Source of the DNA: Collimonas antrihumi
GTDB taxonomy: Bacteria; Pseudomonadota; Gammaproteobacteria; Burkholderiales; Burkholderiaceae_D
Assembly (NCBI RefSeq): GCF_018304965.1
Contig: NZ_JAGQED010000027.1
Coordinates: 1 to 61,465, forward strand
DNA: 61,465 nt
Direction of reading: 5' to 3'
The notes under the pieces are model-generated. The model searched no databases and was not told where the DNA came from. It worked only from the letters and a program-made list of their open reading frames with translations. Below, in pieces: positions 1 to 61,465 of the stretch (within the stretch, counting starts at the first letter, position 1; every line of letters begins with the position of its first letter). The position numbers and the translations under genes were made by a program.

Positions 1-124
1 CGCTAAGTCGGGCGATGAACCGCCCGACTTAATCTGATATTCGTAGTCTTGAAGTCGCATTTTTTTGGTTTAAAAAAGTAGCTTTTATTAATATCGGTTT
101 GTTTGGGACTTATTCAGACATTCC
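1..124 (-). mobile_element. Insertion sequence end (left copy, partial)
   Basis: This segment is the exact reverse complement of 61339-61462, so the same element end sits at both window edges, facing outwards. The inner end begins GGAATGTCTGAATAAGTCCC when read outward, which resembles terminal repeats of IS5-type elements. TTAG lies directly inside it (125-128), which fits the YTAR target of that group. A 10-bp inverted repeat (AAGTCGGGCG/CGCCCGACTT, 5-14 and 21-30) lies near the outer edge. An ATG on the minus strand at 60 opens a frame running off the window, so this may be the transposase 5' end, but the opposite orientation is not excluded. The family name is a guess; the repeat itself is certain. 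Confidence 0.6.
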
Positions 125-225
125 TTAGATAATCATTAGGTGGGCAGGATTGTCTGCTCAACTCTGTCCCAACAACAGGGTAATTTGGTTGATCAGTATG
201 CAGGTGGGATTGGATATACAGAAAA

Positions 226-256
226 GCCGCAACCCACTATTCATGCGGGTTACGGC
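226..256 (-). terminator. Terminator hairpin, probably the displaced tRNA-Met terminator
   Basis: Two 12-base arms (226-237 and 245-256) pair with two G-U wobbles, and on the minus strand the stem is followed by TTTTC. It lies just beyond the attachment-site-like repeat at 260-287. This fits the original terminator of the tRNA gene at 6212-6288, pushed away when the island integrated. The hairpin is visible; its history is inferred. Confidence 0.5.
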
Positions 257-259
257 CTT

Positions 260-287
260 GTGTTCTGGTGGGATAGGTGGAATTGAA
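260..287. repeat. Attachment-site-like copy of the tRNA-Met 3' end
   Basis: This 28-base stretch matches 6205-6234 (the tRNA-Met 3' end and its flank) in direct orientation, with one substitution and two single-base gaps. Integrases of the P4-like group recombine in tRNA 3' ends and leave a copy of the target at the far side of the island. The imperfect match suggests an old or diverged attachment site. It sets the probable left boundary of the integrative element. Confidence 0.5.
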
Positions 288-340
288 TAATGCCTTGAAA
301 CCGTTATGAATAAACGATATCAACTAGGTTGAATGTAAAA

Positions 341-362
341 ATATATGCAAGGATATATGCAA
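341..362 (+). repeat. Two direct ATATATGCAA repeats, candidate integrase arm sites
   Basis: ATATATGCAA occurs at 341-350 and 353-362. The near-identical GTATATGCAA occurs twice beside the integrase start (6047-6056 reversed and 6091-6100). The same short motif next to both presumed attachment sites is what arm-type integrase or excisionase binding sites look like. Binding is inferred. Confidence 0.45.
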
Positions 363-519
363 AAATATTTCCTTGCGTGATTCGTGGCGTTATCTCGGGG
401 CCGGTCTCGTTGGCTTGAGTTGAAGTGTTATTGTATTTATATATCAATATTTTATCTATAATAGTTTTATTGTTTACTGCGCTGCTTGAGGCGAAGTGAC
501 CGCCTGGATAAGAGTCCCA

Positions 520-855
520 TCACTTCTTTGGACAGGGGAAGGCGTAATGGAGAGCGGTAACTACAAGATCATCTGCATTCGAGTCTAGCCTTTCGGGGTG
601 GTCGCGCAGGTACTTTGCAACAACATCCATAGTCTGCCCGTATGTAACGCCAGGCCGCGGGCACCAAAACTCCCCTCTACGGGCGTCGGCTACACCAGTC
701 ACATAGCCGACAGCCACCCCCGCACCATAGGCGTCAGCGCGAGGCTTTCGTGCCGTTACCGCTTCGTTGGCAAGCATATATTCTTTGAGCCTACTCCCAT
801 CAAACGCAAATGCCGGCGATGCGACCAACAGCATATAGATCAGTAGTTTTTTCAT
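520..855 (-). CDS. Rap1a/Tai-type immunity protein, periplasmic
   Basis: A 111-residue protein with an N-terminal signal peptide (MKKLLIYMLLVASPAFAF). The mature part has the features of the Rap1a/Tai family: a GYVTGVADA helix, a conserved Cys in the FWCPRPG segment, a YLRDHPERL segment and a C-terminal ALHYAFPCP motif with a second Cys. Members neutralise peptidoglycan amidase effectors of type VI secretion in the periplasm. A longer frame reaches 972, but the start at 855 is chosen because it begins a proper signal peptide and avoids most of the overlap with the gene upstream. It is the last gene of a short minus-strand group with the lipoprotein at 896-1321. No amidase gene is nearby, so it looks like an orphan immunity gene carried as cargo. 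Confidence 0.75.
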   Translation of the reverse strand: MKKLLIYMLLVASPAFAFDGSRLKEYMLANEAVTARKPRADAYGAGVAVGYVTGVADARRGEFWCPRPGVTYGQTMDVVAKYLRDHPERLDSNADDLVVTALHYAFPCPKK

Positions 856-895
856 TTTGTCCCTTAGTTGCTTGATTGCAGTTGTAGCCGACGAT

Positions 896-1321
896 CTAGC
901 CTGGATGGTGGTCGCGCTGGATCTCCCAACCGGCAGGGCCAGGCATAAACACTTTGAAGGCATACGTGCCACCTTCCGCGACGGTCACTTCGGCCTCCCT
1001 GACTTGAATGGATGGATGGTTGCTGTCGTACACCTTGACGCCGATCTGGTGCGCTCCAAAGGGAAGGTAAATTGACACCTGCTGGCCGTTCTCCATGTCG
1101 GCGGCATATTTACCGTCAACGTAGAGGTAGGTGGTCTGCATCCACCCAAAATGCGCGGCGGGGCGTTGAATGAGGACAGGGGCGGTGCCGGCTGACGGCG
1201 TGGCGAGCTTTGTGGCGTAAATCTTGTCCGGCTTCACCAAGGCATCTTCAGGCTTCAGTGGCGAGTTGTGACAGCCGGTGAGGGCGATAACGGCAGCCAG
1301 GGAAATCAGTGTTTTTTTCAT
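896..1321 (-). CDS. Hypothetical lipoprotein
   Basis: A 141-residue protein with a lipoprotein signal peptide (MKKTLISLAAVIALTGC, lipobox LTGC, lipidated Cys17). The mature part is beta-rich, with a YLYVDGKYAADMENGQQVSIYLP stretch suggesting a small PEGA-like or Ig-like sandwich, but no family is firmly recognised. It ends 40 bases before the Rap1a/Tai gene on the same strand, so the two are probably co-transcribed. Its ATG overlaps the stop of the small frame upstream as ATGA. The role is unknown; an envelope function beside an immunity protein is plausible. Confidence 0.65.
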   Translation of the reverse strand: MKKTLISLAAVIALTGCHNSPLKPEDALVKPDKIYATKLATPSAGTAPVLIQRPAAHFGWMQTTYLYVDGKYAADMENGQQVSIYLPFGAHQIGVKVYDSNHPSIQVREAEVTVAEGGTYAFKVFMPGPAGWEIQRDHHPG

Positions 1322-1563
1322 GTTATTGATAGATGGTTAATGTATAAGATTTCATCATTTACGGGCCAAAGTTGAACGCTATACCCCCATCCAGTGTTGC
1401 CATTTTTTCTAGGACTTCGTCTTTTCGCGTCCGGTCGCTGCTGTGGATAACTAACTGAAGAGTTTAACGTGTCGATATTCCGACAAAAATCGTACACGTC
1501 AAAGCACATTATAAGCAGCGGCACTACAATGCCGAAAAGTGGGATGTTTCCCACTCCAAACAT
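1318..1563 (-). CDS. Hypothetical 81-residue membrane-anchored protein (doubtful)
   Basis: An 81-codon frame with a hydrophobic N-terminus (GIVVPLLIMCFDVYDF) and a basic middle. Its stop overlaps the lipoprotein start as ATGA, which favours translation coupling. Against it, no good ribosome-binding site is visible and nothing in the sequence is familiar. It starts 18 bases from the divergent small gene at 1582. It could be a chance frame. Confidence 0.3.
   Translation of the reverse strand: MFGVGNIPLFGIVVPLLIMCFDVYDFCRNIDTLNSSVSYPQQRPDAKRRSPRKNGNTGWGYSVQLWPVNDEILYINHLSIT
1538..1555. promoter_or_regulatory. 7-bp inverted repeat AGTGGGA/TCCCACT
   Basis: AGTGGGA-TGTT-TCCCACT lies between the divergent starts at 1563 (minus) and 1582 (plus). 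It could be an operator for either gene or a small RNA hairpin. Only the symmetry is seen. Confidence 0.3.
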
Positions 1564-1581
1564 CCAGGCGAAGGAGCCAAC

Positions 1582-1749
1582 ATGAGTACGGTCAAAGTGG
1601 AGATGCAGGACGGAACGATGGCGACCTATGACAGCGTCACCAGAGTTGCGGAAGAAAAATACCGATACACCATCTACGGCGAGTCCGGCGTCTTGGCTGT
1701 CCTCAACAAAGGTGACCTCAAAAACCTCATTACCGACCCCAAAGAGTGA
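1582..1749 (+). CDS. Small hypothetical protein, 55 residues
   Basis: A 55-codon frame preceded by a good ribosome-binding site (GAAGGAG, six bases before the ATG). The product is hydrophilic, starting MSTVKVEMQDGTMATYDSV, with alternating beta-like segments and a C-terminal lysine-rich helix. No family is recognised. It is the only gene of the island on the plus strand and is followed by a hairpin at 1838-1872. The clear ribosome-binding site is the main argument that it is real. Confidence 0.55.
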   Translation: MSTVKVEMQDGTMATYDSVTRVAEEKYRYTIYGESGVLAVLNKGDLKNLITDPKE

Positions 1750-1837
1750 CTTAAGCCAGGTCGGCCACCAAAAAATTTCGGGCCGGCGTTATGCGTTACT
1801 AGTTCCTGGTATCGTCACTGGTGACTTACTCATCAAG

Positions 1838-1872
1838 GCGACTAGCGAAAGGGGTTTCCCTTGGCTAGTCGT
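1838..1872. terminator. Hairpin between convergent small genes
   Basis: GGCGACTAGC pairs with GCTAGTCGTC (one G-U), with a nested GGG/CCC pair in the loop. It sits between the convergent genes ending at 1749 and 1878 and could terminate both. There is no strong T-run, so confidence is moderate. Confidence 0.4.
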
Positions 1873-1877
1873 CCTGG

Positions 1878-2057
1878 TTACTGAATGATGAATCCGCCGC
1901 CGTCGCCGCGACAGGTTGAGATGGCGATTGTGGGCTGTCCTGCGATGTCGCCGAAGTGAACAAGCGCAAACCCGTGATCGATGGTTTGTTTGATTGTCAT
2001 TGCTTCGAGAGTGTCACATAGTTCCGCTTGTGTTCTTGCTGATTGTTGCAATTGCAT
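1878..2057 (-). CDS. Small hypothetical protein, 59 residues
   Basis: A 59-codon minus-strand frame with a good ribosome-binding site (AGGGGAA directly before the ATG at 2057). The product starts MQLQQSARTQAELCDTLEAM and ends with a glycine-rich segment. No family is recognised. It stands alone between the convergent 55-residue gene and a 380-base gap. Confidence 0.5.
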   Translation of the reverse strand: MQLQQSARTQAELCDTLEAMTIKQTIDHGFALVHFGDIAGQPTIAISTCRGDGGGFIIQ

Positions 2058-2441
2058 TTCCCCTAGTTAATTGACGGCTCTTTGAGTCCGGAGCCGATGA
2101 CGGATTTGTTAAATATTCACCCCCTGAATTGTTACGCAACTGATGCGCAACCATTATCAGAGTTAGTTGTATTACAGCAATATTCAATGACATTGATGTT
2201 TAAGAACTGTTATTAATTGGCAACTATTTTGTCGCGTCCGATGTCAGTTAGTCAAGCAATAGTTGGGGCTTGACCTGTGACAAAATGTGTAAGGTGGCCT
2301 GTTACGCGGTTTGGTTATGATTGGGTGCTTTTCATCTCATTGGGGAACAGGTCTAAACCCGCGTCTAGCCTAGCTCTAGACTTGCTCCGAAACACCCTCA
2401 GAGCTTGCTCTGAGAGAGGAGTACGTATCTATCGTTTTATC
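2058..2441. other. Gene-poor AT-rich stretch of the island
   Basis: No convincing gene is seen. The stretch holds a hairpin CGGCTC/GAGCCG (2075-2096) upstream of the 59-residue gene and a perfect 8-bp hairpin CTCAGAGC-TT-GCTCTGAG (2397-2414) just past the end of the 271-residue gene, where a terminator would be expected but without a T-run. The AT-rich middle (2100-2240) probably contains the promoter of the 59-residue gene. A 61-codon plus-strand frame here has no ribosome-binding site. Confidence 0.4.
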
Positions 2442-3257
2442 TCAATTCTCATCTCGATTTGATCTCGATTTTCGCAGCACTTCATCCACCAAACAAAGTT
2501 GCCTAGACACAATTTGTCGACTGATTTCTTCACCGGTCAACTGCTTGTATTTTTTTGCAATTTCGGAAGGGCCGCCCGTCGTATGCCCACGGCAAACCCA
2601 AAGCCGATGACGCCGAAGTAGAGCTGCTTTTGCGTCATCGTCAGTAAAGGTCTTTGTGCGCCGTGTAGCCTGCAAATCGCCCTGGAGAGCTTTGAACACT
2701 TTATCGCGCATTGCGTGGGCTGTCTCAAGCCGCTTGGCTATAGGTGCTGATCGTAGCCAAAAGCAATCAAGCTGCTGCTCTTCGGTCAGGCAAAACGATT
2801 TTACGAGTTTCCAGGCGGCGCGAACGCCACCATAAAACGCAAACTCCGCCTCACGGTGAAAGCCAGATTCACTGCCAACAAACAAGGCTCTACATCGTTT
2901 GAATTTAACCGCCCGTACATGATCTGGATACTCACGCCGCAGCCATCGAAGGTCGAACGCCATCAAGTCAAATTCCTGGTTTGTGCTGTAGGTTGTCGCG
3001 GACAAATGATGATGCCGAAAGCAAGGCGGAAGCCCTCGTTTGCTAAGTTCATCAGCCAGGACAAATGCCACTACGCGCTTGCCACCGGCGAACGCGGCGC
3101 GGAACTTGTCGATCAACACGGCGCGGTCGAATGTAGCCGCTCGCGCCCGCGCTGCCGCCAGCTTTTCGGGCGACTGCGCTTGCAGGATTTGCGCGAGCGG
3201 CACAAACCCTGCAACGGATGGGGCATTAGGCTGTATTACAGGCCCGTAGCGTTTCAT
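2442..3257 (-). CDS. Hypothetical island protein, 271 residues
   Basis: A 271-residue protein, the last gene of the minus-strand integrase group. The C-terminal part (about residues 225-270) contains GPSEIAKKYKQLTGEEISRQ, which looks like a helix-turn-helix, so DNA binding is possible. The middle is rich in aromatic and basic residues with several cysteines. Genes of this sort sit downstream of AlpA-type regulators in integrative elements and may serve replication or regulation, but no family is recognised. It overlaps the stop of the preceding gene by four bases (ATGA), so translation is coupled. Confidence 0.6.
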   Translation of the reverse strand: MKRYGPVIQPNAPSVAGFVPLAQILQAQSPEKLAAARARAATFDRAVLIDKFRAAFAGGKRVVAFVLADELSKRGLPPCFRHHHLSATTYSTNQEFDLMAFDLRWLRREYPDHVRAVKFKRCRALFVGSESGFHREAEFAFYGGVRAAWKLVKSFCLTEEQQLDCFWLRSAPIAKRLETAHAMRDKVFKALQGDLQATRRTKTFTDDDAKAALLRRHRLWVCRGHTTGGPSEIAKKYKQLTGEEISRQIVSRQLCLVDEVLRKSRSNRDEN

Positions 3258-3571
3258 GCCAGCTCTGACAGCAACTCATCAAGCTCCGACCCGTAACGCT
3301 GCCCCAGCGTTGCATATTCGGGCGCTACGCGCTGAATGCAATCGAGGAGGCTTCCGGCTTCCGTGTTTCCAGGGCGAAGCCGGCTTACAAGTTGGGCGTG
3401 TTTGTACGTCCCTCGCGGGAAGTGATCAAAGAAAAACCTCAGCTCCCATAGCTCGCCGATATGTGACGCTGCGGCGAGAATGCACGGTGTCAGTGTTTCG
3501 GCCTCGTCGGCGAGTTGGTAAACAAGCCGCTTGTGGGTGGGATCGAGTTGCGAGAATTTAAGCTTTTGCAT
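3254..3571 (-). CDS. Hypothetical island protein, 105 residues
   Basis: A 105-residue, mostly helical, soluble protein starting MQKLKFSQLDPTHKRLVYQL. It overlaps the upstream 103-residue gene by 14 bases and the downstream 271-residue gene by four, so it is inside a tightly packed operon. No domain is recognised. AGGAGCC six bases before the ATG supports the start at 3571. Confidence 0.6.
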   Translation of the reverse strand: MQKLKFSQLDPTHKRLVYQLADEAETLTPCILAAASHIGELWELRFFFDHFPRGTYKHAQLVSRLRPGNTEAGSLLDCIQRVAPEYATLGQRYGSELDELLSELA

Positions 3572-3869
3572 GGTGGCTCCTTTCTGCGATCAACGCGAAG
3601 TGCAAGCCGCCTTCATCGTCGCTTTTGATGACGACAAAATCCTGGCCGTGCCGATCAAACCCGAACAGAACCGCAAAGCCGTCGAAGTAGTCGGCAGAAC
3701 CTTGGATGTGTGCTCCGTCGAGCCATTCGGCAAGAGTGGCGTCGTCAAGCATTGCGCTGTTCCGCATGAGGCCGTGCGCATTCATGACGGCAAGGTCATG
3801 GGCGCGCTGCTGCATCCATTCGGGTGTCATGAAGTCGTCACCGTCTGGTGAAATTTGAGTGCCGCTCAT
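3558..3869 (-). CDS. Hypothetical island protein, 103 residues
   Basis: A 103-residue acidic protein starting MSGTQISPDGDDFMTPEWMQ. Its ATG overlaps the stop of the alpA-like gene as ATGA, which fixes the start at 3869 although the frame is open further upstream. It is Asp/Gly/Phe-rich (SADYFDGFAVLFGFDRHG) with no recognised family. Translation is probably coupled to AlpA. The function is unknown. Confidence 0.6.
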   Translation of the reverse strand: MSGTQISPDGDDFMTPEWMQQRAHDLAVMNAHGLMRNSAMLDDATLAEWLDGAHIQGSADYFDGFAVLFGFDRHGQDFVVIKSDDEGGLHFALIAERSHHAKA

Positions 3870-4069
3870 GCCGCCACCTCTTGCTGTGCGATCAAGGCGC
3901 GGATGTCTTCCACTCGCCAGGCTGTACATCTTTCGGACAACTTCCTTCCGGCTGGGTATTTGCCTGATTTGACTCCGGCCCACCATGTGGACTTACTGAC
4001 GGGGAAGTAGTGGAGAACATCCGGAAGGCGCAAATAGCCGGTTGTTGGGAGTGGGCGGATTTGATTCAT
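3866..4069 (-). CDS. AlpA-family regulator / excisionase-like DNA-binding protein
   Basis: A 67-residue winged-helix protein. The segment GYLRLPDVLHYFPVSKSTWW followed by GVKSGKYPAGRKLSER and a WRVEDI end is the standard AlpA/MerR-like layout: a helix-turn-helix, a KYP wing and a final helix. Such proteins activate or repress integrase genes or act as excisionase in P4-like elements. The start at 4069 is chosen because the frame upstream lacks the fold and because AAGGAG lies before this ATG. That ribosome-binding site is inside a 12-bp inverted repeat (4074-4135). Confidence 0.8.
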   Translation of the reverse strand: MNQIRPLPTTGYLRLPDVLHYFPVSKSTWWAGVKSGKYPAGRKLSERCTAWRVEDIRALIAQQEVAA

Positions 4070-4073
4070 AAAA

Positions 4074-4135
4074 ATGCTCCTTGTTTTGGATTGATTAGAA
4101 CTCAATACGATCTGGCCGTATCGAACAAGGAGCAT
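4074..4135 (-). promoter_or_regulatory. Inverted repeat masking the alpA ribosome-binding site
   Basis: ATGCTCCTTGTT (4074-4085) and AACAAGGAGCAT (4124-4135) are perfect 12-base complements 38 bases apart. In the alpA messenger the copy next to the start codon contains the AAGGAG ribosome-binding site, and the upstream copy supplies a matching CTCCTT. A transcript covering both would fold so that the site is hidden; one starting inside the repeat would not. It may also act as a DNA operator. Confidence 0.5.
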
Positions 4136-4171
4136 TGTGCTGGCGTGACTGGTGCCAGATGCGACACGAAA

Positions 4172-4744
4172 TTACTTTTTGTTGATCCCTCGATTTTTTC
4201 GCGATGCATCGATGCTGTAGGAACTCCAGTTAAGGTGGTGTTCTTTAAGGGCGTCATCCACCGCCGCCTGACTTGGTGGCTTTGGAGTCTCTTCAAGTTT
4301 CATACGAAATCTTTTTTTTGCTTCTTTGAAGTTACCTAGTTGTGGATGTGTCGCCAAGAAATCTACGAACGCATTCTTAATATCTAGGCGCTTTTGTGCG
4401 GTGTGTAGTGCACGATTGGTGATGTGCGGTAGCTTTGTGCCGCCTCGCGTTTGTTCCAGCAAGAATAGATAGAGGAGGCTGGGTTTTCCCTCTTGAATGC
4501 TTTCTTCACCCAGGCGCATTAACCGTTCTCTCGGGCATTCGATAATTGCGGGATTGTCGGGTAGCGTATTGAAGCACGGCGGTTTGCTAATAAGATCCAA
4601 GAAAGCCTGATACACAAAGTCATCGTGATCGTCCGTCGTTGTGGCTGCGGCCTCTTCTTGGGCTTCGTGCGGTAGTTGGACGGGTTTACGCGTGATCATG
4701 CTAATCAGCATGGCGCTTGTGGGATATTTTTTACGGGCGCTCAT
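4172..4744 (-). CDS. Hypothetical island protein, 190 residues
   Basis: A 190-residue soluble protein with an acidic Ala/Thr-rich stretch near residues 30-42 and a largely helical body. It starts MSARKKYPTSAMLISMITRK and ends basic. Its ATG overlaps the integrase stop as ATGA, so it is translated with the integrase. No family is recognised. It is separated from alpA by about 100 bases that hold the inverted repeat. Confidence 0.6.
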   Translation of the reverse strand: MSARKKYPTSAMLISMITRKPVQLPHEAQEEAAATTTDDHDDFVYQAFLDLISKPPCFNTLPDNPAIIECPRERLMRLGEESIQEGKPSLLYLFLLEQTRGGTKLPHITNRALHTAQKRLDIKNAFVDFLATHPQLGNFKEAKKRFRMKLEETPKPPSQAAVDDALKEHHLNWSSYSIDASRKNRGINKK

Positions 4745-6045
4745 GCTGCCTTCCCAAATTTGCCGGCGATTACCTTGCCGCTGGCCGCCGAATACAAGTA
4801 GTCCGCGTACTGCTGCATCATCACTTTGCGCTCATCAAGGAATAGGGCGCGGTCGTATGCCTCGCCGTAGGTGTCACCGGACGCATGAGACAGTTGACGG
4901 TCTACGACCTCGTGGCGATAGCCCAAGCGCTCTTTGATGACGCCCATCGCCAGCGAGCGGAACCCGTGACCGGTCATCTTGCCGCTATAGCCCATGCGCT
5001 TCACTGCCGCCAGGATGCCGTAGTTGGTCGCCGGCTGGCTAGGGTCGCGCAGGTTGGGGAATAGGTACTTGTTGTTGCCGGTATGTTCCTTAAGCTCTCT
5101 AAGCAGCTCCCAGCCTTGGCTCGGCAAAAATACGTGGTGATCGACTTTGCGCGGGTTCAATCGCTTCTTGCCCATTTTCATGCGCTGCCACGGGATTACC
5201 CAATCCTCATTCTCGATGTCGATCTCTGACCATGCCGTTGTCGTCAACTCGCTGGTGCGAACGAAAGTTAGCATCATCAGCCGAAACATGATCCTGGTGG
5301 GCGCGTACATCCGGCCTTCGATCTTTTCGAAGGCTCTGAGGAATTCCGGCAGCTCATCGGGCGTGATTGCCGCGTGATGTCCCTTTGATGTTTCCTTGAG
5401 TGCGCCGCGCAGGCTAGGTACGGGATCGATCTCTGCTTTGCCGCTGGCGATGGCATAGCGGAATATCTGGCCGCATACCTGGCCCTGGCGCTTCGCCATA
5501 TCAACAGCGCCGCGCTTCTCAATTTGGCGCAGCACGTCCAGCATGACGGGCGCTCTGATGTCCGCAATAGGCTGTTTGCCGATCAACGGGAAAACATCTT
5601 TTTCGAGTCGATGTAACACGTTGGCGGCGGTGCGTGGCTGCCAGGTGTCGACCTTATTGGCGTGCCACTCACGCGCCACAGCCTCGAAGGTGTTGGCGTT
5701 GGCAGTCGCTTTGTTTATCTTGTCGATCCGCTTGGCTTGGGCTGGGTCAATGCCGGCCCTGATCTGTGCCTTGGTTTGTTGGCGCAATTCGCGGGCGGTG
5801 GCAAGCGATACATCTGGATATTTCCCAAAGGCAAGCAGTCGTGGCGCGCCGGCGAAGCGGCATTGCATACGCCAGTATTTGGAGCCGTCTGGATTGACTA
5901 GTAAATACAAGCCGCCGCCATCAGGCAGCGTATAGGGCTTGTCGGTTGGCTCGTCTTCTTTTCGTCCGCCGAAGCCCTTTGGTTTCACGCCGCCCTTGGC
6001 GTTGCGGGGCTGGATGTCAGTTAGTGGCTTGGCTAGTTTAGGCAT
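4741..6045 (-). CDS. Tyrosine integrase, P4-like, of the tRNA-Met island
   Basis: A 434-residue site-specific recombinase. The N-terminus has the DUF4102-type arm-binding domain (about 30-110: LPDGGGLYLLVNPDGSKYW, FGKYPDVSLATAR). The middle has the core-binding domain, and the C-terminal catalytic domain shows the expected Arg in FVRTSEL, His-x-x-Arg in HGFRS, a second His in LSHASG and a Tyr in EAYDR, so it appears intact. It lies next to tRNA-Met, 167 bases from its 3' end, the usual arrangement. An earlier ATG at 6066 is possible; 6045 is preferred because MPKLAKPLTD resembles related N-termini, but neither has a clear ribosome-binding site. Arm-site-like repeats overlap this start. Confidence 0.85.
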   Translation of the reverse strand: MPKLAKPLTDIQPRNAKGGVKPKGFGGRKEDEPTDKPYTLPDGGGLYLLVNPDGSKYWRMQCRFAGAPRLLAFGKYPDVSLATARELRQQTKAQIRAGIDPAQAKRIDKINKATANANTFEAVAREWHANKVDTWQPRTAANVLHRLEKDVFPLIGKQPIADIRAPVMLDVLRQIEKRGAVDMAKRQGQVCGQIFRYAIASGKAEIDPVPSLRGALKETSKGHHAAITPDELPEFLRAFEKIEGRMYAPTRIMFRLMMLTFVRTSELTTTAWSEIDIENEDWVIPWQRMKMGKKRLNPRKVDHHVFLPSQGWELLRELKEHTGNNKYLFPNLRDPSQPATNYGILAAVKRMGYSGKMTGHGFRSLAMGVIKERLGYRHEVVDRQLSHASGDTYGEAYDRALFLDERKVMMQQYADYLYSAASGKVIAGKFGKAA

Positions 6046-6046
6046 T

Positions 6047-6100
6047 TTGCATATACCGGTTTTCATATACGGGGGTTTGTATATTCAAATGTATATGCAA
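6047..6100. repeat. Candidate integrase arm-site repeats at the right end
   Basis: GTATATGCAA occurs at 6091-6100 and reversed at 6047-6056, with partial copies GTATATGAAA and TGTATATT between. They match the repeats at 341-362 near the opposite end of the island. Autoregulation of int by its own binding sites is possible because they overlap its start region. Confidence 0.45.
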
Positions 6101-6140
6101 AAAAGCCGGATGTAAATGGACGCCGCAGGACGCCCTAAAA

Positions 6141-6178
6141 CAAAAAACCCGCATCAGCACTAGGCTAGAGGCGGGTTT
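6141..6178 (-). terminator. Terminator downstream of tRNA-Met
   Basis: On the minus strand AAACCCGC (6178-6171) pairs with GCGGGTTT (6152-6145), followed by a short T-run. It lies 34 bases past the tRNA 3' end and would end the tRNA transcript. Confidence 0.55.
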
Positions 6179-6211
6179 CTGTACGTTGCTGGACTTCTTA
6201 AAACGTGTTCT

Positions 6212-6288
6212 TGGTGGTGATAGGTGGACTTGAACCACCGACCCCAGCATTATGAGTGCTGTGCTCTAACCAACTGAGCTATATCACC
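6212..6288 (-). tRNA. tRNA-Met, anticodon CAT (elongator type)
   Basis: A 77-base cloverleaf with an encoded CCA end. The acceptor stem is GGTGATA/TATCACC, the D arm GCTC/GAGC, the anticodon stem CAGCA/TGCTG with loop CTCATAA, the variable loop GGGTC, and the T arm GGTGG-TTCAAGT-CCACC. The anticodon is CAT. The first acceptor pair is a proper G-C, unlike initiator tRNA, and the body resembles elongator tRNA-Met. A CAT-reading isoleucine tRNA is less likely. Its 3' end is the presumed target of the adjacent integrase. Confidence 0.95.
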
Positions 6289-6374
6289 AATCAAGCCCTA
6301 AATTATGACGCATTTCGCCAAATCCTGTCAACAAAAACAGCTTCCGGATATTTTCCAAGGCCAATTTCGTGGTG

Positions 6375-7355
6375 TTATCGCTGTTTGAGGGCTGTTATCA
6401 CGGTCTCCAGCACCGTATCGGCAACATTATCGCCAATACAGTCAATCACAACCCGTTCCGGCATGGATCGCAGCCAGGTAAGCTGGCGTTTGGCTAGCTG
6501 ACGAGTAGCCGCGATACCTTTTTCGCGCAATTCCTGGTAACCGTACTGGCCATCCAGATATTCCCAGGTTTGCCGATAGCCGACACAACGCATCGACGGC
6601 AGGCCAAGGTGCAGATCGCCGCGGGCGCGCAGCGTTTCTACTTCCGCAATAAGCCCACCGCTTTGCAAATCCAGCATCAGATCGAAGCGCCGTGCGATCC
6701 GTTCATGCAGTACGCTGCGATCCGACGGTTCCAGCGCTATCGGCAATATATCAAACGGTAGCTCCGGCGCCGGCCGGTCGGTCAGCAGCGAGGACATGGT
6801 CTGACCGCTCAGCTCGATGACTTCAAGGGCGCGCTGGATGCGCTGGCTATCGTTGGGTTTGAGGCGGGCGGCGGTGACCGGGTCTAGCTGCGCCAGCTTG
6901 GCGTGCATGCCGGGCACGCCGATCACGGCTGCTTCGGCGTCCAGCCGGGCGCGCAGTTGCGGATCGGCTTGCGGCAGGGCGTCGAGGCCGTCGCGCAGGG
7001 CTTTGAAATACAGCATGGTGCCGCCGACCATCAGCACCAGCTTGCCGCGCGCATGGATTTCATCGAACAGGCGCAGCGCATCGTCGCGGAATTGCATGGC
7101 CGAATAGGATTGCGTCGGCTCCATGATGTCGATCAGGTGGTGCGGCGCCGTGGCAAGTTCGGCGCGGCTGGGCTTGGCGGTGCCGATATCCATGCCGCGA
7201 TATACCAGGGCCGAATCGACCGAAATGATTTCGGATGGGATGTGTCTCGCGATTTCCAGTGCGGCTGCGGTTTTACCGGATGCTGTAGGGCCCATGATGG
7301 CGACTACCAGCGGCTTGGCTGCGGCCGACGTTGGTGTTGCTGGCTGTGATGACAT
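6375..7355 (-). CDS. miaA: tRNA dimethylallyltransferase MiaA
   Basis: A 326-residue enzyme that adds a dimethylallyl group to A37 of tRNAs reading codons that start with U. Visible are the P-loop GPTASGKT (about residues 21-28), the [16 protein letters not shown] motif, HHLIDI and [11 protein letters not shown]. The start at 7355 is chosen because it lies five bases after the mutL stop and gives the normal N-terminus; the frame is open far upstream inside mutL. It is co-transcribed with mutL, as in many proteobacteria. Confidence 0.95.
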
Positions 7356-7360
7356 ACCGC

Positions 7361-9217
7361 TTATTGACCACGCAAGAATAATTTGTCCAGGTCCGACAGC
7401 GCTAGCTGGCTCCAGGTGGGACGGCCATGATTGCACTGGTCGGCGCGTTCGGTGGCTTCCATTTGGCGTAGCAGGGCGTTCATTTCCGGCGCCGTCAGGC
7501 TGCGGTTGGCGCGCACGGCGGTATGGCATGCCAGGGTGCCGAGCAGTTCATTGCGACGTTCGACCAGAACACGCGAGCCGCCGAATTCACGCACGTCGCG
7601 CAACACATCGCGTGCCAGCGTCTGTGCATCGGCATTCTTCAACAATGCCGGGACCGAGCGTACCGCCAGTGTGGTGGGCGAGATGGCGGCGATGTCGAAA
7701 CCCAATGCATGCAGGGTTTCCTGGTTTTCTTCGGCGGTGCCGACTTCAACCGCATCGGCAAAGAAGGTGACCGGGATCAGCAGCGGCTGCACCTGCATCG
7801 CATCTTCATCCAGGGCGCCTTTCAATTGTTCGTACAAAATGCGCTCGTGGGCGGCGTGCATGTCGACCAGCACCAGGCCCTTGGTGTTTTGCGCGAGGAT
7901 ATAAATACCGTGCAACTGGGCCAGCGCGAAGCCTAGCGGGAAATCGTCGCTCGGCAGCGTTTGACTGGCAGGCTGCAGTGCTGTCGGATAGTTTGCAGCG
8001 ACGCGCTGATTATCTGTAAACAATGCGCCGTAATTAGCTGTGGTTTGCGCTACGCCGTTGGCGGCGGGCGCAAATTGCGGGCCGAATGAGGTTTGCTGCT
8101 GTGGCACTTGTACGCCCGGTTGCAAAATCGCCTGCAGATGTTCTTGCGAGCCGCGAATCCACGGCATCGCGCCGCTGGGCGAGGGCAATGGCGCCGGCGT
8201 TGCGCCAAACGAGGTGGCGGAAGTTTGCGCCAGCGCGCGGCTGACCGCATGAAATACGAACTGGTGAACCGCGCGGCTGTCGCGGAAGCGTACTTCGATT
8301 TTCGACGGGTGGACGTTGACGTCGACCAGCGCCGGGTCCAGATCCAGCCCCAAGACGTACGAGGGATAGCGGTCACCATGCAACACGTCTTGATAGGCCG
8401 CGCGAACCGCATGAACCAGCAATTTGTCGCGCACGAAGCGGCCATTGACGTAGAAATACTGGGCGTCGGCGCGCGCCTTGGAGGCGGTCGGCAAACCGAC
8501 AAAACCATGCAGGCGCAGCGGTCCGGCGCCTTCATCCAGCGCCAGGCGGGCATTGGCGAATTCGTTGCCGAGGATGCTGGCGCTGCGCTTGCCGATTTCT
8601 GTGATGATCCAGTGATCGACAGTCTTGCCGTTGTGCGTCAGCGAAAACGACACATCCGGCCGAGCTAAAGCAATACGCCGTACCACTTCGGCGCAATGAC
8701 CGAATTCGGTTTGATCCGATTTCAGGAATTTACGCCTGGCCGGTGTATTGAAATACAGGTCTTGGACGTCGACCGTGGTGCCTTGTGCGCCGGATGATGG
8801 CGTCACGGCCAGCGTGCTGCCGTCGATTTCCGAGGCGTGGCCGGCGTCGGCGGTGCGCGAGGTCAGGGTCAGTTGCGATACCGAAGCGATGGATGCCAGC
8901 GCTTCGCCGCGGAATCCTAGCGTGGCGACATTTTCCAGGTCATGCAGCGAACTGATTTTTGAAGTCGCATGACGCGCCAGCGCCAATGGCAGCTGTTCCG
9001 GCGCGATACCGCGGCCGTTATCGGTAATGGCGATGCGTTTGACGCCGCCTTGTTCCAGCCGCACCGTGATTTGGGTGGCGCCTGCGTCCAGCGCATTTTC
9101 CAGGAGTTCCTTGACCACGGCGGAAGGTCGTTCGACCACTTCACCTGCCGCAATTTGCGAAATCAGGTTGTCTGGGAGTTGCTGGATAGCGCGGATGGGG
9201 GAGAGCGGTGCATTCAT
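7361..9217 (-). CDS. mutL: DNA mismatch repair protein MutL
   Basis: A 618-residue GHKL ATPase that links MutS recognition to the downstream steps of repair. The N-terminal ATPase has [36 protein letters not shown] and [16 protein letters not shown] Pro/Gln-rich linker (about 340-420) leads to the C-terminal dimerisation domain. Near the end, [11 protein letters not shown] and CNHGRPTW resemble the C-terminal motifs of MutL homologues, but I see no DQHA(X)2E(X)4E endonuclease motif. It is the first gene of the mutL-miaA pair. Confidence 0.95.
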
Positions 9218-9359
9218 GCCGCGATTATACCGAAGCGCGCACCCGCTGCAGCGAGTTGCCTCCCGGAAGCCTTGCTATTTTGAGCAGAAACAATTGGCGG
9301 ATCTAATTGTTTGCTGTCTTTCGTAGTGTATTATTCCGGCGCTAACTAAGGAAAAAAAT

Positions 9360-10004
9360 ATGGACTTTATGCAATTCGTGGACGTCATCCTGCACGTCGA
9401 TAAATCCCTCGGCTTCTTGATCAAGGAATATGGCACCCTGGTCTACATGGTCCTGTTTCTGATAGTTTTTTGCGAAACCGGCCTGGTGGTATTGCCGTTT
9501 TTGCCTGGCGATACCTTGTTATTTATCGGCGGTGCGTTTTGCGCAACCGGTGAAATGAATATCTGGCTGCTGATGGGTTTGCTGATTATCGCGGCAACTA
9601 CCGGCAACACGCTGAATTACTGGATAGGCAGCCTGATCGGGCATAAGGTCTATACCCATGATTATCGATGGCTGGACAAGAAGGCCTTGCAAAAGACCCA
9701 TGCGTTTTATGAGCATCACGGCGGCAAGACCATTATCCTGTCGCGTTTCGTGCCGATCGTGCGGACTTTTGCACCGTTCGTGGCGGGGGTGTCCGAGATG
9801 ACTTTCTCCAAGTTCCAGTTCTTTAATATTACCGGCGCCTTGATATGGGTGATCGGCCTGGTCTCGGCCGGTTATTTCTTCGGCAATATCCCGATTATCC
9901 GCGATCACCTGAACACGATTGTTCTGGTCGGGGTTGGCGCAGCGGTGGTGCCGGTGGCGTTAGGCGGCCTGTGGAAGTTCTACCGGAAAATGCGCGGAGC
10001 ATAA
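9360..10004 (+). CDS. DedA-family membrane protein
   Basis: A 214-residue inner-membrane protein of the DedA/SNARE-associated family, involved in membrane homeostasis and possibly undecaprenyl-phosphate or lipid flipping. Conserved segments are FCETGLVVLPFLPGDTLLF (reentrant loop 1) and GGKTIILSRFVPIVRTFAP (reentrant loop 2 with the essential Arg). About four to five hydrophobic segments are seen. AAGGAAAAAAAT precedes the ATG. It is divergent from mutL and ends before a strong terminator. Confidence 0.88.
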   Translation: MDFMQFVDVILHVDKSLGFLIKEYGTLVYMVLFLIVFCETGLVVLPFLPGDTLLFIGGAFCATGEMNIWLLMGLLIIAATTGNTLNYWIGSLIGHKVYTHDYRWLDKKALQKTHAFYEHHGGKTIILSRFVPIVRTFAPFVAGVSEMTFSKFQFFNITGALIWVIGLVSAGYFFGNIPIIRDHLNTIVLVGVGAAVVPVALGGLWKFYRKMRGA

Positions 10005-10035
10005 GCACAACCGAAGTACAACCGAAGCACAATGA

Positions 10036-10074
10036 AATAAGGGCGCGCTGCAAGATTTGCAGCGCGCCCTTATT
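10036..10074. terminator. Strong bidirectional terminator
   Basis: A perfect 17-bp stem (10036-10052 with 10058-10074), GC-rich in the middle and flanked by A/T, between the convergent dedA and amiC genes. Confidence 0.85.
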
Positions 10075-10121
10075 GTTTTAAGAGCGGTTTTAAGACCGGC
10101 TTTAAGACCCGGCTCAGTTAC

Positions 10122-11477
10122 TCAGGTCAAACGGTTCCTTGCCAGCGGTGGATTATGGGCAAAATACTTCTTGATCCCTTTCAGGACCGCATCCGCCATC
10201 TGATCCTGATAAGCGTTGTCAGTCAGTTTCGCTTCTTCTTCCGGATTCGAAATAAACGCGGTTTCAATCAGGATGCTAGGGATATCCGGTGCTTTCAACA
10301 CCGCAAAACCGGCTTGCTCGACCGCACCTTTGTGCAATTTGTTGATGCCGCCGATTTCATTCAATACCGCGCTGCCGAGTTTCATGCTGTCGTTGATCTG
10401 TGCCGTGGTCGACAAATCCAGCAGCACGCTCGCCAGTTGACGATCGTGGCTCTTGATGTTGATGCCGCCGATCAGGTCGGCCGAGTTTTCCTTGTTGGCC
10501 AGCCAGCGCGCAGCGGTTGAACTGGCGCCTTTTTCCGATAAGGCAAATACGGAGGAACCGCGTGCTGTCGGCGTCACGAAGGCGTCGGCATGGATGGAAA
10601 CGAACAGGTCGGCTTGCACCTTCCTGGCTTTTTGCACGCGCACGCCGAGCGGTACAAAGTAATCGGCGTCGCGCGTCAGCATCACACGCATGTTCGGCTG
10701 TTGCTCGATCTTGGCCTTGAGCCGCTTGGCAATCGAGAGCACAACGTCTTTTTCGCGGTTGCCGCCGCGCCCGGTAGCGCCAGGATCTTCACCGCCATGC
10801 CCCGGATCGAGGGCGATGGTGATCATGCGCGTTAACGTCGGGGTCGGGGTTTTGTCGGCTTTGGGATCGACGCGGGCGATTTGCGGCGGTGGTTCCGGCT
10901 GTGGTTGCAGCTGCGGTTTTAGTACCGGTGGTTTGGTTTGTGCCACAGGCGGTGCGATTTCGCCCGGGTTGGCGGATGGCCATTCACCCTTTTCAATCAT
11001 GGCGGCGATCAGGTCGGGCGGATTGGCCGGATACAAATCGAATACCAGCCGATGCTGGTAGCCGCCCACCGGCGCCAGGGTAAACACCTGCGGTTTGACT
11101 TCTTCCTTCAGGTCGAACACCAGCCGCACGACGTTGGGGCGGTTCTGTCCGACCCGGACTTGCTTGATATAGGGGTCGTTAGGCTGAATCTTGGCGACCA
11201 GTTCCTTCAATGTCGGATTGAGTTCGATGCCTTCGATATCGACCACCATGCGATCCGGATTTTGCACCAGGAAGTGGGTGGTTTTCAGTTCCGAGTCGTT
11301 TTCCAGCGTGACGCGAGTGTAGTCTTCTGCCGGCCAGACCCGTACCGCGACAATTTGCGCGGCGCGCGCCGACAGCGGCGCCAATACTGAAATGAGCAAG
11401 GTGCCGCCGGCCTTGAGTATGGTGCGGCGGACTTTTGATTTTAAAGGTTTGGTGCAAATTTCAGTCGAGCGAGACAT
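10122..11477 (-). CDS. amiC: N-acetylmuramoyl-L-alanine amidase (AmiC type)
   Basis: A 451-residue periplasmic amidase that cleaves septal peptidoglycan for daughter-cell separation. It has an N-terminal signal with twin arginine (VRRTILKAGG), as known for AmiC, an AMIN septal-targeting domain (about 45-150), a Pro/Gln-rich linker (about 170-215) and an Amidase_3 catalytic domain. Zinc-ligand motifs are seen in IALDPGHGGEDPGATG, NREKDVVL and LFVSIHADAF. Its start lies inside the end of tsaE (37-base overlap), so the pair is co-transcribed. Confidence 0.9.
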   Translation of the reverse strand: MSRSTEICTKPLKSKVRRTILKAGGTLLISVLAPLSARAAQIVAVRVWPAEDYTRVTLENDSELKTTHFLVQNPDRMVVDIEGIELNPTLKELVAKIQPNDPYIKQVRVGQNRPNVVRLVFDLKEEVKPQVFTLAPVGGYQHRLVFDLYPANPPDLIAAMIEKGEWPSANPGEIAPPVAQTKPPVLKPQLQPQPEPPPQIARVDPKADKTPTPTLTRMITIALDPGHGGEDPGATGRGGNREKDVVLSIAKRLKAKIEQQPNMRVMLTRDADYFVPLGVRVQKARKVQADLFVSIHADAFVTPTARGSSVFALSEKGASSTAARWLANKENSADLIGGINIKSHDRQLASVLLDLSTTAQINDSMKLGSAVLNEIGGINKLHKGAVEQAGFAVLKAPDIPSILIETAFISNPEEEAKLTDNAYQDQMADAVLKGIKKYFAHNPPLARNRLT

Positions 11478-11935
11478 TGACTACCCTTATCAGATAACGC
11501 CTGCAATTCTACATCACGTCCCTTGTCGGAAACACTGGAAACACTGAGTAATACATTGATGTCGGGTGGCGGCAACGCAGCAGCGGCTTTTTCCGGCCAT
11601 TCGACGATACAGATGGTGCTTTGGTTGAAGTATTCGCGGAAGCCGGCCTCCAGGAATTCATCCGGACTGGCCATCCGATACAAATCGAAATGCATTACTT
11701 CGACCGTCTGTTGGGCTATCTGGATGGTATAAGGTTCCACCAAAGTGTAAGTAGGACTTTTGACGTGGCCCTCATAACCGGCGGCGTGCAGCAAGGCGCG
11801 GGTCAGTGCGGTCTTGCCTGCACCCAGATCGCCATGCAAATGAACCGTCAGCCCGGGCAGCAAAGCTCTCGCCAATGCGGCTCCCAGAGCGTTGGTTCCG
11901 GCTTCATCGTGCAGGTGAGTAGTAAAATGGGGCAT
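11441..11935 (-). CDS. tsaE: tRNA threonylcarbamoyladenosine biosynthesis protein TsaE
   Basis: A 164-residue P-loop ATPase that works with TsaB/TsaD to make t6A37 on ANN-decoding tRNAs. Motifs are HGDLGAGKTALTRALL (Walker A, about 34-49), SPTYTLVEPY and HFDLYRM. The C-terminus is slightly longer than usual and overlaps amiC by 37 bases. The tsaE-amiC order is common in beta- and gammaproteobacteria. Confidence 0.92.
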   Translation of the reverse strand: MPHFTTHLHDEAGTNALGAALARALLPGLTVHLHGDLGAGKTALTRALLHAAGYEGHVKSPTYTLVEPYTIQIAQQTVEVMHFDLYRMASPDEFLEAGFREYFNQSTICIVEWPEKAAAALPPPDINVLLSVSSVSDKGRDVELQALSDKGSQCLARLKFAPNL

Positions 11936-11976
11936 CTCGTCACATAGTCCTTCGTATCTAGTCTTTTAAGGGCAAC

Positions 11977-12108
11977 TCGAATAACCCTGTTACGTCATTG
12001 GTGACCCCGTCATTCCCGCGAACGCGGGAATCCATTTTAAATCAGTAACTTGGATTCTCCACCTCGGTGTCCGCGTTCGCGGGGATGACGGAATTTTTAG
12101 AGCTCGCT
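11977..12108. repeat. Dispersed palindromic repeat, family A (copy 1)
   Basis: About 130 bases containing inverted arms around CCCGCGAACGCGGG and CCGCGTTCGCGG. It matches 44167-44297 along its whole length, and a half copy is at 54415-54436. Elements of this kind (REPIN- or MITE-like) are common in Burkholderiales intergenic DNA. It fills the gap between tsaE and queG. Confidence 0.8.
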
Positions 12109-12165
12109 TTAAATCAAATTTTTTAAATCGAGTCGTTTTGCATCAAGTCTTTAAGTCGTCCAGCC

Positions 12166-13287
12166 ATGGTAGTCACCGAACAAAACTTAGCAGCGCTAGC
12201 CACCACCATCAAAGCGTGGGGGCGGGAGCTTGGCTTTGCCGATATCCGCATCAGCGATGTCGATCTGGCGCAGCAAGAGGCTGGCTTCACGGCATGGCTA
12301 GAGCTTGGCTATCACGGTGAGATGGATTATATGGCAGCGCACGGAATGAAGCGCGCCCGGCCCGCAGAACTGGTGCCCGGTGCGATCCGGGCGATAGCGG
12401 TACGCATGGATTATCTGCCGCGCGCCTATAAAAACGAGCCGGCTGATCAGGGTGATCAAAGCAACTGGCGCTCACGCGAACAAGCGCGGCTGGAACCTGC
12501 CGCCTCCGGCACGGCCACGGTGTCGCTGTATGCGCGCGGACGCGATTATCACAAGGTGCTGCGGTCGCGTATGCAGCAGCTGGCGGATCGGATCAAAGGC
12601 GAGATCGGCGATTTCGGTTACCGCGTGTTTACCGATTCGGCGCCGGTGATGGAGGTGGCCCTGGCGCAGAAGGCTGGCCTGGGCTGGCGTGGCAAGCACA
12701 CCTTATTATTGAATCGCGAGGCCGGATCGTTTTTCTTTCTCGGTGAAATCCTGACCGACCTGCCGTTGCCGGTCGACCAGCCCACCAGCTCGCATTGCGG
12801 GCAATGCAGCGCCTGTATCGATGTCTGTCCAACCAAGGCGATCGTCGGTCCATATCGGCTCGACGCCCGTCGTTGCATCTCTTACCTGACGATCGAATTG
12901 AAAGGCAGCATCCCGGTGGAACTACGGCCGTTGATCGGTAACCGCGTCTACGGCTGCGACGATTGCCAGCTGTTCTGCCCGTGGAACAAATTTGCGCAGC
13001 CGTCCACGCTGGGCGATTTCGATGTCCGCAACGGGCTCGATCGGGCCACCTTGGTGGAATTATTCGGCTGGAGCGAGGAGCAGTTTAATAGCCGCATGGA
13101 AGGCAGTCCGATTCGCCGCATCGGCTATCAACGCTGGTTGCGCAATATGGCGGTGGGTCTCGGCAATACCGCGGCGGCCGGCGCCGGCACGCCGGAGATC
13201 ATCGCCGCCCTGCAGCAGCGCAATGACGATCCGTCCGAGCTGGTGCGGGAGCATGTGGCATGGGCGTTGCAGCAACACGGCGCCTGA
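12166..13287 (+). CDS. queG: Epoxyqueuosine reductase QueG
   Basis: A 373-residue cobalamin- and iron-sulfur-dependent enzyme for the last step of queuosine synthesis in tRNA. The N-terminal cobalamin-binding part contains YARGRDYHKVLRSRM. Two 4Fe-4S motifs follow: CGQCSACIDVCPTKAI (about residues 211-226) and CDDCQLFCPWN (about 264-274). A C-terminal HEAT-like region ends the protein. No strong ribosome-binding site is seen, but MVVTEQNLAAL fits the family's N-terminus. It is divergent from tsaE across a dispersed repeat. Confidence 0.93.
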   Translation: MVVTEQNLAALATTIKAWGRELGFADIRISDVDLAQQEAGFTAWLELGYHGEMDYMAAHGMKRARPAELVPGAIRAIAVRMDYLPRAYKNEPADQGDQSNWRSREQARLEPAASGTATVSLYARGRDYHKVLRSRMQQLADRIKGEIGDFGYRVFTDSAPVMEVALAQKAGLGWRGKHTLLLNREAGSFFFLGEILTDLPLPVDQPTSSHCGQCSACIDVCPTKAIVGPYRLDARRCISYLTIELKGSIPVELRPLIGNRVYGCDDCQLFCPWNKFAQPSTLGDFDVRNGLDRATLVELFGWSEEQFNSRMEGSPIRRIGYQRWLRNMAVGLGNTAAAGAGTPEIIAALQQRNDDPSELVREHVAWALQQHGA

Positions 13288-13291
13288 TTGT

Positions 13292-14185
13292 TTAATGCTG
13301 CAAAACCCACAGCCAGAACGGCAAGGTCAGCGCCGACAGCATGGTGCCGACGGAAATCATGAATGCTACCAAAGGGCCGTTGCCGCCCATCCTGGCCGCT
13401 AGAATGTAGGCGCTGGAAGCGGTCGGCAAGGCGCAAAACAGTACGACGATCTGTAGTTGCGATGGTGCCAGTCCCAGCCACCGTCCCAGCAACCAGGCGA
13501 TGGTCGGCAGCGCCAGCAGCTTGACCGCCAGGAAATATCCGGTCAGCGCCTTGGCCCGGTGCGCGCCGCTCAGGCGCAGGCCCGCTCCTACCAGCAGCAG
13601 GCCCAGCGCCAGTGCGGAGTTGCCGAGTCGCGACAAGACCGCTCCCGCTACTTCCGGCATCTGCAGGCCGCACAGGCTATACAAGAGCCCGCAAGCGGTG
13701 GCGATCAGCAAGGGATTGCGCGCCAGTTCCTTGAGCAAGCCGCCGCTTTTATGCGCCAGGGCATGCACCGCCGCCAGATTGCATAAAGGCACGCCAAAGC
13801 CGATCAGCATCGCCATCATGCCGGTCGACTGCTCGCCGCCTAGCCTGGCCGCCAGGGCCAGCGCCATATATGAATTGAAACGGTAGCCGGTTTGCATGCC
13901 TGATTCGTAATCCATGGGTGCTGCCTTGATCCACGGTTTGCCCAGCCAGGTAAGGACGATGGCGCCGAGCAGCGCGCACATGCCGACCATCAGCATCTTG
14001 CCGCTGGTGTCGAAGCTGAGAGGAGTGCGTGCAGTGGAATAAAAGAGCAAAGCGGGGAAGAGCAGGAAATACACCAGTTTCTCCGCCCCGGTCCAGAATC
14101 CACTCCCCCAGTTGGTTATGCGGTGCAAGATCGCTCCCAGCAGTATCAGCGAGAAATCTGGAAACAACAGGTTGACGATATACAT
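13292..14185 (-). CDS. AEC-family transporter (auxin efflux carrier-like)
   Basis: A 297-residue protein with about nine to ten hydrophobic segments, the layout of the AEC/BASS-like carriers that export organic acids and related compounds. Family signs are NSYMALALAARLGG, GVPLCNLAAVHAL and the C-terminal ALPTASSAYILAARMGG. The substrate cannot be told. It ends four bases from queG, convergently, with no obvious terminator between. Confidence 0.85.
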   Translation of the reverse strand: MYIVNLLFPDFSLILLGAILHRITNWGSGFWTGAEKLVYFLLFPALLFYSTARTPLSFDTSGKMLMVGMCALLGAIVLTWLGKPWIKAAPMDYESGMQTGYRFNSYMALALAARLGGEQSTGMMAMLIGFGVPLCNLAAVHALAHKSGGLLKELARNPLLIATACGLLYSLCGLQMPEVAGAVLSRLGNSALALGLLLVGAGLRLSGAHRAKALTGYFLAVKLLALPTIAWLLGRWLGLAPSQLQIVVLFCALPTASSAYILAARMGGNGPLVAFMISVGTMLSALTLPFWLWVLQH

Positions 14186-14340
14186 GGAGTGGCGGATATT
14201 GTTAGAAAACAGGCTCGATTGTAGACACGCAGAGCCATCTTGCGTAATTTTAAGGGCAAGGTGCTGATACTAATTTCCTTATGGAAATTCCGTGGTTGTT
14301 AGTAAGTGTTGGTTTGATAAGGGTTTAGTGAAAACCTATG

Positions 14341-14714
14341 TTGTTTAGTCAAAATGATTCATATAAATTATTTGTTAAACTCGGGTAACACCTGTTACAG
14401 TGCGACCACAATTTGACATTGCGGGACATAAAAGCGGCAAATTGAACCGGATTTCGGTTTCCTGCAAACAGTAGTTATGTGGCACAGAATTCGGATTTTT
14501 TTAAGCGTCTGGCAAGAGCGGTTAATCAGTGATAAGCAGTGATAAGCAGCGATTGCCAACCAGGTTGAATAAACGGGATTGTAGGTGGTGGTGCATAAGA
14601 ACGGTATTGATACCGGGGATACTGAGGAGACCTTGCATTCCAAATGAAGCTGTCTAAACGGCCGGGAGTGCATACGAAGTAATTTGAGGCGCATCGACAG
14701 ATGCGCCTTTTTTA
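14341..14714 (+). ncRNA. Candidate small RNA or long leader before ogt
   Basis: The 544-base gap between the AEC gene and ogt has no credible gene. It contains a weak promoter (TTGTTT at 14341, TATAAA at 14362, 15-base spacer), a GTAAC-ACCT-GTTAC hairpin, a tandem CAGTGATAAG repeat, and a perfect intrinsic terminator at 14687-14714. A terminator 15 bases before the ogt ATG, on the same strand, implies a transcript that ends there: a free RNA of about 340 bases or a regulated leader. It does not match any RNA family I can recognise. Confidence 0.35.
14687..14714 (+). terminator. Intrinsic terminator just before ogt
   Basis: AGGCGCATC-GACA-GATGCGCCT followed by TTTTTTA. The stem is a perfect 9 bp. 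It is 15 bases upstream of the ogt start codon. Confidence 0.85.
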
Positions 14715-14729
14715 TTTTATGCTAGCGGT

Positions 14730-15263
14730 ATGAATATAATCTCGGATAGTCCATTAAAGCGCGCTGCCGGCGGCCAGCTTCCAGCGCAGCACTTCACAGC
14801 CGTGGTTGCTGCGCCATTCGGTGCGATGGGTATACGCACAGAAGCGGGCTTGCTGCAGGAATTGGTCTATCTCCCTCCTTCATTTCACGAAAAAGACGCC
14901 ACCGATGCGTTGGCCGCACGCGCGGTCAAGCAGATCTGCCGTTATCTGGAACAACCCGATTTCCGCTTCGACCTGCCCCTGGCGCCGCTAGGCACAGCTT
15001 TCCAGCAACGGGTATGGAAGGCGATTGCCGCAATACCGCGTGGGGAAGTGCTCACTTATGGCCAGGTTGCCAAGCTCATAGTGTCGGCGCCGCGCGCGGT
15101 TGGACAGGCCTGCGGAGCCAACTGGTTTCCGCTGGTGATTCCCTGCCATCGGGTAACCGCAGCCGGTGGCATCGGCGGCTTTTCTCATCACGACGACGAG
15201 GATGGCTTCCATCTGCGTGTCAAACGCTGGTTGCTGGAGCATGAAGGCGTGGCCGTCTTGTGA
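14730..15263 (+). CDS. ogt: Methylated-DNA--protein-cysteine methyltransferase
   Basis: A 177-residue suicide repair protein that removes alkyl groups from O6 of guanine. The acceptor motif PCHRV has its Cys at residue 139, preceded by AVGQACGANWFPLVI; the DNA-binding helix region is GEVLTYGQVAKLI. A short N-terminal domain is present. It overlaps xerD by four bases. A terminator lies directly upstream and there is no good ribosome-binding site, so its expression may be conditional. Confidence 0.9.
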   Translation: MNIISDSPLKRAAGGQLPAQHFTAVVAAPFGAMGIRTEAGLLQELVYLPPSFHEKDATDALAARAVKQICRYLEQPDFRFDLPLAPLGTAFQQRVWKAIAAIPRGEVLTYGQVAKLIVSAPRAVGQACGANWFPLVIPCHRVTAAGGIGGFSHHDDEDGFHLRVKRWLLEHEGVAVL

Positions 15264-16198
15264 GAAGGTCCAAAGCTGAAACACAGGCGAAACCGGCACT
15301 AAACACCGATCATCAAACCGCAATTGACGAGTTCTGCGACAGCTTGTGGCTGGAAGACGGCCTCGCCAAGAACTCGCTTGAAGCCTATCGGCGCGACATG
15401 ACGCTGTTCGCCCTGTGGTTGCAGGCGCAACCGGATGGCAAGTCCTTGCTTACCATCCATGCCGGCGATCTGAACGCGTATTTCCTGGCCAAACATGAAA
15501 CCAGCAAGCCGACCTCCTCGAATCGCCGCCTGGCGGTGCTGAAGCGTTTCTATCTGCTGGCATTGCGGCAAAACCGCATCAGCGTCGATCCTTGCCTGCA
15601 TTTGCGCTCAGCCAGGCAGGCGCCGCGTTTTCCCAAGATCTTGTCCGAAGCCCAGGTTGAAGCTTTGCTGGCAGCGCCTGATGTTGCGACGCCGCTCGGC
15701 CTGCGCGACCGCACCATGCTGGAGCTGATGTATGCCAGCGGCTTGCGGGTATCGGAGCTGGTGTTGCTGAAAACGCTGGAAGTCGGCATGAACGAAGGCG
15801 TGTTGCGGATTACCGGCAAGGGTAATAAAACGCGCCTGCTGCCGTTCGGCGAGGAAGCGCGGAACTGGATCGTGCGCTACCTGAAAGATGCGCGCGGCCA
15901 GATCATGGACGGTCAGATGGACGATGCATTGTTCGTGACGGCTCGCGGCGGCGCCATGACACGCCAGATGTTCTGGATCTTGATCAAGAAATACGCACTC
16001 AAGGCAGCCATCAATGCGCCGCTGTCGCCGCATACCTTGCGGCATGCCTTCGCTACTCATCTGCTGAATCACGGCGCGGATTTGCGCGTAGTGCAATTGC
16101 TGTTGGGGCATGCCGATATATCAACGACCCAAATTTATACTCACGTAGCGCGTGAGCGCTTGAAGGCACTGCATGCGGCGCATCATCCGCGGGGTTGA
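15260..16198 (+). CDS. xerD: Site-specific tyrosine recombinase XerD
   Basis: A 312-residue recombinase that with XerC resolves chromosome dimers at dif. The catalytic set is visible: Arg in YASGLRVSELVLLK, Lys in ITGKGNKTRLLP, His-x-x-Arg in HTLRHAFATHLL, His in LLGHADISTTQIYTH, and the nucleophile Tyr in that last motif. The start is a GTG at 15260 overlapping the ogt stop as GTGA. The XerD identity, over XerC, rests on overall resemblance. Confidence 0.9.
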   Translation: MRRSKAETQAKPALNTDHQTAIDEFCDSLWLEDGLAKNSLEAYRRDMTLFALWLQAQPDGKSLLTIHAGDLNAYFLAKHETSKPTSSNRRLAVLKRFYLLALRQNRISVDPCLHLRSARQAPRFPKILSEAQVEALLAAPDVATPLGLRDRTMLELMYASGLRVSELVLLKTLEVGMNEGVLRITGKGNKTRLLPFGEEARNWIVRYLKDARGQIMDGQMDDALFVTARGGAMTRQMFWILIKKYALKAAINAPLSPHTLRHAFATHLLNHGADLRVVQLLLGHADISTTQIYTHVARERLKALHAAHHPRG

Positions 16199-16296
16199 TT
16201 TTTTGATAATCTCCATTAAATTGAATTCTGCATCTTCCCAATTATTCTCCTGTATCCTGTAATACATCTATTCAAGAGTCTATTTAGGGGGCGCAA

Positions 16297-16482
16297 TTGG
16301 CAAAAACGAATTTTCAGTATGAAAAAAGGCAAAAAGAGTTAGAGAAGAAAAAAAAGAAGGAAGAAAAGCTGAAGCGTAAGGCGGAAAAAGGTTCCTCCAC
16401 CGAAGTTGAAGCAGAAGATGCGGCAGAGTCCGAACTGCCAGCAACCGGTGAACCGGCTTCCGACGAGCCAAAGCAGCCTTAA
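16297..16482 (+). CDS. Conserved small lysine-rich protein
   Basis: A 61-residue, highly charged protein: a Lys/Glu-rich helix (KRQKELEKKKKKEEKLKRK) followed by an acidic, Pro-rich tail. It starts with TTG at 16297 with AGGGGG upstream. Proteins with the same KRQKELEKKKKKEEK core occur beside housekeeping genes in betaproteobacteria, as far as I recall; the function is unknown. It may bind nucleic acid or ribosomes, which is a guess. Confidence 0.65.
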   Translation: MAKTNFQYEKRQKELEKKKKKEEKLKRKAEKGSSTEVEAEDAAESELPATGEPASDEPKQP

Positions 16483-16614
16483 GCGTTAAACGCGGCGGTC
16501 AGCCCGATCAGCGTGGATCAGCGGCAGGGATTGCTGCTGCGTCAAGTTTTACGAACGAAAACATGATTTGCCAGCAGACGCTCAGACACAGGGCGCTGCG
16601 TTCAAATACCCGGT

Positions 16615-17100
16615 ATGACAAAACATATTTCAGAGACCCCGGCGACGCAATTCTTGCGCAAGCACGGCGCGGTCTTTTCCGAGCACCCCTATGCATATGA
16701 AGAACATGGCGGCACCACGGTATCGGCGCGCGCATTAGGGGTGGACGAACATCATGTGGTGAAGACGCTGGTGATGCAGGATGAGGCGGCCAGACCCTTG
16801 ATCATCCTGATGCACGGCGACCGCAAGGTGTCGACCAAAAACCTGGCACGGCAAATCGGCTGCAAATCGGTCGAACCATGCAAGCCGGAGGTGGCGAACC
16901 GCCATTCCGGTTATCTGATCGGCGGCACTTCGCCGTTCGCTACCCGCAAGGCGCTGCCGGTCTATATGGAAGAAAGTATCCTGGCCTTGCAGAAGATATA
17001 TATTAACGGTGGCCGGCGTGGTTACCTGATCGGCATGGCGCCGCAAAGCGTGGCGGATCTGTTGCAAGCAAAAGCGGTCCAGTGTGCGCTGGACGAGTAA
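16615..17100 (+). CDS. ybaK: Cys-tRNA(Pro) deacylase, YbaK/EbsC family
   Basis: A 161-residue trans-editing protein that hydrolyses mischarged Cys-tRNA(Pro). The YbaK fold is seen in YEEHGGTTVSARALGVDEH, VKTLVMQDE, GDRKVSTKNLARQIG and GYLIGGTSPFATRK. Full length for the family. It precedes plsY with a 70-base gap containing AAAGAAAGAGA. Confidence 0.9.
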   Translation: MTKHISETPATQFLRKHGAVFSEHPYAYEEHGGTTVSARALGVDEHHVVKTLVMQDEAARPLIILMHGDRKVSTKNLARQIGCKSVEPCKPEVANRHSGYLIGGTSPFATRKALPVYMEESILALQKIYINGGRRGYLIGMAPQSVADLLQAKAVQCALDE

Positions 17101-17170
17101 AGCCGGTAGGCCCGTAAGGAAGCTTGAAAACAAGCCCTGAATCAACCAAATACAAAAGAAAGAGACACGC

Positions 17171-17791
17171 ATGTACATATTGTTATTCGCGCTTGCCGCC
17201 TACCTGATCGGTTCGGTATCGTTCGGCATCATCACCAGCAAGATATTCGGGTTGGGGGATCCGCGTACCTACGGCTCGAATAATCCCGGCGCCACCAATG
17301 TCCTGCGCAGCGGGAATAAAACCGCGGCAGCCCTGACTTTGTTCGGCGATGGTTTCAAGGGCTGGCTGGCGGTGTGGCTCACACAAAAATACGGGCCGCA
17401 ATTCGGCCTGGGCGATGGCGCCGTTGCGCTGGCTGCCGTGGCGGTGTTTTTGGGACATCTGTGGCCAGTCTTCTTCCGTTTTGCCGGCGGCAAAGGTGTG
17501 GCCACCTTGCTCGGTATCCTGATTGGCATCAGCCTCTGGCTGGGCCTGGCCACCATCGCCACCTGGATGATCGTGGCCTATGCGTTTCGCTATTCCTCGC
17601 TGGCGGCTTTGATTGCCAGTGTATTCGCACCATTCTTTTATGCCTTGATGGAAGGACCGGACATGATTTTGCTGGCGATTGTGGTGATGAGTGCTTTGCT
17701 GATATACCGCCACGCAAAAAACATCGGCAATTTGTTGGCTGGCAAGGAAAGCCGCATCGGCGCCAAGAAGAAGGGTGGCAAGACGGCGTAG
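17171..17791 (+). CDS. plsY: Acyl-phosphate glycerol-3-phosphate acyltransferase PlsY
   Basis: A 206-residue inner-membrane enzyme that makes lysophosphatidic acid from acyl-phosphate and glycerol-3-phosphate, the first step of phospholipid synthesis. The three conserved loops are visible: [14 protein letters not shown] / [31 protein letters not shown], and the C-terminal [19 protein letters not shown]. About five transmembrane segments. A dispersed repeat starts at its last codons. Confidence 0.95.
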
Positions 17792-17900
17792 GGTGGGCAT
17801 GAATGCCCACGCGTGACTCTGAGTACTCACCCGCGTGGCGCGGAAACAAGTATGTGCGTGTTGTGAATCCCGCGTGGGCAAAAAACTTGCCCGCCCTACC
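17788..17900. repeat. Dispersed repeat, family B (GTAGGGTGGGCA), copy 1
   Basis: Begins GTAGGGTGGGCAT and ends TTGCCCGCCCTAC, an imperfect inverted repeat with GCGTGGGC arms inside. Other copies: 20983-21056, 25328-25351, 34428-34498, 45835-45865. All lie just after stop codons. Confidence 0.75.
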
Positions 17901-17907
17901 GATGATT

Positions 17908-17944
17908 AAAAAGCGCTGCTTCCTTCCGGGAGGCAGCGCTTTTT
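17908..17944. terminator. Intrinsic terminator after plsY
   Basis: AAAAAGCGCTGC (17908-17919) pairs with GCAGCGCTTTTT (17933-17944), with a short T-run. Confidence 0.85.
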
Positions 17945-18154
17945 TACTTAGATTTACCGTAGTCGTTATATCGAATTAGCTATAAGTCAGATTTTATCGA
18001 TGTCAATATGTAACTATTGCTGCATTGCGGTATTGAATTTCAGGGTGGAATTCGGCTTTTCGATACAATGAAAAAGCTAATCAGCCGCGATTCCCCATAG
18101 TATTTTGCCTTGCTATGCAGCATATTTTCGCATTGTGAAATCAAATATCGCTAT

Positions 18155-18183
18155 TTGGAAATGGAAAAAACTCCTGTTAGAAT
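18155..18183 (+). promoter_or_regulatory. Sigma-70-type promoter of the PDH operon
   Basis: TTGGAA (18155-18160) and TAGAAT (18178-18183) are separated by exactly 17 bases. The predicted transcript begins near 18190, leaving a leader of about 90 bases before aceE. The leader has a small hairpin, TCTACG-AAGTGA-CGTAGA. Confidence 0.6.
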
Positions 18184-18277
18184 TTGGCGTCCGTCTACGA
18201 AGTGACGTAGATGCTTGCGACCCAACCCGCTAATCCGATGCCAAATTGGACAGGCGCACAAATTCAGGAGACTCAGC

Positions 18278-20974
18278 ATGTCAGCCCAGCTCGACCAGGT
18301 TTTGGCCCAGGCCGCCAACGATCCAGACGTCATAGAAACCCAAGAATGGCTTGATGCGCTCGAAGCTGTTATTGAAACCGAAGGCCCTGAACGCGCCCAC
18401 TATCTGATGGAAAGAATGGTCGACCTGGCCCGCCGCCGTGGCGCCCAGATCCCGTTTTCCAGCAACACCGCTTACGTCAATACCATCCCGGCCCACATGG
18501 GCGAGCCTTGCCCTGGCAATCTGGAGATCGAAGAGCGTCTGCGCTCGTGGATGCGCTGGAATGCGATGGCAATGGTGGTCAAGGCCAACCGCCTCGACGG
18601 CGACCTTGGCGGCCATCTGTCCAGCTTTGCTTCGCTGGCCAACATGCTGGGTATCGGCTTCAACCATTTCTGGCATGCACCGTCTGAAAACCACGGTGGC
18701 GACCTGTTGTACATCCAGGGGCACTCGTCGCCAGGCATCTACGCCCGCGCTTTCCTCGAAGGCCGTCTGACTGAAGAACAACTGCTGCATTTCCGTCGCG
18801 AAGTCGACGGCAACGGCCTGTCTTCCTACCCGCATCCGAAGCTGATGCCGGATTTCTGGCAATTCCCTACCGTATCGATGGGCCTGGGCCCGCTGATGGC
18901 GATTTACCAGGCGCGTTTCCTGAAATACCTGCATGCGCGCGGTATCGCCGATACCGCCAATCGCAAGGTATGGGCCTTCTGCGGTGATGGCGAGATGGAC
19001 GAGCCGGAATCGATGGGCGCCATCGGCATGGCCGGTCGCGAACGTCTGGACAACCTGGTGATTGTAGTTAACTGTAACTTGCAGCGCCTGGACGGCCCGG
19101 TGCGCGGTAACGGCAAGATCATCCAGGAACTGGAAAGCGATTTCCGCGGCGCCGGCTGGAACGTGGTCAAGGTAATCTGGGGCGCAGGTTGGGACGATCT
19201 GCTGGCGCGCGACAAGGAAGGCATCCTGCAGCGCGTGATGATGGAAACCGTCGACGGCGAATATCAGAACTACAAAGCCAAGGATGGCGCTTTCGTGCGC
19301 AAGCATTTCTTCGGCAAGCATCCGAAGTTGCTGGAACTGGTCAGCAAGATGTCGGACGACGATATCTGGCACCTGACCCGTGGCGGTCACGATCCGCACA
19401 AGATTTACGCTGCTTTCAAAGTGGCGCAAGAACACAAGGGCCAGCCGACCGTCTTGCTGGTCAAGAGTATCAAAGGCTACGGCTTCGGCAAATCGGGCGA
19501 AGCGCGCAATACTGCGCACAACACCAAGAAGCTGGACGACGAAGCCATCAAGGCCATGCGCGACCGCTTCCAGTTGCCGATTCCCGACGACAAGCTGGCT
19601 GACGTGCCGTTCTTCAAGCCATCCGACGACACCCCGGAAATGCAATACCTGCACGCCCGCCGCAAAGAGCTGGGCGGTTACCTGCCGCAACGCCGTCAGA
19701 AAGCTGACGAAGTATTGGTGGTGCCGGAATTGTCCGCATTCAAGGGCGCCTTGGAGCCGACTGCTGAAGGCCGTGAAATTTCCACGACCCAGGCTTACGT
19801 GCGTATCCTGAACATCCTGCTGCGCGACCCGAGCCTGGGCCAGCGCGTAGTGCCGATCATGGTCGACGAATCGCGTACTTTCGGTATGGAAGGCTTGTTC
19901 CGCCAGATCGGTATTTTCAGCCAGGTCGGCCAGCTGTACGAGCCGGTCGATAAAGACCAGGTGATGTACTACCGTGAAGACAAGGCTGGCCAGATCTTGC
20001 AAGAGGGGATCAACGAAGCCGGCGGCATGAGTTCATGGATTGCTGCGGCAACTTCCTACTCGACCAACAACCGGGTCATGATTCCGTTCTACACCTACTA
20101 CTCGATGTTCGGTCTGCAGCGTATCGGCGACCTGGCTTGGGCAGCAGGCGACATGCGTGCCCGTGGCTTCCTGCTGGGCGGCACTGCCGGCCGTACCACA
20201 TTGAACGGCGAAGGCTTGCAGCATGAAGACGGCCACAGCCATGTACTGGCTTCGACCATCCCGAACTGCGTTCCTTACGATCCGACCTTCTCGCACGAAG
20301 TCGCGGTCATCATGCATGACGGTCTGCGCCGCATGGTCACTAATCAGGAAGATGTGTTCTACTACCTGACGCTGATGAACGAGAACTACAGCCATCCAGG
20401 TCTCAAGGAAGGCCAGGAAGAGGGCATCATCAAGGGTCTGTACCTGCTGCAGGAAGGTGGCAAGAAGAACAAGCAGCGCGTACAACTGATGGGTTCCGGC
20501 ACGATTCTGCGCGAAGTCATCGAAGGTGCGGCATTGCTCGCCAGCGACTGGGGCGTCGATGCCGATATCTGGTCGGCGCCATCGTTCACCTTGCTGGCCC
20601 GCGACGGCCAGGATGTCGAGCGCTGGAACATGTTGCATCCGACCGAAGCACCACGTCTGGCGCACATCACCCAATGCCTGAAAGACACCACCGGTCCGAT
20701 CATCGTCTCCACCGATTACATGCGTACTTTCGCTGAGCAGGCGCGTGCTTTCGTTCCTGCCGGCCGTACTTACAAGGTGCTGGGCACGGACGGTTTCGGC
20801 CGCTCCGATACCCGCGCCAAGCTGCGTGAATTCTTTGAAGTCAATCGCTACTATGTGGCGGTGGCGGCATTGAAGGCATTGGCGGACGAAGGCAAGATCA
20901 AAGCCTCGGTTGTCGCCGATGCGATTACCAAGTATGGTATCAATCCGGAGAAGCCGAATCCGGTCACGCAATAA
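18278..20974 (+). CDS. aceE: Pyruvate dehydrogenase E1 component, homodimeric type
   Basis: An 898-residue thiamine-diphosphate enzyme that decarboxylates pyruvate and acetylates the E2 lipoyl group. The cofactor motif runs from WAFCGDGEMDEPESMG (about residue 230) to VVNCNLQRLDGPV. Other family signs are SSNTAYVNTIP near the N-terminus and EDGHSHVLASTIPNC in the second half. The start at 18278 has CAGGAGACT upstream; the frame is open a further 63 bases but without support. First gene of aceE-aceF-bph-lpd. Confidence 0.97.
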   Translation: MSAQLDQVLAQAANDPDVIETQEWLDALEAVIETEGPERAHYLMERMVDLARRRGAQIPFSSNTAYVNTIPAHMGEPCPGNLEIEERLRSWMRWNAMAMVVKANRLDGDLGGHLSSFASLANMLGIGFNHFWHAPSENHGGDLLYIQGHSSPGIYARAFLEGRLTEEQLLHFRREVDGNGLSSYPHPKLMPDFWQFPTVSMGLGPLMAIYQARFLKYLHARGIADTANRKVWAFCGDGEMDEPESMGAIGMAGRERLDNLVIVVNCNLQRLDGPVRGNGKIIQELESDFRGAGWNVVKVIWGAGWDDLLARDKEGILQRVMMETVDGEYQNYKAKDGAFVRKHFFGKHPKLLELVSKMSDDDIWHLTRGGHDPHKIYAAFKVAQEHKGQPTVLLVKSIKGYGFGKSGEARNTAHNTKKLDDEAIKAMRDRFQLPIPDDKLADVPFFKPSDDTPEMQYLHARRKELGGYLPQRRQKADEVLVVPELSAFKGALEPTAEGREISTTQAYVRILNILLRDPSLGQRVVPIMVDESRTFGMEGLFRQIGIFSQVGQLYEPVDKDQVMYYREDKAGQILQEGINEAGGMSSWIAAATSYSTNNRVMIPFYTYYSMFGLQRIGDLAWAAGDMRARGFLLGGTAGRTTLNGEGLQHEDGHSHVLASTIPNCVPYDPTFSHEVAVIMHDGLRRMVTNQEDVFYYLTLMNENYSHPGLKEGQEEGIIKGLYLLQEGGKKNKQRVQLMGSGTILREVIEGAALLASDWGVDADIWSAPSFTLLARDGQDVERWNMLHPTEAPRLAHITQCLKDTTGPIIVSTDYMRTFAEQARAFVPAGRTYKVLGTDGFGRSDTRAKLREFFEVNRYYVAVAALKALADEGKIKASVVADAITKYGINPEKPNPVTQ

Positions 20975-20982
20975 CCGGTTTT

Positions 20983-21056
20983 GTAGGGTGGGCACCCTGT
21001 GCCCACGCGGATGCACGTGCTGCAGCTACCGCGTGGGCACGGAGTGCCCACCCTAC
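20983..21056. repeat. Dispersed repeat, family B, copy 2 (perfect ends)
   Basis: GTAGGGTGGGCAC and GTGCCCACCCTAC form perfect 13-bp inverted ends around a 48-base centre. It lies between aceE and aceF and could form a stable hairpin in the operon messenger, which may affect decay or relative expression. Confidence 0.8.
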
Positions 21057-21127
21057 GAACATACATTTCCACGACTGTGAGGTACTGGCTAGTACCTTAC
21101 AGCGGGCAGAATAAATGGAGCTAAGCG

Positions 21128-22459
21128 ATGAGTATGGTGGAAGTCAAAGTCCCGGATATCGGCGACGTCAGTGAAGTCGAAGTCATTGAATTGATGGTCA
21201 AGGTCGGTGACACGGTAAAGGTTGATCAATCGCTGATCACGGTCGAATCCGACAAGGCCAGCATGGAAATCCCGTCCAGTCATGCGGGTGTGATCAAGGA
21301 ATTGAAAGTCAAGCTGGGCGACAAGGTCAAGGAAGGCACTTTGGTGCTGGTACTTGAAGCCGATGCGGCTACAGCTGCACCGGCGCCAGCCAGTGCTCCG
21401 GCTGCAGCGGCGGCGGCTCCGGCCCCGGCACCTGCAGCGGTAGAAAACAAACCGGCTCCGGTAGTTGCGGCAGCTGCACCAGCTCCAGTGGTATCGGCAG
21501 CGCCGGTCCATGCCAGCGGCAGCATTCCGCATGCATCGCCATCGGTGCGCAAATTCGCGCGTGAACTGGGCGTTGACCTGAGCCGTGTTGCCGGCACCGG
21601 CATCAAGGCTCGCATCACCCACGAAGATGTACAGAATTTCGTCAAGGGCGTGATGTCAGGTGCTGCCAGCGGTAGCGCAGTTGCTGCCGGCAGCAAAGGC
21701 GGTAGCGGTGTCGGACTGGATCTGTTGGCATGGCCGTCGCTGGATTTCAGCAAGCAAGGCCCGACCGAGTTGCTGCCGTTGTCACGCATCAAAAAACTCA
21801 GCGGTCCGAACCTGCATCGCAACTGGGTCATGATTCCGCACGTCACGCAATTCGACGAAGCCGATATCACCGAGCTGGAAGAATTCCGCAAGCAAGCCAA
21901 TGACAGTTATGCCAAGGCCAAGTCGCCGGTCAAGCTGACCATGCTGGCATTCGTGATCAAGGCCAGTGTCGCTGCGCTGAAAAAATTCCCGGCATTCAAT
22001 TCCTCGCTCGATGCCAAGGGTGAAAACCTGATCCTCAAGCAGTACTACAACATCGGCTTTGCCGCCGACACGCCGAACGGCCTGGTAGTACCGGTGATCA
22101 AGGACGCCGACAAAAAGGGCATCGGCCAGATCGCCCAGGAAATGGGCGAGTTGTCTGCCCAAGCCCGCGACGGCAAGTTGAAGCCGGCCGACATGCAAGG
22201 CGCAACCTTCACGATTTCTTCATTGGGCGGTATCGGCGGTACGGCATTCACGCCGATCATCAATGCGCCTGAAGTGGCGATCCTGGGCTTGTCGAAAGCA
22301 TCGATGAAACCGGTCTGGGACGGCAAGCAATTCGTGCCGCGCCTGATGATGCCTACCTCCTTGTCTTACGATCATCGCGTTGTCGACGGCGCCATGGGTG
22401 CACGATTCAGCGTCTATCTGGCTGACGTGCTGGCCGACATGCGCAAGACATTGTTGTAA
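21128..22459 (+). CDS. aceF: Pyruvate dehydrogenase E2, dihydrolipoyl acetyltransferase
   Basis: A 443-residue core enzyme that moves the acetyl group from lipoyl to CoA. There is one lipoyl domain (1-78, lipoylated Lys in [11 protein letters not shown]), a long Ala/Pro linker (82-130), the subunit-binding domain (about 137-175: ASPSVRKFARELGVDLSRV), and the catalytic domain with DHRVVDGAMG (about residue 415). Only one lipoyl domain is unusually few next to the E. coli three, but the E3 of this operon has two more. Confidence 0.96.
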   Translation: MSMVEVKVPDIGDVSEVEVIELMVKVGDTVKVDQSLITVESDKASMEIPSSHAGVIKELKVKLGDKVKEGTLVLVLEADAATAAPAPASAPAAAAAAPAPAPAAVENKPAPVVAAAAPAPVVSAAPVHASGSIPHASPSVRKFARELGVDLSRVAGTGIKARITHEDVQNFVKGVMSGAASGSAVAAGSKGGSGVGLDLLAWPSLDFSKQGPTELLPLSRIKKLSGPNLHRNWVMIPHVTQFDEADITELEEFRKQANDSYAKAKSPVKLTMLAFVIKASVAALKKFPAFNSSLDAKGENLILKQYYNIGFAADTPNGLVVPVIKDADKKGIGQIAQEMGELSAQARDGKLKPADMQGATFTISSLGGIGGTAFTPIINAPEVAILGLSKASMKPVWDGKQFVPRLMMPTSLSYDHRVVDGAMGARFSVYLADVLADMRKTLL

Positions 22460-22539
22460 TGCCAGGCGGCGCAAACTGAAAGCCGGTTTTTTCATTTTGC
22501 GCCGCTTGCAGCCATTTGGCATACCGATGGAGAGCAACT

Positions 22540-23109
22540 ATGACTACCTGTGTTGTCGTCAAAAAAAATGGGCAAATCGCGATTGCGTCTGATTCGCTGG
22601 TGACGTTCGGCGATACCCGTTTGTCGCATGCTTATGAGGTCAACAACAAGATATTCCAGGTTGGCGAATCGTATATCACGCTGGCTGGCACCGCCGCGCA
22701 TTTTCCGGTGATGCGCAAGCTGCTGACCGGCATGGGCGAAGACTGCAAGCTGAATACGCGCGATGAGGTGTTTGAGACCTTTTCCAAGGTACACACCATC
22801 CTCAAGGATCAGTATTTCCTGAATACCAAAGAGGATGAAGACGATCCCTACGAGTCATCGCAGATTACTGCCTTGATTGCCAATCCTTACGGTATTTTCG
22901 GTGTGTACTCGTATCGCGAAGTGTTCAGTTTCGATCGTTTCTGGGGCATAGGCAGCGGCCGCAATTTTGCCTTGGGTGCGATGTATGCAGTCTACGATCA
23001 GGATGTCAGCGCACAGCGTATCGCCGAAGTCGGGATTCATGCCGGCGTTGAATTCGATAAGAGCTCTGCCACTCCGATGCGCATTCACAGTTTTGAAATG
23101 AAATCCTAG
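22540..23109 (+). CDS. Betaproteobacterial proteasome homologue (HslV-like Ntn hydrolase)
   Basis: A 189-residue self-compartmentalising protease-like subunit. It starts MTTCVVVKKNGQIAIASDS, which aligns with HslV. After removal of Met the first residue is Thr, the N-terminal nucleophile, and Asp17 falls at the catalytic position. A Lys in EVNNKIFQVG is near the expected Lys33. It differs from HslV in length and in the C-terminal half (FWGIGSGRNFALGAMYA). It best fits the BPH family known from Thiobacillus and relatives. The start at 22540 has GGAGAGC upstream and is required for the N-terminal Thr. It lies between aceF and lpd with no HslU-like ATPase in the window. Confidence 0.8.
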   Translation: MTTCVVVKKNGQIAIASDSLVTFGDTRLSHAYEVNNKIFQVGESYITLAGTAAHFPVMRKLLTGMGEDCKLNTRDEVFETFSKVHTILKDQYFLNTKEDEDDPYESSQITALIANPYGIFGVYSYREVFSFDRFWGIGSGRNFALGAMYAVYDQDVSAQRIAEVGIHAGVEFDKSSATPMRIHSFEMKS

Positions 23110-23200
23110 GCGGCGCAGGGCACGCTGTGCACACCACGCAGCATCACACTACATCACACATTTTTCCTCCTGACGGAGGAACGAGCATGGAGCAAACGCT

Positions 23201-25321
23201 ATGAGTATGGTTGAAGTCAAGGTCCCGGATATCGGCGACGTCAAAGAAGTAGAAGTCATTGAATTGCTGGTCAAGGTGGGTGATACCGTCAAGGTCGATC
23301 AGTCGCTGATCACGGTGGAATCGGACAAGGCCAGCATGGAGATTCCTTCCAGCCAGGCCGGCGTCATCAAGGAAATCAAGGTCAAGGTAGGCGACAAGGT
23401 TAGCGAAGGTTCGCTGGTTCTGGTGTTGGAAGCCGCCGGTGCCGCAGCATCCGCTGCGCCCGCTGCTGCACCGGCCGTGGCGCCAGCTGCCGCCGCCCCG
23501 GCTGCTGCACCTGCTGCTGCACCGGCCGCAGCGACTGGCGCCGTCAGCACGATTGAAATCAAAGTGCCGGATATCGGCGACGTCAAGGAAGTCGATGTCA
23601 TCGAATTGATGGTAAAGGTTGGCGACATCGTCAAGGTCGACCAGTCGCTGATTACTGTCGAATCGGACAAGGCCAGCATGGAAATTCCATCGAGCCAGGC
23701 TGGTACGATCAAGGAAATCAAGGTCAAGGTCGGTGACAAGGTTAGCGAAGGTTCGCTGATCGTGTTGCTGGAAACCGCCGGTGCAGCTGGATCAGCTCCC
23801 GCTACGGCTGCAGCTACTCCTGCCGCAGCTGCTCCGGCAGCAGCGCCTGCAGCTACCGTTCCTGCTCCCGCCGCCGTCAGTTTCGCCGGCAAGGTCGATA
23901 TCGAGTGCGACACCATGGTGTTGGGCGCAGGTCCTGGCGGTTATACCGCGGCATTCCGCGCTGCCGATTTGGGGCAAAGCGTGGTGATGATCGAGCGCTA
24001 TCCTAGCCTCGGCGGGGTTTGCCTGAATGTCGGTTGTATTCCATCCAAGGCGCTCTTGCATGCTGCCAAGGTGATTACCGAAGCGGAAGAAATGGCGCAT
24101 TTCGGCGTCAAGATGTCGGCGCCGGAAATCGATATCGATGCCTTGCGCGGATGGAAAGAAAGCGTCATCAAGAAATTGACGGGTGGCCTGAGCGGCTTGT
24201 CCAAGGCGCGCAAAGTGCAAGTGCTGACCGGCAAGGGTGAATTCAGCTCTGCCAACACGATCACGGTAGCCACCGCTGACGGCCCGAAAGTAGTCGGTTT
24301 CAAGAATGCGATTATCGCTGCCGGTTCTTCGGTTGCCCAAATCCCTGGTTTCCCTTACGGCGATCCGCGTCTGATCGATTCCACCGGCGCGCTGGAACTG
24401 CGTCAGATTCCAAAGAAACTGCTGGTCATCGGCGGCGGCATCATCGGCCTGGAAATGGCATGCGTGTATGACGCGCTCGGTTCCAAAGTAACGGTGGTCG
24501 AATTTGCCGACGGCTTGATTCCGGCGGCCGACCGCGACGTTGTCAAGCCGCTGCAAAAACGCATCGAAAAACGCTACGAAGCGATTTACCTGAAAACCAA
24601 GGTCACCAAGCTGGAAGCCTTGAAAGAAGGTTTGCGCGCAACCTTTGAAGGCGCCGACAGCAGCTCCCCGGCAGCACCGGAACCGCAACTCTACGATATG
24701 GTACTGGTGGCCGTAGGCCGCCGTCCTAACGGCAAGGAAATCGCAGCTGAAAAAGCTGGCGTGATCGTCAACGAGCGCGGCTTCATTCCAGCCGACAAAC
24801 AGCAGCGTACCAACGTTTCGCACATCTTCGCCATCGGCGATATCTGCGGCGACCCTATGCTGGCCCACAAAGCCACCAACGAAGCCAAGGTTGCAGCTGA
24901 AGTGATCGCCGGGCACAAGGTTGAATTCGATGCGATGACGATTCCTTCGGTGGCCTACACCGATCCGGAAATCGCCTGGATGGGCCTGACCGAAACCGAA
25001 GCCAAAGCGAAGGGTATTCCTTTCGAAAAAGCCAATTTCCCGTGGGCGGCAAGCGGCCGTGCACTGGCAATGGGCCGCGACGACGGCATGACCAAGCTGT
25101 TGTGGGATCCGACCACAAAACGCATCATCGGCGCCGGTATCGTTGGTGTGAATGCCGGCGAACTGTTGGCGGAAACCGTGTTGGCGATGGAAATGGGGGC
25201 TGATCTGGAAGATCTGGCGCTGACCATCCATGCTCATCCGACGCTGTCGGAGACGCCGATGTTTGCGGCTGAAATGGGCCTGGGTACGATCACCGACCTG
25301 TTCATTCCAAAGAAGAAATAA
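23201..25321 (+). CDS. lpdA: Dihydrolipoyl dehydrogenase (E3) with two lipoyl domains
   Basis: A 706-residue flavoprotein that reoxidises dihydrolipoyl groups with NAD. Two N-terminal lipoyl domains are present (about 1-78 and 117-195), each with [11 protein letters not shown], separated by Ala/Pro linkers. FAD binding follows ([16 protein letters not shown], about 243), then the redox disulfide in [13 protein letters not shown] (about 269-281), the NAD site ([12 protein letters not shown]) and the catalytic HAHPTLSE near 676. A strong GACGGAGGAA precedes the start region. The lipoyl domains are nearly identical to that of aceF. Confidence 0.95.
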
Positions 25322-25327
25322 AGAAGC

Positions 25328-25351
25328 AGGGTGGGCATGCAGTGCCCACGC
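25328..25351. repeat. Dispersed repeat, family B, copy 3 (short)
   Basis: AGGGTGGGCATGCAGTGCCC, a shortened copy of the family, just after the lpd stop. Confidence 0.6.
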
Positions 25352-25360
25352 AACATAAAA

Positions 25361-25396
25361 AAAACGCCGTTCCAGCATCAGCCGGAACGGCGTTTT
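25361..25396. terminator. Bidirectional terminator of the PDH operon
   Basis: AAAACGCCGTTCC pairs perfectly with GGAACGGCGTTTT around a 10-base loop, with T- and A-runs on both sides. It separates lpd from the convergent NlpC/P60 gene. Confidence 0.9.
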
Positions 25397-25433
25397 TTAT
25401 TTAAATCAGCCGACAACAATCAATCAAAAGCAA

Positions 25434-25928
25434 TCAATCGAAATACCGGCGCACAGCCTCAAAGCGCGTCGCGTAATAACGATTGTCAAGACGGTCGATA
25501 CGCACCTTGCCGTTGGTCGATGGCGCATTGATGAAACGGCCATCGCCAATGTAAATCCCGACATGGGAAAAAGCGCGGTGCATGGTATTGAAAAAAACCA
25601 GATCGCCGGGGCGCAGTTCTGTCTTGGAAATGCTTCTCCCCTGACGCGCGATATCTGCCGCGCTACCGGTGACATTGAGTCCCGCCGCCTGTTTATACAC
25701 ATAAGTGACCATGCCGCTGCAATCGAGCCCGGCTTCCGGGTTCTTGCCGCCGAAGCGATAGTTGGTATCAATCAGGCCCAGTGAGTAGATGACGATGTCG
25801 TTGCCCTTTTCGCTGACAGGTGTGTCGTCGGCGGAGCCGGGGCGGACCAAACCGGTGCCGCCGCAAGCTGCCAGCAACAACGCCAGGCAGCAGATAAAGA
25901 GATTTCTAATCGTCATTCTCGCCGTCAT
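25434..25928 (-). CDS. NlpC/P60-family lipoprotein, peptidoglycan endopeptidase
   Basis: A 164-residue C40 peptidase. The signal peptide ends with the lipobox LAAC (Cys22). The catalytic Cys is in LDCSGMVTYVY, the His in FSHVGIYIG, and the third polar residue in FINAPSTNG. Such proteins cut peptide stems in the cell wall (Spr/MepS-like). An alternative start is MTIRN at 25916. It ends just before the shared terminator. Confidence 0.88.
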   Translation of the reverse strand: MTARMTIRNLFICCLALLLAACGGTGLVRPGSADDTPVSEKGNDIVIYSLGLIDTNYRFGGKNPEAGLDCSGMVTYVYKQAAGLNVTGSAADIARQGRSISKTELRPGDLVFFNTMHRAFSHVGIYIGDGRFINAPSTNGKVRIDRLDNRYYATRFEAVRRYFD

Positions 25929-25950
25929 TAAGTAGTCACCTTGGTCAGTT

Positions 25951-27165
25951 TTACTTCTTGATCTGGCTAATCACGTCCGACAACATGGCGATCATCTGGT
26001 CGATTTCTGCAATCGTCACGTTCAGCGATGGCATGAAGCGCAGCAGGTTCGGCCGCGGCGAGTTGAGCAGCAGGCCGACCGGATTCAGGTCGCGCGCGAT
26101 ATCGACAATTTGCGGACCGATGTCGCTGCCCAGTTTCAACGCCCGCAACAAACCTTCGCCACGCTCGCCTTCGAGTCCGTGTTTTTCGGTAAGTTTCAAC
26201 AACTCGCTGCTCAGGTAGGCACCCTTGTCTTTTACCGACTGCAGGAAGCCAGGCGCCAGCAAGGTATTGATCACCGCCAGGCCGACCGCCGTCATCAACG
26301 GATTGCCATTGTAAGTACCACCCTGGTCGCCGGCCTCGAAGCAAGCGATCTCTTCCCGCGCCAATAATGCCGCCAGCGGCACGCCGCCGCCGATGCCTTT
26401 ACCGAGCGTCATGATATCCGGGGTGATGCCGGACAATTGATAAGCAAACAGCTCGCCGCTACGGCCCATGCCGGATTGCACTTCGTCGACGACCAGCAAG
26501 ATGCCGCGCTTTTTGGTCAGTTCGCGCAAGCCTTGCATGAATTCGCGGGTCGCCGGGATCACGCCGCTTTCGCCCTGTACCGGCTCCAGCATGACCGCTA
26601 CGGTCTTGTCGTTGATCAGCTTTTCGACACTGGCCAGATCGTTCAGCTCGGCTTTAGGGAAGCCCGGCACTTGCGGCGCAAAAATGGTATCCCAGCCCGG
26701 CTTGCCGCTGGCTGACATGGTGGCCAGGGTGCGACCATGAAAGCTATGGTTGAAAGTGATGATTTCAAACCGGTTCTGGCCGTCCTGGTTCGGATTCTTC
26801 TTGCCCCATTTGCGCGCCAGCTTGATCGCGCCTTCATTGGCTTCAGCGCCGCTGTTGGTGAAAAACACGCGGTCGAAGCAGGAGTTGGCGGTCAGCAGGC
26901 GCGCCAGTTCAATCGACGGCGCATTGTAAAAGGCCGGCGAAGGATTGATGATCTTCTTCGATTGTTCCAGCAGCGCATCCTGGATGCACTGCGGCGAGTG
27001 GCCCAGCGAATTGACGGCCCAGCCCTGCAGGTAATCCAGGTAGCGCTTGCCGGCATGATCCGTCATCCACATGCCGTCGCCTTCGGTAAACACCAGAGGA
27101 GGGCGGTTGGTGATGTACATCAGGTCGTCGACCGGATAATCGCTGAATTTCACGCTGTGTTCCAT
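25951..27165 (-). CDS. argD: Acetylornithine/ornithine-type aminotransferase (class III)
   Basis: A 404-residue PLP enzyme. Motifs are [20 protein letters not shown] (cofactor phosphate binding), [31 protein letters not shown] and the PLP lysine in LGKGIGGG (about residue 253). ArgD makes N-acetylornithine in arginine synthesis; related enzymes act in ornithine or arginine breakdown. The start at 27165 has GGAG seven bases upstream. A promoter, an arginine-rich leader peptide and a perfect terminator lie directly upstream, which supports a role in arginine synthesis under attenuation. Confidence 0.87.
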
Positions 27166-27185
27166 ATGGCTACTCCAAATTAAGG

Positions 27186-27215
27186 GCAAAAAAAAACCAC
27201 AGGCATCGCCTGTGG
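27186..27215 (-). terminator. Attenuator terminator upstream of argD
   Basis: CCACAGGC-GAT-GCCTGTGG followed by nine T on the minus strand: a perfect 8-bp intrinsic terminator. It lies after the leader-peptide stop (20-base gap) and 21 bases before the argD ATG, on the same strand, so argD can be transcribed from the upstream promoter only by reading through it. Confidence 0.88.
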
Positions 27216-27234
27216 CTTCGTGATCAATCGACGG

Positions 27235-27303
27235 TCACGCGCACGGCTTACCAGGCTGAGGTAATGGGCTACGGCGTCGCAACAATGTCTTGATCATGTT
27301 CAT
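27235..27303 (-). CDS. Putative arginine leader peptide (22 residues)
   Basis: The frame encodes MNMIKTLLRRRSPLPQPGKP plus CA, with three consecutive arginine codons (CGA CGC CGT, 27279-27271). It starts seven bases after a consensus -10 box, so the messenger is leaderless or nearly so, and stops 20 bases before the terminator. TTACC (27264-27260) can pair with GGTAA (27252-27248). GCCTGG (27256-27251) can pair with the 5' arm of the terminator (CCACAGGC) with one bulge. Stalling at the Arg codons would cover TTACC and leave GCCTGG free as antiterminator. The layout is seen; the mechanism is inferred. Confidence 0.6.
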   Translation of the reverse strand: MNMIKTLLRRRSPLPQPGKPCA

Positions 27304-27310
27304 GACGCAA

Positions 27311-27339
27311 ATATTAGGACCTTTTGTGTGGTGCGTCAA
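27311..27339 (-). promoter_or_regulatory. Consensus sigma-70 promoter of the argD leader
   Basis: On the minus strand TTGACG (27339-27334) and TAATAT (27316-27311) are separated by exactly 17 bases. Transcription should begin at about 27304-27302, at or next to the leader ATG. Confidence 0.8.
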
Positions 27340-27385
27340 AAAATATTTGCGCCGTTGTTGTCGGCTGTTCCCACGAATTTTGGTA

Positions 27386-28411
27386 TTACGCCGCCAGATC
27401 GGCTTCCGACGTAAACGAATCCGCATAAAACTCTTCGGCCGGCAACTTGCACAGGGCGACAAAGTCGCGTTGCGCCGATTCCACCACGATCGGCGCGCCG
27501 CAGGCATACACTTGATAGGCGGACAGATCCGGCATGTCCTCAATCACTGCCTGATGGACGAAGCCGCTCCGGCCCGTCCATTGATCATCCGACTGTGCAT
27601 TCGAAATCACCGGCACGAACTTGAAGTTCGGCAGCGCGCTGGCCCATTCCTCGCACAGCGCCATCATGTACAGGTCCTGCGGGCGGCGTCCGCCCCAGTA
27701 CAAGGTGATCGGCCGTTGCGATTCGGTATGGATGCATTGTTCGATCACGGCCTTGATCGGGGCGAAACCGGTACCCGAGGCGAGCAGCACCATCGGCTTG
27801 TCCGAATCTTCACGCAGGAAGAATGTGCCGAGCGGGCCTTCCAGGCGCAAGATGTCGCGCTCTTTCATGGTGGAAAACACTTGATCGGTAAATAAGCCGC
27901 CCGGCATGTGGCGGATATGCAACGTCAGGTAGTCATCCTTGTAAGGCGCGTTAGCCATGCTGTAGCTACGACGTTTGCCATCGCGCAACATGAATTCGAC
28001 GTATTGGCCGGCCAGATACTGCAGGCGTTCGTTGGCCGGCAATTGCAGCGACAATACGATGACGTCCTCGGCCACCTTGTCGAGCTTGACCACGCGAGTC
28101 GGCATTTTGCGTATCGGAAATTCGCCAATGCCAGCCACTTCGCGCGCTTCGATGGTAACGTCGGAATGCGGCGTGGCGCAGCAGAACAGGGCAAAGCCCA
28201 ATTGTTCTTCCTTGACCGGCAGGGCTTTTTCCTGATGGGCGCCGTGGGTGATGTCGCCGTTCAGCAACTTGCCTTTGCACGAACTGCAGGCACCGTTTTT
28301 ACAACCGTAAGGCAGGCCGACGCCGGCGCGGATGGCGGCGTTGAGAATGGTCTCGCCCTCGTCGCAGCTGAATTGACGACCGCTAGGCTGAACAGTTATC
28401 TGAAAACTCAT
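27386..28411 (-). CDS. 2Fe-2S flavoreductase, CDP-6-deoxy-glucoseen reductase-like
   Basis: A 341-residue electron-transfer protein. A plant-type ferredoxin domain comes first, with cluster cysteines at 37, 42, 45 and 77 or 78 (GCKNGACSSCKGKLL, ALFCCA). Then the FAD domain with RRSYSMANAP, and the NAD domain with LLASGTGFAPIKAV and YACGAPIVV. Enzymes of this layout (AscD-like, or reductase parts of oxygenases) pass electrons from NAD(P)H to a partner; no oxygenase is adjacent. The start at 28411 has AGGATTGT upstream. It is divergent from the dehydrogenase at 28423, only 11 bases away. Confidence 0.85.
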   Translation of the reverse strand: MSFQITVQPSGRQFSCDEGETILNAAIRAGVGLPYGCKNGACSSCKGKLLNGDITHGAHQEKALPVKEEQLGFALFCCATPHSDVTIEAREVAGIGEFPIRKMPTRVVKLDKVAEDVIVLSLQLPANERLQYLAGQYVEFMLRDGKRRSYSMANAPYKDDYLTLHIRHMPGGLFTDQVFSTMKERDILRLEGPLGTFFLREDSDKPMVLLASGTGFAPIKAVIEQCIHTESQRPITLYWGGRRPQDLYMMALCEEWASALPNFKFVPVISNAQSDDQWTGRSGFVHQAVIEDMPDLSAYQVYACGAPIVVESAQRDFVALCKLPAEEFYADSFTSEADLAA

Positions 28412-28422
28412 ACAATCCTGTA

Positions 28423-29346
28423 ATGAAAAATATAAAACAAAACCATGACCACGATGGCAAGCTTGGCAAGCCGCGTCTGTTGATTCTCGGCTGCGGCGAC
28501 GTGGGATTACGCGTGGTAGCGCTGCTGAAACACCGGTTTCGCGTATTCGCGGTAACCAGCCAGGCTGCCCGTTGCGCCGAATTGCGCGCTGCCGGGGCGA
28601 TTCCGCTGGTGGCTGATCTTGATCAACCGGCAACATTGGGGCGCTTAGCGCGTCTGGCGCAGACTGTCGTCCATCTGGCGCCGCCGCATTCCGTAGGAGA
28701 AAAAGACCAGCGCACCCGCAACCTGGCCGCCATTTTACCTGAGCGGGCCACTCTTGTTTACATCAGTACTACCGGCGTCTATGGCGATTGCGCCGGTGCG
28801 CTGATAGACGAAACCCGTGCCGTGAGCCCGCACAATGGCCGCGCCAGGCGCCGCGTCGATGCCGAGCATGTATTGCGAGCCTGGGCACGGCGTCGCAGTG
28901 GGCGCCTGGCGATTCTGCGCGTGCCTGGAATTTACGCCGCAAACCGGCTGCCGCTGGCCCGTTTGCAAAAGGCCACCCCGGCCTTGATCGCCGCCGACGA
29001 CGTGTATACCAACCATATTCACGCCGACGACCTGGCGCGCATCATCGTAGCGGCCGTCTTCAAGGCATCGCCCCTGCGCATCTACCATGCGAGCGACGAC
29101 TCTCAATTGAAAATGGCGGAATACTTCGATCTGGTAGCCCGGGCTTTCGGCTTGCCGTTGTCGCCGCGGCTGCCGCGTGCCGAGCTGGAACAAGTGGTGT
29201 CGCCGATGTTGCTGTCCTTTATGTCGGAATCGCGCCGTTTGCAAAACAACCGTATCAAGCACGAATTGGGGGTGCGCTTGCGCTATCCGGACGTGCCGAC
29301 GGCATTGCCTGAAATGGTGGCGGCTGGCAATCCGGGAGGCGGTTAA
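28423..29346 (+). CDS. NAD(P)-dependent epimerase/dehydratase-like protein
   Basis: A 307-residue extended short-chain dehydrogenase of the YeeZ type. The Rossmann motif is LLILGCGDVGLRVV (about 18-31). YISTTGVYGDCAGA holds the Ser/Thr and Tyr region, but the usual YxxxK is not clear, so catalysis is uncertain. The substrate is unknown. No ribosome-binding site is seen before the ATG; the start is the only reasonable one in frame. Only 11 bases separate it from the divergent flavoreductase, so the promoters must lie inside the opposite genes. Confidence 0.75.
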   Translation: MKNIKQNHDHDGKLGKPRLLILGCGDVGLRVVALLKHRFRVFAVTSQAARCAELRAAGAIPLVADLDQPATLGRLARLAQTVVHLAPPHSVGEKDQRTRNLAAILPERATLVYISTTGVYGDCAGALIDETRAVSPHNGRARRRVDAEHVLRAWARRRSGRLAILRVPGIYAANRLPLARLQKATPALIAADDVYTNHIHADDLARIIVAAVFKASPLRIYHASDDSQLKMAEYFDLVARAFGLPLSPRLPRAELEQVVSPMLLSFMSESRRLQNNRIKHELGVRLRYPDVPTALPEMVAAGNPGGG

Positions 29347-29516
29347 TAGTGCTATGACGGGCGTCTATATCTGTTTTTCGCATAAGCATAGAAGTTATAA
29401 GTTGTTGTAAGCCGGAAAGTTGATCGATAAAGTGGAAAGTGAATAAAAAATCCACTTTATATACGCTAGCCGACTTAGGCCTGCGTTGCCGGACGACGCA
29501 AAGGCTGCCATTTCCC

Positions 29517-30290
29517 ATGAAGTTATCTTTTCAGCATATCAACAAGCAATTCTCCGGCTTGCCGGTGATCGCCGATTTCAGCAGAGAAATCGAAGAAGGC
29601 GAACTGGTCGCCCTGGTTGGTCCTTCCGGCTGCGGTAAATCGACTTTATTGCATCTGGCGGCGGGTCTTGGCGCGCCCAGCAGCGGCGCGGTATTGGCAG
29701 ATGGCCAGGCGATCAAAGGTCCGCATCCTGAACGGATGTTGATGTTCCAGGAGAATGCGCTGTATCCGTGGCTGACGCTGGAAGCGAACGTGGCCTTGGC
29801 ATTGGAGTTGCAAAAAGTCAGCAAGGCCAACGCGCGTAAGCAAGCGCGCGACTGGCTTTCTAAAATCAGCCTGCAGGGTTTTGAAACCTACTATCCACAT
29901 CAGGTCTCGGGCGGCATGCGGCAACGCGCCGCGCTGGCGCGTGCCTTCATCACCAAACCTAAGGTGTTGCTGCTGGACGAGCCGTTTGGCGCGCTGGATG
30001 CGCTGACCCGCATGACCTTGCAGGATTCCCTGCGCCAGTTGATTCGGGAAGAGCGGCCGACGGTACTGCTGGTGACGCACGACGTCGACGAAGCTCTGTT
30101 CCTGGCCGACCGGATTCTGGTGTTCAGCCCGCGCCCGGCCAAGGTGCTGCGTGAGTTCAACCTGAACCACCACGAGAAAACCCACGATTTATCCGAGTTT
30201 GCCGCCACCCGGCGGGAAATTCTTTGCCTGCTCGGAATTCACGCAGAGCAAGACGCATTCGCAAAAAAACTTGAGGGAATTGCCGCATGA
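29517..30290 (+). CDS. ABC transporter ATPase, nitrate/sulfonate/taurine type
   Basis: A 257-residue ATPase with Walker A GPSGCGKST, Q-loop in MFQENALYPWLT, signature VSGGMRQRAALARA and Walker B VLLLDEPFGALDALTR. It belongs to the SsuB/TauB-like group. The start at 29517 is preferred because MKLSFQHINKQFSG is a normal N-terminus; the frame is open upstream. It overlaps the binding-protein gene by four bases (ATGA), and the permease follows. Confidence 0.9.
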   Translation: MKLSFQHINKQFSGLPVIADFSREIEEGELVALVGPSGCGKSTLLHLAAGLGAPSSGAVLADGQAIKGPHPERMLMFQENALYPWLTLEANVALALELQKVSKANARKQARDWLSKISLQGFETYYPHQVSGGMRQRAALARAFITKPKVLLLDEPFGALDALTRMTLQDSLRQLIREERPTVLLVTHDVDEALFLADRILVFSPRPAKVLREFNLNHHEKTHDLSEFAATRREILCLLGIHAEQDAFAKKLEGIAA

Positions 30291-31306
30291 AATCCAGTAC
30301 TCGATTAACGTCGTTGTTAAAACCATTATTGCTGATTCCGGCGCTGCTGCTGACAATGGCAGGCCAGGCCGGCGCCGCCGAGAAATTCAAGATCGGTTAT
30401 CTGCGGGTCATGGACGACGCGCAGGCGATCGCCGCCTTTGAGGGTGGTTTCTACAAGAAGCATGGTCTGGAAGTAGAACTGGTTGAATTCAAATCCGGCA
30501 CCGACCTGATCAAAGCCATCGTCGGCGGCCAGCTTGATAGCGGTGTGCTGGGCTTCACCAATGCTGCCGCCTGGGCTTCCAAAGGCGCCGATCTCAAGGT
30601 GGTGGCCGGCGCTCAGCATGGTTATCACGCTATCGTGGTGCGCGAGGATAGCGGCATCAAGGATGTGGCGGGATTAAAAGGGCGTACCCTGGCGTCGCAA
30701 GCCGAAGGCAGCACTGCCGATACCGTCCTCAAAGGTGTGACGCTCAAGAACGCCGGTTTGAAAGCCGACGACGTCAACATTCTCGGCGTCAGTCCGCAGG
30801 TGGCGGTGCAATCGCTGGTAGGCAAGCGTGTCGATGCCGCCTTCCTGTTCGAACCGCAAGCCAGCATTGCGAAACTAGTGGCGCCGGTCAAGCAGATTTA
30901 TGAAGTCGGCGAAGTCTGGCCGTTCCCTTGCATGGTGGTGATTACTTCCGGCGAGACTTTGGCTAAGCGTCGTGATGCGGTCTGGAAGTCGCTGGACGCG
31001 CAACGCGAAGCGATCGATCTTTTGCAAAAAGATCCAACGGCAGCATCGAAACTGATCGCCAGCTATTTCATCGCCGATCCGACTTTGAAGACACTGAAGC
31101 ATGGCGACCTGCCGCGCGAAACGGTGATTCGCGATGCGATCAAGAGCCAGACATTCAGCGCCGTGCTGACCGCCAAGGAACTGGCGCGGATGCAGGAGCT
31201 GGCGAATATCCTGCAAGAGCAGGGTTCCCTCAAAACACGCGACGGCAAACCGTTCAACGTCAATGCGATCATCGACCTGGACTGGCAAAAGGACCGTAAG
31301 CTGTAA
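30287..31306 (+). CDS. ABC transporter substrate-binding protein, NMT1/SsuA-like
   Basis: A 339-residue periplasmic binding protein. The signal peptide ends near AGQAGAAEKF. The mature part (KIGYLRVMDDAQAIAAFEGG, then FKSGTDLIKAIVGGQLDSGV) is typical of NMT1-like proteins binding sulfonates, nitrate, or thiamine precursors. The substrate cannot be told. It is translationally coupled to the ATPase and followed by the permease. Confidence 0.88.
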   Translation: MKSSTRLTSLLKPLLLIPALLLTMAGQAGAAEKFKIGYLRVMDDAQAIAAFEGGFYKKHGLEVELVEFKSGTDLIKAIVGGQLDSGVLGFTNAAAWASKGADLKVVAGAQHGYHAIVVREDSGIKDVAGLKGRTLASQAEGSTADTVLKGVTLKNAGLKADDVNILGVSPQVAVQSLVGKRVDAAFLFEPQASIAKLVAPVKQIYEVGEVWPFPCMVVITSGETLAKRRDAVWKSLDAQREAIDLLQKDPTAASKLIASYFIADPTLKTLKHGDLPRETVIRDAIKSQTFSAVLTAKELARMQELANILQEQGSLKTRDGKPFNVNAIIDLDWQKDRKL

Positions 31307-31390
31307 CACTGATTTTAACCATCCGGCATCGCCGGCCGCGCTGTCTCGGGCGGCCTCACTTCAACCTATACGTATTGTTTTGGTTTATCT

Positions 31391-32164
31391 ATGAGTACTC
31401 AAAGCCGGCTGGTCGGTTACCGCAAAAAACTTGCCATGCTGCTGGCTATTTTGTTCATTTTCCTGTTGTGGCAGATTGCAGCGTGGTCCTTGCCGGATTT
31501 CCTGATGCCGGGCGTGTTGCCGGTGCTGGAGCGTTTGTGGCAAGAAGCGCTGACGCCGGAATTCCGTACCGCCCTGTGGGGCAGCTTGACTCGGCTCGGC
31601 GGCGGTTATGCGGCGGCGATGTTGTGCGGGATCGGCTTCGGCCTGATCGGCGCGATCTTGTTTTTCTTCCGCGAAGTCCTGAAGTCGGCCATCATCATCC
31701 TGCAGTCGATTCCATCGATTGCCTGGGTGCCGCTGTTCCTGATACTGATGGGTTTCGGCAATCTGCCGATCATGGTGGTGGTCGCGTTGGCAGCATTTTT
31801 TCCGGCCGCGCTCAGCGTCATGAATGCCACCGAAAGCGTGCAGCAGGTGCATGTCTCGGCCGCAAGGGTGATGGGCGCAACGCGTTGGGATATGTTGAAG
31901 CGGGTGTATTTGCCGGCCGTCATGCCGGAACTGATTACGGGCGCCCAGCTGGCATTTGGCAACGCCTGGCGCGCCTTGATTTCGGCGGAAATGCTGATCG
32001 GCTTCGGCAAAGGGCTGGGACGCACCCTGGCCTATGCCGGTGAAACTGCGGACATGGTCGGTGTGATGACCAATATTCTCGCGATTGCGATCCTGGCGGC
32101 GCTGATCGACCAGTTGATCCTGGAAAACCTGAAGCACAGGGTGTTGCGCTACCAGTACGTCTGA
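31391..32164 (+). CDS. ABC transporter permease, nitrate/sulfonate/taurine type
   Basis: A 257-residue membrane protein with about six transmembrane segments. The ATPase-contact loop is AARVMGATRWDMLKRVYLPA with the EAA-like pattern. It completes the importer with 29517-31306. The start at 31391 gives a positively charged N-terminus before the first segment. Confidence 0.9.
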   Translation: MSTQSRLVGYRKKLAMLLAILFIFLLWQIAAWSLPDFLMPGVLPVLERLWQEALTPEFRTALWGSLTRLGGGYAAAMLCGIGFGLIGAILFFFREVLKSAIIILQSIPSIAWVPLFLILMGFGNLPIMVVVALAAFFPAALSVMNATESVQQVHVSAARVMGATRWDMLKRVYLPAVMPELITGAQLAFGNAWRALISAEMLIGFGKGLGRTLAYAGETADMVGVMTNILAIAILAALIDQLILENLKHRVLRYQYV

Positions 32165-32182
32165 TCGTTTGATTCGTGACCA

Positions 32183-33007
32183 ATGACTATCCTGCCGTCG
32201 TTTTCATCCCTCCGATTCGCGCTTCTGCTGCTGGCCTGTACATTGCAGGTCAGTGCTACAGCGGCCAACTTGCAGCAGATCAAACAACGCGGTCAATTGG
32301 TGGTTGGCGTCAGCTATGTCGTGCCGGAACATGCAGCGGGCATAAAGTATCGGACTCCGGACGGTTTCTACAACGCGGCCGCCGACGATCTGGCGCATCG
32401 CCTGGGCGTCACGGTGCGCACAGTAAAAGTGACGGCGCAGAATCGGCAGCAACTGCTGGCACAGGGCAAAGTCGATCTGTTGCTACTGAATCTGAAACAG
32501 GCCGATGCCGACGCGCTGCGCGCGAGTGCAACATTGCTGCCGACCAGCTATCAGGCACGTCCCAAACTGATCATGCGCAGCGATACCGACATCAGGCGTT
32601 TGGCGCAACTGCGCGGCCGCAGCATATGTGTGGCGCAAGGCGGAGCCTATGTGGGCAGCATGGCGGCGGGCTATGGCGCAGTCGAAAAAGTAGTTAGAGC
32701 GCCGGCCGATGCATTGCTGGCGCTCAGAACCGGCGGCTGCGACGCCGCGGTGCATGACGATACTGTCATGAACGGCATGCTTGATCTGCCAGAATGGAAG
32801 AAATTTTCAGCCAGTTTGCCGCTGGATGGCCGCCCGGCCACGCTGACTTTCGCGGTCAGGCCGGTAGATATCGCGCTGGCTGCCTATCTGCAGCAACTGA
32901 ACAACGCGTGGAGCGATAGCGGCTACTGGGCCGACAATCGAAAAAAATGGATCAATAACGTTGCTTTCGAAGTCTACCTGGACCAGAACGTACCCGATTG
33001 CCACTGA
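32183..33007 (+). CDS. Periplasmic binding protein, amino-acid (SBP_bac_3) type
   Basis: A 274-residue solute-binding protein with a signal peptide (LRFALLLLACTLQVSATAAN). Family signs are IKQRGQLVVGVSYVVP, the domain-1 segment DGFYNAAADDLAHRLGV, and LRGRSICVAQGGAYVGSMAA. It follows the ABC permease by 18 bases and may be an accessory receptor of the same system, although its fold class differs from the first binding protein. The ligand is unknown. Confidence 0.82.
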   Translation: MTILPSFSSLRFALLLLACTLQVSATAANLQQIKQRGQLVVGVSYVVPEHAAGIKYRTPDGFYNAAADDLAHRLGVTVRTVKVTAQNRQQLLAQGKVDLLLLNLKQADADALRASATLLPTSYQARPKLIMRSDTDIRRLAQLRGRSICVAQGGAYVGSMAAGYGAVEKVVRAPADALLALRTGGCDAAVHDDTVMNGMLDLPEWKKFSASLPLDGRPATLTFAVRPVDIALAAYLQQLNNAWSDSGYWADNRKKWINNVAFEVYLDQNVPDCH

Positions 33008-33099
33008 CCAGCGCCGACCTGGCCTGCATATCACGCCTGCTCTCAACTTATCTTCGCCTACCTTCAATTTGTTTCCTTCGCCGCCGGATAGCACCTAAA

Positions 33100-33237
33100 A
33101 TCCTAGTTGGGTCGCGTCATTTTGCCATCGAATCTACGGAGAACCCGCCCCATAAAAGAATTTAATGTGGCGGCGTCCCTGCTAGGATTCGATCTGCAAG
33201 AGACGTCCTTGGCACCCACGTCTGACGATGGGTGCTA
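33100..33237 (+). promoter_or_regulatory. Leader with competing inverted repeats before the LivK-like gene
   Basis: ATCCTAG (33100-33106) and ATCGAATC (33127-33134) are each complementary to parts of one later segment, CTAGGATTCGAT (33182-33193), so the two pairings compete. A further hairpin GCACCCA/TGGGTGC (33209-33232) is followed by an A/T-rich run. The 276-base gap has no gene. This could be a regulatory leader, or simply a terminator plus promoter. Confidence 0.35.
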
Positions 33238-33282
33238 TTATTAAAAAAACACTATTACTAAAGACAGACGAAAGGATACGCC

Positions 33283-34410
33283 ATGTACGCACGGACCAAA
33301 CTGATGATGGTTATGATGGCTGCATTCCCAGCGCTCGCAATGGCGCAGGAGACACAAGAAATAAAAATCGGTTTCAGCAGCCCGCTGACCGGCCCCCAGG
33401 CATCTGCCGGCCGCGACAACCAGGGCGGCCTGGCCATGGCGATCGATAAGCTGAATACCCAGGGCATGGTTATCGGCGGCAAGAAAATCAAGTTCGTCGC
33501 CCAGATGGAAGACGACCAGGCTGATCCGCGTTCCGGCGTCAGCGTAGCGCAAAAGCTGGTCGACATGGGCGTCAAGGCAGTGGTCGGCCCATACAACTCG
33601 GGCGTTACGATTCCTGCATCGCGCGTCTATAACGACGCCGGCATCGTGATGGGCACCGTTGCCTCCAATCCAAAGGTGACTTTGCAAGGCTTTCACTCGG
33701 TATTCCGGGTAGCGGCCAGCGATAGCCAGCTGGGCGGCAAGATGGCGCTGTATGCGGCCAAGGAGCTGAAGGTCAAGACAGTCGCGATCATCGATGACCG
33801 CACTGCATACGGCCAAGGCCTGGCGGAAGAGTTTTCGAAAGTCGCCAAAGCCAACGGCATCAAGGTGCTCGGCAACGACTTCACCAATGACAAGGCGACC
33901 GACTTCACCGCTATCCTGACCAGCATCAAGGCCAAGAAACCTGACGCGATTTTCTACGGCGGCTATGCACCACAGGGCGGCCCGATGACACGCCAGATGA
34001 AACAGCTGGGCGTGAGCGCCATGTTCCTGGGCGGCGATGGCATCTGCTCGCCGGAAATGGGCCGTCTGGGCGGCGATGCGATTACCGACCAGGTGTATTG
34101 CACACAGGGCGGCGCCTTGCTGGACAAGCTCGCTTCAGGCAAAGTTTTCGCAGCGGACTACCAGAAGCGTTACAACCGTCCTGCGGAAACCTATGCAGCA
34201 TCGTTCTACGACGGCATGATGCTGATCGCGCAGGCGATGAAGGCAGCCAATTCGGTAGAGCCCAAGCAATATGTATCGGCGATGGAAAAAATTCACTACA
34301 AGGGTGTAGCCGGCTCTTATGAATTCGACGCCAACCACGATCTGAAGCAATCGCCGGTAACGGTTTATCGCTTCAAGGCCGGCGTGCCGGAAGCGCTGAC
34401 CAGCTACTAA
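33283..34410 (+). CDS. Branched-chain amino acid-type binding protein (LivK-like)
   Basis: A 375-residue periplasmic protein. The signal peptide ends ALAMAQ. Family motifs are KIGFSSPLTGPQASAGRDNQ, AQKLVDMGVKAVVGPYNSG, TVAIIDDRTAYGQGLAEEF and the C-terminal YASFYDGMMLIAQAM. It binds leucine-type or related amino acids. No permease or ATPase follows. The next genes degrade a hydroxyproline, so hydroxyproline or proline is a possible ligand by context only. Confidence 0.88.
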   Translation: MYARTKLMMVMMAAFPALAMAQETQEIKIGFSSPLTGPQASAGRDNQGGLAMAIDKLNTQGMVIGGKKIKFVAQMEDDQADPRSGVSVAQKLVDMGVKAVVGPYNSGVTIPASRVYNDAGIVMGTVASNPKVTLQGFHSVFRVAASDSQLGGKMALYAAKELKVKTVAIIDDRTAYGQGLAEEFSKVAKANGIKVLGNDFTNDKATDFTAILTSIKAKKPDAIFYGGYAPQGGPMTRQMKQLGVSAMFLGGDGICSPEMGRLGGDAITDQVYCTQGGALLDKLASGKVFAADYQKRYNRPAETYAASFYDGMMLIAQAMKAANSVEPKQYVSAMEKIHYKGVAGSYEFDANHDLKQSPVTVYRFKAGVPEALTSY

Positions 34411-34427
34411 TCAGCTACTAACCAGCG

Positions 34428-34498
34428 CCGCGTGGGCATACGTGTCCACCCTACATCCAGCAGTCAGGTAGGGTGGGCAAGATTTTTTTCCCACGCGG
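34428..34498. repeat. Dispersed repeat, family B, copy 4
   Basis: CCGCGTGGGCATACGTGTCC with CCACCCTAC, then GTAGGGTGGGCA and CCCACGCGG: two half-copies in tandem that together make an inverted pair. Confidence 0.7.
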
Positions 34499-34587
34499 TG
34501 CAGACACAGGCAGGGCATCCCGGTTCACGCACGAACACCGATGCCCACCCAACACGATATTCGCAATTCTCTTCAAACAAACTCCCC

Positions 34588-35598
34588 ATGCTAAGTTACA
34601 CACGCACCATACACACGGTAGATGCACACACCGGCGGTGAGCCGTTGCGCATCGTCATTTCCGGCTTGCCGCCGGTGCCGGGCAAGACGATTCTCGAACG
34701 CCGCAGCTGGCTCAAGGCACAGCGCGACGACGTCCGCCAGTTCCTGATGAACGAGCCGCGCGGCCATGCCGACATGTACGGTGCGTATCTGTTGCCGCCA
34801 GTGACGCCGGCCGCCGATTTCGGCGTGATCTTCATCCATAACGAAGGTTATAGCGACATGTGCGGACACGGCATCATCGCGCTCGGCAAGGTGCTGGTGG
34901 AACTCAATCATGTGGAACGTACGATACCGTTGACGCGCATCGGCTTTGATACTCCCGCCGGCTTCATCGAAGCGCAGGTCGAGTGGGACGGCATGCGCGC
35001 CGGCGCCGTTACGTTCCGCAATGTGCCGGCATTTATCTATCAGCGCGATGTCGAGGTCGAGACCCCGAGCTTTGGCAAAGTCACCGGCGACATCGTTTTC
35101 GGCGGAGCTTTCTACTACTACATGAATGCCGATCAGACCGGGCTCAAGATCAAGCCGGAGCAGGTGCGCAACCTGATCCAGCTGGGCGCGGAAACCAAGC
35201 AGGCGGTCAAGGATAAAGTCAAGATCCAGCACCCGCTGGAGCCCGGCCTGGATACCTTGTACGGCACCATCATCGATGGCGCGCCGAATGATCCGAATGC
35301 GGATCAAGCTAATGTCTGCATCTTTGCCGACCGCGAAGTAGACCGTTCGCCGACCGGCACCGGCACCTCGGGCCGCGCCGCGCAATTGTTCCTGCGGCAG
35401 AAGCTGGCCTTGAATCAGACATTGGTGAATGAAAGCATTGTCGGCAGTTGTTTCAAGGTGCGGGTGACCGGCACTGCCAAAGTCGGCGAATTCGATGCGG
35501 TGCATACCGAAGTCACCGGCAACGCCCATATCATGGGTTTCAACCAGTGGGTGCTGGAAGATAGCGATCCGTTCCCGCAAGGGTTTTTCTTGCGCTGA
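34588..35598 (+). CDS. lhpH: trans-3-hydroxy-L-proline dehydratase
   Basis: A 336-residue member of the proline racemase family. One catalytic Cys is at residue 92 (DMCGHG). The second position, Cys in racemases and 4-hydroxyproline epimerases, is Thr256 here (DRSPTGTGTSG). The Cys/Thr pair is the mark of trans-3-hydroxy-L-proline dehydratase, giving pyrroline-2-carboxylate. The start at 34588 is chosen because it gives the family N-terminus (HTVDAHTGGEPLRIV) and the upstream frame is dispersed repeat. It is followed at 33 bases by the reductase for its product. Confidence 0.88.
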   Translation: MLSYTRTIHTVDAHTGGEPLRIVISGLPPVPGKTILERRSWLKAQRDDVRQFLMNEPRGHADMYGAYLLPPVTPAADFGVIFIHNEGYSDMCGHGIIALGKVLVELNHVERTIPLTRIGFDTPAGFIEAQVEWDGMRAGAVTFRNVPAFIYQRDVEVETPSFGKVTGDIVFGGAFYYYMNADQTGLKIKPEQVRNLIQLGAETKQAVKDKVKIQHPLEPGLDTLYGTIIDGAPNDPNADQANVCIFADREVDRSPTGTGTSGRAAQLFLRQKLALNQTLVNESIVGSCFKVRVTGTAKVGEFDAVHTEVTGNAHIMGFNQWVLEDSDPFPQGFFLR

Positions 35599-35631
35599 TT
35601 TGCGCCGATTCTTTTTTTTCGTCAAAACAAC

Positions 35632-36564
35632 ATGCAAATTCTCGACGCCGAAAGCACCGCCGCCGCTCTGCCTTATTCCGAGCTGGTGCCCGCACTGGTA
35701 GCGGTTGCGCAGCAACTGCGTGAAAGCAAGATCAACGCGCCCGAACGCATGGTGGTGGAAATCGACAAGGCTAGCGTGCTGTTATGCATGCCCGCCATCG
35801 CTGCCGATATCGGCATGACCAAGCTGATCACCGTGCATGCCAATAACGCGCAGTACCAGCTGCCGGCGATTCAGGGTGAAGTGGTAGTGTTCGATGCCGC
35901 CAGCGGCCGCCGCCTGGCGCTGTTGCATGGTCCTACCGTTACAGCACGCCGGACTGCCGCGGTAAGTTTGCTCGGCATCGAAGCCTTGCTGCCGTTCAAA
36001 CCGAAATCCGCATTGCTGATCGGCACCGGAGTGCAAGCCATCGCGCATGCCGACGGCCTGGTCGAATATTTTGGCGTCAATGAATTTTGGGTGGCAGCGC
36101 GCGATATGCAAAAGACCCAGGCATTTTGCGATGCCTTGCTGGTGCGTCATCCGCATATCGCAATCAAGCCGCTGGACGTCGCGACGCTGGCCACTGATTT
36201 GCCGCATACGGATGTCCTGATAGCGTTGACCACTTCGCGCACAGCCGTGATTCCTGCCAATATCGCCGCGACCACGTTGGCGATCGGCGTAGGCGCCTTC
36301 AAACCGGATATGGTGGAGTTCCCGGCCGAGCTTTTGCACAGCCGCACCGTGGTAGTCGACTGCCTGGCCGGCGCCAAACATGAAGCTGGCGATTTGCTGC
36401 AAGCGCAGGTCGACTGGAGCAAAGTGGTTGAATTACCCGACGTGCTGGCCCATGGCTTTACCCAGCAGGCACTGCTGCCGGTGTACAAGACCGTCGGCCA
36501 GGCCGCCTGGGACCTGGCGGCGGCGCGGGTAGCGATTGCATCGCTTGCGCGCATGAAGGGTTAA
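35632..36564 (+). CDS. lhpI: Pyrroline-2-carboxylate reductase, ornithine cyclodeaminase family
   Basis: A 310-residue member of the ornithine cyclodeaminase/mu-crystallin family. The NAD(P) site is LLIGTGVQAIAHADGL (about 124-139), and conserved GPTVTARRTAAVSLLG is present. Placed directly after the 3-hydroxyproline dehydratase, it most likely reduces pyrroline-2-carboxylate to L-proline. A true ornithine cyclodeaminase or an unrelated imine reductase is less likely. The pair forms a two-step route from trans-3-hydroxyproline to proline. Confidence 0.85.
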   Translation: MQILDAESTAAALPYSELVPALVAVAQQLRESKINAPERMVVEIDKASVLLCMPAIAADIGMTKLITVHANNAQYQLPAIQGEVVVFDAASGRRLALLHGPTVTARRTAAVSLLGIEALLPFKPKSALLIGTGVQAIAHADGLVEYFGVNEFWVAARDMQKTQAFCDALLVRHPHIAIKPLDVATLATDLPHTDVLIALTTSRTAVIPANIAATTLAIGVGAFKPDMVEFPAELLHSRTVVVDCLAGAKHEAGDLLQAQVDWSKVVELPDVLAHGFTQQALLPVYKTVGQAAWDLAAARVAIASLARMKG

Positions 36565-36565
36565 C

Positions 36566-37060
36566 GTGATTCGTAACGCGGTAGACGCCGATTGCATGAG
36601 CCTGACCGCGCTGTCGGTCCAGGTCTGGCTGCACACCTATGCCACCGAAGGCGTCAGCGATGACCTGGCGCGTGAGGTGATGTCTACCTTTACGCCGGAG
36701 TATTTCCGCGAGATCATTGCCGATCCCGATTACCGGCTGTTTGTGAAAGCGGACGGAGAAAATCTGCTTGGGTATATCCTGCTCGATCTGGATTCGCGCT
36801 GTGACGAAGCAAATTTCGGCGGGATTGAGGTCGACACGCTATACGTGCAGGAACATTTTCACGGGCGCGGCATCGGCCGCGCGCTGTTGGGGCACGCGAT
36901 CGATAACGTCGGCACCAGGCTCTGGCTTAGGGCCTGGGCCGGCAATGTACAGGCGCTGGCCTTCTACCGCGCCTACGGCTTCGTCGACATCGGTACTGCC
37001 TGGCACGTATTCGAAGACCAGAAATATGAGAACCGAATACTGGCTTATCAGAAAGCCTGA
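36566..37060 (+). CDS. GNAT-family N-acetyltransferase
   Basis: A 164-residue acetyltransferase starting with GTG one base after the lhpI stop. The acetyl-CoA motif is VQEHFHGRGIGRALLGHAI (about 92-110), and NVQALAFYRAYGF is the C-terminal signature. The substrate is unknown. It is co-transcribed with the hydroxyproline genes and ends convergent with the rhodanese gene. Confidence 0.85.
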   Translation: MIRNAVDADCMSLTALSVQVWLHTYATEGVSDDLAREVMSTFTPEYFREIIADPDYRLFVKADGENLLGYILLDLDSRCDEANFGGIEVDTLYVQEHFHGRGIGRALLGHAIDNVGTRLWLRAWAGNVQALAFYRAYGFVDIGTAWHVFEDQKYENRILAYQKA

Positions 37061-37081
37061 ATCAACGCCTGGGAAACAACC

Positions 37082-37546
37082 TCAGGCACCCGACCAAGGC
37101 AACCCTGCCTTGCACCAGCCATTGACGTTTTTACGATGGCCGTTGTTATCCTTATCGCCTTCAAAACCTTCCAGAATATTGAAGCAATTGCTGTAACCGT
37201 GTTCGGTGGCCAGCTTGGCCGCATGTTGCGAGCGCACGCCGGAGCGGCACAGGAACAACAAAGGCGTCCCTTTTTCCGCAACCTGCGCCAGTTGCGCCAG
37301 GAAGTCTGGATTCTGCACGCCGCCGGGATATTGCGACCATTGCACCGCGGCATGCTGCGACTCGCGAATCGCTACCCGGCCGACCCAGTCGCGCTCAGCA
37401 TTGGTGCGGACATCCACCAGGATCGTCGCGACATCGCTTTCCAATAAAGAGAAGGCCTCGCTTGGCGTGACGGCACCGGCATAGGGCAGGTGATCATTTT
37501 GACCACGTTGTTTGGCAGTGGTCAGGATTTCGTTACTGCTAGGCAT
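37082..37546 (-). CDS. Rhodanese-like sulfurtransferase
   Basis: A 154-residue single-domain rhodanese. The active-site loop is LFLCRSGVRSQHAA with catalytic Cys, after ILVDVRTNAERDWVG. AGGAG lies nine bases before the ATG at 37546. It is divergent from glnA, and the 434-base gap between them carries the glnA control sites. Confidence 0.88.
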   Translation of the reverse strand: MPSSNEILTTAKQRGQNDHLPYAGAVTPSEAFSLLESDVATILVDVRTNAERDWVGRVAIRESQHAAVQWSQYPGGVQNPDFLAQLAQVAEKGTPLLFLCRSGVRSQHAAKLATEHGYSNCFNILEGFEGDKDNNGHRKNVNGWCKAGLPWSGA

Positions 37547-37611
37547 GGCATTTCTCCTGGAGAATTCGATTTCGTGTTGGTGATTAATTTAAATCTTAAC
37601 TTAGCCTTATT

Positions 37612-37696
37612 CGCACTTAATTGGTGCGAATTAGTGATTTACCTGATTGCTTGCACAAAAATGGTGCTTTCATTTTTCATTGCACCTGATTGGTGA
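37612..37696 (+). promoter_or_regulatory. Three NtrC-binding sites upstream of glnA
   Basis: Three matches to the NtrC consensus TGCAC-N5-TGGTGC: CGCACTTAATTGGTGCG (37612-37628), TGCACAAAAATGGTGC (37652-37667) and TGCACCTGATTGGTGA (37681-37696). They lie 106-190 bases upstream of the sigma-54 promoter, a normal enhancer distance. NtrC itself is encoded at 41797. Confidence 0.8.
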
Positions 37697-37801
37697 TTCG
37701 ATATTGTTGCAATGGCAAGGCTAACAGTGTGAAAAGGTAAATAAAGCCTTCCAAACAAGCAAATTACCAGACCAAATAAGCACTATCTCACAAACGGATG
37801 G

Positions 37802-37817
37802 TGGCATGGATTCTGCT
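37802..37817 (+). promoter_or_regulatory. Sigma-54 promoter of glnA
   Basis: TGGCATGGATTCTGCT matches the -24/-12 consensus TGGCAY-N-TTGCW with the right GG to GC spacing. It leaves a leader of about 150 bases before glnA. Confidence 0.8.
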
Positions 37818-37980
37818 ATCATCCTGCACTGAGTTCTGGTCGTACTGAATTGCTGTCCGGTCTGAGGATGCTCACTACCTGTCCATGATGTTACTGCGAC
37901 GCTGAGATCCGCGTGCAACAGATCTTGAGCAGGTCACACAATTTAAAAATGCAGTACTTTCATTAATTTAGGAGATTCAC

Positions 37981-39396
37981 ATGGCAATGACGGCCGCAGA
38001 AGTCTTGAAAATGGCAAAAGACAACGAAGTCAAATTCGTTGATTTTCGCTTCGCTGACACCAAAGGCAAGGAGCAGCACGTAACTGTTCCGGTCTCTCAT
38101 TTCGATATCGATAAATTTGAGTCGGGTCATGCATTTGACGGTTCTTCTATTGCTGGTTGGAAGGGTATTGAAGCTTCCGACATGTTGTTGATGCCGGACC
38201 CGAACACCGCCAACATCGACCCGTTCATGGAAGAAACCACATTGTTCATGCAATGTGACGTGATCGAACCATCCGACGGCAAGGGCTACGACCGCGACCC
38301 GCGTTCGATCGCCAAGCGCGCTGAAGCCTATCTGAAATCTTCCGGCCTGGGCGATACTGCCTATTTCGGTCCAGAACCAGAATTCTTCATTTTCGACGAC
38401 GTCCGTTGGGGCTCCGACATGTCGGGCTGCTTCGTCAAGATCGGTTCCGAAGAAGCTTCCTGGAGCACCGGCGCCAAGCTCGAAGGCGGCAACACCGGCC
38501 ATCGTCCAACCGTCAAGGGCGGCTATTTCCCAGTGCCACCGGTCGACAGCTTCCAAGACATGCGTTCGGAAATGTGCCTGATCCTGGAATCGCTGGGCAT
38601 CCCGGTTGAAGTGCATCACCACGAAGTGGCTGGCGCCGGCCAAAATGAAATCGGCACCAAGTTCTCGACGCTGGTCGAGCGCGCCGACTGGACCCAGAAC
38701 ATGAAATATGTGATCTGGAACGTTGCCCACACTTACGGCAAGACCGCTACTTTCATGCCTAAGCCTATCGTTGGCGACAACGGTTCCGGCATGCACGTGC
38801 ATCAATCGGTCTGGAAAGACGGCAAGAACCTGTTTGCTGGCGACGGCTATGCCGGCCTGTCCGAATTCGCGCTGTTCTACATCGGCGGCATCATCAAGCA
38901 TGCTAAGGCGCTGAACGCGATCACCAACCCAGGCACCAACTCGTACAAGCGTCTGGTTCCAGGTTACGAAGCACCGGTCAAGCTGGCTTACTCGGCGCGT
39001 AACCGTTCGGCTTCGATCCGTATTCCGCACGTGGCGAATCCAAAGGGCCGTCGTATCGAAACCCGTTTCCCGGATCCGCTGGCTAACCCGTACCTGTGCT
39101 TCTCGGCATTGCTGATGGCTGGTCTGGACGGCGTGCAGAACAAGATCCATCCAGGCGAGGCAGCATCGAAAGATCTGTACCATCTGCCACCAGAAGAAGA
39201 CAAACTGATCCCTACCGTTTGCGCTTCGCTGGAAGAAGCTCTGGAAGCACTGGACAAGGATCGCGAGTTCCTGACCCGTGGCGGCGTATTCAGCGACAGC
39301 ATGATCGATGCTTACCTGGACTTGAAAATGCAAGAAGTTCAACGCTTCCGCATGACGACGCACCCGATCGAATTCGACATGTACTATTCGGTATAA
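37981..39396 (+). CDS. glnA: Glutamine synthetase, type I
   Basis: A 471-residue dodecamer subunit that makes glutamine from glutamate, ammonia and ATP. Motifs are [51 protein letters not shown] (with GDNG before) and the adenylylation site Tyr400 in [10 protein letters not shown]. This is the adenylylation-regulated class. GGAG lies close before the ATG. Control by NtrC and sigma-54 is predicted from upstream sites. Confidence 0.97.
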
Positions 39397-39462
39397 GTCA
39401 TAAGTTGATTCGTAAGTTTTGAAGGGCTGCCTTGCCTTGTGCAAGGCTGACCGGCAAGATAA

Positions 39463-39492
39463 AAAAGGACAGGAGATTTTTCCTGTCCTTTT
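39463..39492 (+). terminator. Intrinsic terminator after glnA
   Basis: AAAAGGACAGGA pairs with TCCTGTCCTTTT around GATTTT, followed by GTTTTTTT. Confidence 0.9.
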
Positions 39493-39619
39493 GTTTTTTT
39501 TACATGCTTGTTTTCTTTATCAACGTGTCGTAATTTATATTGTGAAGGATGGTTTGTCATTGGAAGTTTCTTGACATAAACTAGCGTCTCGATTGACGAT
39601 TGAATTGCGAAGAAAGTCT

Positions 39620-40171
39620 ATGAAGCAGCCTATGATGCGTCCAATGTTGCGTCCTACGTTACGTTTTCCCCGGGGTTTCCTGCTGTTGGCTGCCGTCAGC
39701 ATGTTCGGCGGCACGTTCAGCGCCACCGTCCACGCCCAAAGCGAAGTCTTTCTGTGTGTTGACCAGAACGGCGTCAAGGAATACAAGAACACCGGCGATA
39801 CCAAAGGTTGCAAACGTGTCAGTTTGCCGCCGTTGACTGTGACTACTTCGTCCAGCAAGCCGAGCGGGGGCGGAGGCGCGGCTTCCAGCAAGCCGGCAGC
39901 ATCAACGCCGTCTGATTTCCCGAAGGTGGATAACGGCACGCAAAAGGCGCGCGACAACGATCGCCGCCAGATCCTGCAGGATGAGATGAGGAATGAGCAG
40001 GAGCGCCTGGCCAATCTCAAGAAGGAATACAACGATGGCACGCCGGATCGGCAAGGCAACGAACGCAATTACGCCAAATACCAGGAACGGGTGGCGTCGA
40101 TGAAAGAAGATATTGCCCGCAGCGAGAAAAATATCGATGCCCTCAACCGGGAACTGTCGAATCTCAAGTAA
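39620..40171 (+). CDS. DUF4124-type periplasmic coiled-coil protein
   Basis: A 183-residue secreted protein. The signal peptide is FLLLAAVSMFGGTFSATVHA. A short domain with FLCVDQNGVKEYKNTGDTKG and Cys (DUF4124-like) follows, then a Ser/Gly/Pro linker and a C-terminal charged coiled coil (about 120-183). The start at 39620 is preferred over 39593 because it is nearer the signal peptide. It lies between glnA and glnL, a place where DUF4124 genes are often found in Burkholderiales; the role is unknown. Confidence 0.72.
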   Translation: MKQPMMRPMLRPTLRFPRGFLLLAAVSMFGGTFSATVHAQSEVFLCVDQNGVKEYKNTGDTKGCKRVSLPPLTVTTSSSKPSGGGGAASSKPAASTPSDFPKVDNGTQKARDNDRRQILQDEMRNEQERLANLKKEYNDGTPDRQGNERNYAKYQERVASMKEDIARSEKNIDALNRELSNLK

Positions 40172-40204
40172 TACCGCGCATGGTATCAACCTTGCTTGAT
40201 CCAT

Positions 40205-40231
40205 AAGGCCGCTACTGCGGCCTTTATTTTT
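40205..40231 (+). terminator. Intrinsic terminator after the DUF4124 gene
   Basis: AAGGCCGC-TACT-GCGGCCTT followed by TATTTTTG. Confidence 0.85.
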
Positions 40232-40244
40232 GCCTATCGGTATA

Positions 40245-40406
40245 GGAGTCAGTCGGACTTAGGTGATCGGCTGCAAAAATATCTGAGCGGACCATATTTC
40301 ACCAGCTTCTTGGTCAATAGCTAGGCTATTGACACTGCGAATCCGGCAAAATCTGTCCTCGCTCAGTTATTTTTTTCGCTTCGATCCCCTAAGCCCGACT
40401 GACTCC
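40245..40406. repeat. 162-bp long imperfect palindrome (MITE-like)
   Basis: The outer arms are 19 bases (GGAGTCAGTCGGACTTAGG, 40245-40263, and its complement at 40388-40406, one mismatch). Pairing continues inwards through GATCG/CGATC, CTGAGCG/CGCTCAG and a perfect centre GTCAATAGC-TAG-GCTATTGAC, so almost the entire element folds into one hairpin. It has no coding capacity and no clear target duplication. It could be a MITE or a dispersed palindrome. Confidence 0.7.
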
Positions 40407-40620
40407 AAGATAATGCCAGGGCCGGACGCACCATAATGTGGCGATTCTGCATGTTACCCACCGACATTGCCTACAAAGCTTGTTATGCTCGGAAAATGCA
40501 CCATTTCAATCACGAAGACAGTGTTAACGACGTCGAGATGCCATGGGGTGCCGAGCGTGCTTCCCGACGCTGGCGCCACCACGCTCTGCCTGGACCAGGC
40601 TTTTTAATAAGGATGCCAGG

Positions 40621-41703
40621 ATGTCAATAAAAACCACCGAACGGCACGCACTTGCCAGCCTTGATCTGCTGGCGTCCGCAGTACTGGTGCTGGATCAGCA
40701 CGGCCGCCTGGTGTTTGCCAACGCCGCTGCGGAAAATCTGCTGGAAAGCTCCTGCCGCCTGCTGTTGCAGCAGACCCTGTCAGACCTGTTCATGAATCCG
40801 GAGCAGTTGATTGCGATTTATCAGCAAGCGCTGCAACATCAATTCGACGATTCGCGCCAGGACCTGATCCTGGAACGCATGGGGCGTGAACCCTTGTGGG
40901 TCGACACCATCGTCACCGCCCTCGACAACCCTGATATGCCGGTGCTGATCGAGTTGCGCGAAAATGTGCAGCAACTCAAGCTGGAGCGGGAAGAGCGCCT
41001 GATCGACCAGAGCCAGGTCAATAAAGAGCTGATCCGTAACCTGGCGCACGAAATCAAGAATCCTTTGGGCGGCATCCGCGGCGCCGCCCAGTTGCTGGAG
41101 CTGGAGCTGCCGGAGCGCCACCTCAAGGAGTTGCGCGAGTACACGCAAGTCATCATCAAGGAAGCCGATCGCCTGCAGACCCTGGTGGACCGTCTGCTGG
41201 CGCCGCACCGGCTGGCGCAGATCGTCGGCGACGTCAATATCCATGAGGTGTGCGAGCGGGTGCGCAGCCTGATCGTGGCGGAATTTCCAAGCGGCTTGAG
41301 CATCAAGCGCGATTACGATCTGTCGATTCCGCAGTTCCGCGGCGACAAGGAACAACTGATCCAGGCGATTTTGAATATTGCCCACAACGCAGCGCAAGCG
41401 CTGAGCGAGCGTATCAAAACGGGCGATGCCGAGCTGGTTTTCCAGAGCCGGGTAGTGCGGCAAGTGACCTTGGCCAAGGTGCGTTACCGGCTGGCACTAG
41501 ACTTGCATATCATCGACAATGGACCTGGCATCCCGGCCGAGATTCAGGAACGCATTTTCTATCCGCTGGTATCGGGACGCGATGGCGGCAGCGGTTTGGG
41601 TTTGACGCTGGCGCAAACCTTTGTGCAACAGCACATGGGTGTCATCGAATGCGAAAGCCGGCCGGGATATACAGATTTCAGAATTCTGATACCGCTACCT
41701 TGA
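40621..41703 (+). CDS. glnL: Nitrogen regulation sensor kinase NtrB
   Basis: A 360-residue soluble histidine kinase. The N-terminal PAS domain (about 10-120) is followed by the phosphorylation site His143 in RNLAHEIKNPLGGIRGAA, the N box IAHNAAQAL and the G boxes in DNGPGIP and GSGLGLTLAQTFVQQH. It phosphorylates NtrC when nitrogen is low, under PII control. AGGATGCCAGG precedes the ATG at 40621. Together with glnG it forms a pair 94 bases apart. Confidence 0.95.
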   Translation: MSIKTTERHALASLDLLASAVLVLDQHGRLVFANAAAENLLESSCRLLLQQTLSDLFMNPEQLIAIYQQALQHQFDDSRQDLILERMGREPLWVDTIVTALDNPDMPVLIELRENVQQLKLEREERLIDQSQVNKELIRNLAHEIKNPLGGIRGAAQLLELELPERHLKELREYTQVIIKEADRLQTLVDRLLAPHRLAQIVGDVNIHEVCERVRSLIVAEFPSGLSIKRDYDLSIPQFRGDKEQLIQAILNIAHNAAQALSERIKTGDAELVFQSRVVRQVTLAKVRYRLALDLHIIDNGPGIPAEIQERIFYPLVSGRDGGSGLGLTLAQTFVQQHMGVIECESRPGYTDFRILIPLP

Positions 41704-41796
41704 TGGCTGCCTGCAAGATCGGCAATTTGATATGGCGGTTTTCATCGCGATGACAAACAGTTTAAAGGACTGCGTTCTTGACGCAGCAGAAACCAC

Positions 41797-43338
41797 ATGA
41801 AACCAATCTGGATTGTTGACGACGACGAATCGATTCGATGGGTGCTTGAAAAAGCGCTGGCCCGCGAAAACCTGACTACCAAGAGTTTCTCCAATGCGCG
41901 CGATGCAATCGAAGCGCTGCAATCGAGCACACCGCAGGTGCTGGTGTCCGATATCCGCATGCCTGGCGCTTCCGGCCTGGAGTTGTTGCAGACCGTCAAA
42001 GCCAAGTTTCCCGGCGTGCCGGTGATTATCATCACCGCTTTTTCCGATCTCGATTCCGCCGTTGCCGCATTTCAGGGCGGCGCGTTTGAATACCTGGCCA
42101 AGCCGTTTGATGTCGACAAGGCAGTCGAACTGATCCGGCGTGCGCTGGAAGAAAGTTTGCGCGAGGCGAATGTCGAGCAAGCGTCTGCCGAGACGCCGGA
42201 AATCCTGGGACAGGCGCCGGCGATGCAGGACGTATTTCGCGCCATCGGCCGCTTGTCGCAATCGAATGTGACGGTGCTGATCACCGGCGAATCGGGTACC
42301 GGTAAAGAGCTGGTGGCGCGCGCCTTGCACAAGCATAGCCCGCGCGCGGCGCAGCCGTTCATCGCCCTTAACACCGCGGCGATTCCGAAGGATTTGCTGG
42401 AGTCGGAATTGTTCGGCCATGAGCGCGGCGCATTTACCGGCGCCCAGGCATCGCGCCGCGGCCGCTTTGAACAAGCCGAAGGCGGCACCTTGTTCCTGGA
42501 TGAAATCGGCGACATGCCGTTTGATTTGCAGACCCGCTTGCTGCGGGTTTTATCGGATGGCCATTTCTACCGGGTGGGCGGACATCAGTCATTGAAAGCT
42601 AACGTCCGCGTTATCGCAGCGACCCACCAGAACCTGGAGACGCGGGTCCGTGAGGGTCTGTTCCGGGAAGACTTGTATCACCGTTTGAATGTGATCAGGC
42701 TGCGCCTGCCGAGCTTGCGCGAGCGGCGCGAAGACATCCCGATCCTGACGCGCTACTTCCTTAGCCAGAGCGCCAAACAACTCGGTGTCGAAAGCAAGCG
42801 GGTATCCGATAACGCCATGCGTTTCATGAGCGGTCTGGATTTGCCGGGCAACGTCCGCCAGTTGGAAAACCTGTGCAACTGGATTACCGTGATGGCGCCT
42901 GGCCAGACCGTCGAGATCAAGGATTTGCCGCAAGATCTGGTCGGCGGCCACGATCAAAGCCTGCAGCTGGAAAGCCCGGCCAGCCGGCCGGTAGCGTTCG
43001 ATCCGCATCTTGCAGCGCCAGCCGCCGCCACGCAATATCCAGAGGTGTCGACGCCGCTGGGGCAAGTCGCAATCAGTGGCGAAATGCAAAGCGAAAAGCA
43101 AAGCGAAAAGCAAAGCTGGATCGCTTTGCTCGAAATTGAAGCTGCGCAAATGCTCATCAATGGCGACGCCGATGTGATGGATGTGCTGGGCCGGCAATTT
43201 GAATCGGCCTTGATCAAAATTGCATTGCGTCATACCCATGGACGCAAGAACGATGCCGCGGTACGTCTCGGCATCGGACGCAATACCATCACGCGCAAGA
43301 TTCAGGAACTAGGCATTGCCGGCGCCAAGGACGACTGA
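41797..43338 (+). CDS. glnG: Nitrogen regulation response regulator NtrC
   Basis: A 513-residue sigma-54 activator. The receiver domain has Asp52 in VLVSDIRMPG. The AAA+ domain has Walker A GESGTGKE, the sigma-54 contact GAFTGA loop in HERGAFTGAQ, and Walker B TLFLDEIGDMP. The C-terminal Fis helix-turn-helix ends with AAVRLGIGRNTITRKIQELG. A Gln/Lys/Ser linker near residues 430-442 contains a tandem SEKQSEKQ repeat. It would bind the three sites upstream of glnA. Confidence 0.96.
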   Translation: MKPIWIVDDDESIRWVLEKALARENLTTKSFSNARDAIEALQSSTPQVLVSDIRMPGASGLELLQTVKAKFPGVPVIIITAFSDLDSAVAAFQGGAFEYLAKPFDVDKAVELIRRALEESLREANVEQASAETPEILGQAPAMQDVFRAIGRLSQSNVTVLITGESGTGKELVARALHKHSPRAAQPFIALNTAAIPKDLLESELFGHERGAFTGAQASRRGRFEQAEGGTLFLDEIGDMPFDLQTRLLRVLSDGHFYRVGGHQSLKANVRVIAATHQNLETRVREGLFREDLYHRLNVIRLRLPSLRERREDIPILTRYFLSQSAKQLGVESKRVSDNAMRFMSGLDLPGNVRQLENLCNWITVMAPGQTVEIKDLPQDLVGGHDQSLQLESPASRPVAFDPHLAAPAAATQYPEVSTPLGQVAISGEMQSEKQSEKQSWIALLEIEAAQMLINGDADVMDVLGRQFESALIKIALRHTHGRKNDAAVRLGIGRNTITRKIQELGIAGAKDD

Positions 43339-43354
43339 CGCCGGAACCGACAAG

Positions 43355-43379
43355 ACAAGGCCGCGCTCAGCGGTCTTGT
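43355..43379 (+). terminator. Terminator after glnG
   Basis: ACAAGGCCGC pairs with GCGGTCTTGT (one G-U) around GCTCA, followed by a short T-rich run. Confidence 0.65.
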
Positions 43380-43499
43380 TGTTTCCGTAATTTACACCGC
43401 GGGCGGTGCGGCTGACTTTCAGTCACACCTTCAGCCTCATCCTGAGTTCCATCACATTGCGCAGTTCGCGCACATGATCACACATAAACGAGCAACGGA

Positions 43500-43523
43500 C
43501 AGACGAATAAGATTATTCGTCTG
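43500..43523. promoter_or_regulatory. 24-bp near-perfect palindrome upstream of the MliC-like gene
   Basis: CAGACGAATAA-GA-TTATTCGTCTG, two 11-base arms with a 2-base centre. The small centre suits a protein-binding operator better than an RNA hairpin. It is 169 bases before the ATG at 43692. Confidence 0.5.
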
Positions 43524-43574
43524 CCGGTGAATTTTGCGGGCCAAGAAGATTTAAAATTTGTCTCGATTGGCAAA

Positions 43575-43675
43575 CATAAATAGCGTCTCTATGCAAAATG
43601 GCAAGACGGACGTTTATGCGAGCCAACGGATTCCCTCGTCGTGATCAACGACGGGGGCTATGCTTACTTATAGCC
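43575..43675 (+). promoter_or_regulatory. Structured leader of the MliC-like gene
   Basis: Three consecutive hairpins: CATAAA/TTTATG enclosing CGTCT/AGACG (43575-43618), CCCTCGTCG/CGACGGGGG (43633-43657, one G-U) and GGCTAT/ATAGCC (43656-43675). The last two share bases 43656-43657, so they compete at the edge. It resembles no riboswitch class I recognise; there is no ORF. Confidence 0.4.
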
Positions 43676-43691
43676 TTCGGGCCGGGACAAC

Positions 43692-44096
43692 ATGATTGCT
43701 TTTAACGTAATGAATTCTTACCGTATTGCTTCCGCTTTAACACTTACTGCCGTGCTGGCGGCTTGCGGCTCCAGCGTACCGCTGGCCGACACCAAGCCCG
43801 CAGCGGCCGCGCCAAATGTCCTGAATCTTGCGCCGGCGCCGGCAGCGAGTTTGATTGCCGGTAATTTTTATTGCGAATTGGGTAACCGGGTTGATGTAGC
43901 CAGCAGCGCCAATGGTGAAGTCAAATTGACATGGAAAGGACGCGCCTACACGATGACTACGGTCAGCACCACCACCGGCGCAGTACGGCTGGAAGATAAA
44001 GCCAGCGGCCTGGTGTGGATCCAGATTCCAGCCAAGTCGATGCTGCTCAATTCCAAGCAGGGGCAGCAACTGGCTAACGAATGCAAGGTGCGCTGA
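43692..44096 (+). CDS. MliC-like lysozyme-inhibitor lipoprotein (putative)
   Basis: A 134-residue lipoprotein (lipobox LAAC, Cys25). The mature part has two cysteines (NFYCELGN, LANECKV) and the beta pattern GEVKLTWKGRAYTM / GAVRLEDKASGLVWIQIPAK. It resembles the MliC fold (inhibitor of C-type lysozyme), where Y-x-C starts the domain and a Cys ends it. The assignment is by pattern only. An alternative start is MNSYRIA at 43710. The upstream region is structured. Confidence 0.65.
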   Translation: MIAFNVMNSYRIASALTLTAVLAACGSSVPLADTKPAAAAPNVLNLAPAPAASLIAGNFYCELGNRVDVASSANGEVKLTWKGRAYTMTTVSTTTGAVRLEDKASGLVWIQIPAKSMLLNSKQGQQLANECKVR

Positions 44097-44166
44097 TTCG
44101 TTGATATTGGAGAGCCGGGGTTTGTGACGACGGTGTTGTCAGCGATGCTTGTTACTTATGGGCTAT

Positions 44167-44297
44167 TCGAATAACCCTGTTACGTCTCGGCGACCCCGTC
44201 TCGGCGACCCCGTCATTCCCGCGAACGCGGGAATCTATTGTAAATCGGTAACTTGGATCCCCGCGTTCGCGGGGATGACGGAGTTTTTAGAGGTCGC
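44167..44297. repeat. Dispersed palindromic repeat, family A (copy 2)
   Basis: Matches 11977-12108 throughout. It carries an extra tandem 14-base unit (TCTCGGCGACCCCG twice). It is immediately upstream of prpD. Confidence 0.8.
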
Positions 44298-44358
44298 CTT
44301 ATTAGATTGGTGTAACAGATGCATTTCTGGCTTCAATTTTCATCTGACAAGGAAAACA

Positions 44359-45810
44359 ATGTCCGCCCACATCTCGAACGTCCGTCCAAAATACGACAAG
44401 GTGCTGGTCGATATCGTCGACTACGTGACCAGTTACAAGATCACATCCAAGGTCGCTTATGACACCGCACGCAACTGTCTGATCGATACCTTGGGTTGTG
44501 GCCTGGAAGCGTTGGAGTACCCGGCTTGTAAAAAACTGATGGGGCCGATTGTGCCTGGCACCGTGGTGCCTTGCGGCGCCAAAGTGCCGGGCACGCAATT
44601 CCAGCTCGACCCGATCCAGGCTGCGTTCAACATCGGCGCCATGATTCGCTGGCTGGATTTCAACGATACCTGGCTGGCAGCGGAATGGGGCCATCCGTCC
44701 GATAACCTGGGTGGCATCCTGGCCACCGCCGACTGGCTCTCGCGCAACGCCATCGCCGCCGGCAAGCAGCCGTTGAAGATGAAAGACGTGCTGACCGCCA
44801 TGATCAAGGCGCACGAAATCCAGGGCTGTATCGCGCTCGAAAATTCCTTCAATAAAGTCGGCCTGGATCACGTGGTGCTGGTCAAGGTAGCATCGACCGC
44901 GGTGGTGGCGGAGATGATGGGCCTGACACGCGAAGAAATCCTCAACGCGGTGTCGCTGGCATGGGTCGACGGCCAGTCGCTGCGTACCTATCGCCATGCA
45001 CCGAATACCGGATCGCGCAAATCCTGGGCCGCCGGCGACGCTACTTCGCGCGCGGTGCGCCTGGCCTTGATCGCCAAGACCGGCGAAATGGGTTATCCCT
45101 CGGTGCTGACTGCCAAGACCTGGGGTTTTTACGATGTGCTGTTCAAAGGCCAGCCGTTCAAGTTCCAGCGCAAGTATGCGTCGTATGTCATGGAAAATGT
45201 GCTGTTCAAGATTTCCTTCCCGGCCGAGTTCCACGCGCAGACTGCGGTCGAAGCCGCCATGACTTTGCATGCGGAGTTGGCCAAGGCTGACAAGCAGGTG
45301 GAGGACATCAAGCGGATCACGATCCGCACGCACGAAGCCTGCATCCGCATTATCGACAAGAAAGGTCCGCTGAACAATCCGGCCGACCGCGATCACTGCA
45401 TCCAGTACATGGTCGCGGTGCCGTTGATTTTCGGCCGCCTGACCGCCGGCGACTATGAAGACAAGGTAGCGTCAGACAAACGTATCGACGCCTTGCGCGA
45501 CAAGATCGTTTGCGTTGAAGACAAGGCATTCACCGAGGATTACCACGATCCGAAGAAGCGCTCGATAGCCAATGCCTTGACGGTTGAATTCAAGGACGGC
45601 AAGAAGCTCAAGGAAATCGTGGTCGAATATCCGATCGGCCATGCGCGCCGCCGCAAGGATGGCATCGCGCTGCTGGAAGCCAAGTTCAAGATCAACCTGG
45701 CGCGCCAGCTGTCGCTCAAGCAGCAGCAGAAAATCCTGGAGGTTTCGCTTGATCAGAAAAAACTGGAAGACATGGCAGTCAATGCGTATGTCGATTTGTA
45801 TGTGATATAA
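44359..45810 (+). CDS. prpD: 2-methylcitrate dehydratase PrpD
   Basis: A 483-residue MmgE/PrpD-family enzyme that converts 2-methylcitrate to 2-methylaconitate in propionate breakdown. Motifs are RWLDFNDTWLAAEWGHPSDN, ENSFNKVGLDHV and SWAAGDATSRAVRLA. AAGGAAAAC precedes the ATG at 44359; the open frame upstream is dispersed repeat and is not used. prpB and prpC are not in the window; prpE follows after a repeat. Confidence 0.93.
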   Translation: MSAHISNVRPKYDKVLVDIVDYVTSYKITSKVAYDTARNCLIDTLGCGLEALEYPACKKLMGPIVPGTVVPCGAKVPGTQFQLDPIQAAFNIGAMIRWLDFNDTWLAAEWGHPSDNLGGILATADWLSRNAIAAGKQPLKMKDVLTAMIKAHEIQGCIALENSFNKVGLDHVVLVKVASTAVVAEMMGLTREEILNAVSLAWVDGQSLRTYRHAPNTGSRKSWAAGDATSRAVRLALIAKTGEMGYPSVLTAKTWGFYDVLFKGQPFKFQRKYASYVMENVLFKISFPAEFHAQTAVEAAMTLHAELAKADKQVEDIKRITIRTHEACIRIIDKKGPLNNPADRDHCIQYMVAVPLIFGRLTAGDYEDKVASDKRIDALRDKIVCVEDKAFTEDYHDPKKRSIANALTVEFKDGKKLKEIVVEYPIGHARRRKDGIALLEAKFKINLARQLSLKQQQKILEVSLDQKKLEDMAVNAYVDLYVI

Positions 45811-45834
45811 AGTTCACGCGTATCCTTATAAAAA

Positions 45835-45865
45835 TACGTGGGCAAAAAAACTTGCCCACCCTACG
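45835..45865. repeat. Dispersed repeat, family B, copy 5
   Basis: TACGTGGGCAAAAAAACTTG followed by CCCACCCTACG, between prpD and prpE. Confidence 0.6.
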
Positions 45866-45892
45866 ATTTCTTTCAAGAAGCGAGGAGACAGC

Positions 45893-47785
45893 ATGAGTTT
45901 TACCACCTTTTACCAACGCTCGATCACCGATCCATCGACATTCTGGATCGAGCAAGCCAGGCGGATCGACTGGCATCATCCCTTCTCGCGGGTACTCGAC
46001 GATAGCCGGCCTCCGTTCGCCAAATGGTTTGTCGATGGCACCACCAACCTGTGCCACAACGCAGTCGATCGCTGGGTGGCAACGCGTGGCGACCAGCCTG
46101 CCCTGATTGCGATCTCGACCGAGACGAATACGGAAAAAACCTATTCCTTTCGCGAGCTGCAGGCAGAAGTCAATCGCACCGCCGCCATCATGCAAGCGCT
46201 GGGCGTGGGTCGCGGCGATCGAGTCCTGATCTACATGCCGATGATTGCCGAGGCGACGTTTGCCATGCTGGCTTGCGCCCGCATCGGCGCCATCCATTCA
46301 GTGGTATTCGGCGGCTTTGCCTCGAACAGCCTGGCGAGCCGGATTGACGATGCGACACCGAAATTGATCGTCTCCGCCGACGCCGGTTCGCGCGGCGGCA
46401 AAGTGATTGCTTACAAGGGTTTGCTGGACGATGCGATCAAGCTGGCGCAACACAAGCCGGCGCACGTGTTGCTGGTCGATCGCGGCCTGGCGCCGATGGC
46501 AGTGGTGGCGGGGCGGGATGTCGATTATGCCGGACAACGCCAACGTCATATCGACGCCAAGGTGCCGGTAACCTGGATGGAATCGAACGAGGCTTCCTAT
46601 ATCCTGTACACCTCCGGCACCACTGGCAAGCCCAAGGGTGTGCAGCGCGATGTCGGCGGTTACGCGGTGGCGCTGGCCACCTCCATGGATACCATTTTTT
46701 GCAGCAAGCCCGGCGGGACTTTTTTCTGCACCTCGGATATCGGCTGGGTGGTCGGCCATTCCTACATCGTGTACGGGCCTTTGATCGCGGGCATGGCGAC
46801 GATACTGTATGAAGGTTTACCGATCCGTCCCGACGGCGGCATCTGGTGGAGCATCGTCGAGAAATACAAGGTGACGCGCATGTTCTCGGCGCCGACCGCG
46901 ATCCGGGTGCTGAAAAAGCAGCCGCCGGAGCTGATGCAGAAATATGATCTGTCGTCCCTGCAGGCGTTATACCTGGCCGGAGAGCCGCTGGACGAAACGA
47001 CTTCCAGCTGGATTTCCACCGCGCTTGGGGTACCCGTCATCGACAACTATTGGCAAACAGAATCCGGCTGGCCGATCATGACGATCGCCAAGAACATCGA
47101 AAACAAACCGAGCAAATTGGGCAGCCCCGGTGTGCCGATGTATGGCTACAAAGTACAGCTGTTGAACGAGACGAGCGGCGAGTTATGCGGCGCCAATGAA
47201 AAAGGCGTGGTGGTCATTGAATGGCCATTGCCGCCGGGTTGCATGCAAACCATCTATGGCGACGACCAGCGTTGCATCGATACCTATTGGGCTACGCACT
47301 TGCCCGACTCCAAACGCCCGGTCTATTCGACTTTCGACTGGGGAATCCGCGATGACGATGGTTACTATTTCATTCTCGGACGCACCGACGACGTCATCAA
47401 TGTCGCCGGTCATCGGCTTGGCACGCGCGAAATAGAAGAAAGTATTTCCAGCCACCCGAATGTGTCGGAGGTGGCCGTGGTCGGCATCGAAGACAAGCTG
47501 AAAGGGCAGGTGGCCGTGGCCTTTGTGATTCCCAAGGTGGCAGACAATACGGTACAAGGGCGGGCCGCGCTGGAAGCGGAAATCATGCGCGTGGTCGACA
47601 AGCAGATCGGCAGCCTCGGACGGCCGGCGCGGGTGTATGTGGTTGGCCTGTTGCCGAAAACCCGTTCCGGCAAACTGCTGCGCCGTTCCATCCAGGCGAT
47701 CTGCGAGGGACGCGATCCGGGAGATTTGACGACCATTGAAGATCCGTCTTCCTTGCAGCAGATCAAGGAAGCCTTGCTAACTTGA
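45893..47785 (+). CDS. prpE: Propionyl-CoA synthetase PrpE
   Basis: A 630-residue adenylate-forming ligase that activates propionate. Motifs are ILYTSGTTGKPKGVQRDVGG (P-loop), YWQTESGWPI, the DDVINVAGHRLGTREIEE hinge and the catalytic Lys in KTRSGKLLRR. GAAGCGAGGAGA precedes the ATG. It follows prpD. Confidence 0.95.
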   Translation: MSFTTFYQRSITDPSTFWIEQARRIDWHHPFSRVLDDSRPPFAKWFVDGTTNLCHNAVDRWVATRGDQPALIAISTETNTEKTYSFRELQAEVNRTAAIMQALGVGRGDRVLIYMPMIAEATFAMLACARIGAIHSVVFGGFASNSLASRIDDATPKLIVSADAGSRGGKVIAYKGLLDDAIKLAQHKPAHVLLVDRGLAPMAVVAGRDVDYAGQRQRHIDAKVPVTWMESNEASYILYTSGTTGKPKGVQRDVGGYAVALATSMDTIFCSKPGGTFFCTSDIGWVVGHSYIVYGPLIAGMATILYEGLPIRPDGGIWWSIVEKYKVTRMFSAPTAIRVLKKQPPELMQKYDLSSLQALYLAGEPLDETTSSWISTALGVPVIDNYWQTESGWPIMTIAKNIENKPSKLGSPGVPMYGYKVQLLNETSGELCGANEKGVVVIEWPLPPGCMQTIYGDDQRCIDTYWATHLPDSKRPVYSTFDWGIRDDDGYYFILGRTDDVINVAGHRLGTREIEESISSHPNVSEVAVVGIEDKLKGQVAVAFVIPKVADNTVQGRAALEAEIMRVVDKQIGSLGRPARVYVVGLLPKTRSGKLLRRSIQAICEGRDPGDLTTIEDPSSLQQIKEALLT

Positions 47786-47876
47786 TATTTGATGTTGTCT
47801 ATTTGACGGTTGCCGTCAGGCACGGGCGATAGCACGGTATGATTGTGCATTCGCCCATGTAACCTGACATATTGCC

Positions 47877-48368
47877 ATGACTCACATCATTCGCCCGGCA
47901 ACCATCGCCGATGCAGCCGCCATTTGCGACATCTACAATCCTTATATCCTCGATACCGTCATCAGTTTTGAAACCGAGCCGGTGACACCCGAGCAAATGA
48001 GTCATCGCATCCTCGATATAACGTCCCAGTTCCCTTGGCTGGTATGCGTCGAGGATGGAAAGATCCTCGGCTATGCCTATGCCACCAAATGGCGTGCGCG
48101 CGCGGCTTACCAGCATGCAGTCGAGAGTTCGGTATATTTGTCGCCCGCAGCGGCCGGCAAGGGATTCGGCAGTGCGCTGTATCGCGCCTTGATCGCCGAA
48201 TTAAAGAAACTGCCGGTGCATGTGGTGATCGGCGGTATCGCCTTGCCAAATGCTGCCAGCGTCGCGTTGCACGAAAAAATGGGCTATGAAAAAGTGGCGC
48301 ACTTCGCGCAGGTCGGTAAAAAATTCGAACGCTGGATCGATGTCGGCTATTGGCAACGGGTGCTGTGA
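47877..48368 (+). CDS. GNAT N-acetyltransferase, phosphinothricin acetyltransferase-like
   Basis: A 163-residue acetyltransferase of the Pat/YncA (MnaT) type. Typical segments are RPATIADAAAICDIYNPYI, YAYATKWRARAAYQHAVESS and VYLSPAAAGKGFGSALYRAL (acetyl-CoA site). Natural substrates of this family include methionine sulfoximine/sulfone. It overlaps the next gene by one base. Confidence 0.88.
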   Translation: MTHIIRPATIADAAAICDIYNPYILDTVISFETEPVTPEQMSHRILDITSQFPWLVCVEDGKILGYAYATKWRARAAYQHAVESSVYLSPAAAGKGFGSALYRALIAELKKLPVHVVIGGIALPNAASVALHEKMGYEKVAHFAQVGKKFERWIDVGYWQRVL

Positions 48369-49270
48369 TGGCGCAGTTGTCGCCGTTGCCAGCGCCGTTA
48401 CCGGTTGTCGATGGCGTTGCACCAAGCTATCTGTGGCTGCCGGTCGGCGAATGGCCGAATTTGCTGGCGTTTCTGATACAGCGTTTTCCCGCCATTGATA
48501 GCGCTACCTGGGTAGCACGCATGGCGCGCGGCGAGGTGGTCGACGGCAATGGCGCGCGGTTGATGCCGGATAGTCCTTATCGACGCGGCATGTGCATTTT
48601 CTATTATCGCGAACCGCCGGCCGAGACGCCGATTCCGTTTGAAGAAACCATCTTGTACCAGGATGAGCGGATACTGGTGGCAGACAAGCCGCATTTCCTG
48701 CCGGTGATCCCGAGCGGGCGTTTTCTGCATGAGACTTTGCTGGTGCGTCTTAAGAAGAAAACCGGCCTGGCCGATTTGACGCCAATACACCGCCTGGACA
48801 GGGAAACTGCCGGCGTAGTGATTTTTTCCCACGACATCGGCAGCCGCGGCGCTTATCAGTCGCTGTTCCAGCAACGCCTGGTCGACAAGATTTATGAAGC
48901 GTTGGCGCCGACTGCACCGGATCTGGTTTTGCCAATGGTGTATCGCAGCCGCATGGTGGACGGAACGCCGTTTTTCCGCATGCAGGAAGTGGCAGGCGAG
49001 CCGAATTCGGAGACGCGCATCGAGCTGATCGAGCAGCGCGAGACATGCAGCTTGTACCGCCTGCGCCCGCTGACCGGCAAGAAACATCAACTGCGCGTAC
49101 ATTTGGCAGCATTGGGGATACCGATTATCAACGATGTCTTTTATCCCGATGTGTATCCCTGCAAAGGCGACGATCTGTCGGCGCCCTTGAAGTTGTTGGC
49201 GCGGGAAATTGCTTTCGTTGATCCGCTGGATGGGCAGCCGCGGCGCTTCACAAGCCAGCGCGCACTGTAA
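48368..49270 (+). CDS. Pseudouridine synthase, RluA family
   Basis: A 300-residue RNA-modifying enzyme. The catalytic motif is PIHRLDRETAGVVIF with the conserved Asp; IYEALAP and LRPLTGKKHQLRVHL follow as in RluA/RluD-like enzymes. No S4 domain is seen. The start at 48368 overlaps the preceding stop (TGATG). The exact rRNA or tRNA target cannot be told. Confidence 0.88.
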   Translation: MAQLSPLPAPLPVVDGVAPSYLWLPVGEWPNLLAFLIQRFPAIDSATWVARMARGEVVDGNGARLMPDSPYRRGMCIFYYREPPAETPIPFEETILYQDERILVADKPHFLPVIPSGRFLHETLLVRLKKKTGLADLTPIHRLDRETAGVVIFSHDIGSRGAYQSLFQQRLVDKIYEALAPTAPDLVLPMVYRSRMVDGTPFFRMQEVAGEPNSETRIELIEQRETCSLYRLRPLTGKKHQLRVHLAALGIPIINDVFYPDVYPCKGDDLSAPLKLLAREIAFVDPLDGQPRRFTSQRAL

Positions 49271-49353
49271 GAAAATTGAAGTAAATAAATTAATTAAGTA
49301 AATTAAAGACTGTTGGAGCAGATGATAAATATCAGGAATGTCAGGAGATTGCA

Positions 49354-49611
49354 ATGAGATCAACCCGAGCCACAGCGGCGGTAGAACGTCTCAATGCCCG
49401 AAGCACCGATGTCCGTTACTCGATGGTGAGGACCGCAGAGGAATTGTTTTACCTGACGCAGAACGCCGGTTTCGATGCGCCGATCCGCTTGAGCGAGGCA
49501 TTGGAGCTGGATGATTTTGTCAGGTTCGTCAATGCCTATGGCCCGCAAAAGCCGAAGCGCGTCAGCAAGCTCGACGTTGCGTTTGAAAAGCAGTTGCAGA
49601 AGAAAGAGTAG
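49354..49611 (+). CDS. Conserved hypothetical protein, 85 residues
   Basis: An 85-residue hydrophilic helical protein with a strong ribosome-binding site (AGGAGATTGC before ATG). It ends VSKLDVAFEKQLQKKE. No domain is recognised. The hydrolase gene follows after six bases, so the two are co-transcribed. Confidence 0.65.
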   Translation: MRSTRATAAVERLNARSTDVRYSMVRTAEELFYLTQNAGFDAPIRLSEALELDDFVRFVNAYGPQKPKRVSKLDVAFEKQLQKKE

Positions 49612-49617
49612 CGCGCA

Positions 49618-50256
49618 ATGGACGGTCGCCGGCCCGATAGTGCAACCGTACACGCCATCCTGGTGCATGGCATGGGACGCACGCCGGTATCGATGCTGTT
49701 GCTCGCCAAACGCCTGCGCGCGGCAGGGATCACCACGCATCTGTTCGCTTATTCGGCCGCGTTTGAACGCTGGTTACCGTGCGTCGAACGTCTGCGTAAA
49801 TTCATCACGTCCCGGGTCGGCGACCAACGTTTCATCATCATTGGCCATTCGCTTGGCTGCGTGCTGACCCGCGCTGTATTGCCACACCTGGCGCGGGCGC
49901 CGGAGCTTGGCGTGTTCCTGGCGCCGCCGACCATGGCCTCCAGCTACGCGATCAAACTGGCGCAGTGGCGCTTGTTCCGATTACTGACCGGCGAAATGGG
50001 GCAGTTGCTGGCGCGCCAGGATTTCATGGATAGCTTGCCGGTTCCGGATATTCCGTTGCGCGTATATGCCGGCATCAAAGGTCCGCGCGGGCGCTGGATG
50101 CCTTTCGGCGATGAACCGAACGACGGCATCCTGTCGGTAACAGAAGTGCAGCTAGGCGCCGTGCCGGTGCAGCTGCTGCCGACTATCCATACCGTCATCA
50201 TGAATTCGCGTCAGGTGGCCAGCGAAATCGTGGCCGCCGTGAAGTCACAAGCATAG
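49618..50256 (+). CDS. Alpha/beta hydrolase, lipase-like
   Basis: A 212-residue alpha/beta hydrolase. The oxyanion region is AILVHGMGRTPVSML and the nucleophile elbow is IIIGHSLGCVLTRA (Ser in GHSLG). The C-terminal His is probably in LLPTIHTVIMN. The substrate is unknown. No signal peptide, so it should be cytoplasmic. Confidence 0.82.
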   Translation: MDGRRPDSATVHAILVHGMGRTPVSMLLLAKRLRAAGITTHLFAYSAAFERWLPCVERLRKFITSRVGDQRFIIIGHSLGCVLTRAVLPHLARAPELGVFLAPPTMASSYAIKLAQWRLFRLLTGEMGQLLARQDFMDSLPVPDIPLRVYAGIKGPRGRWMPFGDEPNDGILSVTEVQLGAVPVQLLPTIHTVIMNSRQVASEIVAAVKSQA

Positions 50257-50299
50257 CCATACATAAGTCATACGTAGTCATAACCATAGTCATAACCGC

Positions 50300-51607
50300 T
50301 CAGCGGCTCAACACCGGACTTGCAGGTATCAGGTCGCCCCCGGCGTGATGGCCTTTGATACGCAGCACCATTACCGCAGCCACGATACAAGCCGCACCCA
50401 TCAGCATCGACGACAGAGTATAGCTGCCCAGGCTGTTACGCAGCGAGCCGGCCAGCATGGTGGCGCTGGCGGCGCCCAGTTGATGGCCGGCGACGATCCA
50501 GCCAAACACGATGGGCGCAGCCAGGCGGCCGAATACATCGTTAGCCAAGCGCACGGTGGGCGGTACCGTGGCGATCCAGTCCAAGCCATAAAACAGGGCA
50601 AATACCGGCAACCCGAAATAGCTGAGGCCGAATGCATGCGGCAGGAAAATCAAGGCCACGCCGCGCAAACCGTAATACCAGAACAGCAGCACACGCGGGC
50701 TGTAACGATCCGAAAGCCAGCCGGACATGGTGGTGCCGACCAGATCCAGCATGCCCATGGCAGCCAGGATGCTGGCGCCGCCGACCGCTGTAATGCCATA
50801 GTCGCCGCACATGGCGATGAAATGCGAACCGATGTAGCCGTTGGTGCTCATGCCGCAAATGAAGAAGCTGAAAAACAGCAGCCAGAAATCGCGGATCTTG
50901 ACCGCTTTGCCCAAGGCCTGGAACGCGATCGTCATTGGATTTTTAGATTTGCCGGTTGCGTCAGGCGGCAGTTCTTCAAACTGGCCGTAGCGTTTCATGC
51001 CGATATCTTGCGGCCGTTCCGGCAGGAAGATCGCCACCAGCGGGATTGCCAAAGCCGCCACGCTGGCCACCAGCATGGCGACCGAGCGCCAGCCGTGATG
51101 TTCTACCATGTAGGCCATCAACGGCAAGAACACCATCTGGCCGGTGGCCGAGCTGGCGGTCAGCAAGCCCATCGCCAGGCCGCGGCGGGTTTCGAACCAG
51201 CGGCTGACGATAGTCGCCGCCAGTGTGTTGGCGGCGACGCCGCTACCGGCTCCCACCAGGATGCCCCAGGCCAGCACCATATGCCACGGCATGGTCATGA
51301 AGGTACTGATGAAAGTACCGGCCGCCAGCAACACCAGCGCTCCTAGCACGATCGGGCGGATACCGTAACGTTGCATGGCGGCCGCCGAAAAAGGTCCGAT
51401 CAGGCCGTACAGCGCGATATTGACGGAGATGACGAAGGAGATGGTAGTGACGCTCCAGCCGAATTCATGTTCCAGCGGCAGGATCATCACCGATGGCGTG
51501 GCGCGGATGCCGGCAGCGGCCAGCAGCACCAGGAAAGTGATGCCGACGATGATCCACACGTAACTGAAACGTGTGCGCGACATGATGGCTTGTATGGTCC
51601 GGTTCAT
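50300..51607 (-). CDS. MFS transporter
   Basis: A 435-residue protein with twelve predicted transmembrane segments. Typical MFS motifs are the loop after segment 2 (AMQRYGIRPIVLGALVLL) and WFETRRGLAMGLLTASSATG, like OFA and monocarboxylate carriers. The ATG at 51607 overlaps the marR stop as ATGA, so the repressor and transporter are translated together. The substrate is unknown; efflux or organic-acid uptake are both possible. Confidence 0.88.
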   Translation of the reverse strand: MNRTIQAIMSRTRFSYVWIIVGITFLVLLAAAGIRATPSVMILPLEHEFGWSVTTISFVISVNIALYGLIGPFSAAAMQRYGIRPIVLGALVLLAAGTFISTFMTMPWHMVLAWGILVGAGSGVAANTLAATIVSRWFETRRGLAMGLLTASSATGQMVFLPLMAYMVEHHGWRSVAMLVASVAALAIPLVAIFLPERPQDIGMKRYGQFEELPPDATGKSKNPMTIAFQALGKAVKIRDFWLLFFSFFICGMSTNGYIGSHFIAMCGDYGITAVGGASILAAMGMLDLVGTTMSGWLSDRYSPRVLLFWYYGLRGVALIFLPHAFGLSYFGLPVFALFYGLDWIATVPPTVRLANDVFGRLAAPIVFGWIVAGHQLGAASATMLAGSLRNSLGSYTLSSMLMGAACIVAAVMVLRIKGHHAGGDLIPASPVLSR

Positions 51608-52056
51608 AAAATGGCGTTTTCGTTTTGTTCAAACTTTGCGTTTGCGTCATCGACCAGGCTCATCAAGGCTTGATGGGTCTGGTCGCCCAATATCGTATTG
51701 ATTACGTCTTGTGCTTTGCGCCAGTTAGGCATGGATTGCTGCCACTTGCGTTGTCCGTCCGCGCTCAGGATGACGCCGAATGAGCGCTTGTCGGTCAGCA
51801 TTTCCAGCGGCAGGTCGACCGTCTCTATCCAGCCCGCGCTAATCAAAGGCTTGAGTGTGCGGCTCATTGTGCTACGGTCCATGCCCATGTTGTTTGCCAG
51901 CGGAATCACGCCGATAGGGCCGTATCTGCCGATCCGGGCCAGCAAGGAATACTGGCTGATGGTGAGCTCGTCAGCGGCAAGATAGTGGTCGTAGATGTTG
52001 GTCATCTTGCGGGTCAGCTGCCGCAGCGTCGAGCAGCTGCATTGACTTTCCATCAT
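51604..52056 (-). CDS. MarR-family transcriptional regulator
   Basis: A 150-residue winged-helix repressor. The recognition region is IPLANNMGMDRSTMSRTLKPL and the wing is PLEMLTDKRSFGVILSADG. Three Cys near the N-terminus (ESQCSCSTLR) might allow redox sensing, which is speculation. A 24-bp palindrome and a promoter lie directly upstream, so it should control itself and the MFS gene. Confidence 0.9.
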   Translation of the reverse strand: MMESQCSCSTLRQLTRKMTNIYDHYLAADELTISQYSLLARIGRYGPIGVIPLANNMGMDRSTMSRTLKPLISAGWIETVDLPLEMLTDKRSFGVILSADGQRKWQQSMPNWRKAQDVINTILGDQTHQALMSLVDDANAKFEQNENAIL

Positions 52057-52083
52057 GTAGCATCCTCTTCATATATAAATTAA

Positions 52084-52107
52084 TGCATATACATCCATGT
52101 ATATGCA
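52084..52107. promoter_or_regulatory. MarR operator, perfect 24-bp palindrome
   Basis: TGCATATACAT-CC-ATGTATATGCA, two perfect 11-base arms. It lies between the -10 box and the marR start, where repressor binding would block transcription. Confidence 0.8.
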
Positions 52108-52108
52108 T

Positions 52109-52136
52109 ACTATAGCTGACATTCAGGTGATGTCAA
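52109..52136 (-). promoter_or_regulatory. Promoter of the marR-MFS operon
   Basis: On the minus strand TTGACA (52136-52131) and TATAGT (52114-52109) are separated by 16 bases. The palindrome follows directly. Confidence 0.7.
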
Positions 52137-52186
52137 CCTGCTTGTTGTAATTTGATCTCAGGAAAGGATAGGTCGGGCGGGCGTGC

Positions 52187-53329
52187 TTATAGTTTAAAAA
52201 GACATAAGCATGGCGATGAACCGCCGCTTCTTAACAAGGTGTCGACCTGTCCACCGGGCGTCACTTTACGAATCAGGTTGTTGCCGGTGTCGGCAACATA
52301 GAGATTGTTTGCGGTATCGGCAGCAATTCCCATGGGCAGGTTGAAATTTGCGCTGCTGCCGTTACCGTCGGTGTGGCCCGCGCTCCCGGCAGAACCAGCC
52401 AAGGTGCTCACCACGCCGGTTTGGGATACATTGCGAATCAGCTGATTATCGGTATCGCTGACGCGGATATTGCCGGCACTATCGATGACAATGCCATTCG
52501 GTTGATTGAAGCGGGCGCGCTGGCCGCCGCCATTTTCGCTGCCAACGACGCCTGCGGTGCCTGCCAGGGTACTGACATCGCCACTTTGGCTGAGCTTGCG
52601 AATGGTATTGTTGTTGCTATCGGCGATGTACAGATTTAGATTCGCTGTCCTGTCGATCGTTATGCCGCGCGGCGAATTGAATTGCGCGCGCGCTCCGCTG
52701 CCATCTGCGCTTCCTGGATTTCCAGCGGTGCCGGCCATGGTCGTCACCACGCCCTCAGGCGTAATCTTACGTACCGTATCGTTACCGGTATCTGTCACAT
52801 ACAGATTGCCGGCAGAGTCGCGCGTCAATCCCCACGGTTGGTTGAAGCGCGCATTTCCTGCGATGCCGTCGTCATGGCCGGCTTGTCCTGCGCTTCCCGC
52901 CAAGGTAGTTACCACGCCGGCGGCTGTCACCTTGCGGATGATGTGGTTCTGGGTATCGGCCAGATACAGGTTGCCGGCCAGGTCGATAACGATACCGCCC
53001 GGCTGGTTAAAGCGCGCCTGCTGCCCGTTGCCATCTGCGCTGCCCGCCTTGCCGGCGCTTCCGGCAAGGGTGCTGGCGACCCCGGCGGCGGAGATTTTGC
53101 GGATGGTGTTGTTTGCCGTATCGGTGACGAACAGATTGCCGCCGGTATCGACGGCGATAGCGTTGGGTTGGCTAAAGCGCACGTTATTGCCACTGCCGTC
53201 GCTACTGCCTGCCTCGGTAATCGGCGTGGTTTCATTGCAGCTTGTCGCCTGGTCTTGCCGGCAGCAAGCCGCCAACGTCAGGCCCAGCAGGCATATGGAG
53301 AGGCTGGCAGATAATTTGTTGACGCCCAT
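52187..53329 (-). CDS. NHL-repeat beta-propeller lipoprotein
   Basis: A 380-residue exported lipoprotein (lipobox LAAC, Cys22). At least six repeats of about 53 residues follow, each with the pattern GNLYVADTxNNTIRK and VTTLAGSAG. This is an NHL propeller, used for binding proteins, sugars or RNA in other systems. It stands alone, minus strand, with divergent xthA upstream. The substrate is unknown. The near-identical repeats invite copy-number change. Confidence 0.85.
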   Translation of the reverse strand: MGVNKLSASLSICLLGLTLAACCRQDQATSCNETTPITEAGSSDGSGNNVRFSQPNAIAVDTGGNLFVTDTANNTIRKISAAGVASTLAGSAGKAGSADGNGQQARFNQPGGIVIDLAGNLYLADTQNHIIRKVTAAGVVTTLAGSAGQAGHDDGIAGNARFNQPWGLTRDSAGNLYVTDTGNDTVRKITPEGVVTTMAGTAGNPGSADGSGARAQFNSPRGITIDRTANLNLYIADSNNNTIRKLSQSGDVSTLAGTAGVVGSENGGGQRARFNQPNGIVIDSAGNIRVSDTDNQLIRNVSQTGVVSTLAGSAGSAGHTDGNGSSANFNLPMGIAADTANNLYVADTGNNLIRKVTPGGQVDTLLRSGGSSPCLCLFKL

Positions 53330-53581
53330 TTGACCTCTGATAAGTCGGCGATGATGAATCGATATGAAAATAAACGATATGGGAATACTACTGGATTCCC
53401 GGGGTTTCTTGGTGGCAAAATTGCATGAGTAGAAGTGGTAGCGGCTGTTCCGATGAAGGTAACGGATCCCAATGGAGAGGAACCGCTGCCGCTTGGTGTA
53501 AAGTGCGAAGGTGAAAAGAAATCAGAAACGCCCAATCAACGTGGCGCAGCACAAATACCCAATTTAGTGAAGAAATCGAAT

Positions 53582-54349
53582 ATGCAAAAAATAGCGACAT
53601 GGAACGTCAACTCCCTCAAGGTGCGCTTGCCGCAAGTGCTGCAATGGCTGACCGATAACCCGGTAGACGTATTGGCGTTGCAGGAAACCAAGCTGACCGA
53701 CGACAAATTCCCCGTGGCTGAAATCGAGGCGGCCGGTTATCACGTGGCCTTCAGCGGCCAGAAGACCTATAACGGGGTGGCCCTCCTGTCACGCCATCCG
53801 ATCGCCGACGTCGTCAAGAACAACCCGCGCTATGAAGACCTGCAGCAACGGATCATCGCTGCCACCATCGACGGCATGCGGATTGTCTGCGCTTATATTC
53901 CTAATGGCCAGGCGCCTGACACCGAGAAATACCAATACAAGTTGGCATGGCTGGACGCCTTGCACGACTGGCTGCAGGACGAGTGCAAGCAGCATCCGAA
54001 ACTGGCCTTGATGGGCGACTACAATATTGCGCCGGAAGATCGCGATGTCCATGATCCCGCTGCATGGGTCGGGCAGAACCTGGTGTCGCCGCCTGAGCGC
54101 GCCGCGTTTGTCCGCTTGCAAGCCTTGGGACTGACCGATGCATTCCGCATGTTTGAACAGCCGGAGAAACTGTTCAGCTGGTGGGATTACCGGCAGATGG
54201 GATTCCGCCTGAACCGCGGCATGCGGATCGACCATATCCTGCTGTCGCCGCCATTGGCGGCGCAGTGCAGCGCTTGCGTGATCGACAAAGTGCCGCGCAA
54301 ATGGGAGCAGCCGTCGGATCATGCGCCGGTAATAGCTACGTTAGGTTAA
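53582..54349 (+). CDS. xthA: Exodeoxyribonuclease III
   Basis: A 255-residue AP endonuclease/exonuclease for base-excision repair. Motifs are ATWNVNSLKVRLPQVLQWL, ALQETKLTDDKFP, GDYNIAPEDRDVHDP and the C-terminal SDHAPVIATL. The start at 53582 gives the normal N-terminus; the frame is open upstream to 53435 without support. Confidence 0.94.
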   Translation: MQKIATWNVNSLKVRLPQVLQWLTDNPVDVLALQETKLTDDKFPVAEIEAAGYHVAFSGQKTYNGVALLSRHPIADVVKNNPRYEDLQQRIIAATIDGMRIVCAYIPNGQAPDTEKYQYKLAWLDALHDWLQDECKQHPKLALMGDYNIAPEDRDVHDPAAWVGQNLVSPPERAAFVRLQALGLTDAFRMFEQPEKLFSWWDYRQMGFRLNRGMRIDHILLSPPLAAQCSACVIDKVPRKWEQPSDHAPVIATLG

Positions 54350-54720
54350 ACACCTTCGGCGCGCGGGAAGCGCAGCGTGAATATGGTCATGCGATCTGTG
54401 CTGCGGTAGAACCATTTCGCGAACGCGGGAATCCATCTCTCACGCAACACCATTCGTATCTCAACTAAGCGGTATGACTGAAGGCGCTCAGTATTGAGAA
54501 CGCCTGACTGAAGTTTAGCTCGTTGTCGGACGACGGGGGCTTGTCAGGGGTCTTATCCAAGCATCTTGAAGTGTAGTTGGATACCTTTGGCATATTAGGG
54601 GAGTCGCGCATATAGCATTGAATTAATTAACAATTGATGTCGTTTTGAAATTATTTTTATTGCATCTAAATGTCGTTTATGCAATAGTCGGTGCTCCTCT
54701 CTTCGTCAGGATGCCGGCAA
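54350..54720. other. Gap before the type VI module
   Basis: No gene is seen. A half copy of repeat family A is at 54415-54436 (TTTCGCGAACGCGGGAATCC). A weak hairpin (AGGCG/CGCCT) lies near 54483-54507. The stretch 54600-54680 is AT-rich, and TTGAAA with TAAATG 16 bases further could be a vgrG promoter. TTGCAT/ATGCAA flank that -10 region. The drop in GC content marks the entry into the accessory module. Confidence 0.4.
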
Positions 54721-57287
54721 ATGACCTCTGCTTCGAACAAATTCAGCAACAGAATTTTATCCGTTAGCAGTGCCGTCATCCCGGAGATTCTGGGAGAACC
54801 TGCACTGGTGGCCATGGCCATTACCGGCACTGAAGGCGTGGACAGCCTGTTCGATTATCAGGTCATTTTGAAGACGCCCGATTCGCTGAATCACCTGATC
54901 AGCGAGACCACGAATTTCAATACCGCTACCTGGCTCGGCGAGGAAATGTCAGTGCAGATCCAGTTGGAAGGCAACGGAAAATTCGTCGCCGGACAAATGG
55001 GTATGAGCGGCATGGGCAATGTCGGCGCTGGCGTACGTGAGATTAACGGTATCATTGACGATGCAAAATTTCTGCGCGAGGAGGGCCGCTATGCCTTCTA
55101 TGAAGTCAAACTGAAACCCTGGCTGTTCGCCGCAACTCTGGTCTCCGACTGCAAGATCTATCAGAACAAGACGGTCAAGGAAGTGATCGATGAATCGTTG
55201 TCCGAACTGAATTATCCGATCGAATGGCGGCTGATCGATTCTTATCCCAAGCGCGACTACACCACCCAGTTCAACGAAAGCACTTTTGAGTTTGTGAGCA
55301 GGCTGTGCGAAACCTGGGGCATAAGCTATTTCTTCGAGCACAGTGACGGCAAGCACCGAGTAATCTTCACCGACTATTTTGGGGGGTATCGACCCAATCC
55401 AAGCGAAGCTTATCAAACGGTGCGGTTCCACACCCCTAATGCCAAGATCGACGAAGAATATATCCACACTTTCGTTCCGACAAACAAGCTCGCGTCGGGC
55501 GCCGGGATTTTGATTACACCCGACCGCGTGCCGATCTTACTGTCACCAAGGAAGATCCGATACAGGACGCCAGTCACAGTCAACATGAAGTATATGAATG
55601 GCACAGTCCGCATAGTGGCAATAACCATTACGTACAGCCGAAGGCAGGTCCGAACCGCGCCACCAATGTCCCATTGGACGAAGGCCATTTCCTGGCGCGT
55701 ATCCGTATGGAGCAACTACACTGCGGGGGCTACCGCGCCCGCGGCAGCGGTCACCTCAAAGGCATGCAGCCTGGCCACAGTTTCAAGCTCAAGGAGCATC
55801 CGCGTACTGCCGCTAATGTTCAGTATCTGATTCTGAACACCACGCTGACGATCAGGGAGGTTGCCCAGGAAACGCAAAACCTGGGGAACCCGCGCGCCCA
55901 AAGCCATGAAGTACATGTGGATTTTGAGGTTTATCCACTAAAGGGCGCGGGTGGTTATCGTCCCGCAACCAAGACTCCCACACCGAAGATGTATGGCCTG
56001 GAATCCGCCATTGTGGTAGGACCAGACAAACAGGATCTCTGGACTGACGATCTGGGCCGGGTCAAGGTCCAGTTTCACTGGGATCGTTTAGGGAAGAATG
56101 ACCAGAACAGTTCCTGCTGGGTGCGGGTATCTTCGCCATGGGCCGGCAATCAACTGGGTGGTGTGCATATCCCTCGCATGGGACAGGAAGTGCTGATCTC
56201 CTTCATCAGTGGCAATCCGGATTTGCCGATTTGCACGGGTCGCGTCCACAACCAAAGCAATTTGCCGCCGTGGCAACTGCCGAGTCAGCACGCCCTGTCG
56301 GGATACCGTTCAAGGGAACTGACGCTGGATGGCGGCAATGCCGCCGGCGGTCGGAGCAACCATCTGGTGATGGACGATAGCGAAGGCAAGATCCAGGCGC
56401 AACTGAAATCGGATCACCAGCATAGTCAACTGAGCCTGGGTTACATCACCCGCATTGAAGACAACCAGGGTCGCAAGGATGAACGCGGTCAAGGATTCGA
56501 GTTGCGCTCAGATGGTCATGGCAGCATTCGCTCTGGTAAAGGGATGTTGATTTCTACGGATGCCAGGGATAAGGCAAACAGCCACATCAAGGACATGCAG
56601 GAGCCGCTGGGGTACTTGACCAATGCCCGCGATCAACACGAGCAATATGCAGATTATGCGCAACAGCTCGACGCACAAGACAAGAATGCCGATCAAAGCG
56701 ATGTCGCCACGGCGATCAAGGCGCAGAACGACGATCTCAACGGAGATGGCGAACAGGGGCAATTGACGGCGCCGCATTTGCTGTTGTCCAGTCCGGCAGG
56801 CATCCAGAGCACCACGCCACAATCGACCCATATCGCTAGCGGGGCACATACCGCTCTGACGACCGGTGGCCATGTCAGCCTCAGCATCGGCGAGCGGTTT
56901 CTGGCTAACGCCAGGAATGGCATTCGCTTCCTGGCACATTACAGCGGGATAAAGCTGATTGCGGCAGCCGGCATCATTGACATCAAAGCCCTGACCGATG
57001 CGATCAACATGATCGCCAAACTGGACATCAGTGTTACCAGCACCACCGGCAAGATCACTCTCTATTCACCGAACGAAATCCGGATAGGCGCGGGCGACAG
57101 TTTCACCGTCTGGAAACCGGGCAGCATTACAGACTATTCACAAACCCGAACCACCTTTGCCCACTTTGCTGCGCCCGGGCCAAAACTGATGCCGGGGACG
57201 GTGCCTGAACTTGCACACGGCGAGGTTTGCATCGAATGCCTGCTCAAAAAAACGAAAACTGGCGGCGCTTTGGTCGAGGCAGATTAA
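54721..57287 (+). pseudogene. vgrG: Type VI secretion tip protein VgrG, interrupted by a frameshift
   Basis: Together the two frames encode a VgrG of about 855 residues: a gp27/gp5-like N-terminal half (54721 to about 55500) and the gp5 OB-fold, needle and DUF2345 domains (about 55506-57287; VVGPDKQDLWTDDLGRVKVQ, GVHIPRMGQEVLISFISGNP). The frame is lost between 55495 and 55506: after NKLASG the expected RWDFDYTRP continues only in the frame one base back, consistent with one deleted base. Read as it stands, the first frame ends in nonsense at 55830, and the second could restart near 55674. Either the gene is broken or the base is a sequencing error. It heads the effector module. Confidence 0.85.
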
Positions 57288-57329
57288 CCACGCATATTGT
57301 GTACACAAACATCATAAAGATTCCAGCAT

Positions 57330-58142
57330 ATGACAACGCGGACTTATTTTTTATTGGATGGCGCCATGATGAGCGGCGTGAATACTCACTTGCCGACATT
57401 GCTGCCCAATCCTTCCTGGGTGCATCCTCTTTATCACGGCAAGGAACGAGCCGTACTCGGCCCCTTATTGGTCGATGGGACAGCGGCACAAGAGGCTAAT
57501 CAACTAGACGCGGCACACGATCTGTGTCGCGCATTGCGTTCCCGCCTGCATGTCTCCTTTATGTACTCAACCCTATCTGCGGAGGAAATGCTCAAGCATC
57601 TGCATCAATTTACGCGCGTGTGGCTAAGCAGCGGAGAGGCCATGTTCTTACGCTTTGCCGACTGTCGCGTATTGTCCAGACTTCCGGCAATCCTGACACA
57701 AGAGCAATGGCGAGCGTTCACTGCGCCACTGACAAAATGGGACATGCATTTGCGTGACGGTACACGTCATGAACTAGCTCTTGCCGCCGACGATCTGGAC
57801 GCCGCCGCGACGCCTTTGGTCTTGTCTGACGCGCAAACCGATGCGCTTGCGCTGGCTGGCCAGCCTGACCAATTGATAGAACAATTGCGTGAAGAGTTTG
57901 GAACGTTGCCAGGCAATTTGCAGCAGCAACATGACTGGGCCAGCGGATCATTGGCAGTCTGGAAGCAAGTGCCAGGAGCGCGCTACGACTCTTTGTTGGT
58001 GCTGGTTGAGCAGGCATTCAAGAGCGAGGGACGTGTTCTTCGCTTTACCGATTTGCCAAAAATAGTGGCGGAGAATAATGCAGTGGGAGTTGAAAGCATT
58101 TTAACTGCGGCATTAAAGCGCACTGCCAATGCGCAGCGATAG
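57330..58142 (+). CDS. DUF4123-domain type VI effector chaperone
   Basis: A 270-residue soluble protein. The DUF4123 layout is seen: TYFLLDGAMMSGVN at the start, then WVHPLYHGKERAVLGPLLVD, and LSAEEMLKHLHQFTRVWLSS with FLRFADCRVLSRLPAIL. Such chaperones (Tap-1/TEC type) load effectors onto the cognate VgrG. It lies 42 bases after vgrG and before the putative immunity and effector genes. Confidence 0.85.
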   Translation: MTTRTYFLLDGAMMSGVNTHLPTLLPNPSWVHPLYHGKERAVLGPLLVDGTAAQEANQLDAAHDLCRALRSRLHVSFMYSTLSAEEMLKHLHQFTRVWLSSGEAMFLRFADCRVLSRLPAILTQEQWRAFTAPLTKWDMHLRDGTRHELALAADDLDAAATPLVLSDAQTDALALAGQPDQLIEQLREEFGTLPGNLQQQHDWASGSLAVWKQVPGARYDSLLVLVEQAFKSEGRVLRFTDLPKIVAENNAVGVESILTAALKRTANAQR

Positions 58143-58194
58143 CGCTTATACGCGCGAAAAAAATCAATGATTGAGTAAAGGACCAGCGCTCGTG

Positions 58195-58830
58195 ATGCCC
58201 GATAAATTTCAATGTAAAAGAGAAAAAGTGATGGCACTCTTCATCCGTACTGGCCAAGCGCCAGCTTTTGGAGACCAGGGATTTTTTAGGAAAATCTGTT
58301 TTCTTATCATCTGCGCATTAACCTTGAGCGCTTGCCATAGTCGAGAAGAAATGACAGGCGTTTCAATCAGCACTTTTGGGCATTTGGGAAAATATGTTGG
58401 TATCCCTTCATTTTCAGTAAACGGCGGTTGGGGAGGTGCGGCCAACGGACTCGGGGGATCGGGCAATGTTTGCTGCGCAATGATCCCAGATAAATGGCGT
58501 CCGGGACTCGTGGCGCATGTGAAATGGGAAGAATGCGATATCAGCCACATTGAGTTTAAAAATGGGCGCGCTGTTGATCCAAAAGCAGAATGTGTAAGCA
58601 GCAATTATGAAGCTACTGTTCCAATTCCGAAATATGAAGAGCCTGGGGCATTTATGGTCCATTTTTTTCCAGGCCATCAAGTCGCCGTAGTTGTCTCGCC
58701 GGTCTATCCAGGAAACCCGTCTTATCGGTGGCCGGTCATGAGAGGCTATTACCCGTCTGATTCTCCCGCATGGGCCAGAGCCAACGCGCTCGGCATCATG
58801 GATAAAGAACCTTACGTAGAGGATGAATAA
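58195..58830 (+). CDS. DUF3304 lipoprotein, putative immunity protein (copy 1)
   Basis: A 211-residue lipoprotein with signal segment ICFLIICALTLSAC (lipobox LSAC). The mature part (FSVNGGWGGAANGLGGSGNV, CCAMIPDKWRPGLVAHVKWE, YRWPVMRGYYPS) is the DUF3304 pattern. Genes of this family usually sit next to DUF2235 lipase effectors, and a role as periplasmic immunity protein is likely but inferred. The start may be 58195 or 58231 (GTG-ATG region). Copy 2 follows with TAATG overlap and is about four-fifths or more identical. Confidence 0.75.
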   Translation: MPDKFQCKREKVMALFIRTGQAPAFGDQGFFRKICFLIICALTLSACHSREEMTGVSISTFGHLGKYVGIPSFSVNGGWGGAANGLGGSGNVCCAMIPDKWRPGLVAHVKWEECDISHIEFKNGRAVDPKAECVSSNYEATVPIPKYEEPGAFMVHFFPGHQVAVVVSPVYPGNPSYRWPVMRGYYPSDSPAWARANALGIMDKEPYVEDE

Positions 58831-59534
58831 TGACATCTCCCACGCTCGCGTCGCAAGACGCACCATCGCCAAGGCGCGCCTTGAAGTCAATGTCTATGTC
58901 CGATAGATTCCAATATAAAAGAGAAAAAGTGGTGGCACTCTTCACTCGTACTGGCCAAGCGCCAGTTTTTCGAGACCAGGGATTTTTCACGAAATTCTTT
59001 TTTCTTATCGCCTGCGCATTAACCTTGAGTGCCTGCCATAGTCGAGAAGAAATGACAGGCGTTTCAATCAGCGGGTTCGGGCATTTGGGAAAACATGCTG
59101 GCATACCTTCATTTTCAGTAAACGGCGGCTGGGGAGGTGCGGCCAACGGACTCGGGGGATCGGGCAATGTTTGCTGCGCAATGATCCCAGATAAATGGCG
59201 TCCGGGAATCGTTGCGCATGTGAAATGGGAAGAATGTGATATCAGCCACATTGAGTTTAAAAATGGGCGCGCTGTTGATCCAAAAGCAGAATGTGCAAGC
59301 AACAATTATGAAGCCACTGTTCCAGTTCCAGAATATGACGAACCTGGAACATTTATGGTCCATTTTTTTCCGGAACATCAGGTCGCAGTAGTTGTATCGC
59401 CGGTCGGCCCTCGCAATCCATCTTACCGGTGGCCGGTCATGAAAGGCTATTACCCGTCGGCTTCTCCCACATGGGCCAGAGCAAGAGCGCTCGGCATCAT
59501 GGATAAAGAGCCTTACGTAGAGGATACACAATGA
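58830..59534 (+). CDS. DUF3304 lipoprotein, putative immunity protein (copy 2)
   Basis: A 234-residue paralogue of the preceding gene. Its N-terminus has an extra 20 or so residues, with lipobox LSAC at ALTLSACHSREE. Differences from copy 1 are scattered (e.g. SGFGHLGKHAG for STFGHLGKYVG), so it is a diverged tandem duplicate. Its stop overlaps the effector start as ATGA, so immunity and effector are translated together. Confidence 0.75.
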   Translation: MTSPTLASQDAPSPRRALKSMSMSDRFQYKREKVVALFTRTGQAPVFRDQGFFTKFFFLIACALTLSACHSREEMTGVSISGFGHLGKHAGIPSFSVNGGWGGAANGLGGSGNVCCAMIPDKWRPGIVAHVKWEECDISHIEFKNGRAVDPKAECASNNYEATVPVPEYDEPGTFMVHFFPEHQVAVVVSPVGPRNPSYRWPVMKGYYPSASPTWARARALGIMDKEPYVEDTQ

Positions 59535-61312
59535 TCGCTCCCATACTAGGTCCACAGGCCGCAAGTTGCGCCGTCTCGAAAGTGCGCCCTGAAGTAGATA
59601 TCACGGGATTGAAATGTGAAAATCGCATCAACACTGGGTTGTTCTTCGACGGTACCAACAATAATATGCACAGCGACGAAACTGAGAACGAGAACGGTCA
59701 CAGCAATGTGGCCCGCCTGTATCTCGCTTATCGTGATGCGCCGGCGGAAAATTACTATTCTTTCTATATTCCGGGTGTCGGTACGCCTTTCCCAGAAATC
59801 GATGAAGATAAAGGTGCCCTTGCAGAAATGACTGGTAAAGGCTTGGGCTGGGGAGGTGATAAGCGGATACTGTACGGATTGATACAGGTTTTCAATGCGG
59901 TGCACAGAAGTTTTGGCAATGCAGAAAAAAATATTGGTATCCGTAGTAATTATTTTTCCGACGCAATGACTAAAGTTATCTGCAAAGATGGCGACCTCAC
60001 ACCGGATCAGAGAAAAATTCAACTTGAGTCGAACTGGAACATCAACCGATCCAATTTCACGACTCGCTTGAATGCGATACGTGATCAGTTGGCACCCCTG
60101 ATCGGCTTAATCAAACACCCTAAAACACTGCCTAAGCCGGTCGAGATCATGATCGATGTGTTTGGTTTTTCTCGCGGTGCTGCTGAGGCTCGCGTATTTA
60201 CCAACAAGCTTTTTGAAATGTGTTCAGGCAATGAATTGTTTGGTGTGCCGATGCAACTGCGGTTTTTGGGTTTATTCGATACGGTCGCATCGGTCAATGT
60301 GCCGAACTCCGTAGGAGGGCATGGGCACTACGGATGGTCACAACCTGAAGACCTGAAAATCGACAGTCGGGTAAAAAATTGGCGGCATTTTGTCAGCTTA
60401 TTGGAAGCGCGGGCCAGCTTTCCGCTAGATAGCGTAAGAGACGATAATGGCTACCCGCCCAACGGCGCGGAAATCGTCTATCCCGGTGCGCACAGCGATG
60501 TTGGCGGTGGCTACAAGCCGGAGGAACAGGGACGTGGAATGAGACGTGACGGCAGCGCGCGGGAGAAAAGCAATCCGTTTAAATTCTCGCAAGTGCCTTT
60601 GAACGATATGTTCGTTGCAGCAAAAGCGTCTATGGTGCCGTGGATGACGTTCGAGAGTGAACTGGGAAAAGCACGCAAGTTAGCGAAAATGTTCGACCTT
60701 GCTCCATCTTTACGTGTAGCTATGTCCAATTACTTCGCAAACTGCAAAATCGAGTCCGGCTTGCCAATAGAAGAAAAGGTTCGCCAGCACCAGTTGCTCT
60801 ATTTGACCTGGCGTTATCAAGTCCGGGAAAATTTTGAAACACTTCCTGGAACTGAACGAGCGCCAGCCAATGCCAAGAGATTTTCCGGAAAACAGGATCT
60901 GATCGACGGAAACCGAGTATTGATCGAGCAAATTGAACGACTGGAGGGCAACAACAAAATAGGGAGGGCCATCGTCAACAATCTGCGCACTCCCACCGAT
61001 CTCGTCGCAGCGGCGGCATTCAAAACTGGCAACGCAATGTGGGATTATTTTTTCGTGTCTGCCAGCGCAAAAAAAATCCTCGCCGAAGTCAAAAGCCGTA
61101 AGGAGCCATTGCCTTCAGAAATACGCAGTTTTTTCGACGAACATCTGCACGATAGTTACGCTGGCTTCAAATTGATTGATTTGCTTGGCAGTATGGAACC
61201 GCAAGGCTACTTTCATCATCGCGTTGTCTATGCCGGGAAGAAGAGAATTCTACGCGCGCAAGCGGATGAATCACTCCCTGCGAACGAGCCAAATCAATCC
61301 TCCTTTGGGTGA
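59531..61312 (+). CDS. Type VI lipase effector, Tle1/DUF2235 family
   Basis: A 593-residue alpha/beta hydrolase with the DUF2235 layout. TGLFFDGTNNNMHSDETENE starts the domain. The catalytic triad is probably Ser214 in GFSRGAA, Asp250 in GLFDTVAS and His321 in PGAHSDVGGGY. Members of this family (Tle1) are phospholipases delivered into the periplasm or host. No signal peptide, as expected for a VgrG-delivered effector. It is complete; the IS end begins 26 bases after its stop. Confidence 0.88.
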   Translation: MIAPILGPQAASCAVSKVRPEVDITGLKCENRINTGLFFDGTNNNMHSDETENENGHSNVARLYLAYRDAPAENYYSFYIPGVGTPFPEIDEDKGALAEMTGKGLGWGGDKRILYGLIQVFNAVHRSFGNAEKNIGIRSNYFSDAMTKVICKDGDLTPDQRKIQLESNWNINRSNFTTRLNAIRDQLAPLIGLIKHPKTLPKPVEIMIDVFGFSRGAAEARVFTNKLFEMCSGNELFGVPMQLRFLGLFDTVASVNVPNSVGGHGHYGWSQPEDLKIDSRVKNWRHFVSLLEARASFPLDSVRDDNGYPPNGAEIVYPGAHSDVGGGYKPEEQGRGMRRDGSAREKSNPFKFSQVPLNDMFVAAKASMVPWMTFESELGKARKLAKMFDLAPSLRVAMSNYFANCKIESGLPIEEKVRQHQLLYLTWRYQVRENFETLPGTERAPANAKRFSGKQDLIDGNRVLIEQIERLEGNNKIGRAIVNNLRTPTDLVAAAAFKTGNAMWDYFFVSASAKKILAEVKSRKEPLPSEIRSFFDEHLHDSYAGFKLIDLLGSMEPQGYFHHRVVYAGKKRILRAQADESLPANEPNQSSFG

Positions 61313-61338
61313 GACAGCTATCGCGGCCTAAATACAAG

Positions 61339-61465
61339 GGAATGTCTGAATAAGTCCCAAACAAACCGATATTAATAAAAGCTACTTTTTTAAACCAAAA
61401 AAATGCGACTTCAAGACTACGAATATCAGATTAAGTCGGGCGGTTCATCGCCCGACTTAGCGCAT
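61339..61465 (+). mobile_element. Insertion sequence end (right copy, partial)
   Basis: The reverse complement of 1-124 plus three further bases, so the same element begins here and runs off the window. An ATG at 61403 opens a frame that continues to the window edge (MRLQDYEYQIKSGG...). The four bases before the repeat (CAAG) do not match a YTAR target, unlike the left copy, so the two ends are not the sides of one insertion. Confidence 0.6.

What the first reader, a model, noticed from the sequence alone, without database searches (positions are those of the whole stretch)
27186..27339. Arginine-type transcription attenuator with a leaderless peptide before argD
Seen: a consensus promoter with 17-base spacing, an ATG seven bases past the -10 box, a 22-codon frame with CGA CGC CGT in a row, a perfect 8-bp terminator with nine T, then argD. 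Also seen: TTACC/GGTAA can form a hairpin, and GCCTGG inside it can pair with the terminator's 5' arm. Ribosome stalling on the Arg codons would mask TTACC and free GCCTGG as antiterminator, so low arginine would switch argD on. Known: attenuation by leader peptides is classical for trp, his and leu operons. I know of no described arginine leader of this kind in this group. The antiterminator pairing is weak (5-6 bp), which is the main doubt.
Basis: partly seen in the sequence, partly recalled or inferred. Interest (0 to 1): 0.8.

Follow-up and report, generated by a model that had tools for sequence, protein, structure and literature searches.

The report
Arginine-sensing RNA switch before argD
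In front of an arginine-making gene, many bacteria of the order Burkholderiales carry what is very probably a short RNA switch that reads a tiny arginine-rich gene and lets the enzyme gene be copied only when arginine runs low; it matters because the relatives searched lack the usual arginine repressor, and in one branch the same RNA is already listed as a small RNA.

Summary
In detail: promoter TTGACG-17-TAATAT, an ATG 7 nt behind it, a 22-codon frame with CGA CGC CGT, a terminator, then argD. It is not chance. A strict detector finds this architecture before 104 of 139 related argD genes and before 0 of 695 shuffled copies; it occurs in nine family groups of Burkholderiales.

Best reading: a ribosome-mediated, arginine-specific, leaderless transcription attenuator. 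A better one is: GCCGUG near the leader's stop codon pairs with CACAGGC of the terminator (97.4%); without a ribosome the Arg-codon strand pairs with that same segment (92.3%).

The Arg run starts with CGA in 89 of 93 leaders, a codon making up 28 of 1536 Arg codons in argD genes. ArgR was not found (0 of 40; 0 of 200 above cut-off). The Burkholderia form is Rfam RF02884 (BcKCsr7): 21 of 22 matches lie directly before argD and contain the Arg frame; a review reports Bc_KC_sr1-7 as expressed. Arginine dependence is untested. Known mechanism; I found no description of this member.

The parts
27334..27339 (-). -35 box TTGACG
   Evidence: the -35 begins TTGAC in 92 of 104 detected leaders
27311..27316 (-). 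-10 box TAATAT; ATG follows after 7 nt, so the leader mRNA should start at or next to its AUG
   Evidence: distance 6 or 7 nt in 90 of 94 unique leaders
27235..27303 (-). leader ORF, 22 codons, MNMIKTLLRRRSPLPQPGKPCA, stop TGA; no room for a Shine-Dalgarno
   Evidence: the four distinct indels inside the ORF in A2 are multiples of 3, the three after the stop are 1 nt
27271..27279 (-). regulatory codons CGA CGC CGT (Arg-Arg-Arg)
   Evidence: CGA first in 89 of 93 unique leaders with an RR run vs 28 of 1536 Arg codons in 86 argD genes
27272..27283 (-). segment 1: Arg-codon strand that pairs with segment 2 when no ribosome covers it
   Evidence: helix 3, 92.3% of cells paired in 26 leaders; MFE
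27234..27247 (-). segment 2: GCCGUGCGCGUGAC at the leader's end and stop codon; GCCGUG is the antiterminator strand
27208..27218 (-). segment 3: terminator 5' arm AAGCCACAGGC (CACAGGC pairs with segment 2)
   Evidence: 97.4% of 156 cells paired, one cell changed on both sides (G-C to A-U)
27188..27204 (-). segment 4 (terminator 3' arm) and nine-T tract
27173..27176 (-). GGAG, presumed Shine-Dalgarno of argD
   Evidence: sequence
25951..27165 (-). argD, acetylornithine transaminase, type NF002985/PRK03715
   Evidence: 733 bits, cut-off 568

Best explanation
It is a classical-type, ribosome-mediated transcription attenuator that senses charged arginine tRNA and controls argD. Transcription starts at or beside the AUG of the leader ORF, which is translated leaderless. 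With enough arginine the ribosome runs through CGA CGC CGT to the UGA, which lies inside segment 2; it covers segment 2, so segment 3 pairs with segment 4 and transcription stops before argD. When Arg-tRNA is short the ribosome stalls on the CGA-led Arg run and covers segment 1; segment 2 (GCCGUG) is freed and pairs with segment 3 (CACAGGC), so the terminator cannot form and argD is transcribed. With no translation, segment 1 holds segment 2 and the terminator forms. Shown here: elements, conservation, pairings that change together, codon bias. Reported by others: expression of the sRNA that I identify with the Burkholderia form. Inferred: leaderless translation, stalling, and the response to arginine.
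For: Architecture in 104 of 139 upstream regions vs 0 of 695 shuffles. In an even sample of the order, 46 of 300 genomes have this argD and 27 of the 46 have the leader (26 by the detector; L131 by eye), in session family groups f1, f3, f5, f14, f23, f31, f35, f39 and (by eye only) f20. Frame-preserving indels. CGA leads the run in 89 of 93 leaders though CGA is 28 of 1536 Arg codons in argD; its third base is left unpaired in the 1:2 stem, so pairing does not explain it. Antiterminator 97.4%, Arg-codon stem 92.3%, terminator 92.0% of cells paired in 26 leaders. Antiterminator strand and terminator arm differ together between lineages: CCGUG/CACaGG, CCUGGGC/GCCaCAGG, CCGcUGGC/GCCACGG, UGCGGCC/GGCCGCA, GCGCGcGC/GCCGCGC, CGUGGC/GCCACG; 18 of 41 representatives rank in the best 5 of 100 shuffles, as do E. 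coli thrL, leuL and trpL (1, 1, 0) in the same test. ArgR: 0 of 40, 0 of 200 over cut-off. The Burkholderia form is RF02884; a review says expression of Bc_KC_sr1-7 was confirmed (PMC6321483, passages; that RF02884 is Bc_KC_sr7 rests on its name BcKCsr7).
Against: In the window itself the antiterminator is modest (-7.0 kcal/mol, 11 of 100 shuffles do as well), weaker than the terminator core (-16.6); E. coli hisL is also weak in this test (16 of 100). 23 of 41 representatives do not reach the top 5 of 100. In the arm-swap test cognate pairs are better on average (-9.2 vs -6.6) but best in only 2 of 14 columns. Control (a) for the antiterminator is not extreme: 23 of 500 column shuffles reach the observed value, since only one cell carries a two-sided change; the terminator shows no two-sided change. 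In group f5, and in some other loci (L101, L103, L118), segment 2 lies more than 25 nt before the stop, so a ribosome at the stop would not cover it. The reduced-genome Collimonas (L014/L035) shows no antiterminator. Nine of the 104 leaders have weak promoters (score under 8), and for L072, L078 and L092 the detector took an inner ATG. 34 of 139 show no leader, some within Oxalobacteraceae. argF, argG, argC and argJ of this genome have no such leader. I have no expression or arginine data for the window's organism.
Confidence: 0.88

Rival explanations
1. Nascent-peptide sensor: arginine or ornithine binds in the ribosome with the leader peptide and causes arrest (as recalled for SpeFL and ornithine), rather than Arg-tRNA shortage causing stalling.
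For: The C-terminal residues (PxPGxPCA) are fairly conserved in part of Oxalobacteraceae, and orf34 of speF is an Arg-codon leader (PMC6386406, passages).
Against: The peptide outside RR(R) differs strongly between families, and in L104, L105, L107 and L108 (Undibacterium) the TGCGCGT nucleotides stay although they lie behind the stop, which points to a constraint on RNA. No Pfam match at E 1 for two leader peptides.
Confidence: 0.05
2. The primary product is a trans-acting small RNA or small protein (as RF02884 is filed), and the place before argD is incidental.
For: RF02884 is filed as an sRNA gene; the review speaks of predicted targets for the Bc_KC group (PMC6321483, passages).
Against: Linkage to argD is kept: 29 of 30 strong model R1 loci that were fetched (L153, L158-L186) and 21 of 22 RF02884 matches have argD in the flank; an Arg-codon frame and switchable stems are not needed for an sRNA.
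Confidence: 0.04
3. A constitutive terminator plus a chance Arg-rich ORF; argD is driven mainly by read-through from upstream genes.
For: Some lineages have no leader and argD follows the reductase gene closely.
Against: 0 of 695 shuffles, frame conservation, CGA bias and antiterminators that differ together with the arm.
Confidence: 0.02

Closest known systems
Leader-peptide attenuators of amino-acid operons (E. coli trpL, leuL, thrL, hisL)
   Same: Short ORF rich in the cognate codon, intrinsic terminator before a biosynthetic gene, antiterminator pairing of the same energy range in my test (-4.9 to -9.9 against -7.0).
   Different: Arginine as the sensed amino acid; no Shine-Dalgarno (leaderless); stop codon inside segment 2; CGA-led codon run.
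Sinorhizobium meliloti trpL (rnTrpL/peTrpL)
   Same: Attenuator ORF whose RNA starts with the ATG codon, so it may act as a leaderless mRNA (PMC7298713, passages).
   Different: Tryptophan, alphaproteobacterium; roles in trans are reported there and untested here.
speF leader orf34 (gammaproteobacteria)
   Same: Two consecutive Arg codons sense arginine by ribosome pausing (PMC6386406, passages).
   Different: Rho-dependent termination, RNase G and RBS access instead of an intrinsic terminator switch; polyamine gene; has a Shine-Dalgarno.
Rfam RF02884 BcKCsr7 (presumably Bc_KC_sr7)
   Same: The Burkholderia form of this element: 21 of 22 matches lie directly before argD, on its strand, with an RRR frame inside.
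   Different: Filed as an sRNA; the passages I read do not connect it with argD, arginine or attenuation. The window's own leader does not match this model.
ArgR repressor regulation of arg genes
   Same: Same pathway and signal.
   Different: Protein repressor; described as absent outside gammaproteobacteria in the set of PMC5343134 (passages), and not found here.

Membership tests
Ribosome-mediated (leader-peptide) transcription attenuators | Short ORF with a run of codons for the amino acid made by the controlled gene's pathway | tested here: met
   RR in 93 and RRR in 75 of 94 unique leaders before argD
Ribosome-mediated (leader-peptide) transcription attenuators | Intrinsic terminator between leader ORF and structural gene | tested here: met
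   92.0% of 286 cells paired in A2
Ribosome-mediated (leader-peptide) transcription attenuators | Antiterminator exclusive with the terminator | tested here: met
   97.4% of 156 cells, one cell with a two-sided change; strands differ together between lineages; modest energy in the window, 11 of 100 shuffles as good
Ribosome-mediated (leader-peptide) transcription attenuators | Regulatory codons in a strand that pairs with the antiterminator strand | tested here: met
   92.3% of cells in helix 3
Ribosome-mediated (leader-peptide) transcription attenuators | Ribosome at the leader stop covers the antiterminator strand | tested here: inconclusive
   472 of 684 predicted pair partners lie in an assumed -15/+14 footprint; 0 in the six f5 loci
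Ribosome-mediated (leader-peptide) transcription attenuators | Read-through rises when the amino acid is limiting and depends on leader translation | not testable with these tools
   needs an experiment
Rfam RF02884 BcKCsr7 | Covariance model at or above the gathering score | tested here: not met
   window leader: no RF02884 match (E up to 1, L153); the three Burkholderia-type loci L115-L117 do match
speF leader / DUF2618 (PF10940) | Pfam match of the leader peptide | tested here: not met
   no Pfam family at E up to 1 for 2 leader peptides
ArgR-regulated arg gene | An arginine repressor (PF01316) in the genome | tested here: not met
   0 of 40 relatives incl. own genome; in 200 genomes of the order 2 weak matches, 0 over cut-off

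The most novel reading that the evidence does not exclude
The argD leader is the master arginine sensor of ArgR-less Burkholderiales: its CGA-led run reads the charging of one inosine-containing arginine tRNA, and the terminated leader RNA (in Burkholderia, BcKCsr7) or its peptide also acts in trans on other genes, which would explain why argF, argG, argC and argJ of this genome show no leader of their own.
Probability: 0.1. Interest if true: 0.85.

Novelty: new member of a known kind. Interest (0 to 1): 0.62.

Why it matters
It proposes how arginine synthesis can respond to arginine in a large order in which I found no ArgR repressor, adds arginine to the amino acids sensed by the trp/his/leu type of attenuator, and gives an entry filed as a Burkholderia small RNA (RF02884) a concrete, testable identity. 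The near-exclusive CGA start of the Arg run is a natural test of the idea that attenuators choose the codons most sensitive to tRNA charging (that idea is recalled, not looked up here).

Tried and rejected
TTACC/GGTAA as the key switch hairpin: weakly kept (57.7%). Other Arg leaders in this genome: model R1 gives one strong hit, at argD; three weaker ones (28.8, 24.8, 24.0 bits) have no argD in their flank and look like unrelated hairpins, and the last (19.9) is the antisense of the argD terminator; argF, argG, argC, argJ upstreams show none (argB, argH, argA, carAB not looked at). R1 was built from Oxalobacteraceae and is insensitive elsewhere (L131 scores E 0.28), so 'no leader' in 34 of 139 means not detected. 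Arm-swap test: only mild support. Rfam on the window stretch: one lncRNA match below its gathering score. Ten paper searches listed no described arginine attenuator before argD; most subscription papers are not held; the paper cited for Bc_KC_sr1-7 is not held; supplements could not be opened, so argD may be among the 82 'short 5' UTRs' of PMC5688073 (passages read). In PMC4603805 (one section part and passages) argD is not named. Rows dropped before counts: L018-L030 (other ArgD type, under 60% identity) from the 139; identical leaders collapsed to 94 (from -35) or 93 (from ATG); 41 of the 93 distinct leaders chosen by hand for the shuffle test, 14 for the swap test, 26 for A2. Eight groups of loci have identical leaders, for example L001, L002, L003 and L031, so 104 of 139 are not independent; codon counts likewise.

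Full report
What is there. On the minus strand of the window a sigma-70-like promoter (TTGACG, 17 nt, TAATAT) stands 7 nt before an ATG. The frame from that ATG has 22 codons, MNMIKTLLRRRSPLPQPGKPCA, with CGA CGC CGT in a row. A terminator hairpin with nine T follows, then a GGAG and argD. ArgD is the acetylornithine transaminase NF002985. One of 200 shuffles folds as well as the leader RNA (z -3.39). The closest named relatives found are Collimonas (97% identical ArgD).

Is it more than chance? I collected 139 upstream regions of this argD type: 17 from relatives, 80 named loci and 42 more from an even sample of the order. A detector demanding promoter, ATG 3-12 nt after the -10, an 8-45 codon frame with RR or three R, and a terminator within 90 nt of the stop is positive in 104 of 139. 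The same detector gives 0 of 695 on dinucleotide shuffles, 1 of 79 on window ORF upstreams (argD itself) and 0 of 12 on upstreams of the other ArgD type; 58 positives among 474 ORF upstreams of L031-L099 are all the argD leader as far as listed (12 listed, 46 by position; five are repeats through a frame inside argD). One further positive was missed by the detector and seen by eye (L131). In the even sample 46 of 300 genomes have this argD and 27 of these 46 have the leader (26 by detector, plus L131), in nine family groups, f20 by eye only. Of the 35 not detected, 34 also give no match to a covariance model of the leader, which is however insensitive outside Oxalobacteraceae; L131 gives a weak one.

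Is the frame translated? The ATG lies 6 or 7 nt from the -10 in 90 of 94 unique leaders, which leaves no room for a Shine-Dalgarno, so translation must be leaderless if it occurs. In the alignment of 26 leaders the four distinct indels inside the frame are multiples of three and the three after the stop are single bases. The first codon of the Arg run is CGA in 89 of 93 leaders, and CGA makes up 136 of 395 leader Arg codons against 28 of 1536 in 86 argD genes; related sequences are not independent, so I give no p-value weight. In the 1:2 stem the third base of this CGA is unpaired, so base pairing does not explain its conservation. CGA, CGC and CGU are all read by the inosine-bearing arginine tRNA (recalled).

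How it switches. Counting pairs over 26 leaders: GCCGUG near the leader's end with CACAGGC of the terminator's 5' arm is kept in 97.4% of 156 cells, with one cell changed on both sides (G-C to A-U; in L062 by the alignment), and 23 of 500 column shuffles reach the observed values. The Arg-codon strand pairs with the same end segment in 92.3% of cells of an 11-pair helix. The terminator is kept in 92.0% and hardly varies. These are the three exclusive pairings of a classical attenuator. Folding the RNA that a ribosome stalled on the Arg run would leave free gives at least 5 antiterminator pairs in 87 of 93 distinct leaders, and in 82 of 93 at all three ribosome edges tried. The two strands differ together between lineages. 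Against dinucleotide shuffles 18 of 41 hand-picked representatives rank in the best 5 of 100, mean z -1.46; the window's own leader is at 11 of 100 with -7.0 kcal/mol. The same test puts E. coli thrL, leuL, trpL and hisL at 1, 1, 0 and 16 of 100. Swapping arms between 14 representatives gives -9.2 for cognate and -6.6 for foreign pairs, but the cognate is best in only 2 of 14 columns, so that test is mild. In family group f5 segment 2 lies far before the stop, so the high-arginine step must work differently there.

Genome setting. The arginine repressor domain PF01316 is not found in 40 of 40 relatives, the window's genome included, and no genome of 200 from the order reaches the curated cut-off (2 of 200 have weak matches below it), while 9 of 14 control genomes ring. 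The AraC-type ArgR of Pseudomonas (recalled) was not tested. A covariance model of the leader finds one strong copy in the window's genome, at argD, and hits in 84 of 145 genomes of the family at E 0.1 or better, many of the weak ones probably chance. Of the 30 strong loci fetched (L153, L158-L186), 29 have argD in the flank; in L182 the leader is intact but a GNAT-like acetyltransferase (my reading of the translation, no family search) stands where argD should be. The argF, argG, argC and argJ upstreams of the window's genome show no Arg leader.

A listed RNA, unrecognised. Rfam finds RF02884, BcKCsr7, 'Burkholderia sRNA 7', on the leaders of the three Burkholderia-type loci L115-L117, and the family consensus itself contains the Arg frame and the terminator. 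In 60 genomes of that family 21 have a match (18 above the cut-off); the 21 best matches lie 22-132 nt before the argD match, on its strand, with an RRR frame that starts CGA inside, and the one further, weak match has no argD in its flank (22 matches in all). A review says that expression of Bc_KC_sr1-7 was confirmed in B. cenocepacia KC-01 (PMC6321483, passages); the paper it cites is not held, and that RF02884 is Bc_KC_sr7 rests on the name. So a transcript of this element has very likely been seen in one branch and filed as a small RNA. That it is the attenuated argD leader is my inference.

Known or new. The mechanism is the trp/leu/thr kind. An attenuator RNA starting at its ATG is known (S. 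meliloti trpL, PMC7298713, passages) and so is arginine sensing by Arg codons (speF orf34, PMC6386406, passages). In the passages I read of three surveys (PMC2965389; PMC8632094; PMC1262725) no arginine leader before argD is described, and ten paper searches listed none. I therefore file it as a new member of a known kind, with high confidence in the kind and no measured response yet.

Noticed in passing
L182 (G343:C11), 1501-1617 and downstream: An intact leader (MNTSIKLFRRRTHLPLPGKPCV plus terminator) is followed by what reads like a GNAT-family acetyltransferase instead of argD, with a dihydrolipoamide dehydrogenase gene nearby as in the window; the attenuator seems to have been kept while its gene was replaced.
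   Followed up: partly
L115, L116, L117, L197-L217: Rfam family RF02884 (Burkholderia sRNA 7) is the argD leader of the Burkholderia branch and could be re-annotated.
   Followed up: yes
L005, L006, L007, L010-L013 upstream of the leader: In several Collimonas the sequence upstream of the promoter differs, yet the block from the -35 box to the terminator is almost unchanged, as if promoter and attenuator stay with argD as one unit.
   Followed up: no
L014/L035 (Collimonas with a 1.7 Mb genome): Shortened leader MKQIKTLLRRHGIFQW with an altered terminator and no predicted antiterminator; possibly a decaying switch.
   Followed up: no
L130, 2801-2977: A manganese riboswitch (RF00080) match lies near argD in one family-f23 genome.
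   Followed up: no
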